Shown here: positions 1 through 64,000 of the stretch, one piece after another
Layout of the letters: each line of letters begins with the position of its first letter
Position numbering within the stretch: position 1 is the stretch's first letter
Assembly: GCA_017557525.1 (NCBI GenBank)
Contig: JAFYYN010000070.1
Location: 1-64,000, forward strand
Direction of reading: 5' to 3'
Length of the DNA stretch: 64,000 nucleotides
Origin: Lachnospiraceae bacterium
GTDB taxonomy: Bacteria > Bacillota > Clostridia > Lachnospirales > Lachnospiraceae
Notes under the pieces: model-generated
What the model was told of the DNA's origin: nothing
Database searches by the model: none
What the model saw: the letters and a program-made list of their open reading frames with translations, nothing else
Made by a program: the position numbers and the translations under genes

Positions 1-32
1 ACAGCCTCTTTAACAAATTTTGATTGTTTCTC

Positions 33-1046
33 TCATCTTAATCGTAAAACGGGCTGTAAAAGCAAATCATCTATCATAGGATAATAAAGTTTCATATTAT
101 CTGCTTTGGCTATAGTCGTTATCTTATTTCCTGCATCTTTGGATGAAGCCCCACAGTGGTAGATTTTTTCTGTTCGTGTTTTATAATCGACAACGATATA
201 CCTATCATGGAATTTACCGCCTGTTCTTTGAAAGGACAATCTTACATTTGGATATTCCGCTTGGAATGCTTGAAACTCTGATAAGCGAAGAATATTCATC
301 AGATTGTCGCTGAAAATGATGATGTCTACGTTTACAGGAACACTTTTAAGCATCAGGAGCGTTTTGGGTCCAATATAGTTATCGACTATGTATAGTTTTT
401 TCTTTGCCTTGCTATAAATATCTGCATATGCTACATCTGCCTCAAATGTTTGACCTGCATAAATTACATACTCGATTCCCTTATCCGGTAAAGAAAAACT
501 CTGGATAACTTTTGTAAGATCTTCTTTAGTGATCATAGCTTCCTTTATTTCACTGATATCCCTTGTGTTTTCAGATATCTGCAAAGACAGCCTTTCAATA
601 TTAGATGATCCTGGCAGCAGTGGATCCTGAGTAATATAGTCCTTCATCTGCTTGAATGTACGGATCAAAGCTTTGCTCTGACGAATGGCAAGATCGCCTT
701 TTAACACTGTCATGAGCATATAGACACCGCTCTCTGTAAAGCACCAGGGCAGATATCTTGTTCCACCTGACTGACCTTGAAACATTGATTCTTCCCGTGA
801 GGTAAATTTTTTTGACCTCACCAAATCATCAAGTTCTTCTCTTGTTATCTGAAAGCGAAAGTCTTCGTCAAATTTCTCAATATTGTTTTTGACCTGCTGA
901 TTAAAGGCTTTCGTCGTGTAACCATATATTTCTGCCAAGTCCGCTGCCAGTATCACACGCTGTCCTCTGATGGTATATATCTTTGCTTTCAAGGTTTCAA
1001 CTGTAATCTCTATAGGAACCAGTTCATTAGATTTGCTTTCGCTCAT
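33..1046 (-). CDS. ORF6N-domain protein with C-terminal PLD-like domain
   Basis: This 337-residue protein starts with an ORF6N/KilA-N-type DNA-binding domain (about residues 13-130). It has the usual lead-in 'IYTIRGQRVILAADLAEIYGY', here split as IRGQRVILAADLAEIYGY, then a TESGVYMLMTVLKGDLA core. The C-terminal half (about 190-337) resembles a degenerate phospholipase-D-like domain, with FHDRYIVVD in the place of an HxK motif. ORF6N proteins are known from phages and mobile islands, and this architecture is common in gut Clostridia; substrate and role are unknown. The start is supported by GGAGAAAG just upstream of ATG. It is transcribed away from the integrase module and may belong to the same island. 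It lies at the window edge, so its downstream neighbour is not visible. Confidence 0.85.
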   Translation of the reverse strand: MSESKSNELVPIEITVETLKAKIYTIRGQRVILAADLAEIYGYTTKAFNQQVKNNIEKFDEDFRFQITREELDDLVRSKKFTSREESMFQGQSGGTRYLPWCFTESGVYMLMTVLKGDLAIRQSKALIRTFKQMKDYITQDPLLPGSSNIERLSLQISENTRDISEIKEAMITKEDLTKVIQSFSLPDKGIEYVIYAGQTFEADVAYADIYSKAKKKLYIVDNYIGPKTLLMLKSVPVNVDIIIFSDNLMNILRLSEFQAFQAEYPNVRLSFQRTGGKFHDRYIVVDYKTRTEKIYHCGASSKDAGNKITTIAKADNMKLYYPMIDDLLLQPVLRLR

Positions 1047-1523
1047 GTGCTTTCTCCATTTTATTGAGGTTATAAACTGTGACCTTAAAAATATATAGAT
1101 ATGATTTCGGTGCTATTCTAATCATGCATACCATTCTAACATTCATCACATGATGTGTCAATCTATTATATTATCCCATGCATAATAATTCTGCAAATTT
1201 ACAGCAGTCAAATCATTTTTTTAATCTTTATAAACCGGTACTTAAAAGTCACTAAACAGAACGTTTTAAGGTTGAGTTGAGATTTTAGTTTGAGATTTGG
1301 ATTTGAGATTTTTATGATTTTGTGATTTAACATAAAAAAATATTTTGAAGAAAATTTTAAGGTGACTTAAGGGGTGCTTTACTCACTTTGCTCACTTTAC
1401 GAAACTTTACGAAGGGTAGCTTTTGCGTAAGTCCGTTATATTGGACATACAAAGTTGTAAGATACGATTAAGAGGTGGAAGTTGACCTTTATAATATGAA
1501 GAAACGGAAATGGGGTGAAAGCG

Positions 1524-1721
1524 ATGGAGTGGTTAAGAAACCTTTTAAAAAGCAGGGAGGCTGATGGTAACAGGTCGAAAGGAATGAGAAGTCTTAATGG
1601 CTTTTCCGACAATAAAGGTATAGCAGAGTTAGGACATACTACTTCCCAGACCACTGTTCTTGTACAGGGGGTATGGTATGAGGTACTTTACAAGCAAAGG
1701 GGAAAGATGGAAAGAGCATAA
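1524..1721 (+). CDS. small hypothetical protein of the mobile region
   Basis: A 65-codon frame starts at ATG (MEWLRNLLKSREADG) behind a GGGGTG that could act as a ribosome site; an in-frame GTG lies nine bases earlier at 1515. I do not recognise the family. The product is basic, has no membrane segment, and ends in EVLYKQRGKMERA. A good intrinsic terminator follows at 1798-1836, which supports a real short transcript. Coding status is uncertain. Confidence 0.4.
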   Translation: MEWLRNLLKSREADGNRSKGMRSLNGFSDNKGIAELGHTTSQTTVLVQGVWYEVLYKQRGKMERA

Positions 1722-1797
1722 ACAATACGACCTCCGGAAAACATTGAATTTCGGTTTACAGGGGGAATGTGGGCGTAAATTAAATAGGTAATCATAA

Positions 1798-1836
1798 GGA
1801 CACTTGGATGACGGATGTATCCAGGTGTCCTTTTTT
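1798..1836 (+). terminator. intrinsic terminator
   Basis: GGACACTTGGAT (1798-1809) pairs with ATCCAGGTGTCC (1819-1830), with one G-U pair, and is followed directly by six T. It closes the transcript of the small ORF at 1524. Confidence 0.8.
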
Positions 1837-2009
1837 GTTACCTGAAAACAAATTATTGTGGAGAAATAGTGCCAAATAGTAAAGATATTTACTATATATA
1901 ACAATTTTTGAAGTTTTTTTAGGGCCCCATAGTAAAAATGGATGCCCTAAAGATTTTATTGTAAGTGACGGGGTTAGAAAAAAGGCATTCATAAGAAAAG
2001 GAGTTTTTT

Positions 2010-2432
2010 ATGTTTGCTGGAAGAAATATAGGATTGCAGTACGAGTTTGATGCTTTTGTGAGACTAACAATCAGAAATGCTGTAAGTAACATCATTAAGA
2101 AGAGGAGGACGGAGCTGAGGCTTCAAAAAAAGATGGTGAATATTGATGATGTTGAAGAAGAGATACCGTCACCGTATACACCCCCTAATGCTGAGAGGTT
2201 TCCTGTTTGGGACAGTAAAGAGACCGGGAAGATCATGTTTGACAATGAAGTAGTAGCTGAAGCGTTTGAACAGCTGACCGATAGGCAGAAGGAAGCGGTT
2301 ATCCTACTGATCATTGAAGGGCTGAGTCGCAAGGAAGCCAGTGAGTATATGAACGTAAAAGAAAATACTGTTGATGTTCATAGACAAAACGCTTTGAAAA
2401 AGCTAAAAGATATGCTGGAGGGGCGTGTATGA
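2010..2432 (+). CDS. sigma-70-like factor of a mobile element
   Basis: A 140-residue protein. The C-terminal ~60 residues form a sigma region 4 / LuxR-like helix-turn-helix (EQLTDRQKEAVILLIIEGLSRKEASEYMNVKENTVDVHRQNALKKLKDML). The N-terminal part resembles the short region-2-like segment of the sigma factors carried by Tn916-type conjugative elements. AAGGAG precedes the ATG. The stop overlaps the start of the next gene (ATGA), so the two are translationally coupled. By family analogy it would control transfer or excision genes of the element. Its targets are not visible. Confidence 0.8.
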   Translation: MFAGRNIGLQYEFDAFVRLTIRNAVSNIIKKRRTELRLQKKMVNIDDVEEEIPSPYTPPNAERFPVWDSKETGKIMFDNEVVAEAFEQLTDRQKEAVILLIIEGLSRKEASEYMNVKENTVDVHRQNALKKLKDMLEGRV

Positions 2433-2665
2433 AGGGAGAAGAGGCTAACTATCCGTCATTTATGGATATCTATTTAACGATAGCCGGTGATGTTGAAGCG
2501 CTTGGAAGGATCATTGATCATTATGGGACTGACATAAAAGTCGCTCTTATGAAATGTATTGCTCATAGTGATATGTTGCCTGAAGAGTTTGATATTGAGG
2601 AAGCCGAAGAGGAGATAATACTTCGGCTCATCAAAGCAATAAAGAAGTTTGAGATATGGTATTGA
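2429..2665 (+). CDS. conjugative-transposon HTH protein (HTH_16-like)
   Basis: A 78-residue protein with the pattern of the small helix-turn-helix proteins of Tn916-like elements: YPSFMDIYLTIAGDVEALGRIIDHY at the start, then an acidic helix EEEIILRLIKAIKKFEI. In those elements this gene sits directly after the sigma-like gene, as here with a 4-bp overlap. It probably partners the upstream sigma-like protein. No transfer genes are seen beside it, so the element may be reduced. Confidence 0.75.
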   Translation: MKGEEANYPSFMDIYLTIAGDVEALGRIIDHYGTDIKVALMKCIAHSDMLPEEFDIEEAEEEIILRLIKAIKKFEIWY

Positions 2666-3126
2666 TTGCACGTAGTTTATCATTGAAGTTTTGATTTTGA
2701 TGTATGAATGCCGTTCTATCCCCGTTCCTTTTATCGGTTTTGTAAAGCATATGAGCGTATAGGCTTAACAGTGCCTTGCTTTGTTCGTGTGCTTTTAGGG
2801 CTGATAAGACCTAAGGTGGTTGGAACACCGGTTTTTGTCGGATATCGCACATTGACAACTGAATATTTTGCCCTGTACAACACAGGGGGCAGTGAGTCGT
2901 GATATTGGTACGCGATGATGACACTATTATATATAGGAAGAAACTCGATTTCCTCTTATAGTGCCGGAGCGACGAATACCCTTACAAAATAAGGCTGTGG
3001 AGCCTTATGACATTGAAACTGTCCCTGATAATGATACTTCCCTTTGGGATAGGGGCCGAGGAGGCGGGTGAAACACCCATGTGGTACGGACCTGGTACCG
3101 GTACAGGGATTTAGCATAAATTAGAC
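2666..3126 (+). other. non-coding stretch with several hairpins
   Basis: I see no convincing gene here; a 64-codon frame at 2708 lacks a ribosome site and protein-like composition. The stretch has potential stems: ATAGGAAGAAA (2933-2943) with TTTCCTCTTAT (2949-2959), GGGTG/CACCC at 3066-3078, and a GGTACC-rich palindrome near 3090-3106. It may hold an untranslated RNA or recombination sites of the element. Confidence 0.35.
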
Positions 3127-3155
3127 TTGATTAACCGGCGGATATGATGTATAGT
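3127..3155 (+). promoter_or_regulatory. sigma-A promoter for the DUF6462 gene
   Basis: TTGATT (3127-3132), a 17-nt spacer, and TATAGT (3150-3155). The resulting leader of about 160 nt holds a tight hairpin CCTGCC-CTTC-GGCAGG at 3240-3255 before the gene at 3322. Confidence 0.55.
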
Positions 3156-3321
3156 ATATATGCAATGCATAAAGTTGTACTATTAGTATATAGGTGTATA
3201 AAATATATTGCTGTATATCACATCTGCCGATCAGGGTCTGCCTGCCCTTCGGCAGGTGTATCCTGGTGGGTGGATGAGTCTGACCCAGAGAATAAATATA
3301 CGGCGGAAGGAGCAGAAGACA

Positions 3322-3657
3322 ATGGAAGAAGTAAAACATGAAGATGTTTATGTAGTGTGTTATCAGCCAAATGGCGTGATAATACATGTACCGAAGGATG
3401 TTTTTGCTGATGTTGTTTTAGAGATGAAGAAAAGAGAGAACGAAGAGAAGTCAAATCAGTGTGAAACACCGAGCAAACGTGATGAAACTAATGAAGTTCC
3501 ACGATATGTAACCTATAAAGAAGGTGCTAAGATGTACCGAATGAGTGAAAAGAGTTTTCGAGAATGGTCAAATAGGATTGGCGCAGCTAAGCATATTAGT
3601 CAAACCAAGGTAATCGTCAGTGTACAGGAGCTTGATGATTTTTTGAAATATGCATGA
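3322..3657 (+). CDS. DUF6462-like, excisionase-type protein
   Basis: A 111-residue protein starting MEEVKHEDVYVVCYQ. The C-terminal ~55 residues (RYVTYKEGAKMYRMSEKSF then KVIVSVQELDDFLKY) form a winged-helix, MerR/Xis-like DNA-binding fold, as in the DUF6462 proteins found beside clostridial integrases. The ATG is chosen because GGAAGGAG precedes it; the same frame is open upstream, but that part is leader RNA. Two genes before the integrase, it is a likely directionality factor. Confidence 0.7.
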   Translation: MEEVKHEDVYVVCYQPNGVIIHVPKDVFADVVLEMKKRENEEKSNQCETPSKRDETNEVPRYVTYKEGAKMYRMSEKSFREWSNRIGAAKHISQTKVIVSVQELDDFLKYA

Positions 3658-3705
3658 TTTATAATGATTGTCTTGGGAGAGTACTGACAAAATCATACAA
3701 ATAGC

Positions 3706-3734
3706 TTGACTTTATGGGTTGCACAAATTATAAT
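3706..3734 (+). promoter_or_regulatory. strong sigma-A promoter before the RHS gene
   Basis: TTGACT (3706-3711), exactly 17 nt, then TATAAT (3729-3734). An imperfect palindrome (CACAAATTA ... TAATTGTTGTG, 3722-3744) covers the -10 and could be the operator of the protein encoded next. The promoter leaves a leader of only about 20 nt. Confidence 0.8.
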
Positions 3735-3759
3735 AATTGTTGTGAAGGAGGTGTATAAT

Positions 3760-3930
3760 TTGCCGAGAACAGGACGACCTAAAACAGATGATCCGAGAGA
3801 CTACCAGATATCGCTCCGCTTTTCTCAAAAGGAACGTTCTGAACTCGAAGAATATGCATCTGAGAACAACATTACCGTGACTGAAACTATAAGAAAAGGT
3901 GTTTTAGATTTGCTTGAATCCGGGCGATAA
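3760..3930 (+). CDS. ribbon-helix-helix (CopG-like) protein, TTG start
   Basis: A 56-residue protein, (M)PRTGRPKTDDPRDYQ then ISLRFSQKERSELEEYASENNITVTETIRKGVLDLLE: a beta strand followed by two helices, typical of CopG/Arc-type DNA-binding dimers. The frame is open further up, but those codons are the promoter. TTG at 3760 follows a perfect AAGGAGGT (3745-3752) at the right distance, so TTG is the start. It probably represses its own promoter and/or the integrase 45 nt downstream. Confidence 0.75.
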   Translation: MPRTGRPKTDDPRDYQISLRFSQKERSELEEYASENNITVTETIRKGVLDLLESGR

Positions 3931-3975
3931 CTATTGCCTGGGAGTACTCTTCCTAACTTGATGAAAGGGTGTTAT

Positions 3976-5208
3976 ATGAGAAAAGTTAGGAAAGACGGAA
4001 AGGGTATGCTCCTGCATAAGGGAGAAACCTATCTAAAAAAGAAGAAACTGTATTGCTTCTCTTATATGGATGCTTTGGGCAAACGCAGGTTCATTTATTC
4101 AGATAATTTACTTAATCTTAGAAAGAGGGAAGAAGAGTATTTAAGAAATAAGTTGGATAAACTTGACACCTATGTAATAGCCATAGCAGATATAAATTAT
4201 GTTTTTGATAAATATTTTTCAGCAAAGACAGAGCTACGCAATACTACAAAGTCACATTATAGTTACATATATAATAAGTATGTAAGAAATGGCTTTGGTA
4301 AGAAGAAGATAACGGAGGTTCATTATTCGGATGTTTTCTGCTTCTATAAAGGGCTGCTCGACAGAGGTGTGGGAATCAGTTCTGTTAGAGAGATGAACAA
4401 ATTATTGAGTTCCACATTTAAGGTTGCCTTGCGAGACAATATTATCAGGTCAAATCCGACAATAGGCATTATGCCGGAAATACAGAAGAAGTCTAGAAAA
4501 ACCAGTGGTGTCAGACATGCGCTTACAATTGAGCAGGAGAGGAAATTCCTTAGTATCCTTGAAGAACCCGAATATTCTAGATGGAAACCCTTGTTTACAT
4601 TTATGTTTGGAACCGGGTGCCGTATAGGAGAAGTTATCGGATTACGCTGGTGCGATGTGGATTTTAATAAGGAAGTAATAAATATAAACCACAGCATAAC
4701 TTATGGAGCTAGGTTTGATAAGAAGAATAAAGTTATGTTTGAAGTCGATATGCCTAAGACTGAAGCTGGTATCAGGATTATCCCGATGTTGGATAAGGTT
4801 AAAGAAGCATTGCTACTTGAAAAAAAGAATCAGGCTGAGTCTGGTAGCCATTCGATAGTTGAGATTGGTGGCTTGAGTGATTTTATCTTCTGTAATCGTT
4901 TTGGTAGTATTCTCAATGTTCAAAGCGTTAATAGCGTACTTCATCGTATAGTGGATAAGTACAATGCAATGGAGGAGGCCAGAGCAAAACAGGAAGGCAG
5001 AGAGTCTGTGTTACTTCCGAGGTTTAGCTGTCATATTACTAGGCACACTTTCTGTGCAAGGCTTTGTGAAAACGAGATTAACATTAAGGTTATTCAGACT
5101 ATAATGGGTCATAAAGATATTCAGACTACTCTCAATATATATGCCGAGGTGTCTGAAATGAAGAAGAAGGAAACATTTAAAGATTTAAATAACGATAAGG
5201 TTTTTTAG
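3976..5208 (+). CDS. tyrosine recombinase / integrase
   Basis: A 410-residue site-specific recombinase. It has an N-terminal arm-binding domain (about 1-60), a SAM-like core-binding domain (75-165), and a C-terminal catalytic domain. The catalytic residues are present: Arg216 in GTGCRIGEVIGLRW, His353 and Arg356 in HITRHTF, His379 in MGHKDIQTT, and nucleophile Tyr389 in LNIYAEV. The start at 3976 follows AAAGGGTG; in-frame starts at 3934 and 3961 have worse sites. As the last gene of the module it marks one end of the integrated element. Its attachment site should lie just downstream. Confidence 0.92.
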   Translation: MRKVRKDGKGMLLHKGETYLKKKKLYCFSYMDALGKRRFIYSDNLLNLRKREEEYLRNKLDKLDTYVIAIADINYVFDKYFSAKTELRNTTKSHYSYIYNKYVRNGFGKKKITEVHYSDVFCFYKGLLDRGVGISSVREMNKLLSSTFKVALRDNIIRSNPTIGIMPEIQKKSRKTSGVRHALTIEQERKFLSILEEPEYSRWKPLFTFMFGTGCRIGEVIGLRWCDVDFNKEVININHSITYGARFDKKNKVMFEVDMPKTEAGIRIIPMLDKVKEALLLEKKNQAESGSHSIVEIGGLSDFIFCNRFGSILNVQSVNSVLHRIVDKYNAMEEARAKQEGRESVLLPRFSCHITRHTFCARLCENEINIKVIQTIMGHKDIQTTLNIYAEVSEMKKKETFKDLNNDKVF

Positions 5209-5454
5209 GGAGAGTCTGTAGAGGGACTCTCGAAACAATAAAAATTGTACTACAATTATTAGACGTTCATACAACCGTACTACAAACAAGCGGATAAGTA
5301 TTACAATAATATCGTAATATGATATGGTGGTTGAACGAAGAATGACTAAAAGTGAGGAAAATTTCATGATAAGTCAAGGGATGTATATGATTGACTTGGG
5401 CACACAAACGTTCCGCAGTAGGACGTAGTGAAATTCATATAAAGAAATATAAAT
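5209..5454. other. integrase-proximal flank, possible attachment region
   Basis: No clear gene. GAGAGTC (5210-5216) and GACTCTC (5225-5231) form a hairpin right after the integrase stop. GTACTACAA occurs twice (near 5247 and 5277), as arm-type binding sites sometimes do. A 28-codon frame (MTKSEENFMISQGMYMIDLG..., 5342-5428) lacks a good ribosome site. The mobile element should end here, but the other end is outside the window or not recognisable. Confidence 0.35.
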
Positions 5455-5481
5455 GGTCGGTGATCAAAAAAATCACCGACC
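5455..5481 (-). terminator. intrinsic terminator of the K+ channel operon
   Basis: GGTCGGTGAT (5455-5464) pairs perfectly with ATCACCGACC (5472-5481). It starts six bases after the stop of the minus-strand channel gene, and the minus strand continues T-rich. Confidence 0.75.
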
Positions 5482-5486
5482 TAATT

Positions 5487-6377
5487 TTATGTCTGCTTGC
5501 TGTTTTCCTCATCCTCAGACGGTTTGTCTGGCACTTCTGACTTCTTGTTGACCTCCGAATAAAAGTTTACGATAATCGATGTTATCAACGCAACTACAAC
5601 CAGGCCGTATATGCCTAGGATGACAGAAAGTACCCTGCCAATCGCATTCGTAGCTACAATATCTCCAAATCCTATTGTGGTTACGATCGCAAAACAGTAC
5701 CACATCGCGTCAAAGTAGTTTTCCATGCCGGGCTCTACAATCTGAAGCACAAAGGAGAATGATACGATAAGTATCATCAGCCCGCTGAGGATCTCAATTG
5801 CCATGGATTTTTTAACCACATTGACAAGTATATCATATCTAAAGTGTGAAAACGACAGTACTGTTACTCTGACGATCATCTGGATTGGAATCGCAATACC
5901 AAGTAAAACCGATGAATAGTAATCAGTCCACTCCTCAGCCAGCGGTCCAAGCAGCAAAAGTGCCCACACTACTATGACAAGGGAGTTCCAGATAATATTA
6001 TACACTTTGTGATTCCTGATTATCGCTATTACACGTACGAAAATAATCGTCAGAACATATATGACAAAGGTATATGTTATAACATTCTCTGAATCCGGTA
6101 TAAGTACCAGTATCATCGAAATAACGAAATAGGATATGGCAATAACCAGATATTTCACAAAAAGGATCTTTTTCTTATACCTTGTGTTAAAAGCGCTCAG
6201 AAGATACGCAATGGTATTAAACATGAATACCGTTAAATACAGCCCCGTATCCGAGCATCCACTTTCAGCAGTTATGTACGTAAGAAACTGCAATCCGAAA
6301 GCAAGCGCCATTATATCGGCAAGGGTCTCGAGTACCCTGAGCAATGTTTTTCTGTTTGATATTTTATTATTTTTCAT
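5487..6377 (-). CDS. potassium channel protein (Ion_trans_2 type)
   Basis: A 296-residue membrane protein with about six hydrophobic segments. The pore loop carries the K+ selectivity filter TIGFGD (residues 234-239, context WYCFAIVTTIGFGDIVATN), followed by the last pore helix (GRVLSVILGIYGLVVVALITSIIVNF) and a short charged tail. It should be a K+-selective channel of the plasma membrane. No RCK/TrkA-N ligand domain is present. Its start overlaps the stop of 6374-7759 by 4 bp (ATGA), so both form one operon. Confidence 0.88.
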   Translation of the reverse strand: MKNNKISNRKTLLRVLETLADIMALAFGLQFLTYITAESGCSDTGLYLTVFMFNTIAYLLSAFNTRYKKKILFVKYLVIAISYFVISMILVLIPDSENVITYTFVIYVLTIIFVRVIAIIRNHKVYNIIWNSLVIVVWALLLLGPLAEEWTDYYSSVLLGIAIPIQMIVRVTVLSFSHFRYDILVNVVKKSMAIEILSGLMILIVSFSFVLQIVEPGMENYFDAMWYCFAIVTTIGFGDIVATNAIGRVLSVILGIYGLVVVALITSIIVNFYSEVNKKSEVPDKPSEDEENSKQT

Positions 6378-7759
6378 AATATCGATCCATAAGCTTGTAA
6401 AGTGTTTAATTTTTCTCTTATGCTAGGCATATAGTACCATAGCCAGTCCTGTGCGAGCAGGAAACCGGCTTCAAAGTATACCAGGATTATCAGGATAACA
6501 CCTATTATCGGTATAAGCCTGTCAAACATAGCGATTTTATGTGAACGTGTATACGAGAACAGCAGTACTACCGGGATAAGCTCGACCATACCCAACGTCT
6601 CACCAATACCCCAACTCTCAACAATTCTCACAGCATTTTCAACCGCTTCAGCTGGAATAAGGGTAGGGTCCATTATTCCGTCAACTATAACTATATGCGT
6701 GGCAATAAGTAAGATAAACAGACCGGCATCCAATGCCGCATAAATCAATATGATCAATATAAGGTGCTTGGAAAATCTGAAGGAGTGTATATTGGTCTTA
6801 CAATATTCTTTGTATTCCTCTTCAGTCCTTCCTGTATCAAGGAACCGTTTCTCCTGCATTTTCATATATCTGACTACGGAGAAGAACATGATCATGCTTA
6901 CAGGCGGTTTGGTGGTAAGGAAAGGAGATACCCAGAGAGGAAGAGCCATCAGATGATTGGTAGCCATTATCTTGATATAAATACATGCTACTTCATATAA
7001 AATCGGCAGAACAACCATGGCACGGAATATAATGATCCTCTTTCCTGTAAACAGGCGTTTCGGGGTATAGTCGGTAAAAAACATGACTAACGTACACACA
7101 AAGAGATCTATAAAGATGTTAAATGCCCAGAATCCCTTGAAGCCGGTTTCTTCAAAGAGGAAGCTTGTAAGGAATTCTTCAGCACCGGCTTTATCGGTAT
7201 CTATAATAGGTTCAAGTATCCCAAGCATATAATGCTTATAGAATAGGATAAAAAGCCCGGCAAGCCCGAATGCGAGAAAGGCATATATAATAATTGCTTC
7301 TTTATAGGATGTTCGTTTTGAGAGAAGAAAAGCAAAAATAGATATAAGCAGTAAAGGTAAAGCCAAGCTACTGATATTTTCCATAGTACTCTCGTTTGAT
7401 AAAACCGGGATTTCTACATTCATTCCCAGTCCTTTACCTATCTTAAGTACATTTCCCACTTGCGAAAGCACGATACACAGCCAGCCAATGATCTTAAGAT
7501 GTCTGTATGAAAGCGGGCCACGGTACCAGATATCTTTTTTAAATGCAAAGATGTCCTTCTTCTTGCGTTTTGTTTTTGTATTATTCTCTTTTGCAATTAC
7601 AGGTGCACCATCTTCGACATTTTCTTTTGCAAACTGAACCACGTCGTTTTCTGTGGAAGTCTCCGAATCAGAGTCATCTGTCAAAGGTATGCCCTTTTGT
7701 ATTTCCTCAGGCTTTTGAGTCTTTTCTGCTTTGTTTTTTTTCTTTTTATTTTTCCCCAT
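6374..7759 (-). CDS. multi-pass membrane protein of unknown function
   Basis: A 461-residue protein I do not recognise. Residues 1-75 are very charged (MGKNKKKKNKAEKTQ, then acidic, then KTKRKKKD), probably cytosolic. About nine hydrophobic segments follow between residues 90 and 445. It is translationally coupled to the K+ channel gene, which suggests a joint role, perhaps as an accessory or sensor; this is only contextual inference. No catalytic motif was seen. Confidence 0.7.
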   Translation of the reverse strand: MGKNKKKKNKAEKTQKPEEIQKGIPLTDDSDSETSTENDVVQFAKENVEDGAPVIAKENNTKTKRKKKDIFAFKKDIWYRGPLSYRHLKIIGWLCIVLSQVGNVLKIGKGLGMNVEIPVLSNESTMENISSLALPLLLISIFAFLLSKRTSYKEAIIIYAFLAFGLAGLFILFYKHYMLGILEPIIDTDKAGAEEFLTSFLFEETGFKGFWAFNIFIDLFVCTLVMFFTDYTPKRLFTGKRIIIFRAMVVLPILYEVACIYIKIMATNHLMALPLWVSPFLTTKPPVSMIMFFSVVRYMKMQEKRFLDTGRTEEEYKEYCKTNIHSFRFSKHLILIILIYAALDAGLFILLIATHIVIVDGIMDPTLIPAEAVENAVRIVESWGIGETLGMVELIPVVLLFSYTRSHKIAMFDRLIPIIGVILIILVYFEAGFLLAQDWLWYYMPSIREKLNTLQAYGSIL

Positions 7760-7839
7760 CGCCCCGTCTCCTTGTCGCTTTTATGTTTTTAGAATAACAT
7801 ATTTACCAATGAATAACAAGAGGATGTTTTTAATTCCTA

Positions 7840-7868
7840 TTGACAAAAGTAGTAATAAGTTATAAGAT
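7840..7868 (+). promoter_or_regulatory. sigma-A promoter of the AAA ATPase gene
   Basis: TTGACA (7840-7845), 17 nt, TAAGAT (7863-7868). The spacer and -10 lie inside the first of three phased repeats, so a protein binding the repeats would act at this promoter. Confidence 0.7.
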
Positions 7869-7931
7869 AAAATAAAAGTAGTAATAAGTTATAAGACAAA
7901 ATTAAAAGTGTAATAAGTTATAAGACGAAAA
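7845..7931 (+). repeat. three phased direct repeats (GTAATAAGTTATAAGA)
   Basis: The 16-base core GTAATAAGTTATAAGA is present at 7852-7867, 7881-7896 and 7910-7925, spaced exactly 29 bp. The wider unit begins AAAAGTA. The third unit lacks two bases before the core, yet the core spacing is kept. The repeats run from the promoter to the ribosome site of the next gene. Confidence 0.9.
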
Positions 7932-7946
7932 ATGGAGGTGAATATT

Positions 7947-8996
7947 TTGAAAAATAATCCTTTTAGTCTTGATTTTGGAGGGACACCGTATCTGATGATT
8001 CCCCGGCATATAGAAACACAAAAGATAGTAAATGCATTCTCTGCAGAACTGCCGCCTACCCATATATTCATGATAATGGGGGCGAGGGGAAATGGCAAAA
8101 CCGTTCTTATGAGTTCGGTTAAAGATGAACTGATAGAAAATACGGAGTGGTTGCATGTAGATATTTCTCCGGAAAGTAATATGCTGGAGGTCTTAGCGTC
8201 AAGCCTGATTCAGAAGAGTAAGAAAAAGTATTCAAAGAAAAAAGTAGATTTTAACCTTGATCTTAAGATAGCATCCTTTGGAGTAAGCTCGGAATCAGAC
8301 AGTAAATATTCGAGCGTATATACTGACCTTGACAATATTATAGAATACTTAAGGGATAAAAAAACGAAGATTTTAATTACTGTAGACGAGGCAGTTAATT
8401 CAAAGTCAATGCGGGAACTAACAACTTATTTTCAGCATTGCCTCAGGGAAAAATATCCGGTATTTCTATTAATGACCGGTCTATATAAGAATATTCGGGC
8501 CTTACAGAATAACCGGTCACAAACTTTCTTGAAAAGAGCACCGAGAGTTATACTTGGGTCACTAAGTCTTATAAGGATTGCGCAAAAGTATCAAGAGGTT
8601 TTTTCTCTTGAAATGAAAAAAGCAGATGAAATGGCAAAGTTCACCGAAGGCTATTCTTATGCTTTTCAGATATTAGGGTATCTAGTTTTTGAAAGTAAAA
8701 AGCAGGAGATCTCAGATAGTGTTCTAAATGAGTATAAACTTATACTTGGAGAGAGTTCCTATGATAAGATATGGGAGGAGCTTTCTCCGAATGAACGCTT
8801 GGTCGCAAAGACAGTAGCGGAAGTTCAGGACGGAGCTACAGTGAAAGAAGTCAGGGAAATTCTTAATATGAATTCCAATGAATTTTCTACTTATGGTGAT
8901 ACTTTGGAGAAGAGTGGAGTACTTGCCTCTGATTCTGCGTATGGTACAGTTCGATTTGCGCTTCCTTATATCAGAGAATATATACAAAATAAATAA
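7947..8996 (+). CDS. orphan AAA-type ATPase with C-terminal winged helix, TTG start
   Basis: A 349-residue ATP-binding protein. Walker A is GARGNGKTVL, Walker B is ILITVDEA, and the C-terminal ~80 residues (LSPNERLVAKTVAEVQDGATVKEV... then a FALPYIREYI strand) look like a winged helix. This is the archaeal/bacterial ATPase family whose members often begin NPFSL.FG..P. The frame also opens at ATG 7932, but GGAGGTG (7934-7940) lies inside that stretch and is ideally placed for TTG 7947. Role unknown. It is a monocistronic gene between a membrane operon and tRNAs, and the phased repeats suggest tight or self-regulated expression. Confidence 0.75.
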   Translation: MKNNPFSLDFGGTPYLMIPRHIETQKIVNAFSAELPPTHIFMIMGARGNGKTVLMSSVKDELIENTEWLHVDISPESNMLEVLASSLIQKSKKKYSKKKVDFNLDLKIASFGVSSESDSKYSSVYTDLDNIIEYLRDKKTKILITVDEAVNSKSMRELTTYFQHCLREKYPVFLLMTGLYKNIRALQNNRSQTFLKRAPRVILGSLSLIRIAQKYQEVFSLEMKKADEMAKFTEGYSYAFQILGYLVFESKKQEISDSVLNEYKLILGESSYDKIWEELSPNERLVAKTVAEVQDGATVKEVREILNMNSNEFSTYGDTLEKSGVLASDSAYGTVRFALPYIREYIQNK

Positions 8997-9065
8997 TTTA
9001 GATGTGTAGGGAGATGAGCACGAATCTAATGCTTATTATGAGAAGAAGGTAGAACGGGAAATAAA

Positions 9066-9100
9066 AAACCTTGAAATCATTTTGATTGATTTCAAGGTTT
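9066..9100 (-). terminator. terminator of the tRNA operon
   Basis: AAACCTTGAAATCA (9066-9079) and TGATTTCAAGGTTT (9087-9100) pair perfectly. On the minus strand the helix is followed by TTTTTT, so it ends the tRNA transcript; on the plus strand there is no T-run. Confidence 0.85.
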
Positions 9101-9108
9101 AAACTTTG

Positions 9109-9181
9109 TGAGCCACTCGGGACTCGAACCCGAGACAACTTGATTAAAAGTCAAGTGCTCTACCGCCTGAGCTAGTGGCCC
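9109..9181 (-). tRNA. tRNA-Lys(TTT)
   Basis: A 73-nt cloverleaf on the minus strand. Acceptor GGGCCAC/GTGGCTC, anticodon loop CTTTTAA, T loop GGTTCGAGTCC, discriminator A. CCA is not encoded. It is the last tRNA of the operon. Confidence 0.97.
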
Positions 9182-9211
9182 TTTAACATATGCACGGTAC
9201 TTACTACCAAG

Positions 9212-9283
9212 CAGGGCTAGCTGGATTCGAACCAGCGAATGCAGGAGTCAAAGTCCTGTGCCTTACCGCTTGGCGATAGCCCT
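9212..9283 (-). tRNA. tRNA-Gln(TTG)
   Basis: A 72-nt cloverleaf. Acceptor AGGGCTA/TAGCCCT, anticodon stem CAGGA/TCCTG with loop CTTTGAC (anticodon TTG), discriminator G. CCA is not encoded. Confidence 0.96.
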
Positions 9284-9288
9284 AAGCG

Positions 9289-9363
9289 GGTGGGTACTGG
9301 GACTCGAACCCAGGGCCTCCAGAGCCACAATCTGGCGCGCTAACCAACTGCGCCATACCCACC
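9289..9363 (-). tRNA. tRNA-His(GTG)
   Basis: Acceptor GTGGGTA/TACCCAC with an extra 5' G (9363) opposite C73 (9289), the histidine hallmark. The anticodon loop TTGTGGC reads GTG. Confidence 0.96.
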
Positions 9364-9418
9364 ATAAACAAAAACAATATGACTTTATGCAAGGATTATG
9401 GGGCAACCATTGCATAAA

Positions 9419-9492
9419 CGTGCCAGAAGGGATTCGAACCCCCGACACACGGCTTAGAAGGCCGTTGCTCTATCCAACTGAGCTACTGGCAC
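9419..9492 (-). tRNA. tRNA-Arg(TCT)
   Basis: A 74-nt cloverleaf. Acceptor GTGCCAG/CTGGCAC, anticodon loop CTTCTAA (TCT), T loop GGTTCGAATCC, discriminator G. Confidence 0.96.
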
Positions 9493-9539
9493 ATCCAAAG
9501 TAAAACATTGGAAGCTTTTGTGCTCACTCTCGCACAAAA

Positions 9540-9610
9540 AGCGGGTGATGGGAATCGAACCCACGTGTCCAGCTTGGAAGGCTGGTGTTCTACCATTGAA
9601 CTACACCCGC
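9540..9610 (-). tRNA. tRNA-Gly(TCC)
   Basis: A 71-nt cloverleaf. The acceptor begins GCGGGTG; anticodon stem CCAGC/GCTGG with loop CTTCCAA (TCC). Confidence 0.96.
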
Positions 9611-9636
9611 ATATCACACAACTTATTCAGTTAACG

Positions 9637-9711
9637 TCGGGGTGACAGGACTTGAACCTGCGACCTCTAGATCCCAAATCTAGCACTCTAGCCAAACTGA
9701 GCCACACCCCG
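9637..9711 (-). tRNA. tRNA-Pro(TGG)
   Basis: A 75-nt cloverleaf. Acceptor CGGGGTG/CACCCCG, anticodon stem CTAGA/TCTAG with loop TTTGGGA (TGG), discriminator A. It is the first tRNA after the promoter at 9779-9807. Confidence 0.97.
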
Positions 9712-9778
9712 AAATATCGGTGCTATGCTACTTCGACGATCACGGTCGGGTACGTCTCTGTTTCACAACGCAAGTGGT

Positions 9779-9807
9779 ATTATAACTCGATATTTTTCAT
9801 TTGTCAA
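9779..9807 (-). promoter_or_regulatory. consensus promoter of the tRNA operon
   Basis: On the minus strand: TTGACA (9807-9802), exactly 17 nt, TATAAT (9784-9779). Both hexamers are perfect consensus, as expected for a growth-rate-controlled stable RNA operon. It drives Pro-Gly-Arg-His-Gln-Lys. Confidence 0.93.
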
Positions 9808-9891
9808 CACATTTTTTTAATTACAAGGCAATTTTATTAATTTTTGTTTCTGGTGATTTTCTAAAGCCAATTTTAGGCCCGGTTATCGAGA

Positions 9892-10500
9892 TCATTCTTC
9901 CAGTAACTTTCTTGCCCGCATCAATGCCTTTCCTCTGTGGCTTATTTTATTTTTCTCCTCGGGAAGCAGTTCACCTGAGTTACAACCTTTTTCCGGTACA
10001 TACATTATAGGGTCATAGCCAAACCCATACTGTCCTTTAGCTTCATATGCCACCTTGCCTTCAAAGGTATCTCTTACCACCTTACAGGTTCCGTCAGGAA
10101 ATACTACACTGATGGCGGCCACAAACCTTGCGGCTCTCAGTTCATCCGGAACGCCCTTCATTTCATCGAGGATTTTCTGATTTTTTATAGAATACGGGGT
10201 ATCTGTTCCCATAAAGCGTGCGGAATAGATACCGGGTTTTCCTCCCAGATAGTCTACTTCAAAGCCGGAATCATCTGCCATAACCAGAGCATCTGCGTAC
10301 TTTCCTTCTTCTTTTGTCTTCTCTGCTACCGCCTTTGCCTTAAGGATAGCATTTTCTTCAAAGGTCGTGCCGGTCTCGTCCACATCTACCTCAACTCCGG
10401 CTTCTTTCATAGATATTATTTCATAGGGAAGCCCTTCCATTATCTGTTTTACTTCACGGAGCTTTCCCATATTTCCTGTTGCAAATATTATTGTTCTCAT
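9892..10500 (-). CDS. rdgB: XTP/dITP diphosphatase (RdgB/HAM1)
   Basis: A 202-residue enzyme that hydrolyses non-canonical purine NTPs (dITP, XTP) to monophosphates and pyrophosphate, keeping them out of DNA and RNA. Family signatures are the N-terminal FATGNMGKLREVKQI, the central ADDSGFEVDYLGGKPGIYSARF, and the C-terminal GFGYDPIMYVP...SHRGKAL. The start MRTIIF is chosen because AAAGGA lies just upstream; an in-frame ATG 33 nt earlier has no site. The length is normal. It is a single gene between the tRNA promoter and a divergent hydrolase gene. Confidence 0.95.
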   Translation of the reverse strand: MRTIIFATGNMGKLREVKQIMEGLPYEIISMKEAGVEVDVDETGTTFEENAILKAKAVAEKTKEEGKYADALVMADDSGFEVDYLGGKPGIYSARFMGTDTPYSIKNQKILDEMKGVPDELRAARFVAAISVVFPDGTCKVVRDTFEGKVAYEAKGQYGFGYDPIMYVPEKGCNSGELLPEEKNKISHRGKALMRARKLLEE

Positions 10501-10638
10501 TTTAGATCCTTTCATAGCTGTATCTTTTATCATTCTTTATATGTATAGGTTAGTTTTGTTTCATCCCATAATCTTTATCCGTCATTCTGAACGAATGGTA
10601 ATTTTGTTTCCGCATTTTCATAGTTTACTTCATTCTGC

Positions 10639-10835
10639 TTGCATTTTCAAGCAAAATTATTATAATATATAAGATGATAAGCATATCCACCACCTAAAGT
10701 GATGTGTAAGTTTGAGCGGTGTGGGATTAAGCTTTGTACCGCGGAGCTGCAGAGCAGCCATCTTATAACTCAATCAGGTATTAAAAAATTTAGAAAGGAA
10801 CGGATCAGGTTATCTGACTGATCTGATGTATATAT
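10639..10835 (+). promoter_or_regulatory. promoter and long leader of the hydrolase gene
   Basis: TTGCAT (10639-10644), 16 nt, TATAAT (10661-10666). About 160 nt of leader follow before the ATG at 10836. The leader holds GCTGC-AGA-GCAGC, a CGGT...ACCG pairing and GATCAG...CTGATC. I recognise no known riboswitch. The start codon has no clear Shine-Dalgarno site. Confidence 0.5.
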
Positions 10836-12218
10836 ATGGAAACAAGCAGGATCACTCTCCGGCAGGAAGATAAAACTACAACGACAGTGTTTGCCACGCT
10901 ATCCGAGGTTTCCTCACCGATAGGAAGCGTTTTGCTGCTCCACGACATGGCTGAGCATCATGGACGTTTTGATGATTTCGTGAAAATTCTTAATGCAAAG
11001 GGGTATGATACATATACCTATGATCACCGTGGACACGGCTCAGGGATCAGATACGAGGAATTGGGATTTATAGCCGAGGAAGACGGACATGAGCTTTTAA
11101 TATCTGACGCTATACACATTTTAAAGTATATAAAGAAAAATAATCGTGGTCGTAAGCTTATCCTTTTCGGTCATGGCATGGGGGCTTCGATTGCCAGATG
11201 CGTGATACAGGCTTATGATGCAATAGATGCATGCATCCTGTGTTCAGCTCCCAATCCGCCGCATAAAATGATCAATTCGCTGCTTACCAAAGCGAAATTT
11301 ATCAGATTTTCAAAGAAAGCCTGGTACAGATCGGATTCACTCTGTAAAAAGCTTACAGAATATAAGAGCTTCTCCAAGATCTCAAACAGGACCGCATTTG
11401 ACTGGATTTCAAGGGATAACCAGCTTGTAGGAGCCTATATCAGCGATCCTCTCTGTGGATTTTTAGGTACAGTTGCTTTCTATATTGATATACTTAACTT
11501 GACCGATGAGGCTGTTTCAAAATCAAATGTAAAACAGACAAGGAATGATCTTCCTATACTTATTTTGTCAGGCAGTAATGATCCTGTCTGTGATTACGGC
11601 GAAGACGCGGCAGACATTTTCGATGTTTTCCAGCATTACAAATTTACCGAGGTTGACTGCACGATATATGAAGAATGCAGACACGATCTGCTTCACGAAA
11701 CCAACAGCGCTGAGATAATAAAGGATATCCTCGAGTGGTTAAACCGTGCTTTAGATAACAGGCGTCTCAAAGCAAATGCAGCTCTCAAGGCTAAGGCCAA
11801 GAAGAAAAAGGGACATAAGCGTACTGCTGCCGAAGCAGCAAGGTCGGCACTAGGGTATGCTACAGAGAATGGTGATACATCTCCTGATGGGTCAATTGCA
11901 GCCGACAATGTCGGCGATGACGATGATTTCCTTGAGGATATGGGATATTTTGCAGGGCGTTCAGAGACTACAGTATCTGATGAATCAGAGGAAGAGGACG
12001 AAGATTTTATCATCATGGATGACGATGATGATTTTGATGAATTCGAAGATGAGTTCGAAGAAGATAGTGCCGATGATCCTGATAAAACGTCTAAAGACTT
12101 AGAAAAGGATACCAAGAAATCGGATAAGCAACCTAAGTCAGGAAAGAACGATAACCCGGACTCTAAGGGTTCAAGCAATAAATCAAAATCTAACGGCAAA
12201 AAAAGCAAGAAGAAATAA
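10836..12218 (+). CDS. alpha/beta hydrolase (lysophospholipase-like) lacking the nucleophile Ser
   Basis: A 460-residue protein. Residues 1-300 are a monoacylglycerol-lipase-like alpha/beta hydrolase. The nucleophile elbow reads FGHGMGAS: Gly114 stands where GHSMG has Ser, and the codon is GGC instead of AGC. The oxyanion motif HGMAEH is HDMAEH (36-41). The acid (SGSNDPV, Asp249) and base (CRHDLLHE, His283) are kept. Residues ~305-460 are a low-complexity tail: basic (KAKKKKGHKRTA), then highly acidic, then Lys/Ser-rich. It probably has no normal esterase activity and may bind instead of cleave. It is followed 9 bp later by an RNA methyltransferase gene, likely co-transcribed. Confidence 0.8.
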   Translation: METSRITLRQEDKTTTTVFATLSEVSSPIGSVLLLHDMAEHHGRFDDFVKILNAKGYDTYTYDHRGHGSGIRYEELGFIAEEDGHELLISDAIHILKYIKKNNRGRKLILFGHGMGASIARCVIQAYDAIDACILCSAPNPPHKMINSLLTKAKFIRFSKKAWYRSDSLCKKLTEYKSFSKISNRTAFDWISRDNQLVGAYISDPLCGFLGTVAFYIDILNLTDEAVSKSNVKQTRNDLPILILSGSNDPVCDYGEDAADIFDVFQHYKFTEVDCTIYEECRHDLLHETNSAEIIKDILEWLNRALDNRRLKANAALKAKAKKKKGHKRTAAEAARSALGYATENGDTSPDGSIAADNVGDDDDFLEDMGYFAGRSETTVSDESEEEDEDFIIMDDDDDFDEFEDEFEEDSADDPDKTSKDLEKDTKKSDKQPKSGKNDNPDSKGSSNKSKSNGKKSKKK

Positions 12219-12227
12219 GGACAATTT

Positions 12228-13373
12228 ATGGAATACGAATTTATAGCACCCTGCCATTTTGGTATGGAGGCTGTTCTAAAACGCGAAATATTATCACTTG
12301 GTCTGGAGATTGTACAAGTTGAAGATGGTAAGGTTACTTTCAAGGGTGATGAAAGCGCATTTGCAAGGGCCAACATTTTCTTAAGGACAACCGAAAGAAT
12401 ATTACTCAAGGTCGGGAGCTTTAAGGCGACAACATTCGATGAATTATTCGAAGGTACCAAGGCTCTTCCGTGGGAACAATATGTACCGAAGGACGGAAGG
12501 TTCTGGGTAACAAAGGCCAATTCTGTAAGAAGTGCACTTTTTAGTCCGTCAGACATCCAGTCAATCATGAAAAAGGCGATGGTAGAGCGTCTGAAAGCCA
12601 AGTATGAAATTGACTGGTTCAGTGAAACCGGAGCAGACTATGCGGTCAGAGTTTCAATATTAAAGGACGAAGTAACCGTCGGGCTTGATACTTCGGGCGA
12701 ATCACTTCACAAACGAGGCTACAGGAAATTAACAAGCAAAGCCCCGATAACAGAAACACTGGCTGCTGCCATTATACTTCATACCCCCTGGAAAGCAGAC
12801 AGGCTTCTGGTCGATCCGTTCTGCGGTTCAGGAACCTTTCCGATAGAGGCGGCACTTATAGGTATGAATATTGCCCCGGGTATAAAAAGAGAATTTGCAG
12901 CTGAAAAGTTTTCCTTCTTAGATAAAAAGATATGGGAAAATGCACGTAACGAGGCAAAGGATATGATAAGGCACGATATAGAATTAAATATCCAGGGTTA
13001 CGATATCGATATCGAGATAATACAGGCTGCCATGCAAAATGCAAAATTAGCAGGAGTTGCCGATAAAATACACCTGCAGGCAAAGGATGTACGCGATCTT
13101 TCAAGCTCCAAGCAGTATGGCTTCATCATAACAAACCCGCCTTATGGCGAGCGTATGGAAGAGAAAAAGGATATGCCAAAGCTGTACGAAACCATAGGTA
13201 AGACGTTTAACAAACTCGGAACATGGTCATACTATATTATCACCGGCTACGAAGATGCTGAGAAATATATAGGCCGAAAAGCAGATAAGAACCGCAAAAT
13301 TTATAACGGAATGCTTAAGAGTTATTTATACGAATTTATGGGTCCCAAACCTCCAAAGAAAGATAAGGTTTAA
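12228..13373 (+). CDS. THUMP-domain class I RNA methyltransferase (RlmL-N/YpsC-like)
   Basis: A 381-residue SAM-dependent methyltransferase. It has an N-terminal ferredoxin-like plus THUMP domain (about 1-155; IAPCHFGMEAVLKREI) and a Rossmann MTase domain (160-370) with the SAM motif VDPFCGSGTFPIEAA and the amino-methylation motif TNPPYGER. Related proteins methylate guanine N2 in 23S rRNA. It ends in a short basic tail (PKPPKKDKV). The length matches the family. An intrinsic terminator follows at 13380. Confidence 0.9.
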   Translation: MEYEFIAPCHFGMEAVLKREILSLGLEIVQVEDGKVTFKGDESAFARANIFLRTTERILLKVGSFKATTFDELFEGTKALPWEQYVPKDGRFWVTKANSVRSALFSPSDIQSIMKKAMVERLKAKYEIDWFSETGADYAVRVSILKDEVTVGLDTSGESLHKRGYRKLTSKAPITETLAAAIILHTPWKADRLLVDPFCGSGTFPIEAALIGMNIAPGIKREFAAEKFSFLDKKIWENARNEAKDMIRHDIELNIQGYDIDIEIIQAAMQNAKLAGVADKIHLQAKDVRDLSSSKQYGFIITNPPYGERMEEKKDMPKLYETIGKTFNKLGTWSYYIITGYEDAEKYIGRKADKNRKIYNGMLKSYLYEFMGPKPPKKDKV

Positions 13374-13379
13374 AAACAC

Positions 13380-13421
13380 GACAGTTATAGGTGAAAAATC
13401 ACTTATAACTGTCTATTTATT
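13380..13421 (+). terminator. intrinsic terminator
   Basis: GACAGTTATAGGTGA (13380-13394) pairs with TCACTTATAACTGTC (13399-13413), followed by TATTTATTT. It ends the hydrolase/methyltransferase operon. Confidence 0.85.
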
Positions 13422-13466
13422 TGCAAAATATTTTCGAACTTCTAGATTCGTAGATTTTTTTGAGTA

Positions 13467-13627
13467 GGGATGGGCGGGGCGATTTGTTCTCCGCACGCTA
13501 TCCGCTCCGCGCGACTTTTTTGCACTCTTAAGCGGGCTACATTTGCCCGCTTGCAAAAAGGTCGACAAGGATTTTGCGTGCAAAATCCGCTTTTTGCGTG
13601 CGGAGAATATATCGCCCAGCCCATCCC
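13467..13627. repeat. GC-rich cloverleaf-forming inverted repeat element
   Basis: Arms at 13467-13498 and 13596-13627 (32 nt each) are inverted repeats with a few mismatches (begin GGGATGGGC; end CTCCGCACGC). Inside are two more hairpins. CGACTTTTTTGCA (13512-13524) pairs with 13552-13564 and encloses AGCGGGC/GCCCGCT (13531-13551). GGATTTTGC pairs with GCAAAATCC (13569-13588). The whole would fold as a branched structure. There is no gene in it. It is richer in G+C than its surroundings. Confidence 0.8.
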
Positions 13628-13726
13628 GTCCCCTAGAACCCCCTAGAATCCCATAAAAAAGTACTTCCATTTCCACCCAACTTGTGCTATACTTGTAATT
13701 TGGGAAATAGCGTAAGGAGGAACCAT

Positions 13727-14143
13727 ATGCTTAACGAAAGAAAAATAAGGCTGATGACCCAGCTGGCCATATATGAAAAAAAAGACGGAAAGGAAGACCT
13801 GAAGCTCGCCAAGTATTACAAAGGTGATTATGCGCGCCTCCAGGCCTGGAAAACCGCAGTAGCCATAACCATAGGCTACATACTGCTGCTGGCAGTAGCG
13901 GCAATATACAAGCTCGAGTACCTGATAGACAATGCATTTACCATAGACTATGAAGCACTCGGAAAGAAAATAATCGGAATATATGTGGTAGTGCTTGCAG
14001 TATATTTCATATCAGCACTGCTTGCCTACTCATTAAAGTATGCAGCATCCAGAAAGAGACTTGCCAGATACTTTAGAATGCTCAGAAAACTTAACCATAT
14101 CTACCTGGTAGAGGACGGGGTAGTTCAGGAGGACGAAGAATGA
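13727..14143 (+). CDS. small membrane protein upstream of cdaA locus
   Basis: A 138-residue protein of unknown family. It has a charged N-terminus, hydrophobic segments at about 43-62 and 82-105, and a basic region (KYAASRKRLARYFRMLRKLN). ATG 13727 is chosen for the AAGGAGG before it; the longer frame has no site. It overlaps the next gene by 4 bp and opens the operon leading into cdaA, so a role in the envelope or in c-di-AMP signalling is possible but unproven. Confidence 0.7.
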   Translation: MLNERKIRLMTQLAIYEKKDGKEDLKLAKYYKGDYARLQAWKTAVAITIGYILLLAVAAIYKLEYLIDNAFTIDYEALGKKIIGIYVVVLAVYFISALLAYSLKYAASRKRLARYFRMLRKLNHIYLVEDGVVQEDEE

Positions 14144-15360
14144 TAACCATATTGCTGGAAATAAGGGAGATAATACTAAAAGCTTACCAAAAGGTAAGAT
14201 TTATAGTCAACCCCGTAGTAAAATTCCTTTTCAGTCTCCTGGTATTCTCGTATATAAACCAGGAGTTAGGCTTTGATTCAAGATTCACAAAGATAACCGT
14301 AGTACTCGCACTTTCAGTAGTGTCAGCCATAACCCCGAGCGGAGTACTGGTACTGCTGGCAATGCTGCTGATACTGCTGCATATATACGCAGCCTGCAAT
14401 TTCCTGGCACTGTTATTGTTACTGGTATTTATAATACTGTATGTAGCACTGCTGCGTTTCAGTCCCAAGCAGATCATAGCGGTTGTAGCTATCCCCATGC
14501 TTGCAAAGTACAATCTCCATTACTGTGTACCGATACTTATGGGCAGTATCTCTTCACCCGTAGGCATCCTTCCCACAATAGGCGGAGTAGCACTGTATCA
14601 TATACTTGACATAATAAAAGAGCCTGCTGCCCGTGAGGTAGAGCTCAAGATGGAAGAGGTAGTAGAACTTTTTACCGAGGTATTTGACAAGATCATGGCA
14701 GATAAGCCCATGATAATCATGATGGTGGTATTCTCGCTGGTAGTCGCAGTGGTATGGTTCATCAGGAGATTTTCCTTTGACTATGCCTTTGAGATTTCAC
14801 TTGGTGCCGGCGTTATGATCAATATCCTCGGTTTCCTGATCGCAGACCTTAAGTATGACGTAACCGTATCCATCGGCACACTTATCATCATGAGCCTGAT
14901 CTCAGGAGTCATTGCAATGCTGTGTGACTATATGAAGAGAGTGCTTGATTATACGGCGGTAGAGAGGGTACAGTTTGAAGATGATGATTATTACTATTAT
15001 GTAAAGGCTGTGCCTAAGGTAAATATCAGCCTGCGCGAAATGGATATCAAGCATATAAACCGCAGCGCGATTGACGGTGATGATTACGAGTACGAGGAAG
15101 AGACAGAGGACGAGGATTACGAGCCTGATATCACTTTTGACAGGAGAAGCATGGAGGAGGAAGATAATGTAACTCCCGAGCCTGAAACAAAGCCGGAGGA
15201 CGATGTAAAGGAATATACTCCCGCTTCAAAGAAAAATATGTTCAAGCTGCTTATGAAGCCAAAGGATTTAAAGGAAGACAAAGAAGAAAAGAAAGCTTCC
15301 GATGACTACGAAGAAGAAATGATACTCGATGATGACGATTTTGATTCTGATAAAGAATGA
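14140..15360 (+). CDS. polytopic membrane protein with acidic tail, upstream of cdaA
   Basis: A 406-residue protein. Residues ~20-270 hold about eight hydrophobic segments, several rich in Leu/Val/Ile. Residues ~285-406 are a soluble, very acidic tail (DDDYYYYVK, EYEEETEDEDYE, DDDDFDSDKE). I do not recognise the family. It overlaps the previous gene by ATGA and ends 10 bp before cdaA, so it is co-expressed with the diadenylate cyclase and may regulate it or share its envelope role. Confidence 0.7.
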   Translation: MITILLEIREIILKAYQKVRFIVNPVVKFLFSLLVFSYINQELGFDSRFTKITVVLALSVVSAITPSGVLVLLAMLLILLHIYAACNFLALLLLLVFIILYVALLRFSPKQIIAVVAIPMLAKYNLHYCVPILMGSISSPVGILPTIGGVALYHILDIIKEPAAREVELKMEEVVELFTEVFDKIMADKPMIIMMVVFSLVVAVVWFIRRFSFDYAFEISLGAGVMINILGFLIADLKYDVTVSIGTLIIMSLISGVIAMLCDYMKRVLDYTAVERVQFEDDDYYYYVKAVPKVNISLREMDIKHINRSAIDGDDYEYEEETEDEDYEPDITFDRRSMEEEDNVTPEPETKPEDDVKEYTPASKKNMFKLLMKPKDLKEDKEEKKASDDYEEEMILDDDDFDSDKE

Positions 15361-15370
15361 GTGAAAAGGT

Positions 15371-16261
15371 ATGGCACAAATAATGGACACCATAAAAGAA
15401 TTCTTTAGCGGGATAGTTGAACCGCTGCAGATGATAAAGATAGGCGTAATGGACTATGTAGAGATCTTTATCATCGCGATTCTTATATACAACATCATAA
15501 AATGGATGAAGAACACCCGGGCATGGGCACTGATGAAGGGTGTTGCAGTGCTGTTTGTATTTTATCTTATAGCAGCAATACTTAACTTCGATGTTATACT
15601 CTGGATATACCAAAACGGTATCATCGTATCCATTACTGCTGCTATCATCCTGTTCCAGCCTGAGCTTAGAAAAGCGTTGGAGCAGCTTGGAAAGAGAAAT
15701 ATCGGACTTGTTACACCCTTGTTTACACAAAATCAGGTGGAAGAAAAGTTCTCTGAGGATACCATAAACGCACTGGTTAAGGCTTCCTTTGATATGGGAA
15801 AGGTTAAGACGGGCGCGCTCATGATAATAGAGGGTGAGCAGCGTCTTGATGATATCGAGGCAACCGGTATTATGATAGATGCCAAGATCAGCAGTGAGCT
15901 TATACTAAATATATTTGAGCATAATACGCCTCTCCATGACGGTGCGGTTGTTATCAGGGGAAACAGGATAACTGCAGCAACCTGTTATCTTCCCCTTACA
16001 GACATTAAGATCAGCAAGGAGCTGGGTACCCGTCACAGGGCGGCTGTCGGCATAAGCGAGATTACAGACAGCTTTACGATAGTAGTTTCCGAGCAGACCG
16101 GAAATGTTTCGATAGCACAGAATGGTCAGCTCTCACGAGGAGTAACCCGAGAATTCCTTTATGACAGATTAAAGGAACTCCAGAAAAACACAAATGAGGA
16201 TACAACAAAGAAGAAGGGTTTACTCAGACTTTCGAAGTCAGACAAGTCAGTAAAGAAATGA
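15371..16261 (+). CDS. cdaA: diadenylate cyclase CdaA
   Basis: A 296-residue membrane enzyme that makes cyclic di-AMP from two ATP. Three N-terminal membrane segments (to about residue 95) are followed by a DAC (DisA_N) domain with the catalytic DGA motif (residues 190-192, LHDGAVVIRGNRI) and the RHR motif (221-223, GTRHRAAVGISE). The C-terminal ~25 residues are basic. It sits directly before cdaR, the usual partner gene. No glmM is seen beside them, unlike the cdaA-cdaR-glmM order of many Firmicutes. Confidence 0.96.
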   Translation: MAQIMDTIKEFFSGIVEPLQMIKIGVMDYVEIFIIAILIYNIIKWMKNTRAWALMKGVAVLFVFYLIAAILNFDVILWIYQNGIIVSITAAIILFQPELRKALEQLGKRNIGLVTPLFTQNQVEEKFSEDTINALVKASFDMGKVKTGALMIIEGEQRLDDIEATGIMIDAKISSELILNIFEHNTPLHDGAVVIRGNRITAATCYLPLTDIKISKELGTRHRAAVGISEITDSFTIVVSEQTGNVSIAQNGQLSRGVTREFLYDRLKELQKNTNEDTTKKKGLLRLSKSDKSVKK

Positions 16262-16277
16262 GGGAGGAGTGAGCGAT

Positions 16278-17546
16278 ATGAAAGATTTTTTTACAAAAAA
16301 TATCGGACTTAAGCTGCTCTCGGTGTTACTGGCACTCCTGTTATGGCTTACTGTCATGAATGTTGAGGATCCGACGGTTACGGCAACAATATCGGATATT
16401 CCCGTACAGATAATAAATGATGATGTGATCAAGTCGAGAGGCTATGGTTATACAATAGAGTCCGGTGAAAAGATCGATGTCAGGGTAAAGGCAAGAAGAA
16501 GCGTTGTTGACCGTATCACCGCCGATGATTTTGTTGCTACCGCAGATTTTAGTTCGTTTTCAAGCATGAAGATGGTTCCGATAGAAGTAACCTGTACTGA
16601 TGAACATGCAGCTGAAATGACCTGGACCGCCAAGACGGATTCAATGGCGATCATTTTAGAGGCCGAGGATTCCGTATCGAAGAGCATCCTTATCGACAGG
16701 GAAGGCTCGGTAAAGGAAGGCTACTATCTTTATGATTTTTCTACTGATACAAGCCTTGTAAGTGTTAAGGGCGCTGAGAGTCAGGTTGCAAATGTAAAGG
16801 AAGTTGTTGCCGCTATTTCCATAGACGGAATGAAGGATACAGGTGATATTGAGGTTCCTCTTTATGCCGTTGATGCAGCAGGTGAAAAGATTGATGCTAA
16901 AAAGATCACACTTACACCCGAAACAGTTACAGTCCATCTTACCATCTATCCTATAAAGGAAGTTCCTCTTAATGTCAGGACTACAGGGCTTCCTGCTGAA
17001 TACTATTACACTGGTGAAGTGGAATATGCACCTTTGCAGATACAGGTAACGGGCGATACGCTGATACTTGAAAAACTGATGGCTATAGATATTGCTGTTC
17101 CGATTGACGGCGCGGATACTGATATCGAAAAGCAGATAAACCTTGAAGAGTATATTGAGGAACATTATGAAAATACAGGCTTAAAGGTAGTTGATCAGAA
17201 TAAGACAATGGGTATCAAGATACCTGTTATCAAGATGAGTGAGGTAAGTCTGGAGATTAAACCTGAGCATGTTTCTCTGAGAAATACCGATCAGAGATAT
17301 AAGTATACTACAACCTCCAGCTGGTTATCCAAGGTACTTGTAAGGGGCAGAGAAGAAGATCTTGTTAATGTTGAGGTATCGGATTTTGATTTCTATATAA
17401 ATGTTGAGGGATATATTAACGGATCATATCAGCTTTCGCTTGAAAGTGATTATATCGGAAGCCTATATATTGAGCCCGGAAAGATGAATGTAGTGATAGA
17501 GGAAGTTATTTCCGATGCGGATGTTACGGCTGAAAACATACAGTAA
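16278..17546 (+). CDS. cdaR: YbbR-domain protein, CdaA regulator
   Basis: A 422-residue protein. One N-terminal membrane anchor (LKLLSVLLALLLWLTVMNV) is followed by an extracytoplasmic part made of about four YbbR-like beta domains (repeats ending in patterns such as VTVHLTIYPIKEVPLNV). YbbR/CdaR proteins bind CdaA and modulate c-di-AMP synthesis. ATG 16278 is preferred over GTG 16269 because GGGAGGAG (16262-16269) is correctly spaced for it. It lies 16 bp after cdaA. Confidence 0.93.
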   Translation: MKDFFTKNIGLKLLSVLLALLLWLTVMNVEDPTVTATISDIPVQIINDDVIKSRGYGYTIESGEKIDVRVKARRSVVDRITADDFVATADFSSFSSMKMVPIEVTCTDEHAAEMTWTAKTDSMAIILEAEDSVSKSILIDREGSVKEGYYLYDFSTDTSLVSVKGAESQVANVKEVVAAISIDGMKDTGDIEVPLYAVDAAGEKIDAKKITLTPETVTVHLTIYPIKEVPLNVRTTGLPAEYYYTGEVEYAPLQIQVTGDTLILEKLMAIDIAVPIDGADTDIEKQINLEEYIEEHYENTGLKVVDQNKTMGIKIPVIKMSEVSLEIKPEHVSLRNTDQRYKYTTTSSWLSKVLVRGREEDLVNVEVSDFDFYINVEGYINGSYQLSLESDYIGSLYIEPGKMNVVIEEVISDADVTAENIQ

Positions 17547-17583
17547 ATGAAGGCTGTAGACCCGCATGCGGGAGAAAAGAAGT

Positions 17584-17620
17584 ATGTGTAAGCATGCTTG
17601 TGGCATGATACGGATTATGA
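17584..17620 (+). repeat. short repeat at the start of the ABC permease gene
   Basis: ATGTGTAAGCATGC, then TTGTGGCATGATACG, then TATGA matches the leader of the SDR gene on the other strand (26859-26895) at nearly every base. Both copies end on the downstream ATGA start. In both, the segment reads in frame as MCKHACGMIR. It contains GCATGC palindromes able to form a small hairpin. Confidence 0.75.
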
Positions 17621-18399
17621 AAGATTTTATTTACAATTTAAAGAAATTCAGGTTCCTTTTCTGGGAGCTTGTAAAAAAGGATATAAAGCTTAAGTACAGA
17701 AGCTCGGTACTGGGCGTGTTCTGGACACTTTTGGAGCCGCTCCTTACGATGATAGTACTTACTCTTGTATTCTCAAATCTCCTCGGTAAGGGAGATGACA
17801 ATTTTCCGGTATATATACTTTGCGGAAGATTGTTATACAGCTTTTTCTCAAATGGGACAAAGGTTGCTTTGAAATCGGTCAGAAAGCACGGAAGCATGAT
17901 AGGTAAGGTATATGTGCCTAAATATATGTATCCCCTTTCAGCTGTGGTATCAAATTATATAATGTTCGTGATCTCTCTGGTAGTTCTGGCAGGAGTCATG
18001 ATATTTGAAAGGGTACCGATCACGGTATATCTGCTTCAGGCATTTATCCCTATGATCATCATACTTATAATGACCATGGGCGTAGGCCTGATACTTGCCA
18101 CCTATGATGTATTTTTCAGGGACCTGGAATATCTCTGGACAGTGTTTTTGATGCTCATTATGTACACCTGTGCGATATTCTACAAGGTGGATAACTTAAA
18201 AACCGCAGCAAATGAGATGATCTTTAAATGTAACCCACTGTATTCGCTTATAACGATGTTCAGGGATGCGGTCTTTGGGCGAAGCATCATGAGTGATCCG
18301 TATCATTTCTGGTTTTCGCTCTGCTTTTCACTTGGGGTATTCCTAATAGGCATACTTGTTTTCTGGAGAAAGCAGGATAAATTTATATTGTATGTATAA
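17617..18399 (+). CDS. ABC-2 permease for wall polymer export (TagG/Wzm-like)
   Basis: A 260-residue permease with six membrane helices. The N-terminal amphipathic segment KKFRFLFWELVKKDIKLKYR, then SSVLGVFWTLLEPLLTMIVL, is the family signature. With the ATPase at 18610 it should flip or export a lipid-linked polysaccharide or teichoic-acid-like polymer. The start is ambiguous: ATG 17617 (MKDFIYN) fits family N-termini, while ATG 17584 has a better GGGAG site but would add MCKHACGMIRI, which is repeat-derived. The CDP-glycerol transferases downstream point to a glycerol-phosphate-containing cargo. Confidence 0.9.
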   Translation: MKDFIYNLKKFRFLFWELVKKDIKLKYRSSVLGVFWTLLEPLLTMIVLTLVFSNLLGKGDDNFPVYILCGRLLYSFFSNGTKVALKSVRKHGSMIGKVYVPKYMYPLSAVVSNYIMFVISLVVLAGVMIFERVPITVYLLQAFIPMIIILIMTMGVGLILATYDVFFRDLEYLWTVFLMLIMYTCAIFYKVDNLKTAANEMIFKCNPLYSLITMFRDAVFGRSIMSDPYHFWFSLCFSLGVFLIGILVFWRKQDKFILYV

Positions 18400-18525
18400 T
18401 ATGCTATATATATAAAATAACATACTCTTTGTATAATACCCTATGCGTAATAATATATACATAATTAGATATATAAGTCTAAATCATTAAAAGTTATTTT
18501 GAAATGACGAAATCTGTCTTGTTAA

Positions 18526-18573
18526 GCCTTCCCATTGAGGGGAAGGTGTCTGCGAAGCAGACGGATGAGGTGG
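18526..18573 (+). repeat. GCCTTCCC...GGATGAGGTG hairpin element
   Basis: GCCTTCCC-ATTGAGG-GGAAGG hairpin, then GTCTGC-GAA-GCAGAC, then GGATGAGGTGG. The same two-hairpin layout with a GATGAGGTG end is seen at 33566, 44465 and 51884. It is a dispersed intergenic repeat of a kind common in Clostridia. Confidence 0.8.
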
Positions 18574-18609
18574 AAGAAAGAATATAAGAAAGAATATAAG
18601 AAAGAATGT

Positions 18610-19548
18610 ATGGAAGATAACAATTCAATGGAAAATCCGGTGTTGAATTCAAAACCGGTACCCAGTGTGGAAACGTCAGCCGGTATAGCAGAAACAGCAG
18701 TTCCCGCGGTACTTGATATAACAGAGTCATCGGCTGTATCGGTTCCTTTGACACCGGCGGCGGAGGTTCCCGTTAAAAAAAAGAAGAAAAAAAAGAAAAA
18801 GCTTCCGCCCAAGGTCATAGTGGTAGAAAATCTCGGGGTAAAGTTCAGGATCCAGGAACAGAAGGTTGACAGTCTTAAGGAGTATTTTGTAAGGCTTGTA
18901 AAGAGAAAGCTTAATTACAAGGAATTCTGGGCTTTAAAGGAGGTCAACCTCTCAATAAGAAAGGGAGACCGCGTAGGTATCCTGGGGTTAAACGGAGCCG
19001 GAAAGTCAACACTGTTGAAATGCATTGCAGGGGTGTTAAAGCCTTCGGAGGGGTCGGTTACCGTAAAGGGAAATATCGTGCCTCTGCTTGAGCTTGGTGC
19101 AGGCTTTGATAAGGACTATACCGGGGCTGAAAACATCTTTTTCTACGGCAGCATGCTGGGGTATTCCAAGGCGTTTATAAAAGAGAGATTTAATGAGATA
19201 GTTGAATTTTCGGAGCTGGGCAGCTTTATAAATGTACCCGTAAAAAATTACTCGTCGGGTATGAAAGCAAGACTTGGCTTTTCTATAGCGACCATTGTTG
19301 AGCCTGAGATCCTGATACTTGATGAGGTGCTTTCGGTTGGTGATGCCAAGTTCAGGAAAAAGAGCTCGAAAAAGCTTACCAAGATGATGAAAAAAGGTGT
19401 TACGGTCCTTTTCGTATCACATTCAAGCGAACAGGTACTGGCAAACTGCAACAAGGCAATAATCCTTGAGCATGGGCATATTGTTGCATCGGGCAAGGCG
19501 GAGAAGATATGTGCTCAGTATGAGGAAATGATCGGTGTTAAGGAATGA
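18610..19548 (+). CDS. ABC ATPase for wall polymer export (TagH/Wzt-like)
   Basis: A 312-residue ATPase. The nucleotide-binding domain carries Walker A GLNGAGKSTLLKC, signature YSSGMKARLGFSIA, Walker B EPEILILDEVLSVGDAKF, and an H-loop SHSS. The FWALKEVNLSIRKGDRVGILG lead-in is typical of polysaccharide/teichoic acid exporters. The first ~60 residues are low-complexity and end in a run of nine lysines. A longer frame (from 18535) would read through the intergenic repeat, so ATG 18610 is used. It follows three tandem AAGAAAGAATAT units and has only a weak ribosome site. It partners the permease at 17617. Confidence 0.9.
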   Translation: MEDNNSMENPVLNSKPVPSVETSAGIAETAVPAVLDITESSAVSVPLTPAAEVPVKKKKKKKKKLPPKVIVVENLGVKFRIQEQKVDSLKEYFVRLVKRKLNYKEFWALKEVNLSIRKGDRVGILGLNGAGKSTLLKCIAGVLKPSEGSVTVKGNIVPLLELGAGFDKDYTGAENIFFYGSMLGYSKAFIKERFNEIVEFSELGSFINVPVKNYSSGMKARLGFSIATIVEPEILILDEVLSVGDAKFRKKSSKKLTKMMKKGVTVLFVSHSSEQVLANCNKAIILEHGHIVASGKAEKICAQYEEMIGVKE

Positions 19549-19583
19549 TGATCGGGGAATAAAAGGGAAATTGGAGACTTAAG

Positions 19584-21920
19584 ATGAAGATAAGTGTCAT
19601 AATTCCTCATTTCAGAGGCTCAGCATATCTTAAGGATGCGCTGGAAAGCCTGAGGCTTCAGGAATATCCGGAGCTTGATGTGCTGTTGATTAAGGATGGC
19701 TGCAGTGAGGATTTAGGGGATCTTTTAGAAGAATATGCCTGCTTAAATATCAGGGTGTTTGATACCGGAGCAAAGAAGGGAGAACCCTTGGGAGTCCCTA
19801 CAGCCAGAAACATCGGACTTAAAAATGCGGATGGTGAATTTGTATTCTTTCTGGACAGTGATGACTATCTTTCAGATGGGTATTTTAAGGCACTGCTTGA
19901 AATGGCTACAAAGTACCCAGATACAATGATCAGATCCTCAAAGAAAAAGACATATTTTAAACGCGAGGGGCAGCTATTAAGAGAAGAACAGCAAAGACAG
20001 CTCTTAGAGCAGCAGGCGGAAAGCTCTGAAACCGATGATGACGAAGCTGAAAACCCCGAGGATGTGAACGAGGGTGATGAGCTCGATGCGATGGGTGAGG
20101 ATGGTGAGGCCATCCAGGAGAAATATAAGTTTGGATCGGCTACGGTGCTCGGACTGCTTATCCCCAGACGTGTTATAGATACGACATTTAACGAAAAATA
20201 CAGGTATTACAGTGATCTTCCTTTCATGAGCAGCATATGCAGAAATGCACCGATTATGAGCTGTAAGGAAGTAAGATATTATAAAAGGACACATAATGAT
20301 GCGATAAGGATGCCCTCTCTGTTACAGGAAGAGGCAGAGGGTAAGGGAAAGGAATTTATAAAAAGCCTTTCTGATGCGTGGGAAAGCGCCAAGGAGGGAC
20401 CTAAATTTACTCCGGTCCTAACCAGCGAATATGCCTTAAGTCAAAAGGACTTTAATCCCAATCTTTCCTATATAGAGACCTATACGCTCAATTATGTATT
20501 AAGAAAGCTTACCAAAGGAAAGCATCCTGTTGGACTTACAAAGTGGTCAAATGAGGATATCGGAGCCTTTACCCCGTTTTTTGAAAAGATACCTAAGGCC
20601 AAGATTAAAAGATATAAATTCTTCAGGCGCAGGATCATAAAAAAGATCGCAGCCGGAAATATAAAGGGTGCCAGGAAAACAGCCAATTTCTATTCAATGA
20701 AGAAAAAGAAAAAAGGACTGTTTGGTACTCCGATGCAGTGGAAATGGAATATCTATAAGAGAATATTCCGAAAGCTTTCCGTAAGAAAGGATTTTATACT
20801 GTTTGAGAGCTTCCTTGGCAGAAGCTATGGAGACAGCAGCAGGTATATTTATGAATATCTGCAGAAGCTTAACACCGAAGGGAAGCTCGGAAGTGGAAAT
20901 ATCATACCACAGAATCCCACGTTCATATGGATGATAGACAATAAGGCAGCCAAGATACCGGGAAAGCATAAACAGGTTAAATTTAATTCCCTCAGATATT
21001 TCTACTATGTGGCCAGATGCGCTGTCTGGGTAACAAATATGCGCCAGCCTTCATGGTACGTAAAGAGACCGGGAGTGATATTACTTGAGTGCTGGCACGG
21101 CACGCCCCTGAAACGTCTTGTTTTTGATATGGAGGATGTGCATTCGGCAAGCCCCAAATATAAGATGACGGTATACAACCAGTCAAGGATGTGGGACTAC
21201 CTGATATCCGATAACAGATTCTCGACAGAGTGCTTTAAAAGCTGTTTCCTGTTTCCTGAGGAAAGGATACTGGAGCTGGGGTACCCGAGAAACGACTTAC
21301 TTTACGGAGACGATAAGGAAGAAAGAGCAAGGAAGATAAAGGAAAAGCTCGGGATCCCGCAGGATAAGAAGGTTGTGCTCTATGCTCCTACCTGGAGGGA
21401 TGACGATTATTACGGACCGGCACAGTACAAGTTTGATCTGCCGCTTGATCTTGAAATGATGAAGAGCCTCCGTGACAGGTATTATTTTATCCTCAGGACG
21501 CATTATTTTATAGCAGATCATTTAAACATCCCCAAGGAAGATGCGGATTTTGTTTCGGACCAGAGCAGGTATAATGATATAGGAGAGCTCTATCTGATCT
21601 CTGACATACTGATCACGGATTATTCCTCTGTATTCTTTGATTTTGCAAACTTGAGACGTCCGATACTTTTCTTTGTATATGATCTTGAAAAATATGCAGG
21701 AGTACTTCGAGGCTTCTATTTTGACATGACAACAGGGTGTCCGGGACCGCTTCTTAAAACCAATGAAGAGGTGCTCGATGCTCTGGAGAACATTGAAAAT
21801 GTTGAAGCGGAATATGCTGAAAAGTATAAGGAATTCTGTGACAAATTCTGCTATCTTGATGACGGACATGCATCAGAGAGGATTGTGGAGAGAGTATTTG
21901 GAACACACGTAAACTCTTAA
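19584..21920 (+). CDS. GT2 glycosyltransferase-CDP-glycerol glycerophosphotransferase fusion
   Basis: A 778-residue bifunctional protein. Residues 1-~230 are a GT-A family 2 glycosyltransferase (ISVIIPHFRGSAYLKDALESL, FLDSDDYL). An acidic, Gln/Glu-rich insertion lies at about 130-180. Residues ~390-778 are a TagB/TagF-type glycerophosphotransferase: LECWHGTPLKRL, GYPRNDLLYGD, VLYAPTWRDDDY, ILRTHYF, ILITDYSSVFFDFANLRRPILFFVYDLEKY, RGFYFD. It likely adds both a sugar and glycerol-phosphate to a wall polymer on the cytosolic face. GGAG lies before the ATG. It is part of the export operon. Confidence 0.92.
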   Translation: MKISVIIPHFRGSAYLKDALESLRLQEYPELDVLLIKDGCSEDLGDLLEEYACLNIRVFDTGAKKGEPLGVPTARNIGLKNADGEFVFFLDSDDYLSDGYFKALLEMATKYPDTMIRSSKKKTYFKREGQLLREEQQRQLLEQQAESSETDDDEAENPEDVNEGDELDAMGEDGEAIQEKYKFGSATVLGLLIPRRVIDTTFNEKYRYYSDLPFMSSICRNAPIMSCKEVRYYKRTHNDAIRMPSLLQEEAEGKGKEFIKSLSDAWESAKEGPKFTPVLTSEYALSQKDFNPNLSYIETYTLNYVLRKLTKGKHPVGLTKWSNEDIGAFTPFFEKIPKAKIKRYKFFRRRIIKKIAAGNIKGARKTANFYSMKKKKKGLFGTPMQWKWNIYKRIFRKLSVRKDFILFESFLGRSYGDSSRYIYEYLQKLNTEGKLGSGNIIPQNPTFIWMIDNKAAKIPGKHKQVKFNSLRYFYYVARCAVWVTNMRQPSWYVKRPGVILLECWHGTPLKRLVFDMEDVHSASPKYKMTVYNQSRMWDYLISDNRFSTECFKSCFLFPEERILELGYPRNDLLYGDDKEERARKIKEKLGIPQDKKVVLYAPTWRDDDYYGPAQYKFDLPLDLEMMKSLRDRYYFILRTHYFIADHLNIPKEDADFVSDQSRYNDIGELYLISDILITDYSSVFFDFANLRRPILFFVYDLEKYAGVLRGFYFDMTTGCPGPLLKTNEEVLDALENIENVEAEYAEKYKEFCDKFCYLDDGHASERIVERVFGTHVNS

Positions 21921-22000
21921 AAGAAAACTGGGCATGCAGTACATACGTAAGCTCACAGGAGAAAATTGAGCAGACGGTACACGCGGAAAAACTCAATATC

Positions 22001-23194
22001 ATGAAAAAATATTTAAAGAAAATTTTGTTGTTTATATACAGGTACATGGCTCATGCATTCCCTGTTATTCCTCAAAAGGCAATGTTCATGAGTAATATGG
22101 GCAGGAACTATTCGGGAAATGTCAGGGCGATCTACGAAAAAATGAAGGATGATCCCCGTTTTGCCAGGATAAAAAAAGTCTGGGCATTTAACGGGGACTT
22201 TTTTGCAAACGTTAAAAAATATGGGAAAGGCATGCTGCCTAAGGGCTGCAGGATAGTCAGATACGGCGGCATCAGATATTATTTCCATATGGCTACTTCC
22301 GGATTGTGGGTATTTGATACAAGGCAGGAGCCCTATCTTATAAAGAGAAAAGGCAATATATATTTTCAGACGTGGCATGGCACACCCTTAAAAAAGCTTG
22401 GCCTTGATATAGACCGGATGAAAATGGCCGGTGAAGATAGAAGTGTCAGTGATTACAGGATATCATTCTTAGAGGAATCAGCAAAATGGGATTATCTGCT
22501 GGTACAGAATGATTTTAGTGAAGAGGTGCTGCCTAAGTGCTTTGGCTATAGAAATGAAGTCATAAAAGCAGGATATCCGAGAAATGACAGGCTTGCGGAA
22601 GCCCCTGCAGGGAACACCGGAAAACGTAAAAAAGTACTGCTTTATGCACCTACCTGGCGGGACAATGAGTACCTGGGAGGCGGATTTTACAAATGTCCGT
22701 CAAGACCGGATTTTAATAAGCTCGAAAAAGAGCTTGGCAGGGACTATGTGATCATAGTTAAGCTGCATTATCTGGTCAAGCTCAAGAAAGGGGATATCCC
22801 AGAGGAATGTATAAAGAGCGGTTTTATAAGGGTTTGCGGAAATGAAAGGGATATATCCGAGCTGTATCTAAAGGCGGACGGATTGATAACTGACTACAGC
22901 TCCGTATTCTTTGATTATTCTGTGCTTGAAAGACCGATATTTTTCTTCTGCTATGATCTTGAGGAGTACAGGGATGAGCTCAGGGGCTTTTATCTTGACT
23001 TTGAAAAGGTTGCGCCCGGTCCGATATCGACTGATGAGGATGAACTGGTAAGTAATATAAGGCAGATATTTGGCGGGGAAAATACGGAGTGGAAAAATAA
23101 GGTTATCGAATTTAAAAAATGGTTTAATGAATACGATGACGGACACGCTTCCGAAAGAGTACTTGATGTTTTAGCATCAAGATGTGCGCTATAG
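22001..23194 (+). CDS. CDP-glycerol glycerophosphotransferase (TagB-like)
   Basis: A 397-residue transferase that moves glycerol-phosphate from CDP-glycerol to a growing polymer. Motifs in order: an N-terminal amphipathic/hydrophobic stretch (KKILLFIYRYMAHAFPVIP), FQTWHGTPLKKLGLD, AGYPRNDRL, LLYAPTWRDNEYLGGG, IVKLHYLVKL, GLITDYSSVFFDYSVLERPIFFFCYDLEEY, RGFYLDFEKVAPGP. The length is normal for TagB/priming enzymes. It lies 80 bp after a related domain, so the pair may be primase and polymerase or act on different acceptors. Confidence 0.92.
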   Translation: MKKYLKKILLFIYRYMAHAFPVIPQKAMFMSNMGRNYSGNVRAIYEKMKDDPRFARIKKVWAFNGDFFANVKKYGKGMLPKGCRIVRYGGIRYYFHMATSGLWVFDTRQEPYLIKRKGNIYFQTWHGTPLKKLGLDIDRMKMAGEDRSVSDYRISFLEESAKWDYLLVQNDFSEEVLPKCFGYRNEVIKAGYPRNDRLAEAPAGNTGKRKKVLLYAPTWRDNEYLGGGFYKCPSRPDFNKLEKELGRDYVIIVKLHYLVKLKKGDIPEECIKSGFIRVCGNERDISELYLKADGLITDYSSVFFDYSVLERPIFFFCYDLEEYRDELRGFYLDFEKVAPGPISTDEDELVSNIRQIFGGENTEWKNKVIEFKKWFNEYDDGHASERVLDVLASRCAL

Positions 23195-23261
23195 TATTTT
23201 ATCAGGTACCGTTGCAGGCTCGGTACCGTCATTTTAAAGGCCTGCGGTAAGGAATAAGCAG

Positions 23262-24509
23262 ATGAGCAGGAACGAGGCAATAATCCGGGAGACAAAAAGA
23301 AAAACCTTAAGTTTTATGCACAATGCGGCATATAAGGCTGAGAGCTACAGGCTAAACGCCATTCTTAGAGAATATGATCCTTCGGTATGCATACAGAAAA
23401 AACCCCAAAAGGTCAGGACCGTTACGTTTATCATAACCCGTATGGTAAGGTTTCACGGAGGACAGACCTCCATACTTCATTTAGGTACAGAACTTGAGAA
23501 AATGGGGTTAAAGGTATGTTATCTTTCCTGCAAGGAACAGTCACCAGAGGAAATGGAGCTTTGCGCAAACGCCAATCTGCCGGGTTACAGTGGCAGGGTA
23601 TTTGCAATAAACAGGTATCTTGCAGCGATAAAAAAGGGAAAGATAAAGGAACCTGATGTGGTAGTTGCATCCTCATGGGATACGGTTTCATTTGCTCTTA
23701 AATTCGGAGAATCCTACAAGATGTATTTTGTGCAGGACTACGAGCCATTGTTTTATAAATTCGGCGAAGAGTACCTGATGTGCAGGAATACATATCTTCA
23801 AGGTCTGCATATGGTTTCGCTTGGAGAGTGGAACCGGAGGATGATATTAAAAGAGCTTGGGATTTTTGAGAACTTTAAAGGCTCGGACAAGCGTGACAGC
23901 GGGATAAAAATTGATGTGGTTAGTTTTCCGTATGACAGCGAGGGCTATACGCGTTTGGAAAGGAATTATGATGCATACCATTATAAGAATAAGATAACGA
24001 TAGCGGTTTATCTGAAATTTTACGGAAAAAGACTCCCAAATCTGATCCCGTACATGCTGGAGAATACGGCTGAGAAACTAAAGAAAAATGGGATAGAGCT
24101 TGAAATACTGTATTTTGGAGAGGCTAAGACCTTTAATCCCAAGGGAGGAAAGAATCTGGGACAGCTAAATAAGGAGGAGCTCCGGAAACTGTACGCAAAG
24201 GCTGATTTCGGGCTGGTTGCATCCATGAGCAATATTTCACTGGTACCATATGAGATGCACGCATCGGGTCTGCCGGTGATAGAGTTTGGGGACGGGAGCT
24301 ATCCGTTTTTCTTTGGAAATGATACGGCAATACTTACTAAAATAGGGGAGAAAGATATTGCCGGGAAATTGCTTGAAGCAATAAAGGATCCTCAGAAATT
24401 AAGGGAAATGGACGAAAAAGCGGGAGAGAAACTTGGAAGTTTAAGCTGGGAGAGGACAGCTAAGGAGTTTATGGGGATATTGAAGTCAATCACAGGGACG
24501 GTTCTGTGA
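23262..24509 (+). CDS. GT-B glycosyltransferase (WsaF/rhamnosyltransferase-like)
   Basis: A 415-residue glycosyltransferase. The pattern FIITRMVRFHGGQTSILHLGTELEKMGL, then VVASSWDTV, YFVQDYEPLFYKFG and SNISLVPYEMHASGLPVIEFGD, is that of WsaF-type enzymes, several of which add rhamnose. dTDP-rhamnose synthesis is hinted at by rfbD at 36536. The last seven residues (SITGTVL) and the stop are encoded by the left arm of the long hairpin repeat at 24485, so the natural C-terminus has been reshaped by the repeat. Confidence 0.85.
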   Translation: MSRNEAIIRETKRKTLSFMHNAAYKAESYRLNAILREYDPSVCIQKKPQKVRTVTFIITRMVRFHGGQTSILHLGTELEKMGLKVCYLSCKEQSPEEMELCANANLPGYSGRVFAINRYLAAIKKGKIKEPDVVVASSWDTVSFALKFGESYKMYFVQDYEPLFYKFGEEYLMCRNTYLQGLHMVSLGEWNRRMILKELGIFENFKGSDKRDSGIKIDVVSFPYDSEGYTRLERNYDAYHYKNKITIAVYLKFYGKRLPNLIPYMLENTAEKLKKNGIELEILYFGEAKTFNPKGGKNLGQLNKEELRKLYAKADFGLVASMSNISLVPYEMHASGLPVIEFGDGSYPFFFGNDTAILTKIGEKDIAGKLLEAIKDPQKLREMDEKAGEKLGSLSWERTAKEFMGILKSITGTVL

Positions 24510-24552
24510 TTGACAAAAGTGCGTCAGTCGCAGAACAGTCCCTTTGATTGAC
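24485..24552 (+). repeat. GGGACGGTTCT hairpin repeat overlapping a gene end
   Basis: Arms 24485-24514 and 24523-24552 form a ~30-bp imperfect helix (begins GTCAATCACAGGGACGG, ends GATTGAC). A close relative is at 33664-33732, and shorter GGGGACGGTTCT pieces are at 44404 and 45659. The left arm is coding sequence for the GT at 23262. A second small hairpin (GTCACAAGA...TCTTGTGAC) and a GGATGAGGTG end follow at about 24560-24620. Confidence 0.85.
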
Positions 24553-24634
24553 GAAGTATGTCACAAGAAGGGACCCGCGAAGTGGGAGGATGTCTTGTGA
24601 CTCAAAGCGGATGAGGTGTACGAGGAGGAAAAAG

Positions 24635-25984
24635 TTGAGTATTAGGAATGATATGAAAAAAATAGCTCCCGAGGGAGCGGTAGAAACCTACCGATCCTTG
24701 AGAGAGAGTATAATCGAAAAGGAATTCAAGCTATTCAGCAGCTTTAAGGTGGAAAAGGACAAGGTTGTTTTCTGCAACGTCTGGGGCTATGGGGATAACC
24801 CCAAGTGGATTGCGGAAAGCTATGTGCGATTGCTCAAAAGGACAACCAGTATGTCAAATTCTGCCATAGCTGACAAGGTGTATTTCATTACGTCAAAACC
24901 GCCTCTTAAAGAGGAAATGAACGAAGAGGCGTCTTGTATAACATTTTTAAAAACAAATACAAAGTCAGCAATCTATGCTCTTGCTACGGCAGGCGTCTGG
25001 GTTGACTGTAACCGTAAGGAAAGCTATATACAGAAAAGAAGGAACCAGACATATATTCAGACCTGGCATGGCGGACTGCCGTTAAAGAGGCTCGAGCTTG
25101 ATGCAAAGGACTATTTGCCGCCAGAGTATATACACAATGCTTTGAGGGATACGGCTATGACCGATATCTATATCTCAAACAGTGAATATTGTAACGAGTT
25201 ATACAGACGTGCTTTCGGCTTTAAGAAAAGGATATTCTGCTTTGGTTCGGCAAGGATGGATCCACTTATACGGCCGGTGCGTTTCAGCGCAGGCGCAATG
25301 CGTGAAAAGCTCCTTTCAAGACTTCCGGAATCGGTTTTCAGAAGGTTGTTGAATGAAGCCTATATCAAGGCCTACAAAATGAAGGAAGGACCTAGGACCG
25401 GCGAGCAGAAGGATCACTTAAGGATCAATATTGCGCTATATGCGCCGACATACAGGGATATCCCCTCGGAAACATTAGAGCGCGGAAATGAACTCGGAGG
25501 CAGCATAATAAATGCCTTAGAGGAGAGATTTGGTGGGAAATTTGTTGTGGTTACCAGATTTCATCCGCTGGCTATGTCAAGGGTGAAGCACGCTAACGGC
25601 GCATACCTCCAGTTTGATGAGAAGGAAAGAATAATAGACGGAAACGAGTTCAGTGACCTGTACTCCATAATGGCAGCTTCGGATGTCCTGATCACCGACT
25701 ATTCAAACTGCATGTTTGAGATGTCGTATGTTGGAAAGCCCGTGTTCCTCTATGCTACGGATGTGGAGCAGTATGATGATACCCGCGGTATGTATTTTAA
25801 GTATGACGAGCTGCCCTTCCCGATAGCACATAACGAGAGAGAGCTATACGAGAATATAATCGACTATGATAAAGAGGGCTACAAAACCCGCCAGCAGGCA
25901 TTTTTTGAAGATATAGGAGTGACCGAGAGCGGCAAAGCCGCCGACAAGGTAGCAAACCTGATCGCAAGGATTATAGACAAATGA
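24635..25984 (+). CDS. CDP-glycerol glycerophosphotransferase family protein, TTG start
   Basis: A 449-residue TagB/TagF-like enzyme. Motifs: YIQTWHGGLPLKRLELD, GSARMDPLIRP, IALYAPTYRDIPSETL, VTRFHPLAMSRV, DVLITDYSNCMFEMSYVGKPVFLYATDVEQY, RGMYFKYDELPFP. TTG 24635 is chosen because AGGAGG (24623-24628) is spaced six bases from it; a longer frame reads through repeat DNA. It is the third glycerophosphotransferase domain in the locus. Acceptor and step are unknown. Confidence 0.87.
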   Translation: MSIRNDMKKIAPEGAVETYRSLRESIIEKEFKLFSSFKVEKDKVVFCNVWGYGDNPKWIAESYVRLLKRTTSMSNSAIADKVYFITSKPPLKEEMNEEASCITFLKTNTKSAIYALATAGVWVDCNRKESYIQKRRNQTYIQTWHGGLPLKRLELDAKDYLPPEYIHNALRDTAMTDIYISNSEYCNELYRRAFGFKKRIFCFGSARMDPLIRPVRFSAGAMREKLLSRLPESVFRRLLNEAYIKAYKMKEGPRTGEQKDHLRINIALYAPTYRDIPSETLERGNELGGSIINALEERFGGKFVVVTRFHPLAMSRVKHANGAYLQFDEKERIIDGNEFSDLYSIMAASDVLITDYSNCMFEMSYVGKPVFLYATDVEQYDDTRGMYFKYDELPFPIAHNERELYENIIDYDKEGYKTRQQAFFEDIGVTESGKAADKVANLIARIIDK

Positions 25985-26011
25985 CGGATGGTACAAAGCC
26001 TTCCTTTTGAG

Positions 26012-26110
26012 ATACGTCGCAGTACGTCACAGTACGTCGCAGGGAGGGACCCGTTCTGCGAAGCAGAATGGGAGGAACCCCTATGAAACGGCTCCGTTTC
26101 AACGAAGTGG
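26012..26110 (+). repeat. GTACGTCGCA / GGGACCCGTTCTGC composite repeat, single-unit copy
   Basis: Three 10-mers (ATACGTCGCA, GTACGTCACA, GTACGTCGCA) are followed by one GAGGGACCCG-TTCTGC-GAA-GCAGAA-TGGG hairpin unit, GGAACCCCTA, and a CGGCTCCGTT...CGAAGTGGA...TGGAGTAT tail. The same composite with three hairpin units is at 27988-28196. Confidence 0.85.
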
Positions 26111-26130
26111 ACTGGAGTATCATAGAGGTG

Positions 26131-26862
26131 TCACATCCACCCGCCATCAAAGGTGATTATCTGACCGGTAAGATATTTAGGTGACTCGGTAATCTTAAAA
26201 ACCATCTCTGCCACTTCATCCGGAGTGCCCATACGTCCAAACGGTATCTCTTCTTCAAGGGTTTTTAAGTCATCTTCTGAAAAGCATTTATTCATATCGG
26301 TATCTATACAGCCGCAGGCTATGGCATTAACGGAAATACCCGAAGGTGCCAGCTCCTTTGCGGCTGCCTTTGTATAAGCGTTGATGCCGCCCTTGGAAGC
26401 CGAGTAGGCCACCTCACAGGATGCACCGACATTACCCCATACGGAAGAAATGTTGATGATATGTCCTGCTTTCTGCTCAAGCATATGAGGGATCGCAGCC
26501 CTTGTGCAGTAATGCACAGAGGAAAGATTGGTGTTTATAATCTTTTGCCAGATGTCATTATCGGTATCCTGTATTAGACCAACAAAGGAAATACCTGCAT
26601 TGTTTATAAGGGTATCGATCCTGCCGAAATGCTTTAAGGCAAGCTCTATCAGAGCATCCGCAAAGGAAGGATCGGAAACATCACCCTGTACCGGTAAAAC
26701 GCCTGCCGCACCTGCATCAAGGCAAAGGTTTTTTGTTTCATTTAGGTTGTCACCACCGGTAATCGAGTTGATGACGAGATAAAAGCCAGCTTTGGCAAAT
26801 CTTAATGCACATGCACGCCCTATTCCGCGGGAAGCGCCGGTTATTATAACTGTTTTATTCAT
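26131..26862 (-). CDS. SDR oxidoreductase, FabG-like
   Basis: A 243-residue short-chain dehydrogenase. The NAD(P) motif is TGASRGIGRACALRF, then NNAG at about residue 90, catalytic Ser in NISSVWG, and YSASKGG (Tyr-Lys). It ends LTGQIITFDGGWM, close to 3-oxoacyl-ACP reductases. The frame extends 11 codons upstream (MCKHACGMIRY), but that is the repeat shared with 17584, so MNKTVIITG is used. No good ribosome site is visible, and a ~200-nt structured leader precedes it. It points opposite to the wall-polymer genes around it. Its substrate is unknown. Confidence 0.88.
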   Translation of the reverse strand: MNKTVIITGASRGIGRACALRFAKAGFYLVINSITGGDNLNETKNLCLDAGAAGVLPVQGDVSDPSFADALIELALKHFGRIDTLINNAGISFVGLIQDTDNDIWQKIINTNLSSVHYCTRAAIPHMLEQKAGHIINISSVWGNVGASCEVAYSASKGGINAYTKAAAKELAPSGISVNAIACGCIDTDMNKCFSEDDLKTLEEEIPFGRMGTPDEVAEMVFKITESPKYLTGQIITFDGGWM

Positions 26863-27064
26863 ATATCGTATCATGCCGCAGGCATGCTTACACATCGGTG
26901 ACGTGCCTGCCGCAGCACCGATGGAAGTTTGGAACTCTCTTCCAAATTTCTCAACATTATACAGAAAAAACTCTCATCGGTGTTATGCCTGCTATGAAAC
27001 CGATGTAAGAAACAAAATTATGTGAAAGATGCTACCGGGATACGTTTATCCGGGAAAGATCACC
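26863..27064 (-). promoter_or_regulatory. structured leader with duplicated hairpin
   Basis: Two related ~31-nt hairpins, 26893-26923 and 26975-27005, share CATCGGT / ACCGATG stems and a TGCCTGC core (plus strand). Between them is TTTGGAA...TTCCAAA (near 26927-26947). The gene-proximal end is the repeat shared with 17584-17620, whose CATGCCTGCGGCATG could pair with the GCAGGCA cores. The leader separates the promoter at 27071-27099 from the SDR start. This could be a regulatory RNA; no known riboswitch is recognised. Confidence 0.5.
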
Positions 27065-27070
27065 ACAAAA

Positions 27071-27099
27071 AATATATCTTAATATTTTGGAAATGTCAA
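27071..27099 (-). promoter_or_regulatory. sigma-A promoter of the SDR gene
   Basis: On the minus strand TTGACA (27099-27094), exactly 17 nt, TATATT (27076-27071). Confidence 0.75.
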
Positions 27100-27187
27100 T
27101 GTTTGAAAAAAGTAAGAGTATGAATGTTTAATAAATGTAATGGAATGAGTGCTCGAAAATGGTGATTCTGCACGATAAGGAGTTCAA

Positions 27188-27967
27188 ATGTCCAAAAAAA
27201 GAAAAACAGGATTATGGCTGGTAATCCTTGCGCTTTCAGTTTCTATGCTTGCGGGTCTTGCAGCCTATAAAGGAGCTAAGCTGCTGGCAGACGAAATAAC
27301 GACCGATGCTGAAAAACAGGCCGAAAAAGCCGGACTTTTTAAACCCGAGGGAATGGAAGACAGCGTAGCAGAGAAAATCCTGAACGGGGAAAACAAAGTT
27401 GAAAAGTTACGCCCTGCAAATCTGGTATACTCAGTAAACTATGAAAACGGCAAAATCGAAAAGATAGCCGTACAGATATTTGATACGGTAAGCATGAAGG
27501 TGTCGTTTATATATTTTGATCCTGCGATAACCTATACGATGACGGGGACACTTTACAGAGCCCTTGCAAATGGAAATGTACTGGTGCCGCAAACGGTTAC
27601 TTTAAGTGAGCTTTACAGCTACTATGGAAATTCTTCCGCATTTGATGCAGGAAGAAAGATAGTGAGTGAGCTTTTGGGGCTCGAGATAGATTATTACAGC
27701 GCATTTTCCAAAGAAGATATCGCTGAGGATTTTCTAATTGAAAGAGTTACAGCTCTGGGTTGCGAGGAGCTTTACGGAAAAAGAGATGGAAAGGAAACAA
27801 ATCTGTCCCACGAACAGGAGAAAGGCTTCTGCGACCTTACCGGATACATAAGCGATCAGGATGTTAAAAGCTATGAGGCGCCCGTGATAAAGAGAAATGA
27901 AAGCTGCTTTGCCGATGTGACAGGACTGTGGGAGATATTGCGGGACATACTGCCGGATGACAGTTAA
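27188..27967 (+). CDS. membrane-anchored protein with a degenerate LCP-like domain
   Basis: A 259-residue protein with an N-terminal anchor (KTGLWLVILALSVSMLAGLAAY) and an extracellular domain. The part at about 80-190 (IEKIAVQIFDTVSMKVSFIYFDP, then TLYRALANG, SAFDAGRKIVSELLGLEIDYYSAFSKEDI) follows the outline of the LytR-CpsA-Psr fold but lacks its Arg-rich PRD motif. LCP enzymes attach teichoic acids and capsules to peptidoglycan, so the locus fits, but activity is doubtful. AAGGAG precedes the ATG. Confidence 0.6.
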   Translation: MSKKRKTGLWLVILALSVSMLAGLAAYKGAKLLADEITTDAEKQAEKAGLFKPEGMEDSVAEKILNGENKVEKLRPANLVYSVNYENGKIEKIAVQIFDTVSMKVSFIYFDPAITYTMTGTLYRALANGNVLVPQTVTLSELYSYYGNSSAFDAGRKIVSELLGLEIDYYSAFSKEDIAEDFLIERVTALGCEELYGKRDGKETNLSHEQEKGFCDLTGYISDQDVKSYEAPVIKRNESCFADVTGLWEILRDILPDDS

Positions 27968-27987
27968 GTTAAGCCTTTCCCTTGAGG

Positions 27988-28196
27988 TACGTCGCAGTAC
28001 GTCGCAGTACGTCGCAGGGAGGGACCCGTTCTGCGAAGCAGAATGGGAGGAACCCCTACGACAAAAAGAGGGACCCGTTCTGCGAAGCAGAATGGGAGAA
28101 TCCCTACGACAAAAAGAGGGACCCGTTCTGCGAAGCAGAATGGGAGGAACCCCTACGACACGGCTCTGTTCCACGAAGTGGAATGGAGTATATTTA
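27988..28196 (+). repeat. tandem GTACGTCGCA and GGGACCC hairpin repeat array
   Basis: Three perfect GTACGTCGCA 10-mers are followed by three tandem units of 49 and 48 bp starting at 28019, 28068 and 28116. Each contains CCCGTTCTGC-GAA-GCAGAATGGG and ends in CCCTACGACA. A CGGCTCTGTT...CACGAAGTGGAATGGAGTAT tail closes the array. It fills the space between two exported-protein genes. Open frames across it are artefacts. Confidence 0.92.
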
Positions 28197-28212
28197 AAGC
28201 GAGGAATATATT

Positions 28213-28671
28213 ATGAGGAAGAAAATCATTGTATTAATCATTTCAGTAGTTCTGGCGAGTGCTTTCTTTGGCTCAGGGATGTACGTGGGGGCTGCAACAA
28301 AAAGCGGAGCGGGTTCACAGAACGACCCGGTAGTGTCTTTGAGCTACCTTGAGTACAGGCTGGGACAGCTTGAAGGGAAAACAGGTACTAGCAATAGTAC
28401 CGGAGCAGGGCAGGTCACTTCGGAAACCACGGGTTACGAAAAAATAACCATAGGACGCGGCGAGAGGAGCATGCCGGGTGAGGGCGGAGTCATAGTGCTT
28501 TACTCGGGAGCCTGTACGGTAGTTGGAAAGGGCGTTATGAACATCACTTCGGGAACCATTATCACGGAAGGCAGTACAGTACCTGCATACAGTCAGATAC
28601 TTGTACCTGACAGGGATTCCGGCGTTGTAGCCTCGGAAAGCACTGTGTTATTCGTGCTTTATGGGGAGTAA
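28213..28671 (+). CDS. exported protein of unknown function
   Basis: A 152-residue protein with a clear signal peptide (KKIIVLIISVVLASAFFGSGMYVGAA). The mature part has a GSQNDPVVSLSYLEYRLGQLEG segment seen in many Firmicute secreted proteins, a Ser/Thr/Gly linker, and a compact Gly-rich beta domain (ITIGRGERSMPGEGGVIVLYSGAC... to the end). It probably sits in or on the wall. GAGG lies ahead of the ATG. No enzymatic motif was seen. Confidence 0.7.
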   Translation: MRKKIIVLIISVVLASAFFGSGMYVGAATKSGAGSQNDPVVSLSYLEYRLGQLEGKTGTSNSTGAGQVTSETTGYEKITIGRGERSMPGEGGVIVLYSGACTVVGKGVMNITSGTIITEGSTVPAYSQILVPDRDSGVVASESTVLFVLYGE

Positions 28672-28711
28672 GATGTGTTCCTGCGTTGTATGATACAGAG
28701 ATTTGGCACAC

Positions 28712-28793
28712 ATTTTTGGTTATATTTACCAAAAATGAGCATAAAGTTTTGGTAAAAAAGGACATAGCATTTATTGCCGATTAAGTGTATAAT
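28712..28793 (+). promoter_or_regulatory. palindrome and -10 box before the sugar ABC ATPase
   Basis: ATTTTTGGT (28712-28720) and ACCAAAAAT (28728-28736) form a perfect palindrome, and TTTTGGT recurs near 28746. TATAAT at 28788-28793 is a good -10; its -35 (TAGCAT, 17 nt upstream) is poor, as expected for a regulated promoter. The palindrome could be an operator or a terminator remnant. Confidence 0.5.
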
Positions 28794-28863
28794 AGGTGAG
28801 TAAGCGTTTCTGACGCATTAATTTTGAATGAAGAATCAGAACTTAATTTAGGGAGGATTTAAA

Positions 28864-29976
28864 ATGGCAAGTTTATCACTTAAAAACATTCAGAAGGTTT
28901 ATCCCAACGGCTTCGTAGCAGTTAAGGATTTCAACCTTGAGATCGAAGATAAGGAGTTCATCATCTTCGTAGGCCCTTCAGGATGTGGTAAGTCAACTAC
29001 TCTTCGTATGATCGCAGGTCTTGAGGAGATTTCTCAGGGCGAGCTTTGGATCGGCGACAAGCTCATGAACGACGTAGAGCCTAAGGACAGAGATATCGCG
29101 ATGGTATTCCAGAACTACGCTCTGTATCCTCATATGTCAGTTTATGACAATATGGCATTCGGTCTTAAGCTTCGTAAGACTCCTAAGGCTGAAATCGATA
29201 AATTGGTTCATGAGGCAGCTAAGATCCTTGATATCGAGCACTTATTAGACCGTAAGCCTAAGGCTCTTTCAGGTGGACAGCGTCAGCGTGTTGCCATGGG
29301 TCGTGCAATCGTTCGTAATCCTAAGGTATTCCTTATGGACGAGCCTCTTTCAAACCTTGATGCTAAGCTTCGTGTACAGATGAGAATTGAGATCTCAAAG
29401 CTCCATCAGAGACTTGAGACCACCATCATCTACGTTACACATGACCAGACAGAGGCTATGACACTTGGTACCCGTATCGTTGTTATGAAGGACGGCGTTA
29501 TCCAGCAGGTTGATACTCCTCAGAACCTTTACGATGCTCCTAACAACCTCTTCGTTGCAGGTTTCATGGGATCACCTCAGATGAACTTCATCAACTCCAT
29601 CGTTGGACGTGAAGGCAACAAGGTTACTCTTACATTTGGTTCAACAACCATTACCATTCCTGAGATCAAGGCTAAGAAGCTTATCGATGCAGGTTATGAA
29701 GGAAAGACCGTTGTTCTTGGTATCCGTCCCGAGGATATCAAGGATGAGGAGATGTTCATCAGCAATTCTCCTGAGAGTATCGTAGAAGTTACCGTTCGTG
29801 TATACGAGCTTCTCGGTGCCGAAGTATTCCTTTACCTTGATGTTGATAACTACGAGATCACTGCACGTGTTAATCCTCGTACAACTGCTCGCCCCGGCGA
29901 CCAGATCAGAGTTGCTATGGATCTTAGCAAGCTTCACATCTTCGATAAGGAAACAGAGCAGGTTATTACTCACTAA
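28864..29976 (+). CDS. ugpC: sugar ABC transporter ATPase (MsmK/UgpC/MalK type)
   Basis: A 370-residue ATPase shared by carbohydrate importers. The N-terminal NBD has Walker A GPSGCGKSTT, Q-loop FQNYALYPHMSVYDNM, signature LSGGQRQRVAMGRA, Walker B VFLMDEPLSNLDAKLR, H-loop VTHDQTEAM. The C-terminal OB/TOBE regulatory part begins at about 240 (GFMGSPQMNF). No permease or binding-protein genes are nearby, which fits a general ATPase used by many importers. Codon choice is strongly biased (CTT, CGT, GTT) compared with its neighbours, suggesting high expression. AGGGAGG precedes the start. Confidence 0.93.
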   Translation: MASLSLKNIQKVYPNGFVAVKDFNLEIEDKEFIIFVGPSGCGKSTTLRMIAGLEEISQGELWIGDKLMNDVEPKDRDIAMVFQNYALYPHMSVYDNMAFGLKLRKTPKAEIDKLVHEAAKILDIEHLLDRKPKALSGGQRQRVAMGRAIVRNPKVFLMDEPLSNLDAKLRVQMRIEISKLHQRLETTIIYVTHDQTEAMTLGTRIVVMKDGVIQQVDTPQNLYDAPNNLFVAGFMGSPQMNFINSIVGREGNKVTLTFGSTTITIPEIKAKKLIDAGYEGKTVVLGIRPEDIKDEEMFISNSPESIVEVTVRVYELLGAEVFLYLDVDNYEITARVNPRTTARPGDQIRVAMDLSKLHIFDKETEQVITH

Positions 29977-29994
29977 TCTTAAATATGCATTTAA

Positions 29995-30027
29995 CCCCGG
30001 TTGGTTATCCAGCCGGGGTATTTTTTT
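29995..30027 (+). terminator. intrinsic terminator of the ABC ATPase gene
   Basis: CCCCGGTTGG (29995-30004) pairs with CCAGCCGGGG (30009-30018), followed by TATTTTTTT. Confidence 0.92.
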
Positions 30028-30031
30028 GTGC

Positions 30032-30087
30032 GGGGTCAGACCCCTTTACCTCTTTAATGCGTTAAATGGATAAAGGGGACTGACCCC
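30032..30087 (+). repeat. GGGGTCAG inverted repeat (REP-like)
   Basis: The left arm 30032-30048 (GGGGTCAGACCCCTTTA) and right arm 30071-30087 are inverted repeats with one mismatch. It lies right after a terminator and resembles palindromes scattered in many Firmicute genomes. Confidence 0.8.
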
Positions 30088-30200
30088 AAATTTAAGTTGA
30101 TTTATTTGCATTAATGTGATAAAATGATTTAGAATGTAGTATTATGTTATAAAGGGGTCATTTTTTATTTAGTAAGGTAAAATGAGGGAGGATTAAGGAA

Positions 30201-30728
30201 ATGCTGAAGAAAATCGCATTGGTTCTGACTTTGATTGTTTTTGCCGGAGCACTTAGTGCCTGCGGACCTAAGAGTATCGAAGAGGTTGAGGGTGAGACTT
30301 ATGAATGCTCACAGTTTACTGCGTTATGTCCTAAGGGCTGGATGAATTCACCTGTTAAGGAGCTTAACAATGATCAGGTCTTATCAATGAACCACCTGAG
30401 ATTCTACAAGGTAGAGGTTGAAGAAGGCGAGGAGCTGGGCAGTAAGCTTTATTCCAATGCATATGTTGATATAGCTCATTATCCTGCAGACTCTAAAATA
30501 TATGAATCGAGGGATATCTATCAGAACGTTGAGGACGTTGAATTTGAGATCAGTGGCAAAAAATGGAAGGGCTATACAGGGGAATTAGCCGGCTACAAGA
30601 ATGGTCTTGTATGGATAGACGGTACAGGAGAGTGGCAGGTAAGCATGTGCCTTTCTGACGAAGACGGGGATGTAGAATTTGAAGATTTCGATTTCCAGGC
30701 AATCCTCAGCAGCTTAAAGAAGAAATGA
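30201..30728 (+). CDS. lipoprotein of unknown function
   Basis: A 175-residue protein with a lipoprotein signal peptide (KKIALVLTLIVFAGALSAC, lipobox LSAC, Cys21). The mature domain (FTALCPKGWMNSPV..., WKGYTGELAGYKNGLVWIDG) looks like a single beta-rich domain; I do not recognise the family. GGGAGGA precedes the ATG. It lies 53 bp before a regulator gene and may be in the same transcript. Confidence 0.75.
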   Translation: MLKKIALVLTLIVFAGALSACGPKSIEEVEGETYECSQFTALCPKGWMNSPVKELNNDQVLSMNHLRFYKVEVEEGEELGSKLYSNAYVDIAHYPADSKIYESRDIYQNVEDVEFEISGKKWKGYTGELAGYKNGLVWIDGTGEWQVSMCLSDEDGDVEFEDFDFQAILSSLKKK

Positions 30729-30781
30729 TCTTAAGATAGAAGTTAGGTTGATATAAATTTTAAAATGAAGGAGTAGGGGTT

Positions 30782-31873
30782 ATGATATCAAACCAGATTC
30801 TGCAGAACATAATTGATGGGGTTAAGGGAATATCAAGAGTAGACATTTGTGTTATGGATACGGAAGGAAAGGTTGCGGCTTCCACCATTAACAAGACTAG
30901 CGAGCTTGAAGCAGCTGTTGCCACCTTTATTGGTTCCCCCGCTGAGAGCCAGTCACTCCAGAATACGCATTTCTTTAAGGTATTTGACGACCATCAGCTT
31001 GAATATATCCTTGTGGTAAAGGGTGATTCTGATGACGCCTATATGGTGGGCAGGATGGTTGCTTTCCAGATCCAGAGCCTTATAGTTGCTTATAAGGAAA
31101 GATATGATAAGGATAATTTTATAAAGAATCTGCTGCTTGATAATCTGCTTTTGGTTGATATTTATAACAGGGCTAAGAAGCTGCATATTGATGTAGAGTC
31201 CAAGCGTGTAGTTTTCATTGTTGAAACAAGCATTGAAAAGGACAATATGGCCTTGGAGACCGTAAGGACCTTGTTCTCTGGCACCAAGTCAAAGGATTTT
31301 ATTACCGCAGTTGATGAGAAGAATATCATCATTGTAAAGGAGCTTCGTCCTACAGATACCTACGAAGATCTTGAGAAAACAGGCAAGGTTGTACTTGATA
31401 TGTTAAATACCGAGGCTATGTCAAAGGTACGTGTATCATACGGTACGATCGTCAGTGAGCTCAAGGATGTTTCACGATCCTACAAGGAAGCTAAGATGGC
31501 TCTTGATGTAGGAAGGATATTCTATACCGAAAGAAATATAATTGCGTATTCAAATCTTGGTATAGGAAGACTGATCTATCAGCTGCCGATGCCTTTGTGC
31601 AAGATGTTCATCAGGGAAATCTTTGACGGCCAGATGCCGAGCGATTTTGATGATGAGACAATCGTTACGATCAATAAGTTCTTTGAGAATAATCTTAATG
31701 TCTCAGAGACCTCAAGACAGCTGTATATCCACAGGAATACACTTGTTTACAGGCTTGACAAGATACAGAAGATGACCAATCTTGATCTTAGGACCTTTGA
31801 GGATGCCATTACCTTTAAGATGGCGCTCATGGTAGTTAAATATATGGATTACGTGGAGAATTCCGATTTTTAA
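30782..31873 (+). CDS. PucR/CdaR-type transcriptional regulator
   Basis: A 363-residue regulator. The N-terminal ~130 residues look like the sugar-diacid recognition domain (LQNIIDGVKGISRVDICVMDTEGKVAAST), and a GGDEF-like middle segment follows. The C-terminal helix-turn-helix is of the HTH_30 type: NKFFENNLNVSETSRQLYIHRNTLVYRLDKIQ...DLRTFEDAITFKMAL. Such proteins sense a small metabolite and activate transport or catabolic genes. The target is not evident. This is unrelated to cdaR at 16278 despite the shared name. GGAG precedes the ATG; ftsE follows 15 bp later. Confidence 0.88.
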   Translation: MISNQILQNIIDGVKGISRVDICVMDTEGKVAASTINKTSELEAAVATFIGSPAESQSLQNTHFFKVFDDHQLEYILVVKGDSDDAYMVGRMVAFQIQSLIVAYKERYDKDNFIKNLLLDNLLLVDIYNRAKKLHIDVESKRVVFIVETSIEKDNMALETVRTLFSGTKSKDFITAVDEKNIIIVKELRPTDTYEDLEKTGKVVLDMLNTEAMSKVRVSYGTIVSELKDVSRSYKEAKMALDVGRIFYTERNIIAYSNLGIGRLIYQLPMPLCKMFIREIFDGQMPSDFDDETIVTINKFFENNLNVSETSRQLYIHRNTLVYRLDKIQKMTNLDLRTFEDAITFKMALMVVKYMDYVENSDF

Positions 31874-31888
31874 TTTGGAGACTGCAAA

Positions 31889-32638
31889 ATGGCAAGAATG
31901 AGCAGGGTAGAACTTGAGAGGGCTTTGAGCGGTGAAGTTGAACCGCCCGTAATAAGGCTTGACGATGTGTGCAAGGACTATGATGATGACATGCATGCAT
32001 TAAAGCATCTTAATTTAATAGTTAATAAGGGCGAGTTTGTATTTGTCGTAGGCAGCAGCGGTTCCGGAAAATCCACTCTGATCAAACTGCTTTTAAAGGA
32101 AATAGGCCCAACCTCAGGCAAGATATATGTTATGGGTAAGGATATTTCAAGACTTAAGAAAAATGCCGTAGCAAAGTATCGCAGAAATATAGGGATAGTA
32201 TTCCAGGACTTCAGACTACTTCCGGAAATGACGGTTTTTGAAAATGTGGCTTTTGCCCAGAGAGTTATAGAAACTCCGATAAAGAAGATAAAAAGAGATG
32301 TCCCGAATATTCTTTCTATTATGGGGCTTTCAGAGAGACTTGACGCACATCCTTCGGAGCTTAGCGGAGGAGAGCAGCAGAGAGTGGCACTTGCCCGTGC
32401 TCTGGTTAATAATCCGATGCTTTTGCTTGCGGATGAGCCTACCGGAAACCTGGACCCCAGAAACTCGTGGGAGATCATGAGACTTTTGGAGGATGTAAAT
32501 AAAAGAGGGACTACAGTCATCGTTGTCACGCACAACAGGGAAATAGTTGATATGATGCAAAAGCGCGTTGTGCATCTGAACAAGGGCGTGCTGGTAAACG
32601 ATCACGAAAAGGGCGGATATTCAAATGTCAAAAATTAG
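31889..32638 (+). CDS. ftsE: cell-division ABC ATPase FtsE
   Basis: A 249-residue ATPase. Walker A GSSGSGKSTLIKLL, Q-loop FQDFRLLPEMTVFENV, signature LSGGEQQRVALARAL, Walker B LLLADEPTGNLDP. FtsE energises FtsX at the divisome so that cell-wall hydrolases are switched on outside. An N-terminal extension of about 20 residues precedes the usual IRLDDVCKDY start, but GGAG at the upstream ATG supports it. It overlaps ftsX by 14 bp. The partners ftsX and a PcsB-like hydrolase follow. Confidence 0.95.
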   Translation: MARMSRVELERALSGEVEPPVIRLDDVCKDYDDDMHALKHLNLIVNKGEFVFVVGSSGSGKSTLIKLLLKEIGPTSGKIYVMGKDISRLKKNAVAKYRRNIGIVFQDFRLLPEMTVFENVAFAQRVIETPIKKIKRDVPNILSIMGLSERLDAHPSELSGGEQQRVALARALVNNPMLLLADEPTGNLDPRNSWEIMRLLEDVNKRGTTVIVVTHNREIVDMMQKRVVHLNKGVLVNDHEKGGYSNVKN

Positions 32639-33548
32639 TACCTTTTTTTATGGGATAGGACAGGGTTTAAAGAATATATTCAGGAACAGGATGTTCTCGC
32701 TTGCGTCCATTGCTACGATGGCGGCGTGCCTGTTCCTTTTTGGCGTTTTTTATGCAGTGATCGCAAATTTCAGGGCCATGATATCTAAGGCTGAAACAAG
32801 GGTCGGAGTTACGGTGTTTTTTAACGAAGGTACAAGCGATGAGAGGATCAAAGAGATCGGCGAAGAGATAATGTATCGTGCGGAAGTTTCTGAGATCGTG
32901 CTTACCACGGCAGAAGAAGCGTGGGAGCAGTATAAAAAGGAGAAGCTTTCACCTGAACTGATAGAAACCTTTGGAAATGACAACCCTTTGGAGAACTCCG
33001 CATCATATACGGTATACTTAAATGATATATCCAGGCAGGAGTCCTTAGTCCGCTATATCAGGGGTATAGACGGAGTACGTAAGGTTAACAATAAAAAAGA
33101 TGTTTCGGAAAGCCTTACGGGCATGAACAAGGTACTGACGATACTTGCTATAGCGATCATCATAATCCTGCTCGGAGTAAGCATTTTCCTGATAGGTATA
33201 ACGATCTCGACTGGTGTTTCCATCAGAAAACAGGAAATTTCGATCATGAAGCTGATCGGTGCTACAAATTTCTTTATCAGGATCCCTTACATCGTTGAAG
33301 GTATACTGATAGGGCTGATCGGAGCGGCTATCCCTTTAGTTATACTTCATTTCGGGTACAGTGCGATAATCACTGCACTTAAGGAAAATTTCGATGTGCT
33401 GCTGTCAGCAACGGAATTTGTTGATTCCGCAAGCATCATGAAGGTGCTGATACCTGTTTCACTGGGTTTAGGCATCGGTATTGGATTTATTGGAAGTAAT
33501 ATCACGTTAGGTAAGCAGTTGAGGAAGATAGAAGTAAAAACAAGTTGA
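32625..33548 (+). CDS. ftsX: cell-division permease FtsX
   Basis: A 307-residue membrane protein. An N-terminal helix (~25-45), a ~115-residue extracellular loop, then three helices (FtsX/MacB_PCD core: LLGVSIFLIGITISTGVSIRKQEISIMKLIGATNFFIRIPYIVEGILIG). The extracellular loop should contact the coiled-coil hydrolase encoded at 33755. Translation is coupled to ftsE. Confidence 0.95.
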   Translation: MSKISTFFYGIGQGLKNIFRNRMFSLASIATMAACLFLFGVFYAVIANFRAMISKAETRVGVTVFFNEGTSDERIKEIGEEIMYRAEVSEIVLTTAEEAWEQYKKEKLSPELIETFGNDNPLENSASYTVYLNDISRQESLVRYIRGIDGVRKVNNKKDVSESLTGMNKVLTILAIAIIIILLGVSIFLIGITISTGVSIRKQEISIMKLIGATNFFIRIPYIVEGILIGLIGAAIPLVILHFGYSAIITALKENFDVLLSATEFVDSASIMKVLIPVSLGLGIGIGFIGSNITLGKQLRKIEVKTS

Positions 33549-33565
33549 TTAGTCAGCCTGAAATT

Positions 33566-33732
33566 TAGTTGCTTCCCTTTGAGGGGACTGATCGCATCCA
33601 CAAAGTGGTGCGATGCCCGTCTGGCGAAGACAAGCAGTCAGCGGAGCTGACTGATGAGGTGGCGTCGATCATGGGGACGGTTCTGTGGTTGACAAGAAGT
33701 ACGTCAACCGCAGAACCGTCCCTGTGATCGAC
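33566..33732 (+). repeat. compound repeat: nested GCTTCCC element plus long GGGGACGG hairpin
   Basis: The first half is a GCTTCCC...GATGAGGTGG element interrupted by a nested palindrome (GATCGCATCC-ACAAA-GTGGTGCGAT) and GTCAGC-GGA-GCTGAC. The second half is a ~30-bp, near-perfect hairpin, 33664-33693 with 33703-33732 (GTCGATCA...GGGGACGGTTCTG). The pair to it is at 24485-24552. Confidence 0.85.
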
Positions 33733-33754
33733 AGGAATTTATAAGGATAGTTAA

Positions 33755-35131
33755 ATGAAAAACATTAAAAAATCAATAATAATAGCGTTTTTATCAGTCT
33801 GCATACTTGCCCAGCTGGTATGCTCGGTTCCTTATACCCATGCCGGCGCTGAGAACTCTGATCCGAGGAAAGCTTACGAGGAAAAGTTAAAGGCGGCTCA
33901 GGAGCAGAAAGCGGAGTTAGAAAAAAAGAAACAGGAACAGGAAGCACTGATAGCTGAATTCACAGAAGAAAAAGAAAATATTGAAACCTATATCCAGGAG
34001 CTTGACTTAAAGCTTAATGATATAACTCTTAAGATTTTTGAGCTTAAGCAGGAGATTGAGAAGACCGAGGGCGAGCTGGAGCTCACCAAGGCTGATCTGG
34101 AGGAGGCAAAGCAGAGAGAGGCAGACCAGTATGCTACCATGAAAAAAAGGATTGCATATATTTATGAAAATGGCGAGACCTCATATGTGGATCTGCTGCT
34201 TAATTCGGGAAGTGTTGCAGATTTCTTAAACCAGGTGGAATATGCTCAGGATATTGCAAGATATGATGACAGTCTGTTAGACAGATATAAGGAAGCAAAG
34301 CAGGATGTTGAAAACAGGGAAGCACTGCTTGAAGCATCCCTTGAGGAACTCGGACTAATGAGAGCATCGGAGGAGCTTGAGCAGTCCACAGTCCAGGAAC
34401 TTATGGACTTAAAAGCGGCAGAGATAGATAAGCTTACCGAAAAGCTCGGAGTAGCTGACGAGTACCTCTTTAACTATATGTCAGAGATCAGCGACAAGAA
34501 TCTTGAGATAGATCAGATCATCGAGGCAGAGCAAAAGCGTATAGAGGAAGAGGAACGTAAGAGAAAAGAGGAAGAAGAAAGACTGCGCCGTGAGGAAGAA
34601 GCAAGACGTAAGGCGCAGGAAGAGGCGAGGCGTAAAGCAGAAGAAACAGGGAATATCTCAAAGCCGTCTTCGACTGCGGGATATGATGCTGATGCCATAA
34701 ATCATGTTGAGCTTACGGATGAGACCAATCTTTATAAGATGATATGGCCGCTACCGGGAGATCACAGGACATATTCCAAGTTTGGACCGCGTATAGCTCC
34801 GACTGCAGGAGCATCTACCTATCATAAGGGCTGGGACATCGGCGGAGAATTCGGAGCTCCCATGGTTTCAGTACTTGCAGGTACTGTTTATGCGGTAGGC
34901 TATAATTCCTCAGCGGGAAATTTCGTTAAAGTTGAGCATCAGCCCGGATTCATTTCAGTATACTGCCATTGCTCAAAGATACTTGTGAGCGAGGGAGAGT
35001 ATGTAAAGCAGGGGCAGCAGATCGCGCTGGTAGGGTCTACCGGAGTTTCGACAGGACCTCATCTGCACTTTGCTATTTCAAAGGATGGGGAATATGTCGA
35101 CCCTGACCCGTATATCGGGTACCTTGAATAG
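33755..35131 (+). CDS. PcsB/EnvC-like M23 peptidoglycan hydrolase
   Basis: A 458-residue secreted protein. Signal peptide at 1-30 (IAFLSVCILAQLVCSVPYTHAGA), a long charged coiled coil (about 35-300, including an EEERKRKEEEERLRREEEA stretch), and a C-terminal LytM/M23 endopeptidase domain (about 330-450). The zinc motifs are present: H352-type HKGWDIGGEFGAP and HLHFAIS. The location after ftsEX marks it as the hydrolase controlled by FtsEX through the coiled coil. AAGGA precedes the ATG. Confidence 0.92.
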   Translation: MKNIKKSIIIAFLSVCILAQLVCSVPYTHAGAENSDPRKAYEEKLKAAQEQKAELEKKKQEQEALIAEFTEEKENIETYIQELDLKLNDITLKIFELKQEIEKTEGELELTKADLEEAKQREADQYATMKKRIAYIYENGETSYVDLLLNSGSVADFLNQVEYAQDIARYDDSLLDRYKEAKQDVENREALLEASLEELGLMRASEELEQSTVQELMDLKAAEIDKLTEKLGVADEYLFNYMSEISDKNLEIDQIIEAEQKRIEEEERKRKEEEERLRREEEARRKAQEEARRKAEETGNISKPSSTAGYDADAINHVELTDETNLYKMIWPLPGDHRTYSKFGPRIAPTAGASTYHKGWDIGGEFGAPMVSVLAGTVYAVGYNSSAGNFVKVEHQPGFISVYCHCSKILVSEGEYVKQGQQIALVGSTGVSTGPHLHFAISKDGEYVDPDPYIGYLE

Positions 35132-35248
35132 TATCCGAGGCTTTACAGCAGTAGATATATTTGTAATATTTTAAGTGTTTTAGGGCTTTTGCCGGTGATG
35201 TAAAGATGTGGCGCCGGTGTGTAAAAAGCCCGCAGTGTTAAAGGAAAA

Positions 35249-36472
35249 ATGAAAGACAATTATAATAAGGGATTCCTTACAGGAGTTCTGGTCACTTTAG
35301 GGATAGTACTCGGAGCAGTACTTGTATATTTTGTATTTTTTCACGACTTGTTAAAAAACAATTCCGGGAATGATCAGAGTGGTCTCGGGGTGGACAGCTA
35401 CGATACGTTTATTGAAAAAGAAAACACCATTATAGACATCGTTAAAGAGAAATATTATGAGGATGTAGATGATCAGACGTTATATGACGGAGCCTATAAC
35501 GGGATCATATCATCTATTGGAGATCCGTATGCCTCATACTATTCAGGACGTGATTATGCTACCATCAGCGAAGCCTACAGCGGTGAATACGTGGGTATCG
35601 GAGTGTATGTTTTCGAAGAAAAGGAAACGCATGAGGTTCAGGTAGTCTCAGTGATCAAGGGCGGACCTGCCGAAAAGGCGGGGATGCTTGCCGGCGATAT
35701 TATAGTAGAAATAGACGGCAGAGACATTACCGGAATGGATCTTGACCAGGCAGTTTCTTTTGTTAAGGGAAAGGTAGGCACCAAGGTAGTTATCACCGTT
35801 AAGCGTGAAGGTGAAAAAATTGAATTCTCTATGAACAGAGAGAAGATAGAGCCTCAGCAGTTGGCTTATCAGATGATTGATGGAAATGTGGGATATATTT
35901 ACATAGCTTCGTTCTATAATCATATTCCGGACCAGTTTAAAGCTGCTATAGCAGATATGGAAAGCCAGGGCATGGAAAAACTGATAGTGGACTTGCGTGA
36001 TAACCCAGGTGGGCTTTACGATGTTGCGGTAAAAATGGTGGATATTTTTATAGACCGTGATCTTGTAGTGGCTTATACAGAGGACAGCAACGGAAAACAG
36101 GAAATGAGCTATACCAATGATACTGACACCTTTGATAAGCCGACAGTGATACTGATAAACGGAAATACCGCAAGTGCTTCCGAGCTGTTTACACAGACGC
36201 TGCGCGAATATGGGAAGGCTACGGTCATAGGTACAAGATCGTACGGTAAAGGCGTTTTCCAGGGGCTTTATTCGGCCGGCAATGACGGCTCCGTTGTTAA
36301 AGTTACCTCAGGAAGGTACTACTCGCCAAACGGAGTCTGCATCGACAAGGTGGGTATTGAGCCTGATATTACAGTTGAGTACGTGGCTCCGGACATGACC
36401 CGTACAGACCTGGAGCTAAAAGACGACAACCAGATAAAGGCGGCGCTGGATTACCTGGCGAAGGGTGACTGA
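35249..36472 (+). CDS. S41 C-terminal processing protease (CtpA-like)
   Basis: A 407-residue membrane-anchored serine protease. One N-terminal helix (GVLVTLGIVLGAVLVYFVFF), a PDZ domain (about 110-200, VVSVIKGGPAEKAGMLAGDIIVEIDG), then the S41 catalytic domain with LRDNPGG, INGNTASASELFTQTL (nucleophile Ser in the TASASE motif) and the catalytic Lys in GTRSYGKGVFQ. It lies just after ftsEX and the M23 hydrolase, a conserved clostridial arrangement, and may trim envelope or division proteins. AAAGGA precedes the start. Confidence 0.94.
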   Translation: MKDNYNKGFLTGVLVTLGIVLGAVLVYFVFFHDLLKNNSGNDQSGLGVDSYDTFIEKENTIIDIVKEKYYEDVDDQTLYDGAYNGIISSIGDPYASYYSGRDYATISEAYSGEYVGIGVYVFEEKETHEVQVVSVIKGGPAEKAGMLAGDIIVEIDGRDITGMDLDQAVSFVKGKVGTKVVITVKREGEKIEFSMNREKIEPQQLAYQMIDGNVGYIYIASFYNHIPDQFKAAIADMESQGMEKLIVDLRDNPGGLYDVAVKMVDIFIDRDLVVAYTEDSNGKQEMSYTNDTDTFDKPTVILINGNTASASELFTQTLREYGKATVIGTRSYGKGVFQGLYSAGNDGSVVKVTSGRYYSPNGVCIDKVGIEPDITVEYVAPDMTRTDLELKDDNQIKAALDYLAKGD

Positions 36473-36535
36473 GAATACGATAGGTTTCCACATTGCAGGA
36501 AAGAACAGAATTTGAAAAATGGAGACATATGACAT

Positions 36536-37465
36536 ATGAAAATATTTGTAACAGGAGTATGCGGTCAGCTTGGACATGACTGTGTAAACGAACTGATTTC
36601 AAGAGGGCATGATGTAACAGGAAGTGACATAGCACCTGCATACAGTGGGATAGCTGATGGTTCGGCAGTCTGTACGGCGCCGTATGTCCAGCTTGATATT
36701 ACGGATAAAGATGCGGTAAACAGGATCATAAATGAGATAAAGCCCGACGCAATCCTGCATCCTGCTGCCTGGACGGCTGTAGATGCGGCAGAAGACGAGG
36801 AGAACAGGGAAAAGGTTGACAGGATAAATCATCTTGGAACCTTGTACATAGCTGAAGCAGCTAAGAAAATAGATGCCAGGATGCTGTATATCAGCACGGA
36901 CTACGTATTTGACGGCAAAGGCGAGCGTCCGTGGGAGCCGGATGATAAATGCTATGCGCCTCTCAATGTATACGGTCAGAGCAAGCTTGACGGAGAGCTT
37001 GCGGTAAGCGGTACCCTGGAGAAGTATTTCATAGTGCGCATAGCGTGGGTATTCGGACTTAACGGAAAGAATTTCATAAAGACCATGATCAACGTCGGAA
37101 AGACACATGATCAGGTAAGAGTCGTAAATGATCAGATCGGTACACCTACCTATACGCTTGATCTTTCACGCTTGCTCGCAGACATGATAGAGACCGACAG
37201 GTATGGGTATTATCATGCCACAAACAGCGAAGAGACTCCGGGAGCATATATCAGCTGGTATGATTTCTGCGTAGAGTTTTACAAGCAGTATGGGCTTACC
37301 ACCAAGGTAAATCCTGTAAGTGCGGCTGAGTACGGATTGAGCAAGGCAGCCCGTCCCGAGAATTCGAGGCTTGATAAGAGCAAGCTACTTGAGGCAGGCT
37401 TTAAGCCCCTCCCCTGCTGGAAGGACGCAGTGGCAAGGTTCCTAAAGGAGTGGGACGGGAAATAA
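36536..37465 (+). CDS. rfbD: dTDP-4-dehydrorhamnose reductase
   Basis: A 309-residue extended SDR catalysing the last step of dTDP-L-rhamnose synthesis. NAD(P) motif FVTGVCGQLGHD, HPAAWTAVDAAE, STDYVFDG, catalytic YGQSKLDGE (Tyr/Lys), and RIAWVFG. The other rml genes are not in the window. The product may feed the WsaF-like transferase at 23262. It follows ctpA by 64 bp and ends in a terminator at 37541. Confidence 0.93.
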   Translation: MKIFVTGVCGQLGHDCVNELISRGHDVTGSDIAPAYSGIADGSAVCTAPYVQLDITDKDAVNRIINEIKPDAILHPAAWTAVDAAEDEENREKVDRINHLGTLYIAEAAKKIDARMLYISTDYVFDGKGERPWEPDDKCYAPLNVYGQSKLDGELAVSGTLEKYFIVRIAWVFGLNGKNFIKTMINVGKTHDQVRVVNDQIGTPTYTLDLSRLLADMIETDRYGYYHATNSEETPGAYISWYDFCVEFYKQYGLTTKVNPVSAAEYGLSKAARPENSRLDKSKLLEAGFKPLPCWKDAVARFLKEWDGK

Positions 37466-37540
37466 CTATTGGAATAATTAAACAGTGCAATATCAGACAA
37501 AGCGAAAAGCTAATTGATCGAGCAGTAAAAAATATTTTAG

Positions 37541-37567
37541 GTCAGTCGATGGGGGCTGACTTTTTTA
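37541..37567 (+). terminator. intrinsic terminator after rfbD
   Basis: GTCAGTC (37541-37547) pairs with GGGCTGAC (37553-37560), followed by TTTTTTATTTTATTTTTT. Confidence 0.85.
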
Positions 37568-37683
37568 TTTTATTTTTTATATCCTTTGGCTCTCTTTACT
37601 TTTGTAAAAACAGGCTTTAGGAACATTGAGACCATATGTTTTGTTAATATTGCACAAAAGCCATAAAAGGAGACAGCTAATCA

Positions 37684-37712
37684 TTGTAAAAAGTGTCAAT
37701 TTGTGGTATAAT
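37684..37712 (+). promoter_or_regulatory. sigma-A promoter of the YD-repeat gene
   Basis: TTGTAA (37684-37689), exactly 17 nt, TATAAT (37707-37712). The gene start at 37787 has AAGGAGG. Confidence 0.75.
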
Positions 37713-37786
37713 CTTAAAACCACTTTAGCATGCTGCTATGACATCATAACAGTAAACTGAAGGAAAAAAGAATAAGGAGGCAACAT

Positions 37787-40700
37787 ATGGGTTCTATGAT
37801 GAAACGTAAGGGCTTTAGACTCCTGGCTATGGTATTGGCTATGGTCATGGTTATAGGTCTTGTGCCTGTTAGTGCTGCAAAGAAAAAGTCTGTAACTGTA
37901 AGCAGCTTGACGGATCTTTATGCAAAGATGACAAAATCAAACGTAGGTAAGATAACCTATGAGTCAAATGCGGCCGAAAAACTGACAATTTATGTGAAGA
38001 AGTTAAGTAAGTCGGAGAAAGCAGTAATTGCAGATATTGACCTGGTGATCAATGCACCTGAGGCAACTATCACCAATAAGCTAAAATTTAAATCGGTTAC
38101 CATAAAGGCATGCAAGGCTTATACCGAAGCGGCAAACGGCAATACGATCACTTTAGCTGATCCGGAGACAAAATTTACGGTTGCTAAGAAAAAACAGGTT
38201 GAAAAACTGACTGTAAAGGCAGCTAAGGCTAATGTAGTTGTAAAAGCCAAAGCTAATATTAAGGATCTTGTAGTTGCCAAGAAAAACGCAAAAGTAACTG
38301 TAAATGCAGCAAAAGGTTCTGATGTTGATGTTACCATAAGTAAAAAGGCAGCTGTTACAGTTAAGGGAAACAAGAAAGCTGATGTAGATATCACCAATAA
38401 AGCGTCAGGAAGTACTGTAACTGCAAGCATACCTGTAGAGATAAGCACTAAGAAAAACATAAACGTAAATACGAAGAAGGGTTCAGAGGGAACAGTAATA
38501 GATGCTTCATCCTCAAAGATCAAGGTTAATGTAAAGAATACCGGGAAGGAAGAGCCTAAGCTTACTGTAAAGGGTGAGGAAGTAACAGCAACACCCACTC
38601 CTACAGCTAAGGTTACCCCTGTGCCCACAGCTACTCCTACGCCTACTGAAGCTGCAGTTATAATAGACAATTCAGGCAACGGTTCATCTTCAGGTGGCGG
38701 ATATTCGGGTGGTTCTGCTACAGTAACACCTTCGCCTGTTCCGACAGCGATTCCAACCAACAGAGCATATTTTGAAGGCATGTACGGCGATGTAGAATAT
38801 GTTACAAGGGAATACGACAATAAAGGAAGACTGCTAAAAGTAAAGACACTTGGGACACATTACAATTCCGGGATTGAAACGTATACCTACGATGAAAAAG
38901 GAAATCTGACAGCGACATTTGGGAACGGAAGTGTATTGAAACCTCTGTATGATGCAAGCGGTAATTTCATAGGCAGTGCCGTATACCGTGGAGAAAAAAT
39001 CCTTAATTCATCTGAATTTACTTATGAACAGAACGGAAATATATGTATTGAGAAAGAGATCGAAAAAGGCTGGGATGGTGTAATAGAAAGCTACTATGAA
39101 TATGAGTATGACACCAACTATAAAGATCCTCAGTATGAAGATGATGAAGGCCGTATCTTAAAGACCACCCAAAGGGGATTGGACGGTAAAGTATTATATG
39201 TTACAGAATATGAATATGATACGCAAGGCCGCCAGGTTAGGATAATTGAGAAAGACGGCAGCGGAAAAATCACGAATATTTCCGAGAGAGAATTTGGGTC
39301 AGATTTAAATACATGGACATGGACCTATAAAGACGGTAATGGCAGGATAACAGGTTACAGTGAAGAAACCTGGAGCAATGAGGGTAAGAATAAGTTAAGT
39401 ATATTTAAGAACGTATCCGGCAGACTAACCGGCAGTGAAGAGTATACCAATACTGAAAACGGATATAAGTGTGTAAATAAAAATGCTTTGGGAGCCGTTA
39501 TTGATACCGAGGAAGTAGAGTTTGCCACTGATAGCGAAGGCATTTTGTACGACAAGAAGAGAGTTGTCACCGACAGGACAGGAAAGATAACCTATCTGGC
39601 TGAATATGATGAGAAGAACAGGCAGATCAGGTATATAAGCGGTGATTGGTCAGATTATGAGTATACATATGATGATGCCGCAAATAAAGTAACCGTATTG
39701 TCAAAGTCCAAGAACAAAAACGATCGATATACAGGTGTGTATACATTCGACAGTTCAACCGGAACTATTAAGTTTGTAAAGACAAACGGTTATGGGGAGA
39801 CATGGGAGTATCTCTATGAGTATGACAGCAACGGAAGGCTTGTAAAGAGAACAGAAGTTTATGCAAGGACCAAAGATAAAAACACTATTGAATATACCTA
39901 TGGTTCAAATGGCTTAGTAGAAACTGAAACCGGGAAAAATGCCAAGGGCGTGGTAACATATGTGACCACTCATAAGTATAACGAATATTGCAGCGAAGTT
40001 GTATCAGAGACTAAAGATGCCGCCGGTAAGGTTACCGAAAGTCAGATCTTTGAATATCACAAAAATGGAAGGACTAAGACTAACACGTATAAATATGAGT
40101 GGGGTGGCTGGAAATATGAGTATAGTGAGAACGGTACTGAAATAGGCTGTACAGACTATGATGAAGATGGAAACGAAGAATATTCCTATCACTATACTTA
40201 TGATGAAAATGGCAACCGTACCTTAGAAAACCGCAAGAATGGTGACGGATCTACAGAAGAAATAGTTTATGAGAATGGTTATCGCAAGGAAGCAACAAGG
40301 ACGGATTCTTTAGGTATAGTTACAGTTACAGTTACAGTATATGGATATGATGAAGCCTATAACCTTATATCCGAGGAGATAAAGGATGCGAGTGGCAATC
40401 CCATAGGTTCCGGAAGCTTTACTTATGATACTGACGGAAACATCCTGACAAGTGTTTATAAGGATAGTACAGGAAAAGATATTTCAACTCAGACCTATAC
40501 TTATGATGACTACGGAAGACAGATCACGCTCATTGATGAGGGCGATAACTATGAGTCGAGTACGACTAAAAAGTATTATGATAACGATTTTGCTTCTGAA
40601 GAAGTGATTATCAATAAGATAAATGTGGGTACTGAAGATGAAATTGTGTATACCACAACCATTACTTATCATGAAAACGGAAAAGAAGCATCAAGGATTA

Positions 40701-42235
40701 CGGTTGATTTAGATAATAGCCGCTTCGAAGGCGAGTTTAACAAGAATGGAGATCCTCTTTCGGAACGTTATTATGATGCTTCAGGGACTCTTATCGGCGA
40801 GGATGTATATACATATTATGAAGACGGTACCTTAAAAACACATAATGACAAAAACAGTGAAGGGAGTACCGAACGTTCATTCAATGAAGACGAAAATCCT
40901 TTAAGATATGCAGGATATGATGCAAATGGCAATCCTATCTGCATTGAAGAAACGGAATATGAGAATAGGATTCGCGTACGCTTTACAAGAGAGTATCCCG
41001 GTCAGAGCAGGGAAGTATTTACTTATAATTCAGACGGTAATGATCTGACAGAAATACGTTACGAAATTGACGATGAAGGAAACGAAGTCCAGACCTATTC
41101 ACGTACATGTACCTACGATGATGAAGGACGTTTAGAAAGTGAGATAAAAAAGTACATATCCGGAATTGAAGAGAGCTATTATAAAGACGGTGAGATCGAG
41201 AGATATATAGAAAAAGATCCCGATGGAAAAATGATATATGAAAACACCGGATATACCTTTGACGATAGCGGCAGAGTCACTACCTATACCTCTGTTTATT
41301 ATGATGATGAGGGTAATGTAAATTTATCTTTAAAGCATTTATTTGATTATTTTGCCGATGACAGGACAAAGAGCGAAAAGCATGAATATTCAACGGGTGC
41401 TTCACGTATCATAGTTTATTCGGAGACCGGATATTATGATGTTTTGGAAGATACCAGCTGGGATTCCGAAGGAAATATAACCACTCAGACGGTAAATACT
41501 TATAATGAGGAAGGTCACCTCACAAAGTATATACATACTGATTTTGAGGAAGGCTTTAAAGAAGAACACGAATATACCGGAACAGAGCCTAACCGGACCA
41601 TTAAGGAAACAAAAACAGATCTGGAAGGTAACCTGCAGCACAAATGGGAGAATTCGTATAATGAAAATGGTTATTGCACCTTAAAGGTATATACTTCCAA
41701 TGATTATATCGAAGAGTTGTATTTAGATGGCAGCAGTGATGAGATAATGACCAAATGCGTTGAAACATGTTTGGATGCCCAGGGGAATATGACTGATCGA
41801 CGTGAGACAGAATATGACGGTACTGATGAGCATAACATAACTAAGGAAATAGTAACATCCAATTATTACGTTTATGCTCCTTATGCGAGGATCAATAATG
41901 ATTATACCGGTGATGAATACTATGTAAGCAATATTGCAGTTACCGGAAGTGCTATTAGTTTTGTTAAGTGTGAAAAGGATTATGCAGCTGACGAAACATT
42001 TACGGGAAGTACAGTCTATGTTATAACGGATGAGGGTCAGGAAATAGAATATGCATACTATATGTTTATAACTACTGATGAGTATTATATAGCAGGAAAG
42101 TATTACCTCTTCAATGAAAACACTTATATGGAGGTATATGATGCTGATGGAAATTTTGTTTATAGTTGTGGACATGATAAGGACGACAATGTAATACCCG
42201 GGTCCGAAAATGGAACAAATCCGTTTGCTACATAA
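37787..42235 (+). CDS. giant secreted YD-repeat (RHS-like) surface protein
   Basis: A 1482-residue protein. Signal peptide to about residue 31 (LLAMVLAMVMVIGLVPVSA). A Lys/Val/Ala-rich region (35-265), low in aromatics, looks like a beta-solenoid. A Thr-Pro linker (TATPTPTAKVTPVPTATPTP) and a Gly/Ser patch follow, then >1000 residues of YD-type repeats such as YDEKGNLTATF, YDTQGRQVRI, YDENGNRTLENR and YDDYGRQITL. The end is a ~100-residue Tyr-rich domain. No RHS core/DPxGL protease site, toxin tip, LPXTG or SLH domain was found, so it is not an obvious toxin; adhesion or sugar binding is possible. It has its own promoter and terminator. Confidence 0.85.
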   Translation: MGSMMKRKGFRLLAMVLAMVMVIGLVPVSAAKKKSVTVSSLTDLYAKMTKSNVGKITYESNAAEKLTIYVKKLSKSEKAVIADIDLVINAPEATITNKLKFKSVTIKACKAYTEAANGNTITLADPETKFTVAKKKQVEKLTVKAAKANVVVKAKANIKDLVVAKKNAKVTVNAAKGSDVDVTISKKAAVTVKGNKKADVDITNKASGSTVTASIPVEISTKKNINVNTKKGSEGTVIDASSSKIKVNVKNTGKEEPKLTVKGEEVTATPTPTAKVTPVPTATPTPTEAAVIIDNSGNGSSSGGGYSGGSATVTPSPVPTAIPTNRAYFEGMYGDVEYVTREYDNKGRLLKVKTLGTHYNSGIETYTYDEKGNLTATFGNGSVLKPLYDASGNFIGSAVYRGEKILNSSEFTYEQNGNICIEKEIEKGWDGVIESYYEYEYDTNYKDPQYEDDEGRILKTTQRGLDGKVLYVTEYEYDTQGRQVRIIEKDGSGKITNISEREFGSDLNTWTWTYKDGNGRITGYSEETWSNEGKNKLSIFKNVSGRLTGSEEYTNTENGYKCVNKNALGAVIDTEEVEFATDSEGILYDKKRVVTDRTGKITYLAEYDEKNRQIRYISGDWSDYEYTYDDAANKVTVLSKSKNKNDRYTGVYTFDSSTGTIKFVKTNGYGETWEYLYEYDSNGRLVKRTEVYARTKDKNTIEYTYGSNGLVETETGKNAKGVVTYVTTHKYNEYCSEVVSETKDAAGKVTESQIFEYHKNGRTKTNTYKYEWGGWKYEYSENGTEIGCTDYDEDGNEEYSYHYTYDENGNRTLENRKNGDGSTEEIVYENGYRKEATRTDSLGIVTVTVTVYGYDEAYNLISEEIKDASGNPIGSGSFTYDTDGNILTSVYKDSTGKDISTQTYTYDDYGRQITLIDEGDNYESSTTKKYYDNDFASEEVIINKINVGTEDEIVYTTTITYHENGKEASRITVDLDNSRFEGEFNKNGDPLSERYYDASGTLIGEDVYTYYEDGTLKTHNDKNSEGSTERSFNEDENPLRYAGYDANGNPICIEETEYENRIRVRFTREYPGQSREVFTYNSDGNDLTEIRYEIDDEGNEVQTYSRTCTYDDEGRLESEIKKYISGIEESYYKDGEIERYIEKDPDGKMIYENTGYTFDDSGRVTTYTSVYYDDEGNVNLSLKHLFDYFADDRTKSEKHEYSTGASRIIVYSETGYYDVLEDTSWDSEGNITTQTVNTYNEEGHLTKYIHTDFEEGFKEEHEYTGTEPNRTIKETKTDLEGNLQHKWENSYNENGYCTLKVYTSNDYIEELYLDGSSDEIMTKCVETCLDAQGNMTDRRETEYDGTDEHNITKEIVTSNYYVYAPYARINNDYTGDEYYVSNIAVTGSAISFVKCEKDYAADETFTGSTVYVITDEGQEIEYAYYMFITTDEYYIAGKYYLFNENTYMEVYDADGNFVYSCGHDKDDNVIPGSENGTNPFAT

Positions 42236-42303
42236 CAACAGGTTGTGCACGATCCCTGATGAACTGCGGGATTGCAGGCGATACCGGATTTAAGTAATTA
42301 TTT

Positions 42304-42343
42304 ATCCCTCTGTGGATGTGGTAGTCCGCAGAGGGATTTTTTT
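42304..42343 (+). terminator. intrinsic terminator of the YD-repeat gene
   Basis: ATCCCTCTGTGGA (42304-42316) pairs with TCCGCAGAGGGAT (42325-42337), followed by a T-run. Confidence 0.92.
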
Positions 42344-42539
42344 GATGCGATACTACGCGTAAGCGTAATAAATATATTGACAGAACTTAGCAGGTATAGT
42401 CATCTTCTTTAGGCTCAATGTGGATAGTGAGTTAAAAAGACCTTGAAAAAGGGCTTTCCCTATGATATACTAAAAATGGTGAAGAACGTGACAGTTGCAA
42501 GGCCTTATAAAGCTTGAAAAGAAAGGGGGATGTGATTAT

Positions 42540-43094
42540 ATGGGTTCCGCAATAATGTCAGATGAAATATTTTCAGTAGACTATATTGAAAAATTGCCTG
42601 AAAGTGAGAGGGCAGAGCTTGTAGACGGGGATATCCGTATGATGAGTTCTCCTTCACGTACACATCAGAAAATTCTCACAAAACTAACGGTTTTGATTCA
42701 GAATTATATAGATAGTAACCTTGGAAAGTGTGAGGTATACCCTGCTCCCTTTGGAGTATATATCTATAATGACGACTATAATTATTTTGAACCTGATATC
42801 AGTGTCATCTGTGATACCGATAAACTGGATGAGAAGGGATGTCATGGCGCGCCTGACTGGATAATCGAGATAGTTTCGCAGTCAACAAAGAAGATGGACT
42901 ATATGACAAAACTCTTTAAATATCAGAATGCGGGAGTCAGGGAATACTGGATAGTAGATCCGATTACTTCTGAGATTACAGTATATGATTTTGAAAATGA
43001 AAATGTTGAGAAATATACGTTTGGTGATAAGGTAAAGTCTTCAATATATGATAGTCTTGAAATTGATTTTGCTGAGATAAAGAAGTATCTATGA
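42540..43094 (+). CDS. Uma2-family (DUF820) endonuclease-like protein
   Basis: A 184-residue PD-(D/E)XK-like protein. Family features are AELVDGDIRMMSSPSRTHQKIL, the YFEPDISVICD core, WIIEIVSQST (the E-x-x-S strand), and KLFKYQNAGVREYWIVDP. Uma2 proteins are widespread in Firmicutes and Cyanobacteria, often in many copies, with poorly known function. ATG 42540 is used because AAAGGGGG lies before it. It is a single gene with its own terminator. Confidence 0.88.
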   Translation: MGSAIMSDEIFSVDYIEKLPESERAELVDGDIRMMSSPSRTHQKILTKLTVLIQNYIDSNLGKCEVYPAPFGVYIYNDDYNYFEPDISVICDTDKLDEKGCHGAPDWIIEIVSQSTKKMDYMTKLFKYQNAGVREYWIVDPITSEITVYDFENENVEKYTFGDKVKSSIYDSLEIDFAEIKKYL

Positions 43095-43105
43095 GATAAT
43101 AATAG

Positions 43106-43137
43106 GCTGTCGGATGACCGGCAGCTTTATTTTTTTG
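43106..43137 (+). terminator. intrinsic terminator of the Uma2 gene
   Basis: GCTGTCGG (43106-43113) pairs with CCGGCAGC (43118-43125), followed by TTTATTTTTTT. Confidence 0.88.
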
Positions 43138-43218
43138 AGGATTTTTAGTTTGACACACCTCGCAATCTTTGATATAATAGCTCTGATTCTGTTGAAAGGA
43201 AGCGGTTGGTGAATAAAT

Positions 43219-44406
43219 ATGATATCTAAGAAAATGGAAAACATGGTAAAGAACGGTTCTGCTATAAGGGCTATGTTCGAAGAAGGCAAGAAGATGGCTG
43301 AGAAGTACGGAGCTGAGAATGTGTACGATTTCTCACTCGGTAATCCTTCGGTTGAGCCGCCTGCAGAGGTAAAGAAGGCAATAACAGAGGTAGTTGAAAG
43401 CTACAAGCCCAATTATATCCATGGATATATGCTTAACCCCGGCTATGAAGAGGTTAGAGGCAAGATTGCTGACAGCATTAATAAGAGATTTGGGACAAAT
43501 TTTGCAACAAGAAATATCGTTATGACAGTCGGTGCCGCAGGAGGCATGAACGTCATTATGAAATCCCTGCTTAATCCCGGAGATGAGGTAGTGGTATTCA
43601 GCCCCTACTTTGGTGAGTACAGGAGCTATGCATCAAACTTTGACGCAAAGATAGTTGAGATATCACCTGATACTTCAAGCTTCCAGCCTAAACTGGATGA
43701 ATTTGAGAGTAAGTTAACAGACAAAACCAGGATCGTTATCGTTAATTCTCCTAACAACCCCACAGGAGTTGTTTATTCAGAGGATACCATAAAGAAGATA
43801 GCTGAAATACTCGAGAAAAAACAGAAGGAGTTCGGAGCACCCATTTACATCCTTTCGGATGAGCCATACAGAGAGCTTGCATTTGACGGTGTAGAGGTGC
43901 CTTATATCACAAAGTATTATAACAATACCATAGTTGGATATTCTTTCAGCAAGTCTCTTTCTCTTCCCGGAGACCGTATCGGATATCTTGTAATTCCGGA
44001 CGAGGCAGATGATTCTGAAAATATCATATCGGCAGCAGGCGTGGCTACCAGAATCCTCGGATTTGTTAACGCACCATCCCTTGCACAGCTCTTTGTATCA
44101 AAGTGCCTGGACGCAAAGGTTGATGTTGAAATATATAACAGAAACAGGGAATTATTATACAACGCACTTCTTGAATACGGATATGAGTGCGTAAAGCCTG
44201 AAGGCGCTTTCTACTTGTTTGTAAAGGCTCTTGAGCCTGATGACAAGGCTTTTGTGGCAAAAGCTAAAGAGCACCGCCTCCTTATCGTGCCCGGTTCAAC
44301 CTTCGGATGCGCAGGCTATGTGAGGATCGCATACTGTGTAGATTACAACATGATAAAGAGGGCACTGCCTGAGTTCAAAAAACTCGCAGAAGAGTACAAA
44401 GCATGA
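43219..44406 (+). CDS. PLP-dependent aminotransferase (aspartate aminotransferase-like)
   Basis: A 395-residue class I/II aminotransferase. Substrate/cofactor motifs: DFSLGNPSVEPP, GAAGGMNVIMKSLLNPGDEVVV, NSPNNPTGVVY, LSDEPYRELAF, and the PLP-binding lysine in SFSKSLSLPGDRIGYL. The N-terminal MISKKMENMVKNGSAIRAMFEEG is typical of the clostridial aspartate/tyrosine aminotransferase subgroup. Exact substrate unknown. It precedes hisC but is separated from it by ~190 bp of repeats. Confidence 0.92.
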   Translation: MISKKMENMVKNGSAIRAMFEEGKKMAEKYGAENVYDFSLGNPSVEPPAEVKKAITEVVESYKPNYIHGYMLNPGYEEVRGKIADSINKRFGTNFATRNIVMTVGAAGGMNVIMKSLLNPGDEVVVFSPYFGEYRSYASNFDAKIVEISPDTSSFQPKLDEFESKLTDKTRIVIVNSPNNPTGVVYSEDTIKKIAEILEKKQKEFGAPIYILSDEPYRELAFDGVEVPYITKYYNNTIVGYSFSKSLSLPGDRIGYLVIPDEADDSENIISAAGVATRILGFVNAPSLAQLFVSKCLDAKVDVEIYNRNRELLYNALLEYGYECVKPEGAFYLFVKALEPDDKAFVAKAKEHRLLIVPGSTFGCAGYVRIAYCVDYNMIKRALPEFKKLAEEYKA

Positions 44407-44582
44407 CAAGGGGACGGTTCTACTGTTAAAATAAAACTGGCGAGGGAGTACGTATATATCAAAGCCTTCCCATTGAGGGGATATATCGACATACAAAGTG
44501 TTGATTTCGAACGCTAAAGCATTCGACGAACGATGCCCTCCCTGGCGAAGGGAAGGTGGCCACGAAGTGGCCGGATGAGGTG
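44404..44582 (+). repeat. GGGGACGG fragment and interrupted GCCTTCCC element
   Basis: GACAAGGGGACGGTTCTACT starts right at the aminotransferase stop. Then GCCTTCCCATTGAGGGG (44465) is separated from its AGGGAAGG partner (44541-44548) by an inserted palindromic piece (CGAACGCTAAAGCATTCG and flanks). GGCCAC-GAA-GTGGCC and GGATGAGGTG follow. The nested insertion resembles that at 33566. Confidence 0.8.
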
Positions 44583-44598
44583 AAAACGGGAGAAAAAC

Positions 44599-45654
44599 AT
44601 GGGATTTGAAAATAATTTAAGGAAAATCACCCCTTACGTACCGGGTGAGCAGCCTAAGAATGCCAATAAGGTCATAAAACTTAATACAAATGAAAATCCG
44701 TACCCGGCAGCACCCGGCGCGGAAGAGATAGCCTGCAATCTGAAGGATACCGACATGCGCCTTTATCCTCCTACAGATGCAGGAAAACTGTCAAAGGCGA
44801 TAGCGGGTTATTACGGGATGGATCAGAAAAACATTTTTGTCGGGGTCGGTTCTGACGACGTACTGGCAACAGCCTTTCTTACCTGTTTTAATTCAGAAAA
44901 ACCGATACTCTTTCCTGATGTAACATATTCTTTCTATGATGTGTGGGCAGATCTGTATAAGATTCCTTATAAGACAGTACTGCTCGATGACGATTTTAAG
45001 ATCATAAAGGAAGATTATCTGCAGGAGAACGGCGGAATAGTAATAGCCAATCCGAATGCACCCACATCCATAGCGATGCCGCTTGCGGATGTTGAGTTTA
45101 TAATAAAAAACAATCCTGACGTAGTAGTTATCATAGATGAGGCATATGTAGATTTCGGTGGAGAGAGCGCAATCCCGTTGCTTAAAAAGTATGACAACCT
45201 GATGGTAGTACAGACATTCTCGAAGTCAAGATCTATGGCAGGAATGAGAATAGGATATGCGTTTGCGTCTGACAAGATCATACAGGCGATGAATGACGTA
45301 AAATTCTCCATCAATTCGTACACCATGAACTACCCTGCAGTAGAAATGGGCGTAGCGGCCATAGAGGACGAGGAGTATTACAAGGCTACAATAGCGAAAA
45401 TAGTTAAGACCCGTAAGAAAGCAGTAGAGGAATTGACAAAGCTTGGATTCAAGGTTTTGGATTCCAGCACAAATTTTTTATTTATTTCGCATAAAGGGGT
45501 TAAGGCTAAAGACATTTTTGCCGATTTAAGAAACAGAGGTATTTTCGTCCGCCACTGGGACAAGCCGAGAATAGATAATTATCTGAGGGTAACGATCGGT
45601 ACCGATGCCCAGATGAAGAAGCTGTATGAGGCACTCGGGGAAATACTTGGATGA
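44599..45654 (+). CDS. hisC: histidinol-phosphate aminotransferase
   Basis: A 351-residue PLP enzyme of fold type I that converts imidazole-acetol phosphate and glutamate to histidinol phosphate. KLNTNENPYPAAPGA, GVGSDDVLATAF, NPNAPTSIAMPL, IDEAYVDFGGESA, PLP lysine in TFSKSRSMAGMRIGYA, and the C-terminal GIFVRHWD...YLRVTIGT (Arg residues that bind phosphate) are HisC hallmarks. No other his genes are nearby. GGGAG precedes the ATG. Confidence 0.93.
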   Translation: MGFENNLRKITPYVPGEQPKNANKVIKLNTNENPYPAAPGAEEIACNLKDTDMRLYPPTDAGKLSKAIAGYYGMDQKNIFVGVGSDDVLATAFLTCFNSEKPILFPDVTYSFYDVWADLYKIPYKTVLLDDDFKIIKEDYLQENGGIVIANPNAPTSIAMPLADVEFIIKNNPDVVVIIDEAYVDFGGESAIPLLKKYDNLMVVQTFSKSRSMAGMRIGYAFASDKIIQAMNDVKFSINSYTMNYPAVEMGVAAIEDEEYYKATIAKIVKTRKKAVEELTKLGFKVLDSSTNFLFISHKGVKAKDIFADLRNRGIFVRHWDKPRIDNYLRVTIGTDAQMKKLYEALGEILG

Positions 45655-45658
45655 TAAG

Positions 45659-45687
45659 TGTGACAAGGGGACGGTTCTTTTGTCACA
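45659..45687 (+). repeat. GGGGACGG mini-hairpin
   Basis: TGTGACA (45659-45665) and TGTCACA (45681-45687) enclose AGGGGACGGTTCTTT. It is a short member of the family at 24485, 33664 and 44404, placed directly after hisC. Confidence 0.75.
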
Positions 45688-45777
45688 TATAGAGCTTTCA
45701 TCTTAAGGAAAAGGCGCCAAAGGACGGATGAGATGTGGTTACCTGGGTATGTAGAAAATATTCAAATAATTGAGTAA

Positions 45778-46509
45778 ATGGAAAACAAGATAAATTACCA
45801 GAAGGAATTAGAAAAGGAGATAAAGAAATGGTCGGAGCTTGAAGTATGCCCGACCATACTTTTGCATTCCTGCTGTGCACCCTGTAGTAGCTATTGTTTA
45901 GAGTACCTGAGCAAGTATGCTAAGATAACGGCATTCTACTACAATCCAAATATAACTGATGAAAACGAGTATCGGCATAGAGTGTCGGAACTGAAACGTC
46001 TCATAGAGGAAATGTTTCCGGAAAGAAATGAAACCATTATTAATGGAGATGTGACAACAAATGGAATGGAGAAGAGGATTAAGCCTAGGTTTTTAGAAGG
46101 TACCTATGATCCTGACTCCTTCTATAATATAGCTAAAGGTCTTGAAAATGAACTGGAGTGTGGCAGACGCTGTATAAAGTGCTACGAACTTCGTCTTCGT
46201 AAAACAGCAGAAGAAGCAGTAAAGGGTGGATATGATTATTTCACCACTACTCTAACCATTAGTCCATTGAAAGATGCCCAAGTGTTAAATAGATTGGGAA
46301 TAAAACTCGGTGAAGAATATGGAGTGAAATATCTTCCTTCTGACTTCAAAAAGAATGGTGGCTACCAGAGGTCTATTGAGTTATCTAAAGAGTATAAATT
46401 ATACCGCCAGAATTACTGTGGTTGTGAGTATTCAAAGGCAGCCGGAGCATCTGCACAGGATAAAACCATAGAGCGTGCAGAGGATATGCTACGGTTGCAG
46501 GCACATTGA
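45778..46509 (+). CDS. queH: epoxyqueuosine reductase QueH
   Basis: A 243-residue iron-sulfur enzyme of the DUF208/QueH family, which reduces epoxyqueuosine to queuosine in tRNA. Metal ligands are visible: HSCCAPCSS near the N-terminus, LECGRRCIKCYELRL in the middle, and QNYCGCEYS near residue 220. The family core ends there. The last ~24 codons (KAAGASAQDKTIERAEDMLR...) lie inside the structured repeat 46437-46680, so the C-terminus is repeat-derived. No strong ribosome site is visible; the first ATG gives the full family N-terminus. Confidence 0.92.
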   Translation: MENKINYQKELEKEIKKWSELEVCPTILLHSCCAPCSSYCLEYLSKYAKITAFYYNPNITDENEYRHRVSELKRLIEEMFPERNETIINGDVTTNGMEKRIKPRFLEGTYDPDSFYNIAKGLENELECGRRCIKCYELRLRKTAEEAVKGGYDYFTTTLTISPLKDAQVLNRLGIKLGEEYGVKYLPSDFKKNGGYQRSIELSKEYKLYRQNYCGCEYSKAAGASAQDKTIERAEDMLRLQAH

Positions 46510-46680
46510 AGCAAGACAAAAATCGGTTATCCAAACCGATTTTTGAGCGTAGCCAAAGTGAGTCTGATATCGATCAGACTCACGATTGCAAGCGTTCGAA
46601 GCGTAAATGTGCATGGAAGCGTTTAGCATATCCCTGCAAAGCGGAAATGGGTTTTAGACTGTGTAGATGTTCCGGTTGCC
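46437..46680 (+). repeat. structured ~240-nt element, copy C
   Basis: Outer arms 46437-46458 and 46659-46680 form a 22-bp helix with three G-U pairs (GGCAGCCGG... with ...CCGGTTGCC). Inside: AAAACC/GGTTTT; GCAGAGGATATGCTA (46477-46491) with TAGCATATCCCTGC (46624-46637); hairpin 46517-46545 (CAAAAATCGGTT/AACCGATTTTTG); and hairpin 46558-46583 (GTGAGTCTGAT/ATCAGACTCAC). Conserved single-stranded words are GATTGCAAGCGTTCG and GGGTTTTAGAC. Copies A (53650) and B (62322) are on the other strand. Confidence 0.9.
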
Positions 46681-46709
46681 GGGATAGCAAAATACATCGG
46701 GAGGGATAT

Positions 46710-47717
46710 ATGGAGAAGAGCATACGTGAGCTTCAGGAAGAGCGAGAGCATATTATCTTAAGTTCATATGCTGCCTTCAGCGATTGCTCAAAGGGCCGCA
46801 CCATAGACGAGCCCCAGTGTGATATCCGTACCTGCTTTCAGCGTGACAGAGATCGTATCATTCACTCCAAAGCCTTCCGCAGACTTAACGGAAAAACGCA
46901 GGTATTCCTTACTCCGCAGGGCGACCACTACAGGACACGTATGACACATACCCTGGAGGTAGCCCAGATAGCGAGGACCATTGCAAAAGCTCTGAGACTA
47001 AACGAAGACCTCACAGAAGCAATAGCACTAGGGCATGATCTAGGTCATACTCCTTTCGGTCATGCAGGAGAGAGAGCCCTTGACAGAGTTTGCCCCGGAG
47101 GTTTCGAGCACCATCTTCAGAGCATAAGGATAGTCGAAAGAATCGAAAAAAAGAACGGAAAACCTATGAACCTTACCTGGGAGGTAAAGGATGGTATAGT
47201 AAACCATCAGACCGCCGGAAACCCCAGTACTCTGGAAGGAAAAATAGTACGGCTTTCAGATAAGATAGCATATATAAATCATGACATAGATGATGCAACC
47301 CGCGGGCATATCATAGAGGAAAGCGATATTCCTACGGAATATACAAATATACTTGGGCATTCATTAAGCGAGCGCCTTAATACCCTTATACATGACATCG
47401 TTTCCAACAGCGAAGGAAAGGATGATGTGATAATGTCTCCGGATGTTTATCAGGCAATGCAGGACTTAAGAAAATTCATGTTCGAGAACGTGTACACAAA
47501 TCCGGTAGCCAAGAGTCAGGAGAAAAAAGCGGAAAAAATGCTCATAGATTTATTTGAGTATTATATGGAGCATATAGATGCGGTACCTAAGGAGCACAGG
47601 GATGCTCCAGAGGGAAAGGAACGTGCCATAGTCGATTATATCGCATGTATGACAGACAGATATGCTGTTGCAAAATATAACGAGCTTATGGTTCCGACAG
47701 GGTGGCAGGTGTACTAA
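46710..47717 (+). CDS. dgt: dGTPase-like HD-domain triphosphohydrolase
   Basis: A 335-residue HD-domain enzyme that splits dNTPs to deoxynucleoside and triphosphate. Motifs: FQRDRDRIIHSKAFRRLNGKTQVF, HYRTRMTHTLEVAQIAR (H of HD), ALGHDLGHTPFGHAGE (HD pair), VRLSDKIAYINHDIDD. The frame extends 68 codons upstream, but that stretch is the structured repeat. GGGAGGG five bases before ATG 46710 fixes the start. It sits ahead of dnaG, as in many Firmicutes. Confidence 0.94.
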   Translation: MEKSIRELQEEREHIILSSYAAFSDCSKGRTIDEPQCDIRTCFQRDRDRIIHSKAFRRLNGKTQVFLTPQGDHYRTRMTHTLEVAQIARTIAKALRLNEDLTEAIALGHDLGHTPFGHAGERALDRVCPGGFEHHLQSIRIVERIEKKNGKPMNLTWEVKDGIVNHQTAGNPSTLEGKIVRLSDKIAYINHDIDDATRGHIIEESDIPTEYTNILGHSLSERLNTLIHDIVSNSEGKDDVIMSPDVYQAMQDLRKFMFENVYTNPVAKSQEKKAEKMLIDLFEYYMEHIDAVPKEHRDAPEGKERAIVDYIACMTDRYAVAKYNELMVPTGWQVY

Positions 47718-47737
47718 ACGCTATTATACGAAGTGTG

Positions 47738-47846
47738 ATGGCAGTCAGTCTGCGGGACGTCTGCCTCAGTAAAATCAAAGAAAACCCATAGGGAAACGGA
47801 GGGTTTTCTTCAATACGCCGTAATAAGAGGCATTATGGCAGTCAGT
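47738..47846 (+). repeat. GCAGTCAGTCTGCGG element before dnaG, with flanking direct repeats
   Basis: ATGGCAGTCAGT is present at 47738-47749 and again at 47835-47846. Between them are TCTGCGG and a hairpin AAGAAAACCC/GGGTTTTCTT (about 47778-47810). The same words in the same order occur at 56530-56627. It ends 16 bp before the dnaG start, next to AGGAGGTG. Confidence 0.75.
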
Positions 47847-47862
47847 GGCAGGAGGTGCACAA

Positions 47863-49662
47863 ATGGCTTACAGCGAAGAAATAATTGAACAAGTGCGTTC
47901 CTCCAATGACATCGTGGATGTTGTTTCCACCTATGTGCAGTTAAAGAGGCGCGGTTCAAATTTCGTAGGGCTCTGCCCGTTTCATAATGAAAAAACAGGC
48001 TCCTTTTCCGTAAACAGGAATATGCAGATATTTAAATGCTTCGGGTGCGGAGTAGGCGGAAATGTATTTACATTTATAGAAAAAATAGAAAACGTCAGCT
48101 TCTATGAGTCACTGGAAATGCTGGCGGAAAGAGCCGGGATTACGCTGCCTAAGCAGGAATACGATAAAAGATATGACATAAAGAGAAACATAAAGGAAAG
48201 TATTGCGAGGATAAACAAGGATTCCGCAACCTACTATTACTATATGTTAAGATCTCCCGAAGGAAAGCATGCCTATGAATATCTTACTAAGCGCGGACTT
48301 TCGGAACAGACGATAAATAATTTCGGGCTCGGGTTTGCAGGAAAGTATTCCGACGGTCTGTATAAGTATCTGAAAAACAAGGGGTATTCCGATCAGGAGC
48401 TAAAGAATAGCGGGATGTTTACCTTTAGCGAGCGGGGAGTGCAGGACAAATTCTGGGACAGGGTAATATTCCCTATCATGGACTATCGCGGAAGAGTGGT
48501 CGCGTTCGGCGGCAGGATAATGGGGCAGGCAGTAAATGCACCCAAATATCTTAATTCTCCTGAAACCGATTTATTTATAAAAAGCGAAAACATATACGGT
48601 ATCCAGCTGGCCAGAAAGACTAAAGAAAAATTCTTCCTGCTAGCGGAAGGGTATATGGATGTAATATCGCTGCATCAGGCGGGCTTTAACAATGCCGTGG
48701 CGTCCCTGGGCACATCGCTTACCGACAGGCAGGCCAAAAAGATCAAGGGTTACACGGACAATGTCGTAATAACTTACGATAATGACGGAGCCGGAAAGGC
48801 AGCAGCCTTGAGGGCGATTCCGATACTGAAAAATGTCGGTCTTGCGGTAAAGGTGCTTAACATGAAGCCCTATAAGGACCCTGATGAATTTATACTTAAT
48901 CTCGGGGCGGATGAGTACAGGAAAAGGATCGATGAGGCTGTAAACGGCTTTGATTTCGAGGCAGGCATGCTTGAAGAAAGACATAACCTGGATGATCCTG
49001 ATTCCAAAACGAAATTCGATCATGAGCTCGCAAAAACAATTGCAAACATCGATGATCCATTTGCAAGGAAAAACCACATAAAGGCAGCAGCCAAGAAATA
49101 TGATATAGATGAAAATGACCTGAGGCGTGAGGTAAATGAGATAGGCCTTGCAATGAAGCTCCGTGAAAATAACGAAGTCGAAAAAGAGAATCAGAAAAAG
49201 ACCAGGGAAAGAAAGCCTGAAGTTGCTAAAAAGCAGGCAAATCATACACTGTTGACACTTCTTGCAGAAAGCAAGGAAGCATATCTGGCAGTAAAGGAAA
49301 TACTAACAGCAGAGGATTTCTCTGAGCAATTAGAAAAAAAGGTATTTGACTGTATTATAAAGGATTACGAAAGAACCGGACAAGCAGTGGGTGCCAGAAT
49401 TATTGAAAAATTTGAAGACGCAGGTGAGCGTGAAAAAGTGGCAGACATACTGATGACATCCGGGGATTTTGACGATATAAGTGAGGACGAAAGGAGGAAG
49501 GCATTCGCTGATTATGTTTACAGCTTGAAAAAGGAAGCTTTGGAGCGTGAGATCGAGGAAGCGATGGCGCATAATGAAAAAGACAGATTAAGAAATCTGC
49601 TCGAAGAAGAAAACAGTCTCGAAACTATCCGCAAAAAACTTTCAAGTGTAAAGCTGGCTTAA
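47863..49662 (+). CDS. dnaG: DNA primase DnaG
   Basis: A 599-residue primase that makes RNA primers at the replication fork. The N-terminal zinc finger reads CPFHNEKTGSFSVNRNMQIFKCFGCG (Cys-His-Cys-Cys), and the catalytic TOPRIM core has LLAEGYMDVISLHQ and VITYDNDGAGKAA. The C-terminal ~150 residues (helicase-binding) are Lys/Glu-rich. ATG 47863 follows AGGAGGTG; an in-frame GTG at 47845 is less likely. rpoD follows after 3 bp. Confidence 0.97.
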   Translation: MAYSEEIIEQVRSSNDIVDVVSTYVQLKRRGSNFVGLCPFHNEKTGSFSVNRNMQIFKCFGCGVGGNVFTFIEKIENVSFYESLEMLAERAGITLPKQEYDKRYDIKRNIKESIARINKDSATYYYYMLRSPEGKHAYEYLTKRGLSEQTINNFGLGFAGKYSDGLYKYLKNKGYSDQELKNSGMFTFSERGVQDKFWDRVIFPIMDYRGRVVAFGGRIMGQAVNAPKYLNSPETDLFIKSENIYGIQLARKTKEKFFLLAEGYMDVISLHQAGFNNAVASLGTSLTDRQAKKIKGYTDNVVITYDNDGAGKAAALRAIPILKNVGLAVKVLNMKPYKDPDEFILNLGADEYRKRIDEAVNGFDFEAGMLEERHNLDDPDSKTKFDHELAKTIANIDDPFARKNHIKAAAKKYDIDENDLRREVNEIGLAMKLRENNEVEKENQKKTRERKPEVAKKQANHTLLTLLAESKEAYLAVKEILTAEDFSEQLEKKVFDCIIKDYERTGQAVGARIIEKFEDAGEREKVADILMTSGDFDDISEDERRKAFADYVYSLKKEALEREIEEAMAHNEKDRLRNLLEEENSLETIRKKLSSVKLA

Positions 49663-49665
49663 GCG

Positions 49666-50934
49666 ATGCCAAAGAACATGGAACAACAGGCACATCAGAG
49701 ATTCCAGGAGAAGTTAAAAGAGCTCCTGGCTCTAGCCAAAAAGAAGAAAAATGTTCTGGAGTATCAGGAGGTAAACGACTTTTTTGAGGGTATGGAACTG
49801 ACGGAGGATCAGATCAACCATATCTACGATTACCTTGACAACAATGGTATTGATGTCTTGAGAGAGACTATTTCCGATGAGGACGATCTGCTCGACAATA
49901 TCGATCTCTTAACCGATGATGACGTTGAGGAGATTGATGTGGACAATATCGATCTTTCGGTACCTGAGGGCGTAAGCATTGAGGACCCTGTCAGAATGTA
50001 TCTGAAAGAGATCGGTAAAGTTGAGCTCTTAAGTGCTGATGAGGAAATTAATTTAGCAAAGGTTATCGAGGAAGGCTTTGAGTACAAGCAGAAATGCCAT
50101 GATATCGAAAAGAAGCTTCGTAAGCCTGAGAGCCCTGAGGTTAAGGAAGAACTCACTAAAAAGTTAGAGGCATTAAAGAAGGAAGGCAAGAAGAAGATTG
50201 ATGCCGGTGAGGCTGCAAAGAAGCGTCTTGCCGAGGCTAACTTAAGACTTGTAGTTTCCATAGCAAAGAGGTATGTAGGACGTGGTATGCAGTTCCTTGA
50301 CCTTATCCAGGAAGGAAATCTTGGTCTTATCAAGGCTGTAGAGAAATTTGACTACAATAAGGGATATAAATTCAGTACCTACGCAACATGGTGGATCAGA
50401 CAGGCGATCACCAGAGCAATTGCCGATCAGGCCCGTACAATAAGGATCCCTGTGCATATGGTTGAGACCATCAACAGGCTTATGCGTACCCAGAGGACCC
50501 TGCTCCAGGAGTTAGGGCGTGAACCAACCCAGGAAGAGGTTGCTAGGGAGATGAAGATGCCCATCGAGAGAGTGGCAGAGATCCAGAAGATTTCCCAGGA
50601 GCCTGTATCACTCGAGACTCCTATCGGTGAGGAGGAGGACAGCCACTTAGGCGACTTTATCCAGGATGATAATGTTCCTATGCCTGCAGATGCTGCAGCA
50701 TATACTCTGTTAAAGGAACAGCTGCTCGATGTACTTGGTACTCTTACAGATCGTGAGCAGAGAGTGCTGAGACTCAGATTCGGTCTTGATGACGGAAGAG
50801 CAAGGACCCTTGAAGAGGTTGGTAAGGTCTTTGATGTTACCCGTGAGCGTATCAGACAGATTGAGGCTAAGGCTTTAAGAAAACTCAGACATCCGTCAAG
50901 GAGCAGGAAGCTGAGAGATTTCTTAGAGCAATAA
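49666..50934 (+). CDS. rpoD: primary sigma factor RpoD/SigA
   Basis: A 422-residue primary sigma factor. Region 1.1-like acidic N-terminus ([25 protein letters not shown]), region 1.2 ([16 protein letters not shown]), region 2 ([56 protein letters not shown]), region 3 and region 4 ([23 protein letters not shown]). It recognises the TTGACA/TATAAT promoters seen in this window. The start has no strong ribosome site, so coupling to dnaG translation is likely (ATG 4 bp after the dnaG stop). Confidence 0.98.
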
Positions 50935-51010
50935 ACCCAATAGTATATTTCATCGGTGGCGCGACAGGCACGCCGCCGGTGTGTTGTAAGCAGGCCTGCT
51001 TAGGAACGGG

Positions 51011-51859
51011 ATGATACAAGAAACAATTGGACTAAGATATAGGATAAGTCTCTCGGAAAGACTGCTCATGTCAGCGAAAATGGTCACAAAAGGCAGCCGT
51101 GTGGCGGATGTCGGCTGTGACCACGCACATACAGGTATATGGCTCATAAAGAATGATATTGCATCCAAGGTGATTGCAATGGATGTAAGAAAAGGGCCTT
51201 TGGAAAAGGCACGTGAGAACATAAAGCTGTATGGGCTTGATGGCATTATCGAGACCAGACTTTCTGACGGACTTGAAAAACTGTCAGTGGGTGAAGCTGA
51301 TTCCATAGTAATAGCCGGAATGGGCGGTACTCTCACAGTAGAGATTTTAAAAAACGGAATAGATAAGGCAGCGGCTGCAAGAGAATTAATCCTGCAGCCG
51401 CAGTCAGATATAGGGATGGTAAGACGTTTCTTAGGGGAAAACGGCTTTGTTATCACTCAGGAAAAGATGTGCAAAGAGGATGGAAAGTTTTATAATTCCA
51501 TGAGAGCTGTAAATGTGGTAAATATCGGAAGGGTGACAACTGAGCATTTTTTCAATACGATGAAATCCCAAGAATATTCCGGGAGGATAACGGTAACAGA
51601 TCAAGAACTTCCTGAGAATACAGAGCCTGAGACAAATCATAAAAACCCGGAATTCCTTCAGGCAATATACGATGAGTTTGGAGAAATTCTTTTGAAATCC
51701 CAAAACCCTGTATTAAAGGAACTACTTCTGATTTTACAGCGAAAGAATGAAAGAAATCTCAAAAGCATTGAAGCTTCCGAAAATGAAGCAGCAATGCTAA
51801 GAAAATCCGAGTTGGAAAAAGAAAAGAATATAATTGAAGAAGCCCTAGGGTATTATTGA
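51011..51859 (+). CDS. trmK: tRNA (adenine22-N1)-methyltransferase TrmK
   Basis: A 282-residue class I SAM methyltransferase that makes m1A22 in tRNA. Signature: RLLMSAKMVTKGSRVADVGCDHAHTGIWL, VIAMDVRKGPLEKARENI, IVIAGMGGTLTVEIL, and ELILQPQSDIGMVRRFL. The C-terminal ~80 residues are a helical coiled coil. Its place after rpoD is conserved in Firmicutes. Confidence 0.94.
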   Translation: MIQETIGLRYRISLSERLLMSAKMVTKGSRVADVGCDHAHTGIWLIKNDIASKVIAMDVRKGPLEKARENIKLYGLDGIIETRLSDGLEKLSVGEADSIVIAGMGGTLTVEILKNGIDKAAAARELILQPQSDIGMVRRFLGENGFVITQEKMCKEDGKFYNSMRAVNVVNIGRVTTEHFFNTMKSQEYSGRITVTDQELPENTEPETNHKNPEFLQAIYDEFGEILLKSQNPVLKELLLILQRKNERNLKSIEASENEAAMLRKSELEKEKNIIEEALGYY

Positions 51860-51883
51860 TTTTGTATTATGACATATTTTTAA

Positions 51884-51935
51884 GCCTTCCCCTCAAGGGG
51901 AAGGTGGCCGACCAAAGGGAGGCCGGATGAGGTGT
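51884..51935 (+). repeat. GCCTTCCC...GGATGAGGTG hairpin element
   Basis: GCCTTCCCC-TCAA-GGGGAAGG, then GGCCG-ACCAAAGGG-AGGCC, then GGATGAGGTGTAG. An intact member of the family at 18526, between trmK and the kinase gene. Confidence 0.85.
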
Positions 51936-51974
51936 AGTGGCTTAGAAAAAAGGTAAGTAAGAAGGGAGAAGAAA

Positions 51975-53636
51975 ATGGGGAACTGTAAGGTTACTGTAAA
52001 TGGGGTTACGGTAGAATACGAAAAAGGATCCAAGTACCTCGAAATTGCAGAGGATTATAAGGATAAGGTAGAAGGAGATATAATCCTCGTATTTGCTGAC
52101 GGAAAATTAAAGGAGCTTGGGAAAAAATTAGAAGAGGACTGCACAGTAAGCTTTGTAACAACAAAGGATACAATAGGCTCCGAAACCTATGCGAGAGGCC
52201 TTATCCTGTTAATGCTTAAGGCTTTTGATAATGTACTCGGAGAGACAACTCCTAAAAAGATTACCGTAGAGCACACATTGGGCAGGGCAATATACTGTGA
52301 TTATACAGGTGATAAGCCCTTAAGTGCCGACCTTTTATCAAAGGTTAAGGCAGAGATGAGAGCTCTGGTTGAGGCAAATCTTACGATCGAAAAGAAAACA
52401 GATTCCACCTCAAAGGTAGCTAAGATGTTTAGTGATCTTGGCATGACCGATAAGGAAAAGCTTTTCAAATACAGGAGCGCATCTTCGACAAATTATTACG
52501 AGCTTGATGGATATAAGGATTATTTCTACGGATTTATGCCTGCTTCAACAGGGATACTCAAGTATTTCGATATAGCTCCATACCAGGACGGATTCCTGAT
52601 CCTAACTCCTGACCCGTCAGATCCTTACAAGGTTTGTGAACCTGATGACCGTCCTTTACTTTTCAGGACACAGCATGAGGCTAATGAATGGGGCAAGATC
52701 ATGGGCCTTGAGTGTGTAGGCGATCTAAATGAGCAGATTTGTAACGGAAACTTAGAGGATATGCTGCTTGTGCAGGAAGCTCTGCAAGAAAAGAGGATCG
52801 GTGATATTGCCGAGCAGATTAAGCAGAAGGGCGATGTGAAATTTGTTATGATCGCCGGTCCGTCATCTTCGGGAAAGACCACATTTTCACACAGACTTTC
52901 TGTACAGCTTCGTACATTGGGCTTTAAGCCCCATCCGGTGGCACTTGATAATTACTTTAAGAATCGTGAGGATACTCCCAAGGATGAAAAGGGTAATTAC
53001 GACTTTGAATGTTTAGGTGCTATGGATGTTGAAGGTTTCAACAAGGACATGCTTGCCCTGTTAAACGGTGAAACGGTTCAGATGCCAACCTTTAATTTCA
53101 AAACCGGAAAACGTGAGTACAAGGGTAATACCCTGAAACTTGAAAAGGGCGATATCCTTGTGCTTGAAGGTATCCACTGCCTGAATGATGCTCTTTCATA
53201 TTCTCTTCCGAGGGAAAGTAAATTTAAGATATATATCAGCGCTCTGACACAGCTTAATATTGATGAGCATAACAGGATCCCTACTACTACGACCAGACTT
53301 ATCAGGCGTATTGTCAGGGATGCGAGAACCAGAGGGACCTCAGCCAAGGGAACAATCGCTATGTGGTATTCGGTTCGCCGAGGGGAAGAGGAGAATATTT
53401 TCCCGTTCCAGGAGCAGGCTGACTGTATGTTCAATTCTGCGCTCGTTTATGAGCTGGCAGTCTTAAAGCAGTATGTTGAGCCGCTGCTTTTCGGTATCAA
53501 GGAGGATGAGCCTGAGTATCAGGAGGCTAATAAATTGCTGAAATTCCTGAAGTATTTCCTGGGAATTTCGAGTGAGGGGATACCGCATAATTCGATCGTT
53601 CGCGAATTCGTAGGTGGAAGTGTGTTCCCGGTGTAA
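51975..53636 (+). CDS. nucleoside kinase, uridine kinase-like with TGS/ThrRS-like N-terminus
   Basis: A 553-residue protein. Residues ~1-60 are TGS-like, 60-240 resemble the ThrRS second additional domain (HTLGRAIYCDYTGDKP), and 280-480 are a phosphoribulokinase/uridine kinase domain with Walker A MIAGPSSSGKTTFSHRL, LDNYFKNRE and LVLEGIHCLND. The PRK domain ends in a helical tail. Such proteins are common in clostridia and probably phosphorylate uridine or cytidine; the ThrRS-like part may bind nucleotide or RNA. GGGAGAAG lies before the ATG. It follows trmK. Confidence 0.9.
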   Translation: MGNCKVTVNGVTVEYEKGSKYLEIAEDYKDKVEGDIILVFADGKLKELGKKLEEDCTVSFVTTKDTIGSETYARGLILLMLKAFDNVLGETTPKKITVEHTLGRAIYCDYTGDKPLSADLLSKVKAEMRALVEANLTIEKKTDSTSKVAKMFSDLGMTDKEKLFKYRSASSTNYYELDGYKDYFYGFMPASTGILKYFDIAPYQDGFLILTPDPSDPYKVCEPDDRPLLFRTQHEANEWGKIMGLECVGDLNEQICNGNLEDMLLVQEALQEKRIGDIAEQIKQKGDVKFVMIAGPSSSGKTTFSHRLSVQLRTLGFKPHPVALDNYFKNREDTPKDEKGNYDFECLGAMDVEGFNKDMLALLNGETVQMPTFNFKTGKREYKGNTLKLEKGDILVLEGIHCLNDALSYSLPRESKFKIYISALTQLNIDEHNRIPTTTTRLIRRIVRDARTRGTSAKGTIAMWYSVRRGEEENIFPFQEQADCMFNSALVYELAVLKQYVEPLLFGIKEDEPEYQEANKLLKFLKYFLGISSEGIPHNSIVREFVGGSVFPV

Positions 53637-53649
53637 ATAGTTACTCTTC

Positions 53650-53886
53650 AGTCAGACCGCCAACATAGTCTGAAACCCGCAATCGTTCGTATTGATATGC
53701 CAAGTACTCTTATCCCCAACATTTCTGCGGACGCTTGCAATCAGGTGTCCGCCTGATGCCGGACACCTTTAGGCTGCGCTCAAAAAACGATTTGGAAAAT
53801 CGTTTTTTGCCTTGCAATGTTGTGTTTACGAGTACGGCATATCTAATACTCACTATAGGGTTTCATCCTATATCGGTGGTCCGACT
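53650..53886 (-). repeat. structured ~240-nt element, copy A
   Basis: Outer arms 53650-53668 and 53868-53886 pair over 19 positions; read on the minus strand, three of four non-Watson-Crick positions are G-U. Further helices: GAAACCC/GGGTTTC; GATATGCC/GGCATATC with GTACTC/GAGTAC; hairpin GGTGTCCG/CGGACACC (53743-53766); hairpin CAAAAAACGATTT/AAATCGTTTTTTG (53781-53809). CGCTTGCAATC and TTAGGCTGCG are shared with copies B and C. It ends 37 bp before rnpB. Confidence 0.85.
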
Positions 53887-53923
53887 TTTATGATAACATC
53901 GGGAATTTTTATATTAAGTTCAT

Positions 53924-54277
53924 ACAGCAGCACGGATGGTCGCGGCGAAAAGCTGAGGAAAGTCCGGGCTTCATAGGGCAGGATGCCGGATAACGTCCGG
54001 TGGAGGTGACTCCCAGGAAAGTGCAACAGAAAATAGACCGCCCAACTTTGTTGGGTAAGGGTGGAATGGCGGTGTAAGAGACCACCGGTCTTCCGGTAAC
54101 GGAAGGCGCTGTGCAAACCCCATCTGAAGCAAGACCAAACAGAGGGCTATACGGTTGCCCGCCGTGCTCTCGGGTAGGTTGCGTTCCGGGCCGGTAACGG
54201 TCCGGAGGAGCTGTCCGGTAACGGGCAGTCAAGATAGATGACCATCTATTACATAACCCGGCTTATAGTGCTGCTGT
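53924..54277 (+). ncRNA. rnpB: RNase P RNA (bacterial type)
   Basis: The catalytic RNA that trims pre-tRNA 5' ends. P1 is ACAGCAGCAC (53924-53933) with GTGCTGCTGT (54268-54277). The conserved core GAGGAAAGTCCGGGC appears at about 53959-53973. The matching 3' core is AGATGACCATC..., with ACATAACCCGGCTTAT near 54236-54267. Internal GGTAACGG-type loops are present. Length is about 354 nt. T-rich sequence follows P1. Confidence 0.97.
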
Positions 54278-54403
54278 TGTTTTTGTATACTTTGTAAGAA
54301 ATTAAAGAGTTGGTCTAAATTGCCTACACAGGATAAAATTTTTAAACGTGGGTTATAGAACTATGCAGGCGCGTTAATTACAACCTCAAGCAGGAGACAC
54401 ATT

Positions 54404-55393
54404 ATGGGGTTCAGCGGAGTATTTAAAGCAAGAAAAATAGACGGAACCGAATATTTCCGGGCTTCAATCACTTATAAGGAAAAACATATCAGCCTCGGCA
54501 GCTTTTCAAGTGAAAAAGCGGCAGGGGCTGCTTATAGTTTTGCCCGAAAATATCTTGATGGGGACAATGAATATCTGCCGGAGGAGTATGAGAAAGTAAT
54601 TTGCCGTGACAAAATCTCAAAAATAGATCTTAAAGAGTCCACAGACAGACTCACATTTGATAAATGGATCATGCTCCTTAACCTGAAAAAAACTGGGTTG
54701 TACTGTAAAAATCCCATATATCTGTACGGAAAATACTTCGTTTATTATCTGGACCGGACCACAGAACTCAAATTTGACGTAGATCAGTTGTTTTTTTTCA
54801 GAAATCATCGCCTGCAGAAACGTGGTGGACACATTTTTTACAGTGATTATGGGATGCAAAGCGGACTGCTTAGCAGGTTTGGGGTGAAAAATTTTGCAGT
54901 TTTAGGCAGGGATTATGTTTTTAAAAACGGAGATGTGTATGATTTTAGATTCGGAAACCTCGAAATAATTAACAGATTTAATGGTGTAAGCCTTGAAATT
55001 GTCCAGGGAAGAAAAAAATATTTTGTAAAGATCCATTTCAGAAGTGACTTGAAAGTTGGATATTTTGATGACGAAATTACAGCGGCCATAGCATATAATA
55101 AAGCGGCAGACAGTCTTGAAGAGGCAGTAAGAAGCAGAAAAAACAGTTTAAACGGCAACGCCAAGTCTACAAGCGTAGAATGCAAGATGTTGAGTTTGGG
55201 GGAGAAAAGGACAACAATTTCTGCTAAAACGCCACTTGCGAAAAGATGGGCAATAGACTACAAAAGTAGAAAATATTATTACAGAAAATGGAAAAGGAAT
55301 TACGTAGAAGGACTGTCAAAAAAAGACTACATTCGCATATATGAACGGGTTGAGATGCCGGACAGTTTTAGGCGGTTTTTGGAAAAGATGTAA
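54404..55393 (+). CDS. AP2-like / degenerate HNH protein
   Basis: A 329-residue basic protein. Residues ~3-52 (GVFKARKIDGTEYFRASITYKEKHISLGSFSSEKAAGAAY) and ~203-235 (FVKIHFRSDLKVGYFDDEITAAIAYNKAA) look like two AP2-type DNA-binding units. The middle (KNGDVYDFRFGNLEIINRFNGV) matches the tail of HNH homing-endonuclease domains (...DNR.ENL.I....N) but lacks the catalytic HNH histidines. It could be a domesticated or decayed homing endonuclease, or a DNA-binding regulator. It is placed 126 bp after rnpB. The start is supported by GGAG. Confidence 0.65.
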   Translation: MGFSGVFKARKIDGTEYFRASITYKEKHISLGSFSSEKAAGAAYSFARKYLDGDNEYLPEEYEKVICRDKISKIDLKESTDRLTFDKWIMLLNLKKTGLYCKNPIYLYGKYFVYYLDRTTELKFDVDQLFFFRNHRLQKRGGHIFYSDYGMQSGLLSRFGVKNFAVLGRDYVFKNGDVYDFRFGNLEIINRFNGVSLEIVQGRKKYFVKIHFRSDLKVGYFDDEITAAIAYNKAADSLEEAVRSRKNSLNGNAKSTSVECKMLSLGEKRTTISAKTPLAKRWAIDYKSRKYYYRKWKRNYVEGLSKKDYIRIYERVEMPDSFRRFLEKM

Positions 55394-55411
55394 TATTTTT
55401 GTAAAAAATGC

Positions 55412-55440
55412 TTGCAAAATTGTAAAAATGGTAGTATACT
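55412..55440 (+). promoter_or_regulatory. sigma-A promoter of the SleB-like gene
   Basis: TTGCAA (55412-55417), exactly 17 nt, TATACT (55435-55440). The start codon at 55489 has AGGGGAAAG. Confidence 0.78.
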
Positions 55441-55488
55441 TTGTACTCGACACCGAAAAAATATCACAAATTTTTAGGGGAAAGTACA

Positions 55489-56421
55489 ATGAAAATTTTT
55501 ACAAAAAAATTACAGAAGGTTGTTTGCTTCGGTTTAAGTCTTGGAGTTATGGCAGGACTGCTGGCTGTTCCGGGGTACAGGGTTCATGCAGATGAAACTT
55601 CTGAAATTTCAAATGAAAATGAAGTTGTTTACACAGAAAACGAAATTAATACTGAAGATACTGAGATAACAGAAAATACTGAAAGCGGCCTGATAGTTGT
55701 TACAGAAGCGGCAACTGCTGCTGAGGAAGCAAGTGAAGTTACCGAAAACTTTTTCATCAGCATGTCAAACGATGCGCTGACATTTAAGAGCGAGAGTGTA
55801 AAAAGGTCACTGGAGGAAAAGCTTAAGGGCGTTACCGGTACACTTTACAGCGGTGTTACACGTATCACATTAAGCGACTGTGGCAAGAGAGTAGTTGGTT
55901 TTATCGGTGCTTTTTCAGATGGATATAAGGAATTTGAAAAGGTTCAGGCTAAAAAACTGTCAGCCCAGAGATCCGAAAGCCTGGTTTCTGACCGTAAGAC
56001 CTCCGATGAACTTCCCTATAAGCATAATCCTGATATGGTAAAGGATGTTACAAACAAGGAATATGATATCCTTTGCAGGATAGTTGAAGCTGAAGCAGGC
56101 GATCAGGATGTTTATGGCAGGATCCTTGTTGCAAACGTAGTCCTTAACCGTGTGAATTATACAAAGGAATTTGCAAACGATATCGAGGGAGTTGTTTTTG
56201 AGAAAGGACAGTTCTCACCTATTTCAAACGGTGCTTATTACCGCGTGGAAGTTGATGATATTACCAGAGAGGCCGTTACCAGAGCTCTTGAGGGTGAGGA
56301 TTACTCAGCAGGTGCCCTGTATTTCATCCAGAGGTCAAGCGCTTCCAAGTCAGGCTCTGCATGGTTCGATACCTTAACATTCCTTTTCAAATACGGATGT
56401 CATGAATTTTATGTAGAATAA
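55489..56421 (+). CDS. secreted cell-wall hydrolase, SleB/Hydrolase_2 family
   Basis: A 310-residue exported protein. Signal peptide to about 31 (VVCFGLSLGVMAGLLAVPGYRVHA), a Glu/Thr-rich linker (45-90), and a C-terminal SleB-type domain (about 190-310): YDILCRIVEAEAGDQDVYGRILVANVVLNRV (catalytic Glu), KGQFSPISNG, ALYFIQRS. SleB enzymes are lytic transglycosylases acting on peptidoglycan; members outside spores also exist. An upstream in-frame TTG at 55441 lies after the promoter but has no ribosome site. Confidence 0.92.
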   Translation: MKIFTKKLQKVVCFGLSLGVMAGLLAVPGYRVHADETSEISNENEVVYTENEINTEDTEITENTESGLIVVTEAATAAEEASEVTENFFISMSNDALTFKSESVKRSLEEKLKGVTGTLYSGVTRITLSDCGKRVVGFIGAFSDGYKEFEKVQAKKLSAQRSESLVSDRKTSDELPYKHNPDMVKDVTNKEYDILCRIVEAEAGDQDVYGRILVANVVLNRVNYTKEFANDIEGVVFEKGQFSPISNGAYYRVEVDDITREAVTRALEGEDYSAGALYFIQRSSASKSGSAWFDTLTFLFKYGCHEFYVE

Positions 56422-56529
56422 AAAATTTTACTTTTCTTTTTGAAAGAAATGTGTATAATAGATATGATGTGGATTTTGCACATTAATCTGTTATACACTT
56501 TTTTATATGCATAAGATTTAGAAGGAATC

Positions 56530-56627
56530 ATATGCAGTCAGTCTGCGGTAAAGTTTGACCCTTCGGGGCACACGTAGTTTGCCGCAGTCCCATCAAAGAA
56601 AACCCGGAGTGAAAATGCGGGTTTTCT
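56530..56627 (+). repeat. GCAGTCAGTCTGCGG element, second copy
   Basis: GCAGTCAGTCTGCGG, then stem CTGCGGTAAA/TTTGCCGCAG (56543-56587), then CATCAAAG and hairpin AGAAAACCC/GGGTTTTCT (about 56597-56627). It precedes the gene at 56644 as the copy at 47738 precedes dnaG. Confidence 0.78.
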
Positions 56628-56643
56628 ACAATAAGGAGTAGTT

Positions 56644-58731
56644 GTGGAAAAGAAAGACCGGATAATCTGTATATTCTTATATATAGCTTTTTTAGGGGCA
56701 GGGCTGCTGGCAGTGCTCCAGTTGAACATCCCACCCGTAATAGATGAGGTAGGAACATTGGCTAATTCCGCATACCTCGTTGGGTATGACTGGTCACAGA
56801 CCTCATACACAATGGGAGGGTTTTATTATAAGTACGGAATGTCAATTTTCTATGCCCCGTTTATGATCATATTCCGAAATCCCTACAAGGTTTATAAATG
56901 CCTTCTGTCAGTAAATGTGATCTTTTTCGCATTTACCCCTGTGATAGCCTATATAGTCATGAAAAAGCATTTAAAGACAGAGAGGCTTCAGGCAGGTTTA
57001 TTTGCGGCAGCTTCGGCGTTGCTTCCGTCCGTATTCATGTTCCAGACCTATGCAAAATCTGATGCCATGCTGGCATTTATCCCGTGGGCGGTTTTGCTTA
57101 TACTGCTGGAAATGCTAAAGGCCGGAAAGGGCAGAAAGAGGATAATCTTAAGCGTCCTCCTTTCTCTTGCAAGCGTATATGCCTATGCGGTGCATACGAG
57201 AGGAATAGTGGTAATAATCGCCGTAGCGCTTACCGTTATCATTGTTTCGATAGCGCTTAGAAAGTGCGTTGTTAATTTCCCTGCATATCTTATTTCAACA
57301 GCGGCATTTCTTGGACTGGATAAGTTCCTGTCAAAGATCTTTTATGACGGAGTTTACGGTCTTTATGGTACGGCACATGCGAGTGCGGAAAGCTTTGATT
57401 TTGATTATCTGAAAAAAATATTTACCGCTGACGGCTTCTCCTCGCTGATGAAGCTTACTAACGGATGGCTTTTTGACGGCCTTACGGTTACCTGCGGAAT
57501 GATAGGCATTGCCGTATTTGGCGGGATCGCGATGATCTTTGTTAAGAGAAAGAACCGCAAGATTGGTGCTCTTTCATTGGCGAAAGCAGATAATGCAAAG
57601 GATGGTATCTCGGATGAGAGATCCTATGCGGATGGAGCAAACGGCGGATCGGGGAAAGAGGAAGCAGGCGGTGCCCGTGAAGAAAATGTCGCAGAGATTA
57701 TCCGAAATATTGATGACGAAAAGAGTATAGACGGAGCTGAAAAGATATTTGGAGTATTCAGTGTGCTGCATCTTTTAGGTGTGTTCGGAATGGGTCTTTT
57801 ATTCTTCTTTGTTCCGGCATACAAGTATTACATGGGCATAGATATAGAGCGCTCGGACCGCCTGATCTATGAAAGATACATTGCAGCGGCTTTCGGACCG
57901 GCAGTCCTCTACGGTTTTTATCTGATGTTTATTTCGGCTAAAAAGTACATAAAGGCCATAAATATTGTAAAGATAATAACGGGTGCCGGATTTATCGCTA
58001 TCATAGTACTATTCATGGAAAACTGCGTGGATTACATAGTAGGCCAGTCAGGCTGTGTAAGATATTTTATCGGTATGTCCACATTCCTGGAGATAAATGA
58101 AGGGACTACATCCACGGCGTTCGTGAACGTGGACAGGGCACTGCTGATAGCGGGGCTTTTAGGCCTTGGAACGTATATTGCCATGGCTGTCATTTCTTCT
58201 ATTAAGGGTGACAGGAAGATGAAACTCCTGTCGGTCGGACAGCTTATGCTGGCTGTTTCAATAGTGATAATCCTTGTTACGTTTGAAAATGCAAGACTTA
58301 CACGTGATGAAGCACTTTTAGAATATACCGAAGAGCCGGTGGCACAGATGATTAAGGTTCAGGATCTTTGTCCCGAGGCTATGAACTATCCGATCCTGCT
58401 TGATAAGAGCGCAAAGGACATAAAGCATTATCAGTTCCAGTTGAAAGCATGGATTATTGGTTCATATAAGACTTATGTGTCAAAGGCGGATAACTGTTTT
58501 ATACTGGCTAAAAAGAAACACTTTATTGAGGACTTCTGTGATGACGATTATTACACCTTTGACAAGTTTAATTACAAAAGGGCTCAGAAGGATATAGTAT
58601 ACGTAAAGGGGCATGAACTGGCACAAGTGCTTATGGATGCCGGTTTCGCACTTACAAAATATGAGGGTGATCTTGTTGCCGCAAGCACCAGAAATTCAAA
58701 GCTGAATTATGTGGAGCCAGTGTATGATTAA
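56644..58731 (+). CDS. polytopic membrane protein, probable GT-C-like glycan enzyme, GTG start
   Basis: A 695-residue protein starting at GTG with AAGGAG five bases before. About 12 hydrophobic segments, interrupted by a hydrophilic cytosolic loop (about 300-365, NRKIGALSLAKADNAKDG...). The N-terminal periplasmic loop PPVIDEVGTLANSAYLVGYDWSQ has an early acidic residue pair like the DE of GT-C transferases. I do not recognise the exact family. Its place beside a dolichyl-phosphate-mannose-synthase-like GT2 (58817) suggests that the latter makes a lipid-linked sugar used by this enzyme. Confidence 0.65.
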   Translation: MEKKDRIICIFLYIAFLGAGLLAVLQLNIPPVIDEVGTLANSAYLVGYDWSQTSYTMGGFYYKYGMSIFYAPFMIIFRNPYKVYKCLLSVNVIFFAFTPVIAYIVMKKHLKTERLQAGLFAAASALLPSVFMFQTYAKSDAMLAFIPWAVLLILLEMLKAGKGRKRIILSVLLSLASVYAYAVHTRGIVVIIAVALTVIIVSIALRKCVVNFPAYLISTAAFLGLDKFLSKIFYDGVYGLYGTAHASAESFDFDYLKKIFTADGFSSLMKLTNGWLFDGLTVTCGMIGIAVFGGIAMIFVKRKNRKIGALSLAKADNAKDGISDERSYADGANGGSGKEEAGGAREENVAEIIRNIDDEKSIDGAEKIFGVFSVLHLLGVFGMGLLFFFVPAYKYYMGIDIERSDRLIYERYIAAAFGPAVLYGFYLMFISAKKYIKAINIVKIITGAGFIAIIVLFMENCVDYIVGQSGCVRYFIGMSTFLEINEGTTSTAFVNVDRALLIAGLLGLGTYIAMAVISSIKGDRKMKLLSVGQLMLAVSIVIILVTFENARLTRDEALLEYTEEPVAQMIKVQDLCPEAMNYPILLDKSAKDIKHYQFQLKAWIIGSYKTYVSKADNCFILAKKKHFIEDFCDDDYYTFDKFNYKRAQKDIVYVKGHELAQVLMDAGFALTKYEGDLVAASTRNSKLNYVEPVYD

Positions 58732-58816
58732 TCCTACTGTTGCGGACAGATATCTTTTATAAAACGGGTATTTGTTCACATACAAGGGTGACAATATATT
58801 TAGGAAAGGATAGACC

Positions 58817-59812
58817 ATGAAACTTATAATTCAGATTCCGTGCTATAATGAAGCTGAAACGCTTACTATAGCACTGAATGATTTACCTAAGCACATCGAT
58901 GGGATAGATGAGATCGAATATCTGATCATTAATGACGGAAGTGCCGACGATACTGTAAAGGTTGCCAAAGAGTGGGGCGTTAATTACGTTGTTCATTTCT
59001 GTAAGAACAGGGGTCTTGCAAAAGGCTTTATGGCAGGACTTGACGCGTGCCTTAGAAACGGTGCGGATATTATAGTAAATACCGATGCGGATAATCAGTA
59101 TGTCGGAGAGGATATTGAAAAGCTTGTGCGTCCGATCTTAGATAAGAAAGCTGAGATCGTAATCGGCGAGAGACCTATAGATAATACTGAGCATTTCTCT
59201 CCTTTAAAGAAAAAACTCCAGCATATGGGCAGCTGGACCGTACGTGTGGCATCGGGCACAGATATACCTGATGCGCCTTCGGGCTTCCGCGCTTACTCTA
59301 GAGAAGCGGCTCTCAGGATGAATGTTGTAAATAAATATACTTATACGCTTGAGACCATCATCCAGGCAGGTCACAACAGGATCCCGATGATGTCTGTGCC
59401 GATAAGGACCAATCCGGAGCTTAGGAAATCAAGGCTTTTCCATAGTATGTTTGGCTACGTAAAGAAATCCATGATCACGATACTTAGATCATTTCTTATG
59501 TACAAGCCGCTGAAATTTTTTGGAGTTATCGGTACTATCTTCTGTTTATTAGGATCTGCGTTAGGTATCAGATATATTGTATATTTATGTCTGGGTGAGG
59601 GTGCCGGTCATGTGCAGTCGCTGATACTGGTTGCGATATTTATGCTGACAGGCGTTATCTCGTATCTGATCGGCCTGCAGGCAGACGTTATCGCCGCAAA
59701 CAGAAAGATATTGGAGGATGTCCAGTATCATTCGAGAAGAACGGACTATGATATTGAGGAACTAAAAAAGATGATTACTCAATTGAACGATAACGGTAAT
59801 ACAGAAAAGTAA
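58817..59812 (+). CDS. GT2 polyprenyl-phosphate glycosyltransferase (DPM1/GtrB-like)
   Basis: A 331-residue protein. GT-A domain (about 1-220): IIQIPCYNEAETLTIALNDLP, LIINDGSADDTV, RGLAKGFMAGLDACL, VNTDADNQY, and a PSGFRAYSREAALRMN acceptor motif. Two C-terminal membrane helices (about 235-300) and a basic coiled tail follow. Such enzymes charge undecaprenyl phosphate with a hexose for wall glycan decoration. AGGAAAGGA precedes the ATG. It is co-directional with 56644 and 59908. Confidence 0.93.
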   Translation: MKLIIQIPCYNEAETLTIALNDLPKHIDGIDEIEYLIINDGSADDTVKVAKEWGVNYVVHFCKNRGLAKGFMAGLDACLRNGADIIVNTDADNQYVGEDIEKLVRPILDKKAEIVIGERPIDNTEHFSPLKKKLQHMGSWTVRVASGTDIPDAPSGFRAYSREAALRMNVVNKYTYTLETIIQAGHNRIPMMSVPIRTNPELRKSRLFHSMFGYVKKSMITILRSFLMYKPLKFFGVIGTIFCLLGSALGIRYIVYLCLGEGAGHVQSLILVAIFMLTGVISYLIGLQADVIAANRKILEDVQYHSRRTDYDIEELKKMITQLNDNGNTEK

Positions 59813-59825
59813 GGCAAAGTCATCT

Positions 59826-59905
59826 AAGGCTTTCCCTTGAGGGGAAGGCGGATTAGTGGTACTTTTATAACATTGTAACTGAGGGTTTCCCCTCGAGGTG
59901 ACAAA
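59826..59905 (+). repeat. degenerate GCTTTCCC hairpin element
   Basis: GGCTTTCCCTTGAGGGGAAGGCGG hairpin core (first arm CTTTCCC..., second GGGGAAGG), then TTTCCCCTCGAGGTGAC just before the next start codon. A worn member of the family at 18526, lying where a ribosome site would be expected. Confidence 0.65.
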
Positions 59906-59907
59906 CT

Positions 59908-62313
59908 ATGAGCAAGAGAGACATTAACATCGCGATAACAGCCGCTAGCTATAGCGGAAACAAGGGTGCAGCCGCCATGCTACAGAGCTCGATCAAGCAG
60001 CTCTATGCAAAATACGGCAGCAGGCTTAATATAAAGCTTATGTCGGTTTATCCTGATTCCGATAGGGAGCAGGTACCGTTTGATTTTGTAAGTATAGTAC
60101 CTACAAAGCCCGAGAGACTGCTTTTTATAGCATTTCCTTTGGCTATACTGTACAAGGGTCTTGGCTGGATACCCGGCATGAAAAAGCTCATCGGGAAAAA
60201 CAAGATTATAAAGGCATACAGGGATACAGATCTCGTTATTGATGAAGCTGGTATTTCGTTTGTTGACAGCCGTGGCTTTATCATGAATACGTATGCTTTT
60301 GTGACCATGGCTGTTCCGAAGCTGGTTGGAGTGCCGATAGTTAAGTATTCCCAGGCGATGGGCAGCTTTGAGTCTTTCTTTAACAGAATCTATGCCAAGA
60401 TGATCCTGCCCGGTATGGAACTTATCTGCGCGAGAGGCGATATTACCGAGGAGAATCTGCGCGGTATCGGAGTTGAGAAAAACGTTAAGCTCTGCGCGGA
60501 CGGTGCTTTCACCATGGAAGATACCGCAGAGTCAAAGCAGAAGGTTGATGACAGGACTCTGACAGACACTTTCTTTAATAATAATGTTGTTGGCGTTTCT
60601 TTATCAAGCGTTGTAAATAAGAAATGTACCAAGATGAAGATAGATTATCTCTGCGAGATGGTCAAATTCATCGATTACCTGACTGACAGGGGTTATCATG
60701 TGCTCCTGATCGCGAATGCGGCCCGTATTAACAGCGATAAGCCGAGAAATAACGACCTTATGGTCTGCGATTATGTTTTCTCTAAGGTTAAGGACAAGGA
60801 GAATGTACGCTGGTACCATGAGGAAATGGATGCCGAGGAGATAAGGGAATATATCGGCAGATGCAGGTTCCTGGTTGCTTCGCGTTTCCATGCGATGATC
60901 GGCGCGCTGCAGCGTAAGGTGCCGGTGCTTCTTGTGGGCTGGAGCCATAAATATAAGGAAGTACTTGATATGTTCGGTCTTGGTTCATATGCTGCCGACT
61001 ATGCGGATATAGGAAAGGACACAGAAAAGCCTCTTTTAGAGTCGGAGTTTGAGCGCCTTGAGGCAGATGAGGATGAGATCCACAGACTGATCGAAGAGCA
61101 TTACGATGATGTAATGGAGAGTTCTCGCAGGAATATCTTTGAAATTAGCAAGGTTGTGGATAAGGTTACTACACCTTCATTTAAGAGGCGAGCAGCAGGC
61201 AAAGGTTTCGGAGATATGCTTGCAACAAGGCGTGGAAACATAAAGCGTTTTCCTGATATAGATCGTCCTGAAAAGTACATGGGCGAGTATTTGGAGTGCC
61301 GCAGGGGCTATGCTACCGATGAGGATATCAGGAAAAATGCCGCATCGGGCGGAGTTGTTACGGCTCTATTAGTGAGCCTGCTTAAACAGGGTGAGATAGA
61401 CGGAGCTTTTGCTTGCAGGACGACAGTAAAGGATGGTGAGCTTTCATACGAAACTATGATAGCAACCGATGAGGAGACTATAAAGAGCTGTTCTTCAAGC
61501 ATATATATGTCTATGCCTTTACTTAAGGATCTTGATAAGATAAGGAATTTTGATGGTAAGGTTGCTGTAGTGCTTATCCCCTGTCTGATGAGGGCGTTTA
61601 ATGCTATCTTAAAGCATGACAAAGATTTAGCTAAAAAGGTTGTGCTTAAGCTCGGACTTTTTTGTAGCGGAAACCACAAGAAGGATGCAACTCTTCTTTC
61701 GTTAAAGAAAGCCGGTATGACACTATATGACGCTGAAAGGCTTTATTACAGGAGAGGCGCATGGAGAGGGCAGTCATCCGTAGTTTATAAGGATGGAAGC
61801 GAGAAGACCTTCTCATATACAAAGACACTGTGTGCCTTCAAAAATGCTTATTTCTTTGAAGAAAAGTCGTGTATGCTCTGCCAGGACCATTTCGCAAATG
61901 GAGCGGATATAAGCTTTGGCGATATCTGGCTTAAGAAGATGAAGAAGGAACCTGTGAAGTGCACGGGTTACGTGATCAGGACTGCAGAGGGCAAGAGACT
62001 TTATACCAAAGCTGTTAAGGCCGGAGATATTACTGAGAGGCATATGAGTACCGAAGACTGCCTTGCAGGGCAGAACAGGGCGCTGGCGTTTAAATATGCC
62101 GCTGCAAAGGCTAAGGTGGATGCGCTGCTTAAAGAGGGCAAGAATGCCAAGCTTGATACCTCTGACAAGTGCAAGTGGAACCACAGGCTTGCTTTCTGGC
62201 TGGCTGAAAAGGACAGGGCATTCTCAGAGGAGAAGCCGGAGAAGCTGGCAAAGGTGCCGATGAGCGTGATCTACTATTATATGTGCTTTATTAGAGTGCT
62301 GTTGAGCCTGTAA
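59908..62313 (+). CDS. polysaccharide pyruvyl transferase - FrhB/FdhB-like fusion
   Basis: An 801-residue fusion. Residues ~1-400 are a WcaK-type polysaccharide pyruvyl transferase (NIAITAASYSGNKGAAAMLQS, VIDEAGISFVDSRG, YSQAMGSFES, CARGDITEENL, VASRFHAMIGALQRKVPVLLVGWSHKY). Residues ~445-750 match the coenzyme F420 hydrogenase/dehydrogenase beta-subunit fold: ECRRGYATDEDIRKNAASGGVVTALL, VLIPCLMRAF, LGLFCSGNH, and the metal-ligand-like SCMLCQDHFANGADISFGDIWL. The two are usually adjacent separate genes in polysaccharide loci. The pair suggests pyruvyl/ketal modification with a redox-like partner; the reaction is unknown. No clear ribosome site. Confidence 0.87.
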   Translation: MSKRDINIAITAASYSGNKGAAAMLQSSIKQLYAKYGSRLNIKLMSVYPDSDREQVPFDFVSIVPTKPERLLFIAFPLAILYKGLGWIPGMKKLIGKNKIIKAYRDTDLVIDEAGISFVDSRGFIMNTYAFVTMAVPKLVGVPIVKYSQAMGSFESFFNRIYAKMILPGMELICARGDITEENLRGIGVEKNVKLCADGAFTMEDTAESKQKVDDRTLTDTFFNNNVVGVSLSSVVNKKCTKMKIDYLCEMVKFIDYLTDRGYHVLLIANAARINSDKPRNNDLMVCDYVFSKVKDKENVRWYHEEMDAEEIREYIGRCRFLVASRFHAMIGALQRKVPVLLVGWSHKYKEVLDMFGLGSYAADYADIGKDTEKPLLESEFERLEADEDEIHRLIEEHYDDVMESSRRNIFEISKVVDKVTTPSFKRRAAGKGFGDMLATRRGNIKRFPDIDRPEKYMGEYLECRRGYATDEDIRKNAASGGVVTALLVSLLKQGEIDGAFACRTTVKDGELSYETMIATDEETIKSCSSSIYMSMPLLKDLDKIRNFDGKVAVVLIPCLMRAFNAILKHDKDLAKKVVLKLGLFCSGNHKKDATLLSLKKAGMTLYDAERLYYRRGAWRGQSSVVYKDGSEKTFSYTKTLCAFKNAYFFEEKSCMLCQDHFANGADISFGDIWLKKMKKEPVKCTGYVIRTAEGKRLYTKAVKAGDITERHMSTEDCLAGQNRALAFKYAAAKAKVDALLKEGKNAKLDTSDKCKWNHRLAFWLAEKDRAFSEEKPEKLAKVPMSVIYYYMCFIRVLLSL

Positions 62314-62321
62314 ATTATACC

Positions 62322-62564
62322 GGGTTGATTCCCCATAATATGGTCTAAAACCCGTTACGCTGCATTGGGATATGCTAAGGTGTTTCTATCTCCATCTGCA
62401 CTGCGAACGCTTGCAATCGTTTGTCCGCCTGATACCGGACGAACTTAGGCTGCGATCAAAAATCGGTTTGGATAACCGATTTTTGTCTTGTTTCGATGGG
62501 ATATAAACACGAGCATATCCACAATTCGCTTAAGGCTTTATCCCATATCATGGGGCCTCAACCC
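62322..62564 (-). repeat. structured ~240-nt element, copy B
   Basis: Outer arms 62322-62343 and 62543-62564 pair over 22 positions with two mismatches and one wobble. Other helices: AAAGCC/GGGTTTT (one G-U, minus strand); GGATATGCT/AGCATATCC plus GTGTTT/AAACAC; hairpin GTTTGTCCG/CGGACGAAC (about 62419-62443); hairpin CAAAAATCGGTT/AACCGATTTTTG (62457-62485). It starts 8 bp after the stop of 59908-62313. Arms differ in sequence from copies A and C but pair the same way. Confidence 0.88.
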
Positions 62565-62650
62565 TGAAACAAGGTTACAGGCTTTAAAAAAGATCAATGG
62601 ATATAAATAACTAAATGAGTAGACGCTGTGAGATAGGAGCTATATCATAA

Positions 62651-63646
62651 ATGGAAAATAAGCAGGAGGAAGTAGTGACCGCGGATAGTGCGGTCACAGG
62701 CAAAAAATCGAAAAAGAAAAAAATAATGAATGTCGTAAAGATAATTTTCCTCCTTGCGGTTTTCTTCTTTCTTGGGAAATATTTTTATGACAACTGGGAT
62801 ACGATAAAAAATCTGGATATAAAACCGGATATCGGCGTGTTTGTCGGTTCGATGCTGTTGTATTTCGCATATAAGGTGACACTGGCATCGCTTTGGCATT
62901 ATATTACCAAGCTTGATAAGGCAGCTATTAAGTATCCGGATGCGATCAGGAGTTATCTGTATTCGATACTTGGTAAATATATTCCGGGTAAGGTTTTTAT
63001 GCTGGCGGCACGTGTGCCGGCTTACGAAAAAGAGGGCGTTCCGATAAGAAAGGTGGCAGTCTGCTTCCTGCTTGAGAATGTTTGTACACTGCTCGGCGCA
63101 GGCTTTCTGTTCCTGATTTCGCTCCTTTTCTTCCCAAATGATGTGCTCAAAGACTATATGGTAGCGGTTATACTGTTTATCGTTCTGTTCTTTGTCTGCA
63201 TTCATCCGAAGATCATGAATTTCTTCCTGAGGCTTGTTGGAAAGGTTATCAAGAAGGATGATATGGAGATACCGTTTACGTATTTCCAGATGGTAAAGAT
63301 TGTTGTTCTGTTTATTGCCAACTGGCTGATCGTGGGTACCGGATTTTATATGTTAGTTACCTCGATTTACCCGATACCCGGCTCACAGCTACTTTATGTG
63401 GGTGGCGTGTACGGACTTTCGGCAATCATTGGTATAATAAGTATTTTTGCTCCTTCGGGCATCGGAGTGAGAGAGGGCATTATGGTGCTGGGCCTTACCC
63501 TTATAATGCCTAATGAATATGCTGTGATCATCGGTATAGTTTCAAGACTTTGGGCGACGGTTGCGGAGTTGATCCTGGTACTTGGAGCATTCATTGCTGA
63601 GAGGATAAGTAAAATAAGAGCTAAAAAGAGTGGGCAAAACTTGTAA
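62651..63646 (+). CDS. lysylphosphatidylglycerol-synthase-TM-like flippase (UPF0104)
   Basis: A 331-residue membrane protein of the LPG_synthase_TM/AglD-like family. About eight helices, with the family marks YSILGKYIPGKVFMLAARVPAYEKEGVP and YGLSAIIGIISIFAPSGIGVREGIMVLGL. Related proteins move or sense lipid substrates. Here it follows three glycan genes and may flip a lipid-linked sugar. The N-terminus is very charged (GKKSKKKKIM). AGGAG lies 11 bp before the start. Confidence 0.9.
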   Translation: MENKQEEVVTADSAVTGKKSKKKKIMNVVKIIFLLAVFFFLGKYFYDNWDTIKNLDIKPDIGVFVGSMLLYFAYKVTLASLWHYITKLDKAAIKYPDAIRSYLYSILGKYIPGKVFMLAARVPAYEKEGVPIRKVAVCFLLENVCTLLGAGFLFLISLLFFPNDVLKDYMVAVILFIVLFFVCIHPKIMNFFLRLVGKVIKKDDMEIPFTYFQMVKIVVLFIANWLIVGTGFYMLVTSIYPIPGSQLLYVGGVYGLSAIIGIISIFAPSGIGVREGIMVLGLTLIMPNEYAVIIGIVSRLWATVAELILVLGAFIAERISKIRAKKSGQNL

Positions 63647-63836
63647 AATATTGGGATGTTTTACTATTGAATGTTAAATTAGTTGATGTTAATATAATTG
63701 CAAAAAGTATCTGATATTTATCTAAAAAGATATGCTTTTAAAGTATTTACAGAGAAAAATATCAACCATTTTATGGTAGAGATGATTCGTGCAAGCGTGG
63801 ATGAGGTGAAAACCCCATGGTGGACAGGAGGTTAAA
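63647..63836 (+). other. A+T-rich gap before thrC
   Basis: No gene seen. The last ~50 bases contain GCAAGCGTGGATGAGGTG, a remnant of the GGATGAGGTG repeat end, and then GGAGG before thrC. No T-box or riboswitch core was recognised. Confidence 0.5.
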
Positions 63837-64000
63837 ATGAAAATCATGTATCATAGTACAAGAAACCCCGAACTTAAAGCAACGGCATCTGAGGCGATAC
63901 TTGCCGGTATTGCTCCTGACGGAGGTCTTTATGTGCCTCAGGAGATCCCGAAGTTAAAATTGCCCTTCGAGGCTCTTGCAAAAATGGACTATGCTCATGT
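63837..64000 (+). CDS. thrC: threonine synthase, 5' part
   Basis: The first 54 codons of a gene cut by the window end. MKIMYHSTRNPELKATASEA, then ILAGIAPDGGLYVPQEIPKL, is the N-terminal signature of threonine synthase, which turns O-phosphohomoserine into threonine. The PLP lysine lies beyond the window. A good AGGAGG precedes the ATG. Confidence 0.92.
   Translation, partial: MKIMYHSTRNPELKATASEAILAGIAPDGGLYVPQEIPKLKLPFEALAKMDYAH

Follow-up and report, generated by a model that had tools for sequence, protein, structure and literature searches.

The window analyzed here, the whole stretch of 64,000 nucleotides from contig JAFYYN010000070.1 of a Lachnospiraceae bacterium (assembly GCA_017557525.1), contains three copies of a palindromic element, which we refer to as copies A, B and C. 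The copies, their main parts and their neighboring genes are listed below (a few of the neighbors, e.g. queH, were assigned by domain match, and the others by eye from the protein ends).

46437..46680, plus strand: copy C, full palindromic element, on the same strand as both neighboring genes (the end of queH on one side, a gene for an HD-domain phosphohydrolase on the other)
46517..46545: hairpin 1 of copy C (helix 7 in the pairing count), with an A-run/T-run and the conserved ATCCA loop
46558..46583, plus strand: hairpin 2 of copy C, with a variable stem and the conserved YATCR loop
51975-53636, plus strand: PRK-family gene beside copy A
53650..53886, minus strand: copy A, full element, between the stop of the PRK-family gene and the RNase P RNA gene
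53781..53809: hairpin 1 of copy A, with an A-run/T-run
59908-62313, plus strand: 801-aa gene before copy B
62306..62314, minus strand: right half of a short palindrome, TTTACAGGC
62322..62564, minus strand: copy B, full element, 3' of the stop of the 801-aa gene
62457..62485: hairpin 1 of copy B, terminator-like on the plus strand, i.e. in the direction of the upstream gene
62575..62582, minus strand: left half of the same short palindrome, GCCTGTAA; copy B lies between GCCTGTAA and TTTACAGGC

The initial annotation had described these copies as a structured element, and its coordinates, strands, shared internal words and ATCGnTT hairpin were all confirmed. RNA folding z-scores against dinucleotide shuffles are -15.0, -12.1 and -9.9 for copies C, A and B, respectively, and for each copy none of 200 shuffles folds as well. 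The closing arms had been given as 19-22 bp long, paired within each copy and completely different between copies; the pairing holds, but the paired arms extend over about 33 bp per side and the difference is not complete, with the A and C arms being alike (GTCGGACCACCGATATAGGAT vs GCCGGAGCATCTGCACAGGAT) and orthologous arms being alignable.

The initial annotation knew of no matching family, and this still stands. Of the 8 Rfam matches in the window at the gathering score (RNase P, six tRNAs and the pemK motif), none lies on the elements, and a search of 12 loci up to E = 5 gives no match inside the elements; a known Rfam class was therefore rejected for the window and these loci. No description of the element was found among the publications listed by a literature search, most subscription journals being outside its reach.

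We note some other features of the window. The queH reading frame enters copy C (46437-46509), and the QueH domain match stops at residue 221 of 243, so the last queH residues are encoded by copy C, which is comparable to protein-coding palindromic repeats. REP-like motifs of the GGGACGGTTC type are found at 24495, 33674, 33713, 44411 and 45668 (those at 33674 and 33713 form a facing pair). The Rfam match to the pemK cis-regulatory motif (RF02913) is at 3028-3082 on the plus strand, with 41.6 bits.

Distribution of the family

The covariance-style search that the initial annotation had proposed, using a model built from 12 copies, recovered covarying relatives: 14 matches in the genome of the window itself and, across 24 genomes of the genus, 126 matches, all of them in 9 genomes, with the remaining 15 having none. 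A family-level sample of 200 genomes gave matches in the own genome and in four other genera (1-3 divergent matches each, which fold to a similar plan), and a broader model applied to 392 sampled genomes of the order gave matches in two of them, the own genome and G542, under stricter filters in both scans, by which weak matches are lost. G542 contains three near-identical copies and one rearranged copy (by eye).

A DNA pattern that covers 52 of the 111 known copies was found in 51 stretches of named genomes, 50 titled Lachnospiraceae and one Ruminococcus, and the isolate names of these genomes refer to rumen and omasum surveys. No viral contig matched this pattern, and phage carriage was rejected, weakly because the pattern covers just 52 of the 111 copies. 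One full-length match (L227, 164.5 bits) lies in a MAG of another named genus, Ruminococcus sp. RGIG8224, reflecting either transfer or a binning error.

The analyses below use 111 copies. Out of 124 matches found, 112 were used, with two excluded as cut at a contig start and 10 as partial, aberrant or duplicate; L110 (from G006) was dropped as identical to another copy, though it comes from its own place in another genome. Some loci have unusual forms or arrangements. L057 (G054) is a near-perfect palindrome over the whole folded stretch, with a junction plan like that of the family, a stretch of about 600 nt at L059 (G112:C16) contains two divergent elements of opposite orientation, and at L093 (G003:C26) and L092 (G006:C70) elements or parts of elements are paired in opposite orientation, a few hundred bases apart.

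Anatomy and covariation

The element is a non-coding palindrome of about 245 bp. It has outer arms of about 33 bp on each side, an inner helix of conserved sequence (GCAGnGGATATGC pairs with GCATATCCCTGC), the variable helix P2 (about 20 bp) inside the inner helix, and, inside P2, a three-way junction that bears hairpin 1 (CAAAAATCGGTTATCCAAACCGATTTTTG, with the loop ATCCA or AACCA in most copies) and hairpin 2 (variable stem, YATCR loop). The junction strands, GAGCGYAGCMYAAG and CGATTGCAAGCGTCCGAAG, are conserved and imperfect. Between non-orthologous copies the identity of the left arm is 0.60, as compared to 0.78 for the mid core.

Among 97 distinct core sequences, 95.0% of cells are paired, as compared to 79.8% after shuffling, and in 52 of 59 pairs both sides have changed; none of 500 shuffles matches either value. 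Hairpin 1 is 99.9% paired with G-U almost absent, and helix 8 of the junction is imperfect and G-U-rich (148 G-U cells, 7 double changes). Helix 8 stays imperfect, so any copying between arms has not perfected it, and its imperfection is presumably kept for some reason.

Covariation normally serves as the proof that an RNA is functional, and the initial annotation took it as the signature of a functional RNA or a structure-selected element. According to the RNA explanation, each copy is transcribed on the given sense, folded, and kept by selection on the RNA. Covariation well above the shuffles, the conserved loops and the imperfect junction with G-U pairs (helix 8) all favor it. We nevertheless consider it improbable, on account of the orientation of the copies and of the way in which their pairs change.

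Sites, orientation and inheritance in place

ORFs lie on both sides of 97 copies, in tandem for 66, convergent for 26 and divergent for 5 (the other 14 of the 111 copies were not placed between ORFs). For tandem copies, the median distance is 25 nt to the stop codon upstream and 103 nt to the start codon that follows. The sense strand of the element is antisense to the tandem genes in 50 of the 66 cases and sense in 16; counted per site the bias is weaker (24 antisense and 11 sense among 35 sites, p = 0.04). The initial annotation had read the wobble pairs as a hint at the transcribed strand. One strand is indeed preferred, but more often it is the one opposite to that of the upstream gene, which counts against a functional RNA, as does the lack of promoter enrichment in the flanks (in a low-power scan that missed the promoters of downstream genes too).

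The orientation of the element seems to go with the gene and not with replication, although few copies lie behind lagging-strand genes: all four of these are antisense to the gene. For 44 tandem copies GC skew and gene strand agree; 36 of these have the antisense orientation, after leading-strand genes in 32 cases and lagging-strand genes in 4, and the 8 sense copies all follow leading-strand genes. Over all 61 copies used in the skew comparison, the sense strand agrees with positive skew in 23 and disagrees in 38 (p = 0.07). A replication-linked orientation appears unlikely on these counts.

By comparison of flanks, the copies fall into 64 site groups, 27 of which hold 2-5 copies and together include 74 of the 111 copies. 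At each of these 27 shared sites every copy comes from a different genome, with the same neighbors and orientation, so many copies have been inherited in place (e.g. copy B has an ortholog in G008, L116). The groups join same-orientation neighbors only; at least four more joins are suggested in which the element is reversed between cross-species flanks, at L078 (G020), L148 (G003), L112 (G001), and L050 (G000) with L080 (G003), further candidates near paired elements being left aside. At the rnpB site of copy A the element is present in 3 of 21 measured genomes (G000, G006 and G008) and absent in 18, and in G008 the element is flanked by halves that resemble the terminator of G010.

The two flanks of a copy tend to pair with each other (5.34 vs 4.51 by chance, sd 0.10, 104 copies; 5.38 vs 4.78, sd 0.15, when each site is counted once, n = 58), and some copies lie within GGGACGGTTC palindromes. 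Three copies at three sites of one genome (L101, L135 and L146) are 95-97% identical. The right flanks of these three are similar as well (0.70-0.75), which may be due to their common position inside GGGACGGTTC-type palindromes. Direct repeats between flanks score 4.85 vs 4.64 (sd 0.09) in 30-nt windows, 4.18 vs 4.03 (sd 0.09) in 20-nt windows and 3.14 vs 3.13 (sd 0.07) in 12-nt windows.

Mid-core identity is 0.782 for copies within a genome, 0.783 for non-orthologous copies across genomes and 0.838 for orthologs. Gene conversion between the copies of one genome was rejected, since identity within genomes is no higher than across them.

Constraint in place and a terminator-like hairpin

Using the closest ortholog pair at each of 26 sites, we obtained 0.21-0.22 substitutions per site for the arms and P2, 0.106 for hairpin 1, 0.125 for the junction and 0.118 for the inner helix. 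The core changes slowly and is not homogenized within genomes, so part of it is held at each site. Such conservation in place would also be expected of a functional RNA.

On the strand opposite to the given sense, a T-rich tail comes after hairpin 1 (3.25 vs 0.73 T in 10, in 92 of the 111 copies). A terminator scan found terminator patterns in two of the three window copies, B and C, the pattern of copy C being on the minus strand and pointing against queH; no terminator was scored for hairpin 1 of copy A. Judged from its sequence, hairpin 1 looks like a predicted intrinsic terminator for the upstream gene in antisense-oriented copies.

How paired positions change as compared to RNase P RNA

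As an internal control we used the RNase P RNAs of the same genomes (18 sequences), for which the pairs of the consensus fold were counted, as compared to the pairs of each element's own fold for the elements. The close ortholog set of the elements (identity of at least 85%) contains 18 pairs from 12 sites, which share members and are not independent, and the expected numbers of double changes presuppose a match in one third of random double changes. In the 1554 Watson-Crick pairs of this set there are 53 Watson-Crick doubles (about 2 expected with independent sides), and one-sided changes from Watson-Crick pairs gave 57 mismatches and 21 G-U pairs. The outer arms alone have 31 doubles (1.6 expected), with 28 mismatches and 9 G-U pairs among the singles. 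RNase P has 168 doubles (6.4 expected) and 106 singles, 96 of them G-U and 10 mismatched. Singles that are still paired make up 35 of 95 in the elements and 208 of 229 in RNase P (identity of at least 85% in both).

Doubles are thus plentiful in RNase P too, a point in favor of a functional RNA, and since re-pairing is strong there as well, the excess of re-pairing alone does not discriminate copying from selection. The difference is in the singles: mismatches stand freely in the elements and do not in RNase P. A selected structured RNA has rare mismatches and singles that keep G-U pairs, which is not what we found in the elements, and this counts against a functional RNA. We infer that, under strong selection for pairing, mismatches could not be so numerous in the arms while pairs are restored this often; copying of one arm from the other could give both. 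The doubles of the elements include 28 transitions and 25 transversions, like their unpaired sites (81 : 72), and RNase P has 118 transitions and 50 transversions among doubles vs 261 : 332 at unpaired sites.

The share of unrepaired changes grows from the hairpins to the stems whose sides are far apart, as seen in the ortholog pairs: 80 doubles and 3 singles in hairpin 1, 103 doubles and 18 singles in hairpin 2 (plus 4 broken doubles), 190 doubles and 167 singles in P2 (52 broken doubles), and 291 doubles and 393 singles in the outer arm (83 broken doubles). By cell counts, hairpin 1 has 140 double swaps (49 of them by transversion), 2 one-sided G-U pairs and 1 mismatch in 1175 cells, as compared to 183 doubles, 104 one-sided changes that keep pairing and 11 mismatches in RNase P. 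Hairpin pairs therefore mostly switch as a unit, in hairpin 1 nearly without intermediates, which counts against RNA selection and points to arm-to-arm copying at the DNA level. For this reason, and because one-sided changes in the stems are mostly mismatches (unlike in RNase P) while pairs are still restored, we do not follow the initial annotation in taking covariation alone as the signature of a functional RNA. The covariation it had noticed is real and far larger than it supposed; a good part of it is probably due to mutational copying and not to RNA selection.

The swaps in hairpin 1 could also come from selection for a perfect hairpin on both DNA strands (e.g. a bidirectional terminator), with rapid two-step changes and no copying from a template. 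Hairpin 1 has both an A-run and a T-run and is paired almost without exception, and a G-U on one strand is an A-C on the other, hence the exclusion of G-U would be explained. We consider this very unlikely: hairpin 1 changes at about half the rate of the arms, which is fast for valley crossing under strong selection, its ortholog pairs show hardly any singles beside the many doubles, the outer arms tolerate mismatches yet re-pair, and in-place inversions (see below) show arm-to-arm events.

Several counts go against a simple reading of these data as copying. The share of transversions among doubles is 30% in RNase P at identities of at least 85%; at identities of at least 60% the shares are close (43% in the elements, 41% in RNase P); and by cell counts the share is 46% in RNase P vs 35-37% in the hairpins. 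When hairpins are taken from the minimum-energy fold, there are 11 doubles and 8 singles at identities of at least 85%, and 50 and 24 at identities of at least 75%. Clustering of double changes was tried and rejected as a test of template switching, with RNase P clustering more than the elements. The equal-size excess of re-pairing in RNase P slightly weakens the case for copying, and the in-place inversions favor it.

Rearrangements at the DNA level

Two elements are inverted in place, as expected from arm exchange or template switching: L078 as compared to L073 and L075, and L148 as compared to L151, have the same flanks with the element reversed (90-96% identical). Stubs with matched arms and a lost center, i.e. 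central deletions, were found at L361, L362, L363 and L366, and the stub at L361 has arms only and lies within a REP-like palindrome. At L279 (G542) an inverted copy of part of the element's own 3' half is inserted (by eye). At one site (infB; by eye), L142 and L132 are orthologs, and the outer flanks of L142 match the L132 arms but enclose another, complete element, which suggests replacement through a stub.

The initial annotation had argued that transposon ends would keep their sequence, whereas here structure is kept. With insertion in hairpin loops, near-identical copies, inversion and stubs, however, the copies act like a mobile palindromic repeat.

Strand asymmetry of wobble pairs

As the initial annotation had observed for one outer helix, G-U pairs exceed A-C pairs on the given sense: 130 vs 66 in the arms (109 copies) and 70 vs 29 in P2 (93 copies), with 4 vs 4 in the stem of hairpin 2 (97 copies). 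In the outermost arm, with one copy per site, the counts are 70 and 32. Grouped by orientation, they are 88 : 33 for antisense copies, 35 : 11 for sense copies and 76 : 44 for the rest (the orientation classes include 59 of the 66 tandem copies, the other 7 being counted with the rest). The excess is present in all orientation classes, so selection on a terminator in the upstream transcript does not explain it. A functional RNA gains from this asymmetry, which holds on one strand whatever the orientation of the gene.

The bias counts against simple template switching and suggests some selection on one folded strand; a folded single strand, of DNA or RNA, seems to matter somewhat. One explanation that would account for it is a self-templated element, in which the sequence drifts, the fold is restored by arm copying, and the folded sense strand is also an active molecule or intermediate. 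If the sense strand were active as RNA or single-stranded DNA, G-U would be tolerated over A-C in every orientation. We regard this explanation as possible but unlikely; if true, such an element would be a heritable fold without heritable sequence.

Candidate movers

No mobilizing protein was found. An autonomous version with an internal gene was sought in the 4-kb contig G006:C63, which ends in two inverted, near-identical half copies and encodes a DNA methyltransferase-like protein, a second enzyme of that locus and a lipoprotein (by eye); it was rejected, and the half copies at its ends are most likely an assembly break at repeats. A protein partner beside distant relatives was likewise rejected, with none seen in 11 loci (by eye).

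The element could also be a transposon that moves as single-stranded DNA, as in IS200/IS605 or REP/RAYT systems, with a Y1/RAYT-type enzyme inserting the folded sense strand into extruded hairpins. This would agree with the preference for one folded strand and with insertion in hairpin loops. The GGGACGGTTC palindromes that contain several of the copies are also found on the flanks of 4 of the 12 weaker-scoring Y1_Tnp loci of the genus (L261, L269, L270 and L271, which we take to be RAYT), and a Y1_Tnp gene is present in 7 of the 9 element-bearing genomes. On the other hand, G001 and G003, with 22 and 19 matches, have no Y1_Tnp gene (these genomes are 85% and 71% complete), 5 of the 15 element-free genomes do have one, none of 25 Y1 loci (about 3.3 kb or less) contains the element, and orientation goes with the gene in all four copies behind lagging-strand genes. 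Taken together, these data make such a transposon quite improbable, and Y1_Tnp was rejected as the obvious mover given its weak correlation with the presence of the element.

Proposed explanation

The explanation that we favor, and consider reasonably probable, is a YPAL-like palindromic repeat that carries a terminator-like hairpin and a conserved, imperfect junction, and in which template switching at the DNA level rewrites each arm from the other. The family would have been mobile in the past and would now be largely inherited in place. Its copies would have entered the loops of other hairpins that lie behind genes (terminators and REP-like palindromes), moved by a putative structure-recognizing transposase acting in trans. 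DNA hairpins would form at the copies, with one half repeatedly rewritten from the other (quasipalindrome correction), so that the arms may drift in sequence yet remain paired, with the closest match in the two short hairpins. A small part would be held by selection in place, i.e. hairpin 1, whose present function may be termination, and the imperfect junction around it.

About 100 copies display textbook covariation that shuffling tests accept, yet the kind of changes, the inversions in place and the lost centers point to copying between DNA arms as a large part of the cause. Palindromic repeats should accordingly not be read as RNAs from covariation alone. The many independent sites, together with RNase P as an internal control, make it testable in bacteria whether template switching writes RNA-like covariation.

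Comparison with known systems

ERIC, RUP, NEMIS and other prokaryotic MITEs are also small, non-coding intergenic repeats that fold. The terminal inverted repeats of MITEs are taken to be of fixed sequence, whereas the terminal sequence of the element is not fixed; a MITE with sequence-fixed ends was rejected given the lower identity of the left arm as compared to the mid core between non-orthologous copies. In the excerpts available of PMC3733652, the terminal inverted repeats of MITEs are 15-30 bp long, and REPs are described as 20-40 bp with a GTAG or CGTC tag. Like REPs, the element is an extragenic palindrome, and its genomes also contain REP-like motifs and Y1_Tnp genes. Unlike them, it is about 245 bp long and has no Y1 gene beside it, and membership in REP/RAYT was rejected on its length and on the lack of the element at the Y1_Tnp loci. 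The element represents a real family of palindromic repeats without a counterpart in Rfam, and REP/RAYT and classical MITEs fail the tested features.

For the rewriting of arms, the closest reports are those on template switching. As given in part of PMC8794818, stems stay matched by copying one arm from the other, and their pairs change together; as given in part of PMC8604942, switching between inverted repeats homogenizes the arms and inverts spacers. These reports concern RNA genes and yeast genes, whereas here a multi-copy intergenic element with long arms is found at many independent sites.

The system that works most alike appears to be YPAL/RU-2 of Yersinia, compared here by its description. 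The sections seen of PMC2229807 describe YPAL as a palindromic repeat of intergenic regions, with targets that include or border on dyad symmetry; its copy numbers are found in PMC2847712 and the table rows for YPAL/RU-2 in PMC2267715, each consulted in excerpt. Going by the same sections of PMC2229807, YPAL and the element share many copies, occurrence largely in one genus, filled and empty sites, and dyad-symmetric targets; here, too, a multi-copy intergenic palindrome in one genus was found at targets with dyad symmetry. YPAL is about 168 bp long as compared to about 245 bp for the element, and target duplications of 3-26 bp are reported for YPAL, with none clear at the element. The element further differs from YPAL in its three-way junction, which bears two hairpins, in having arms that are specific to each copy, in its strand preference and in being inherited at sites shared between species.
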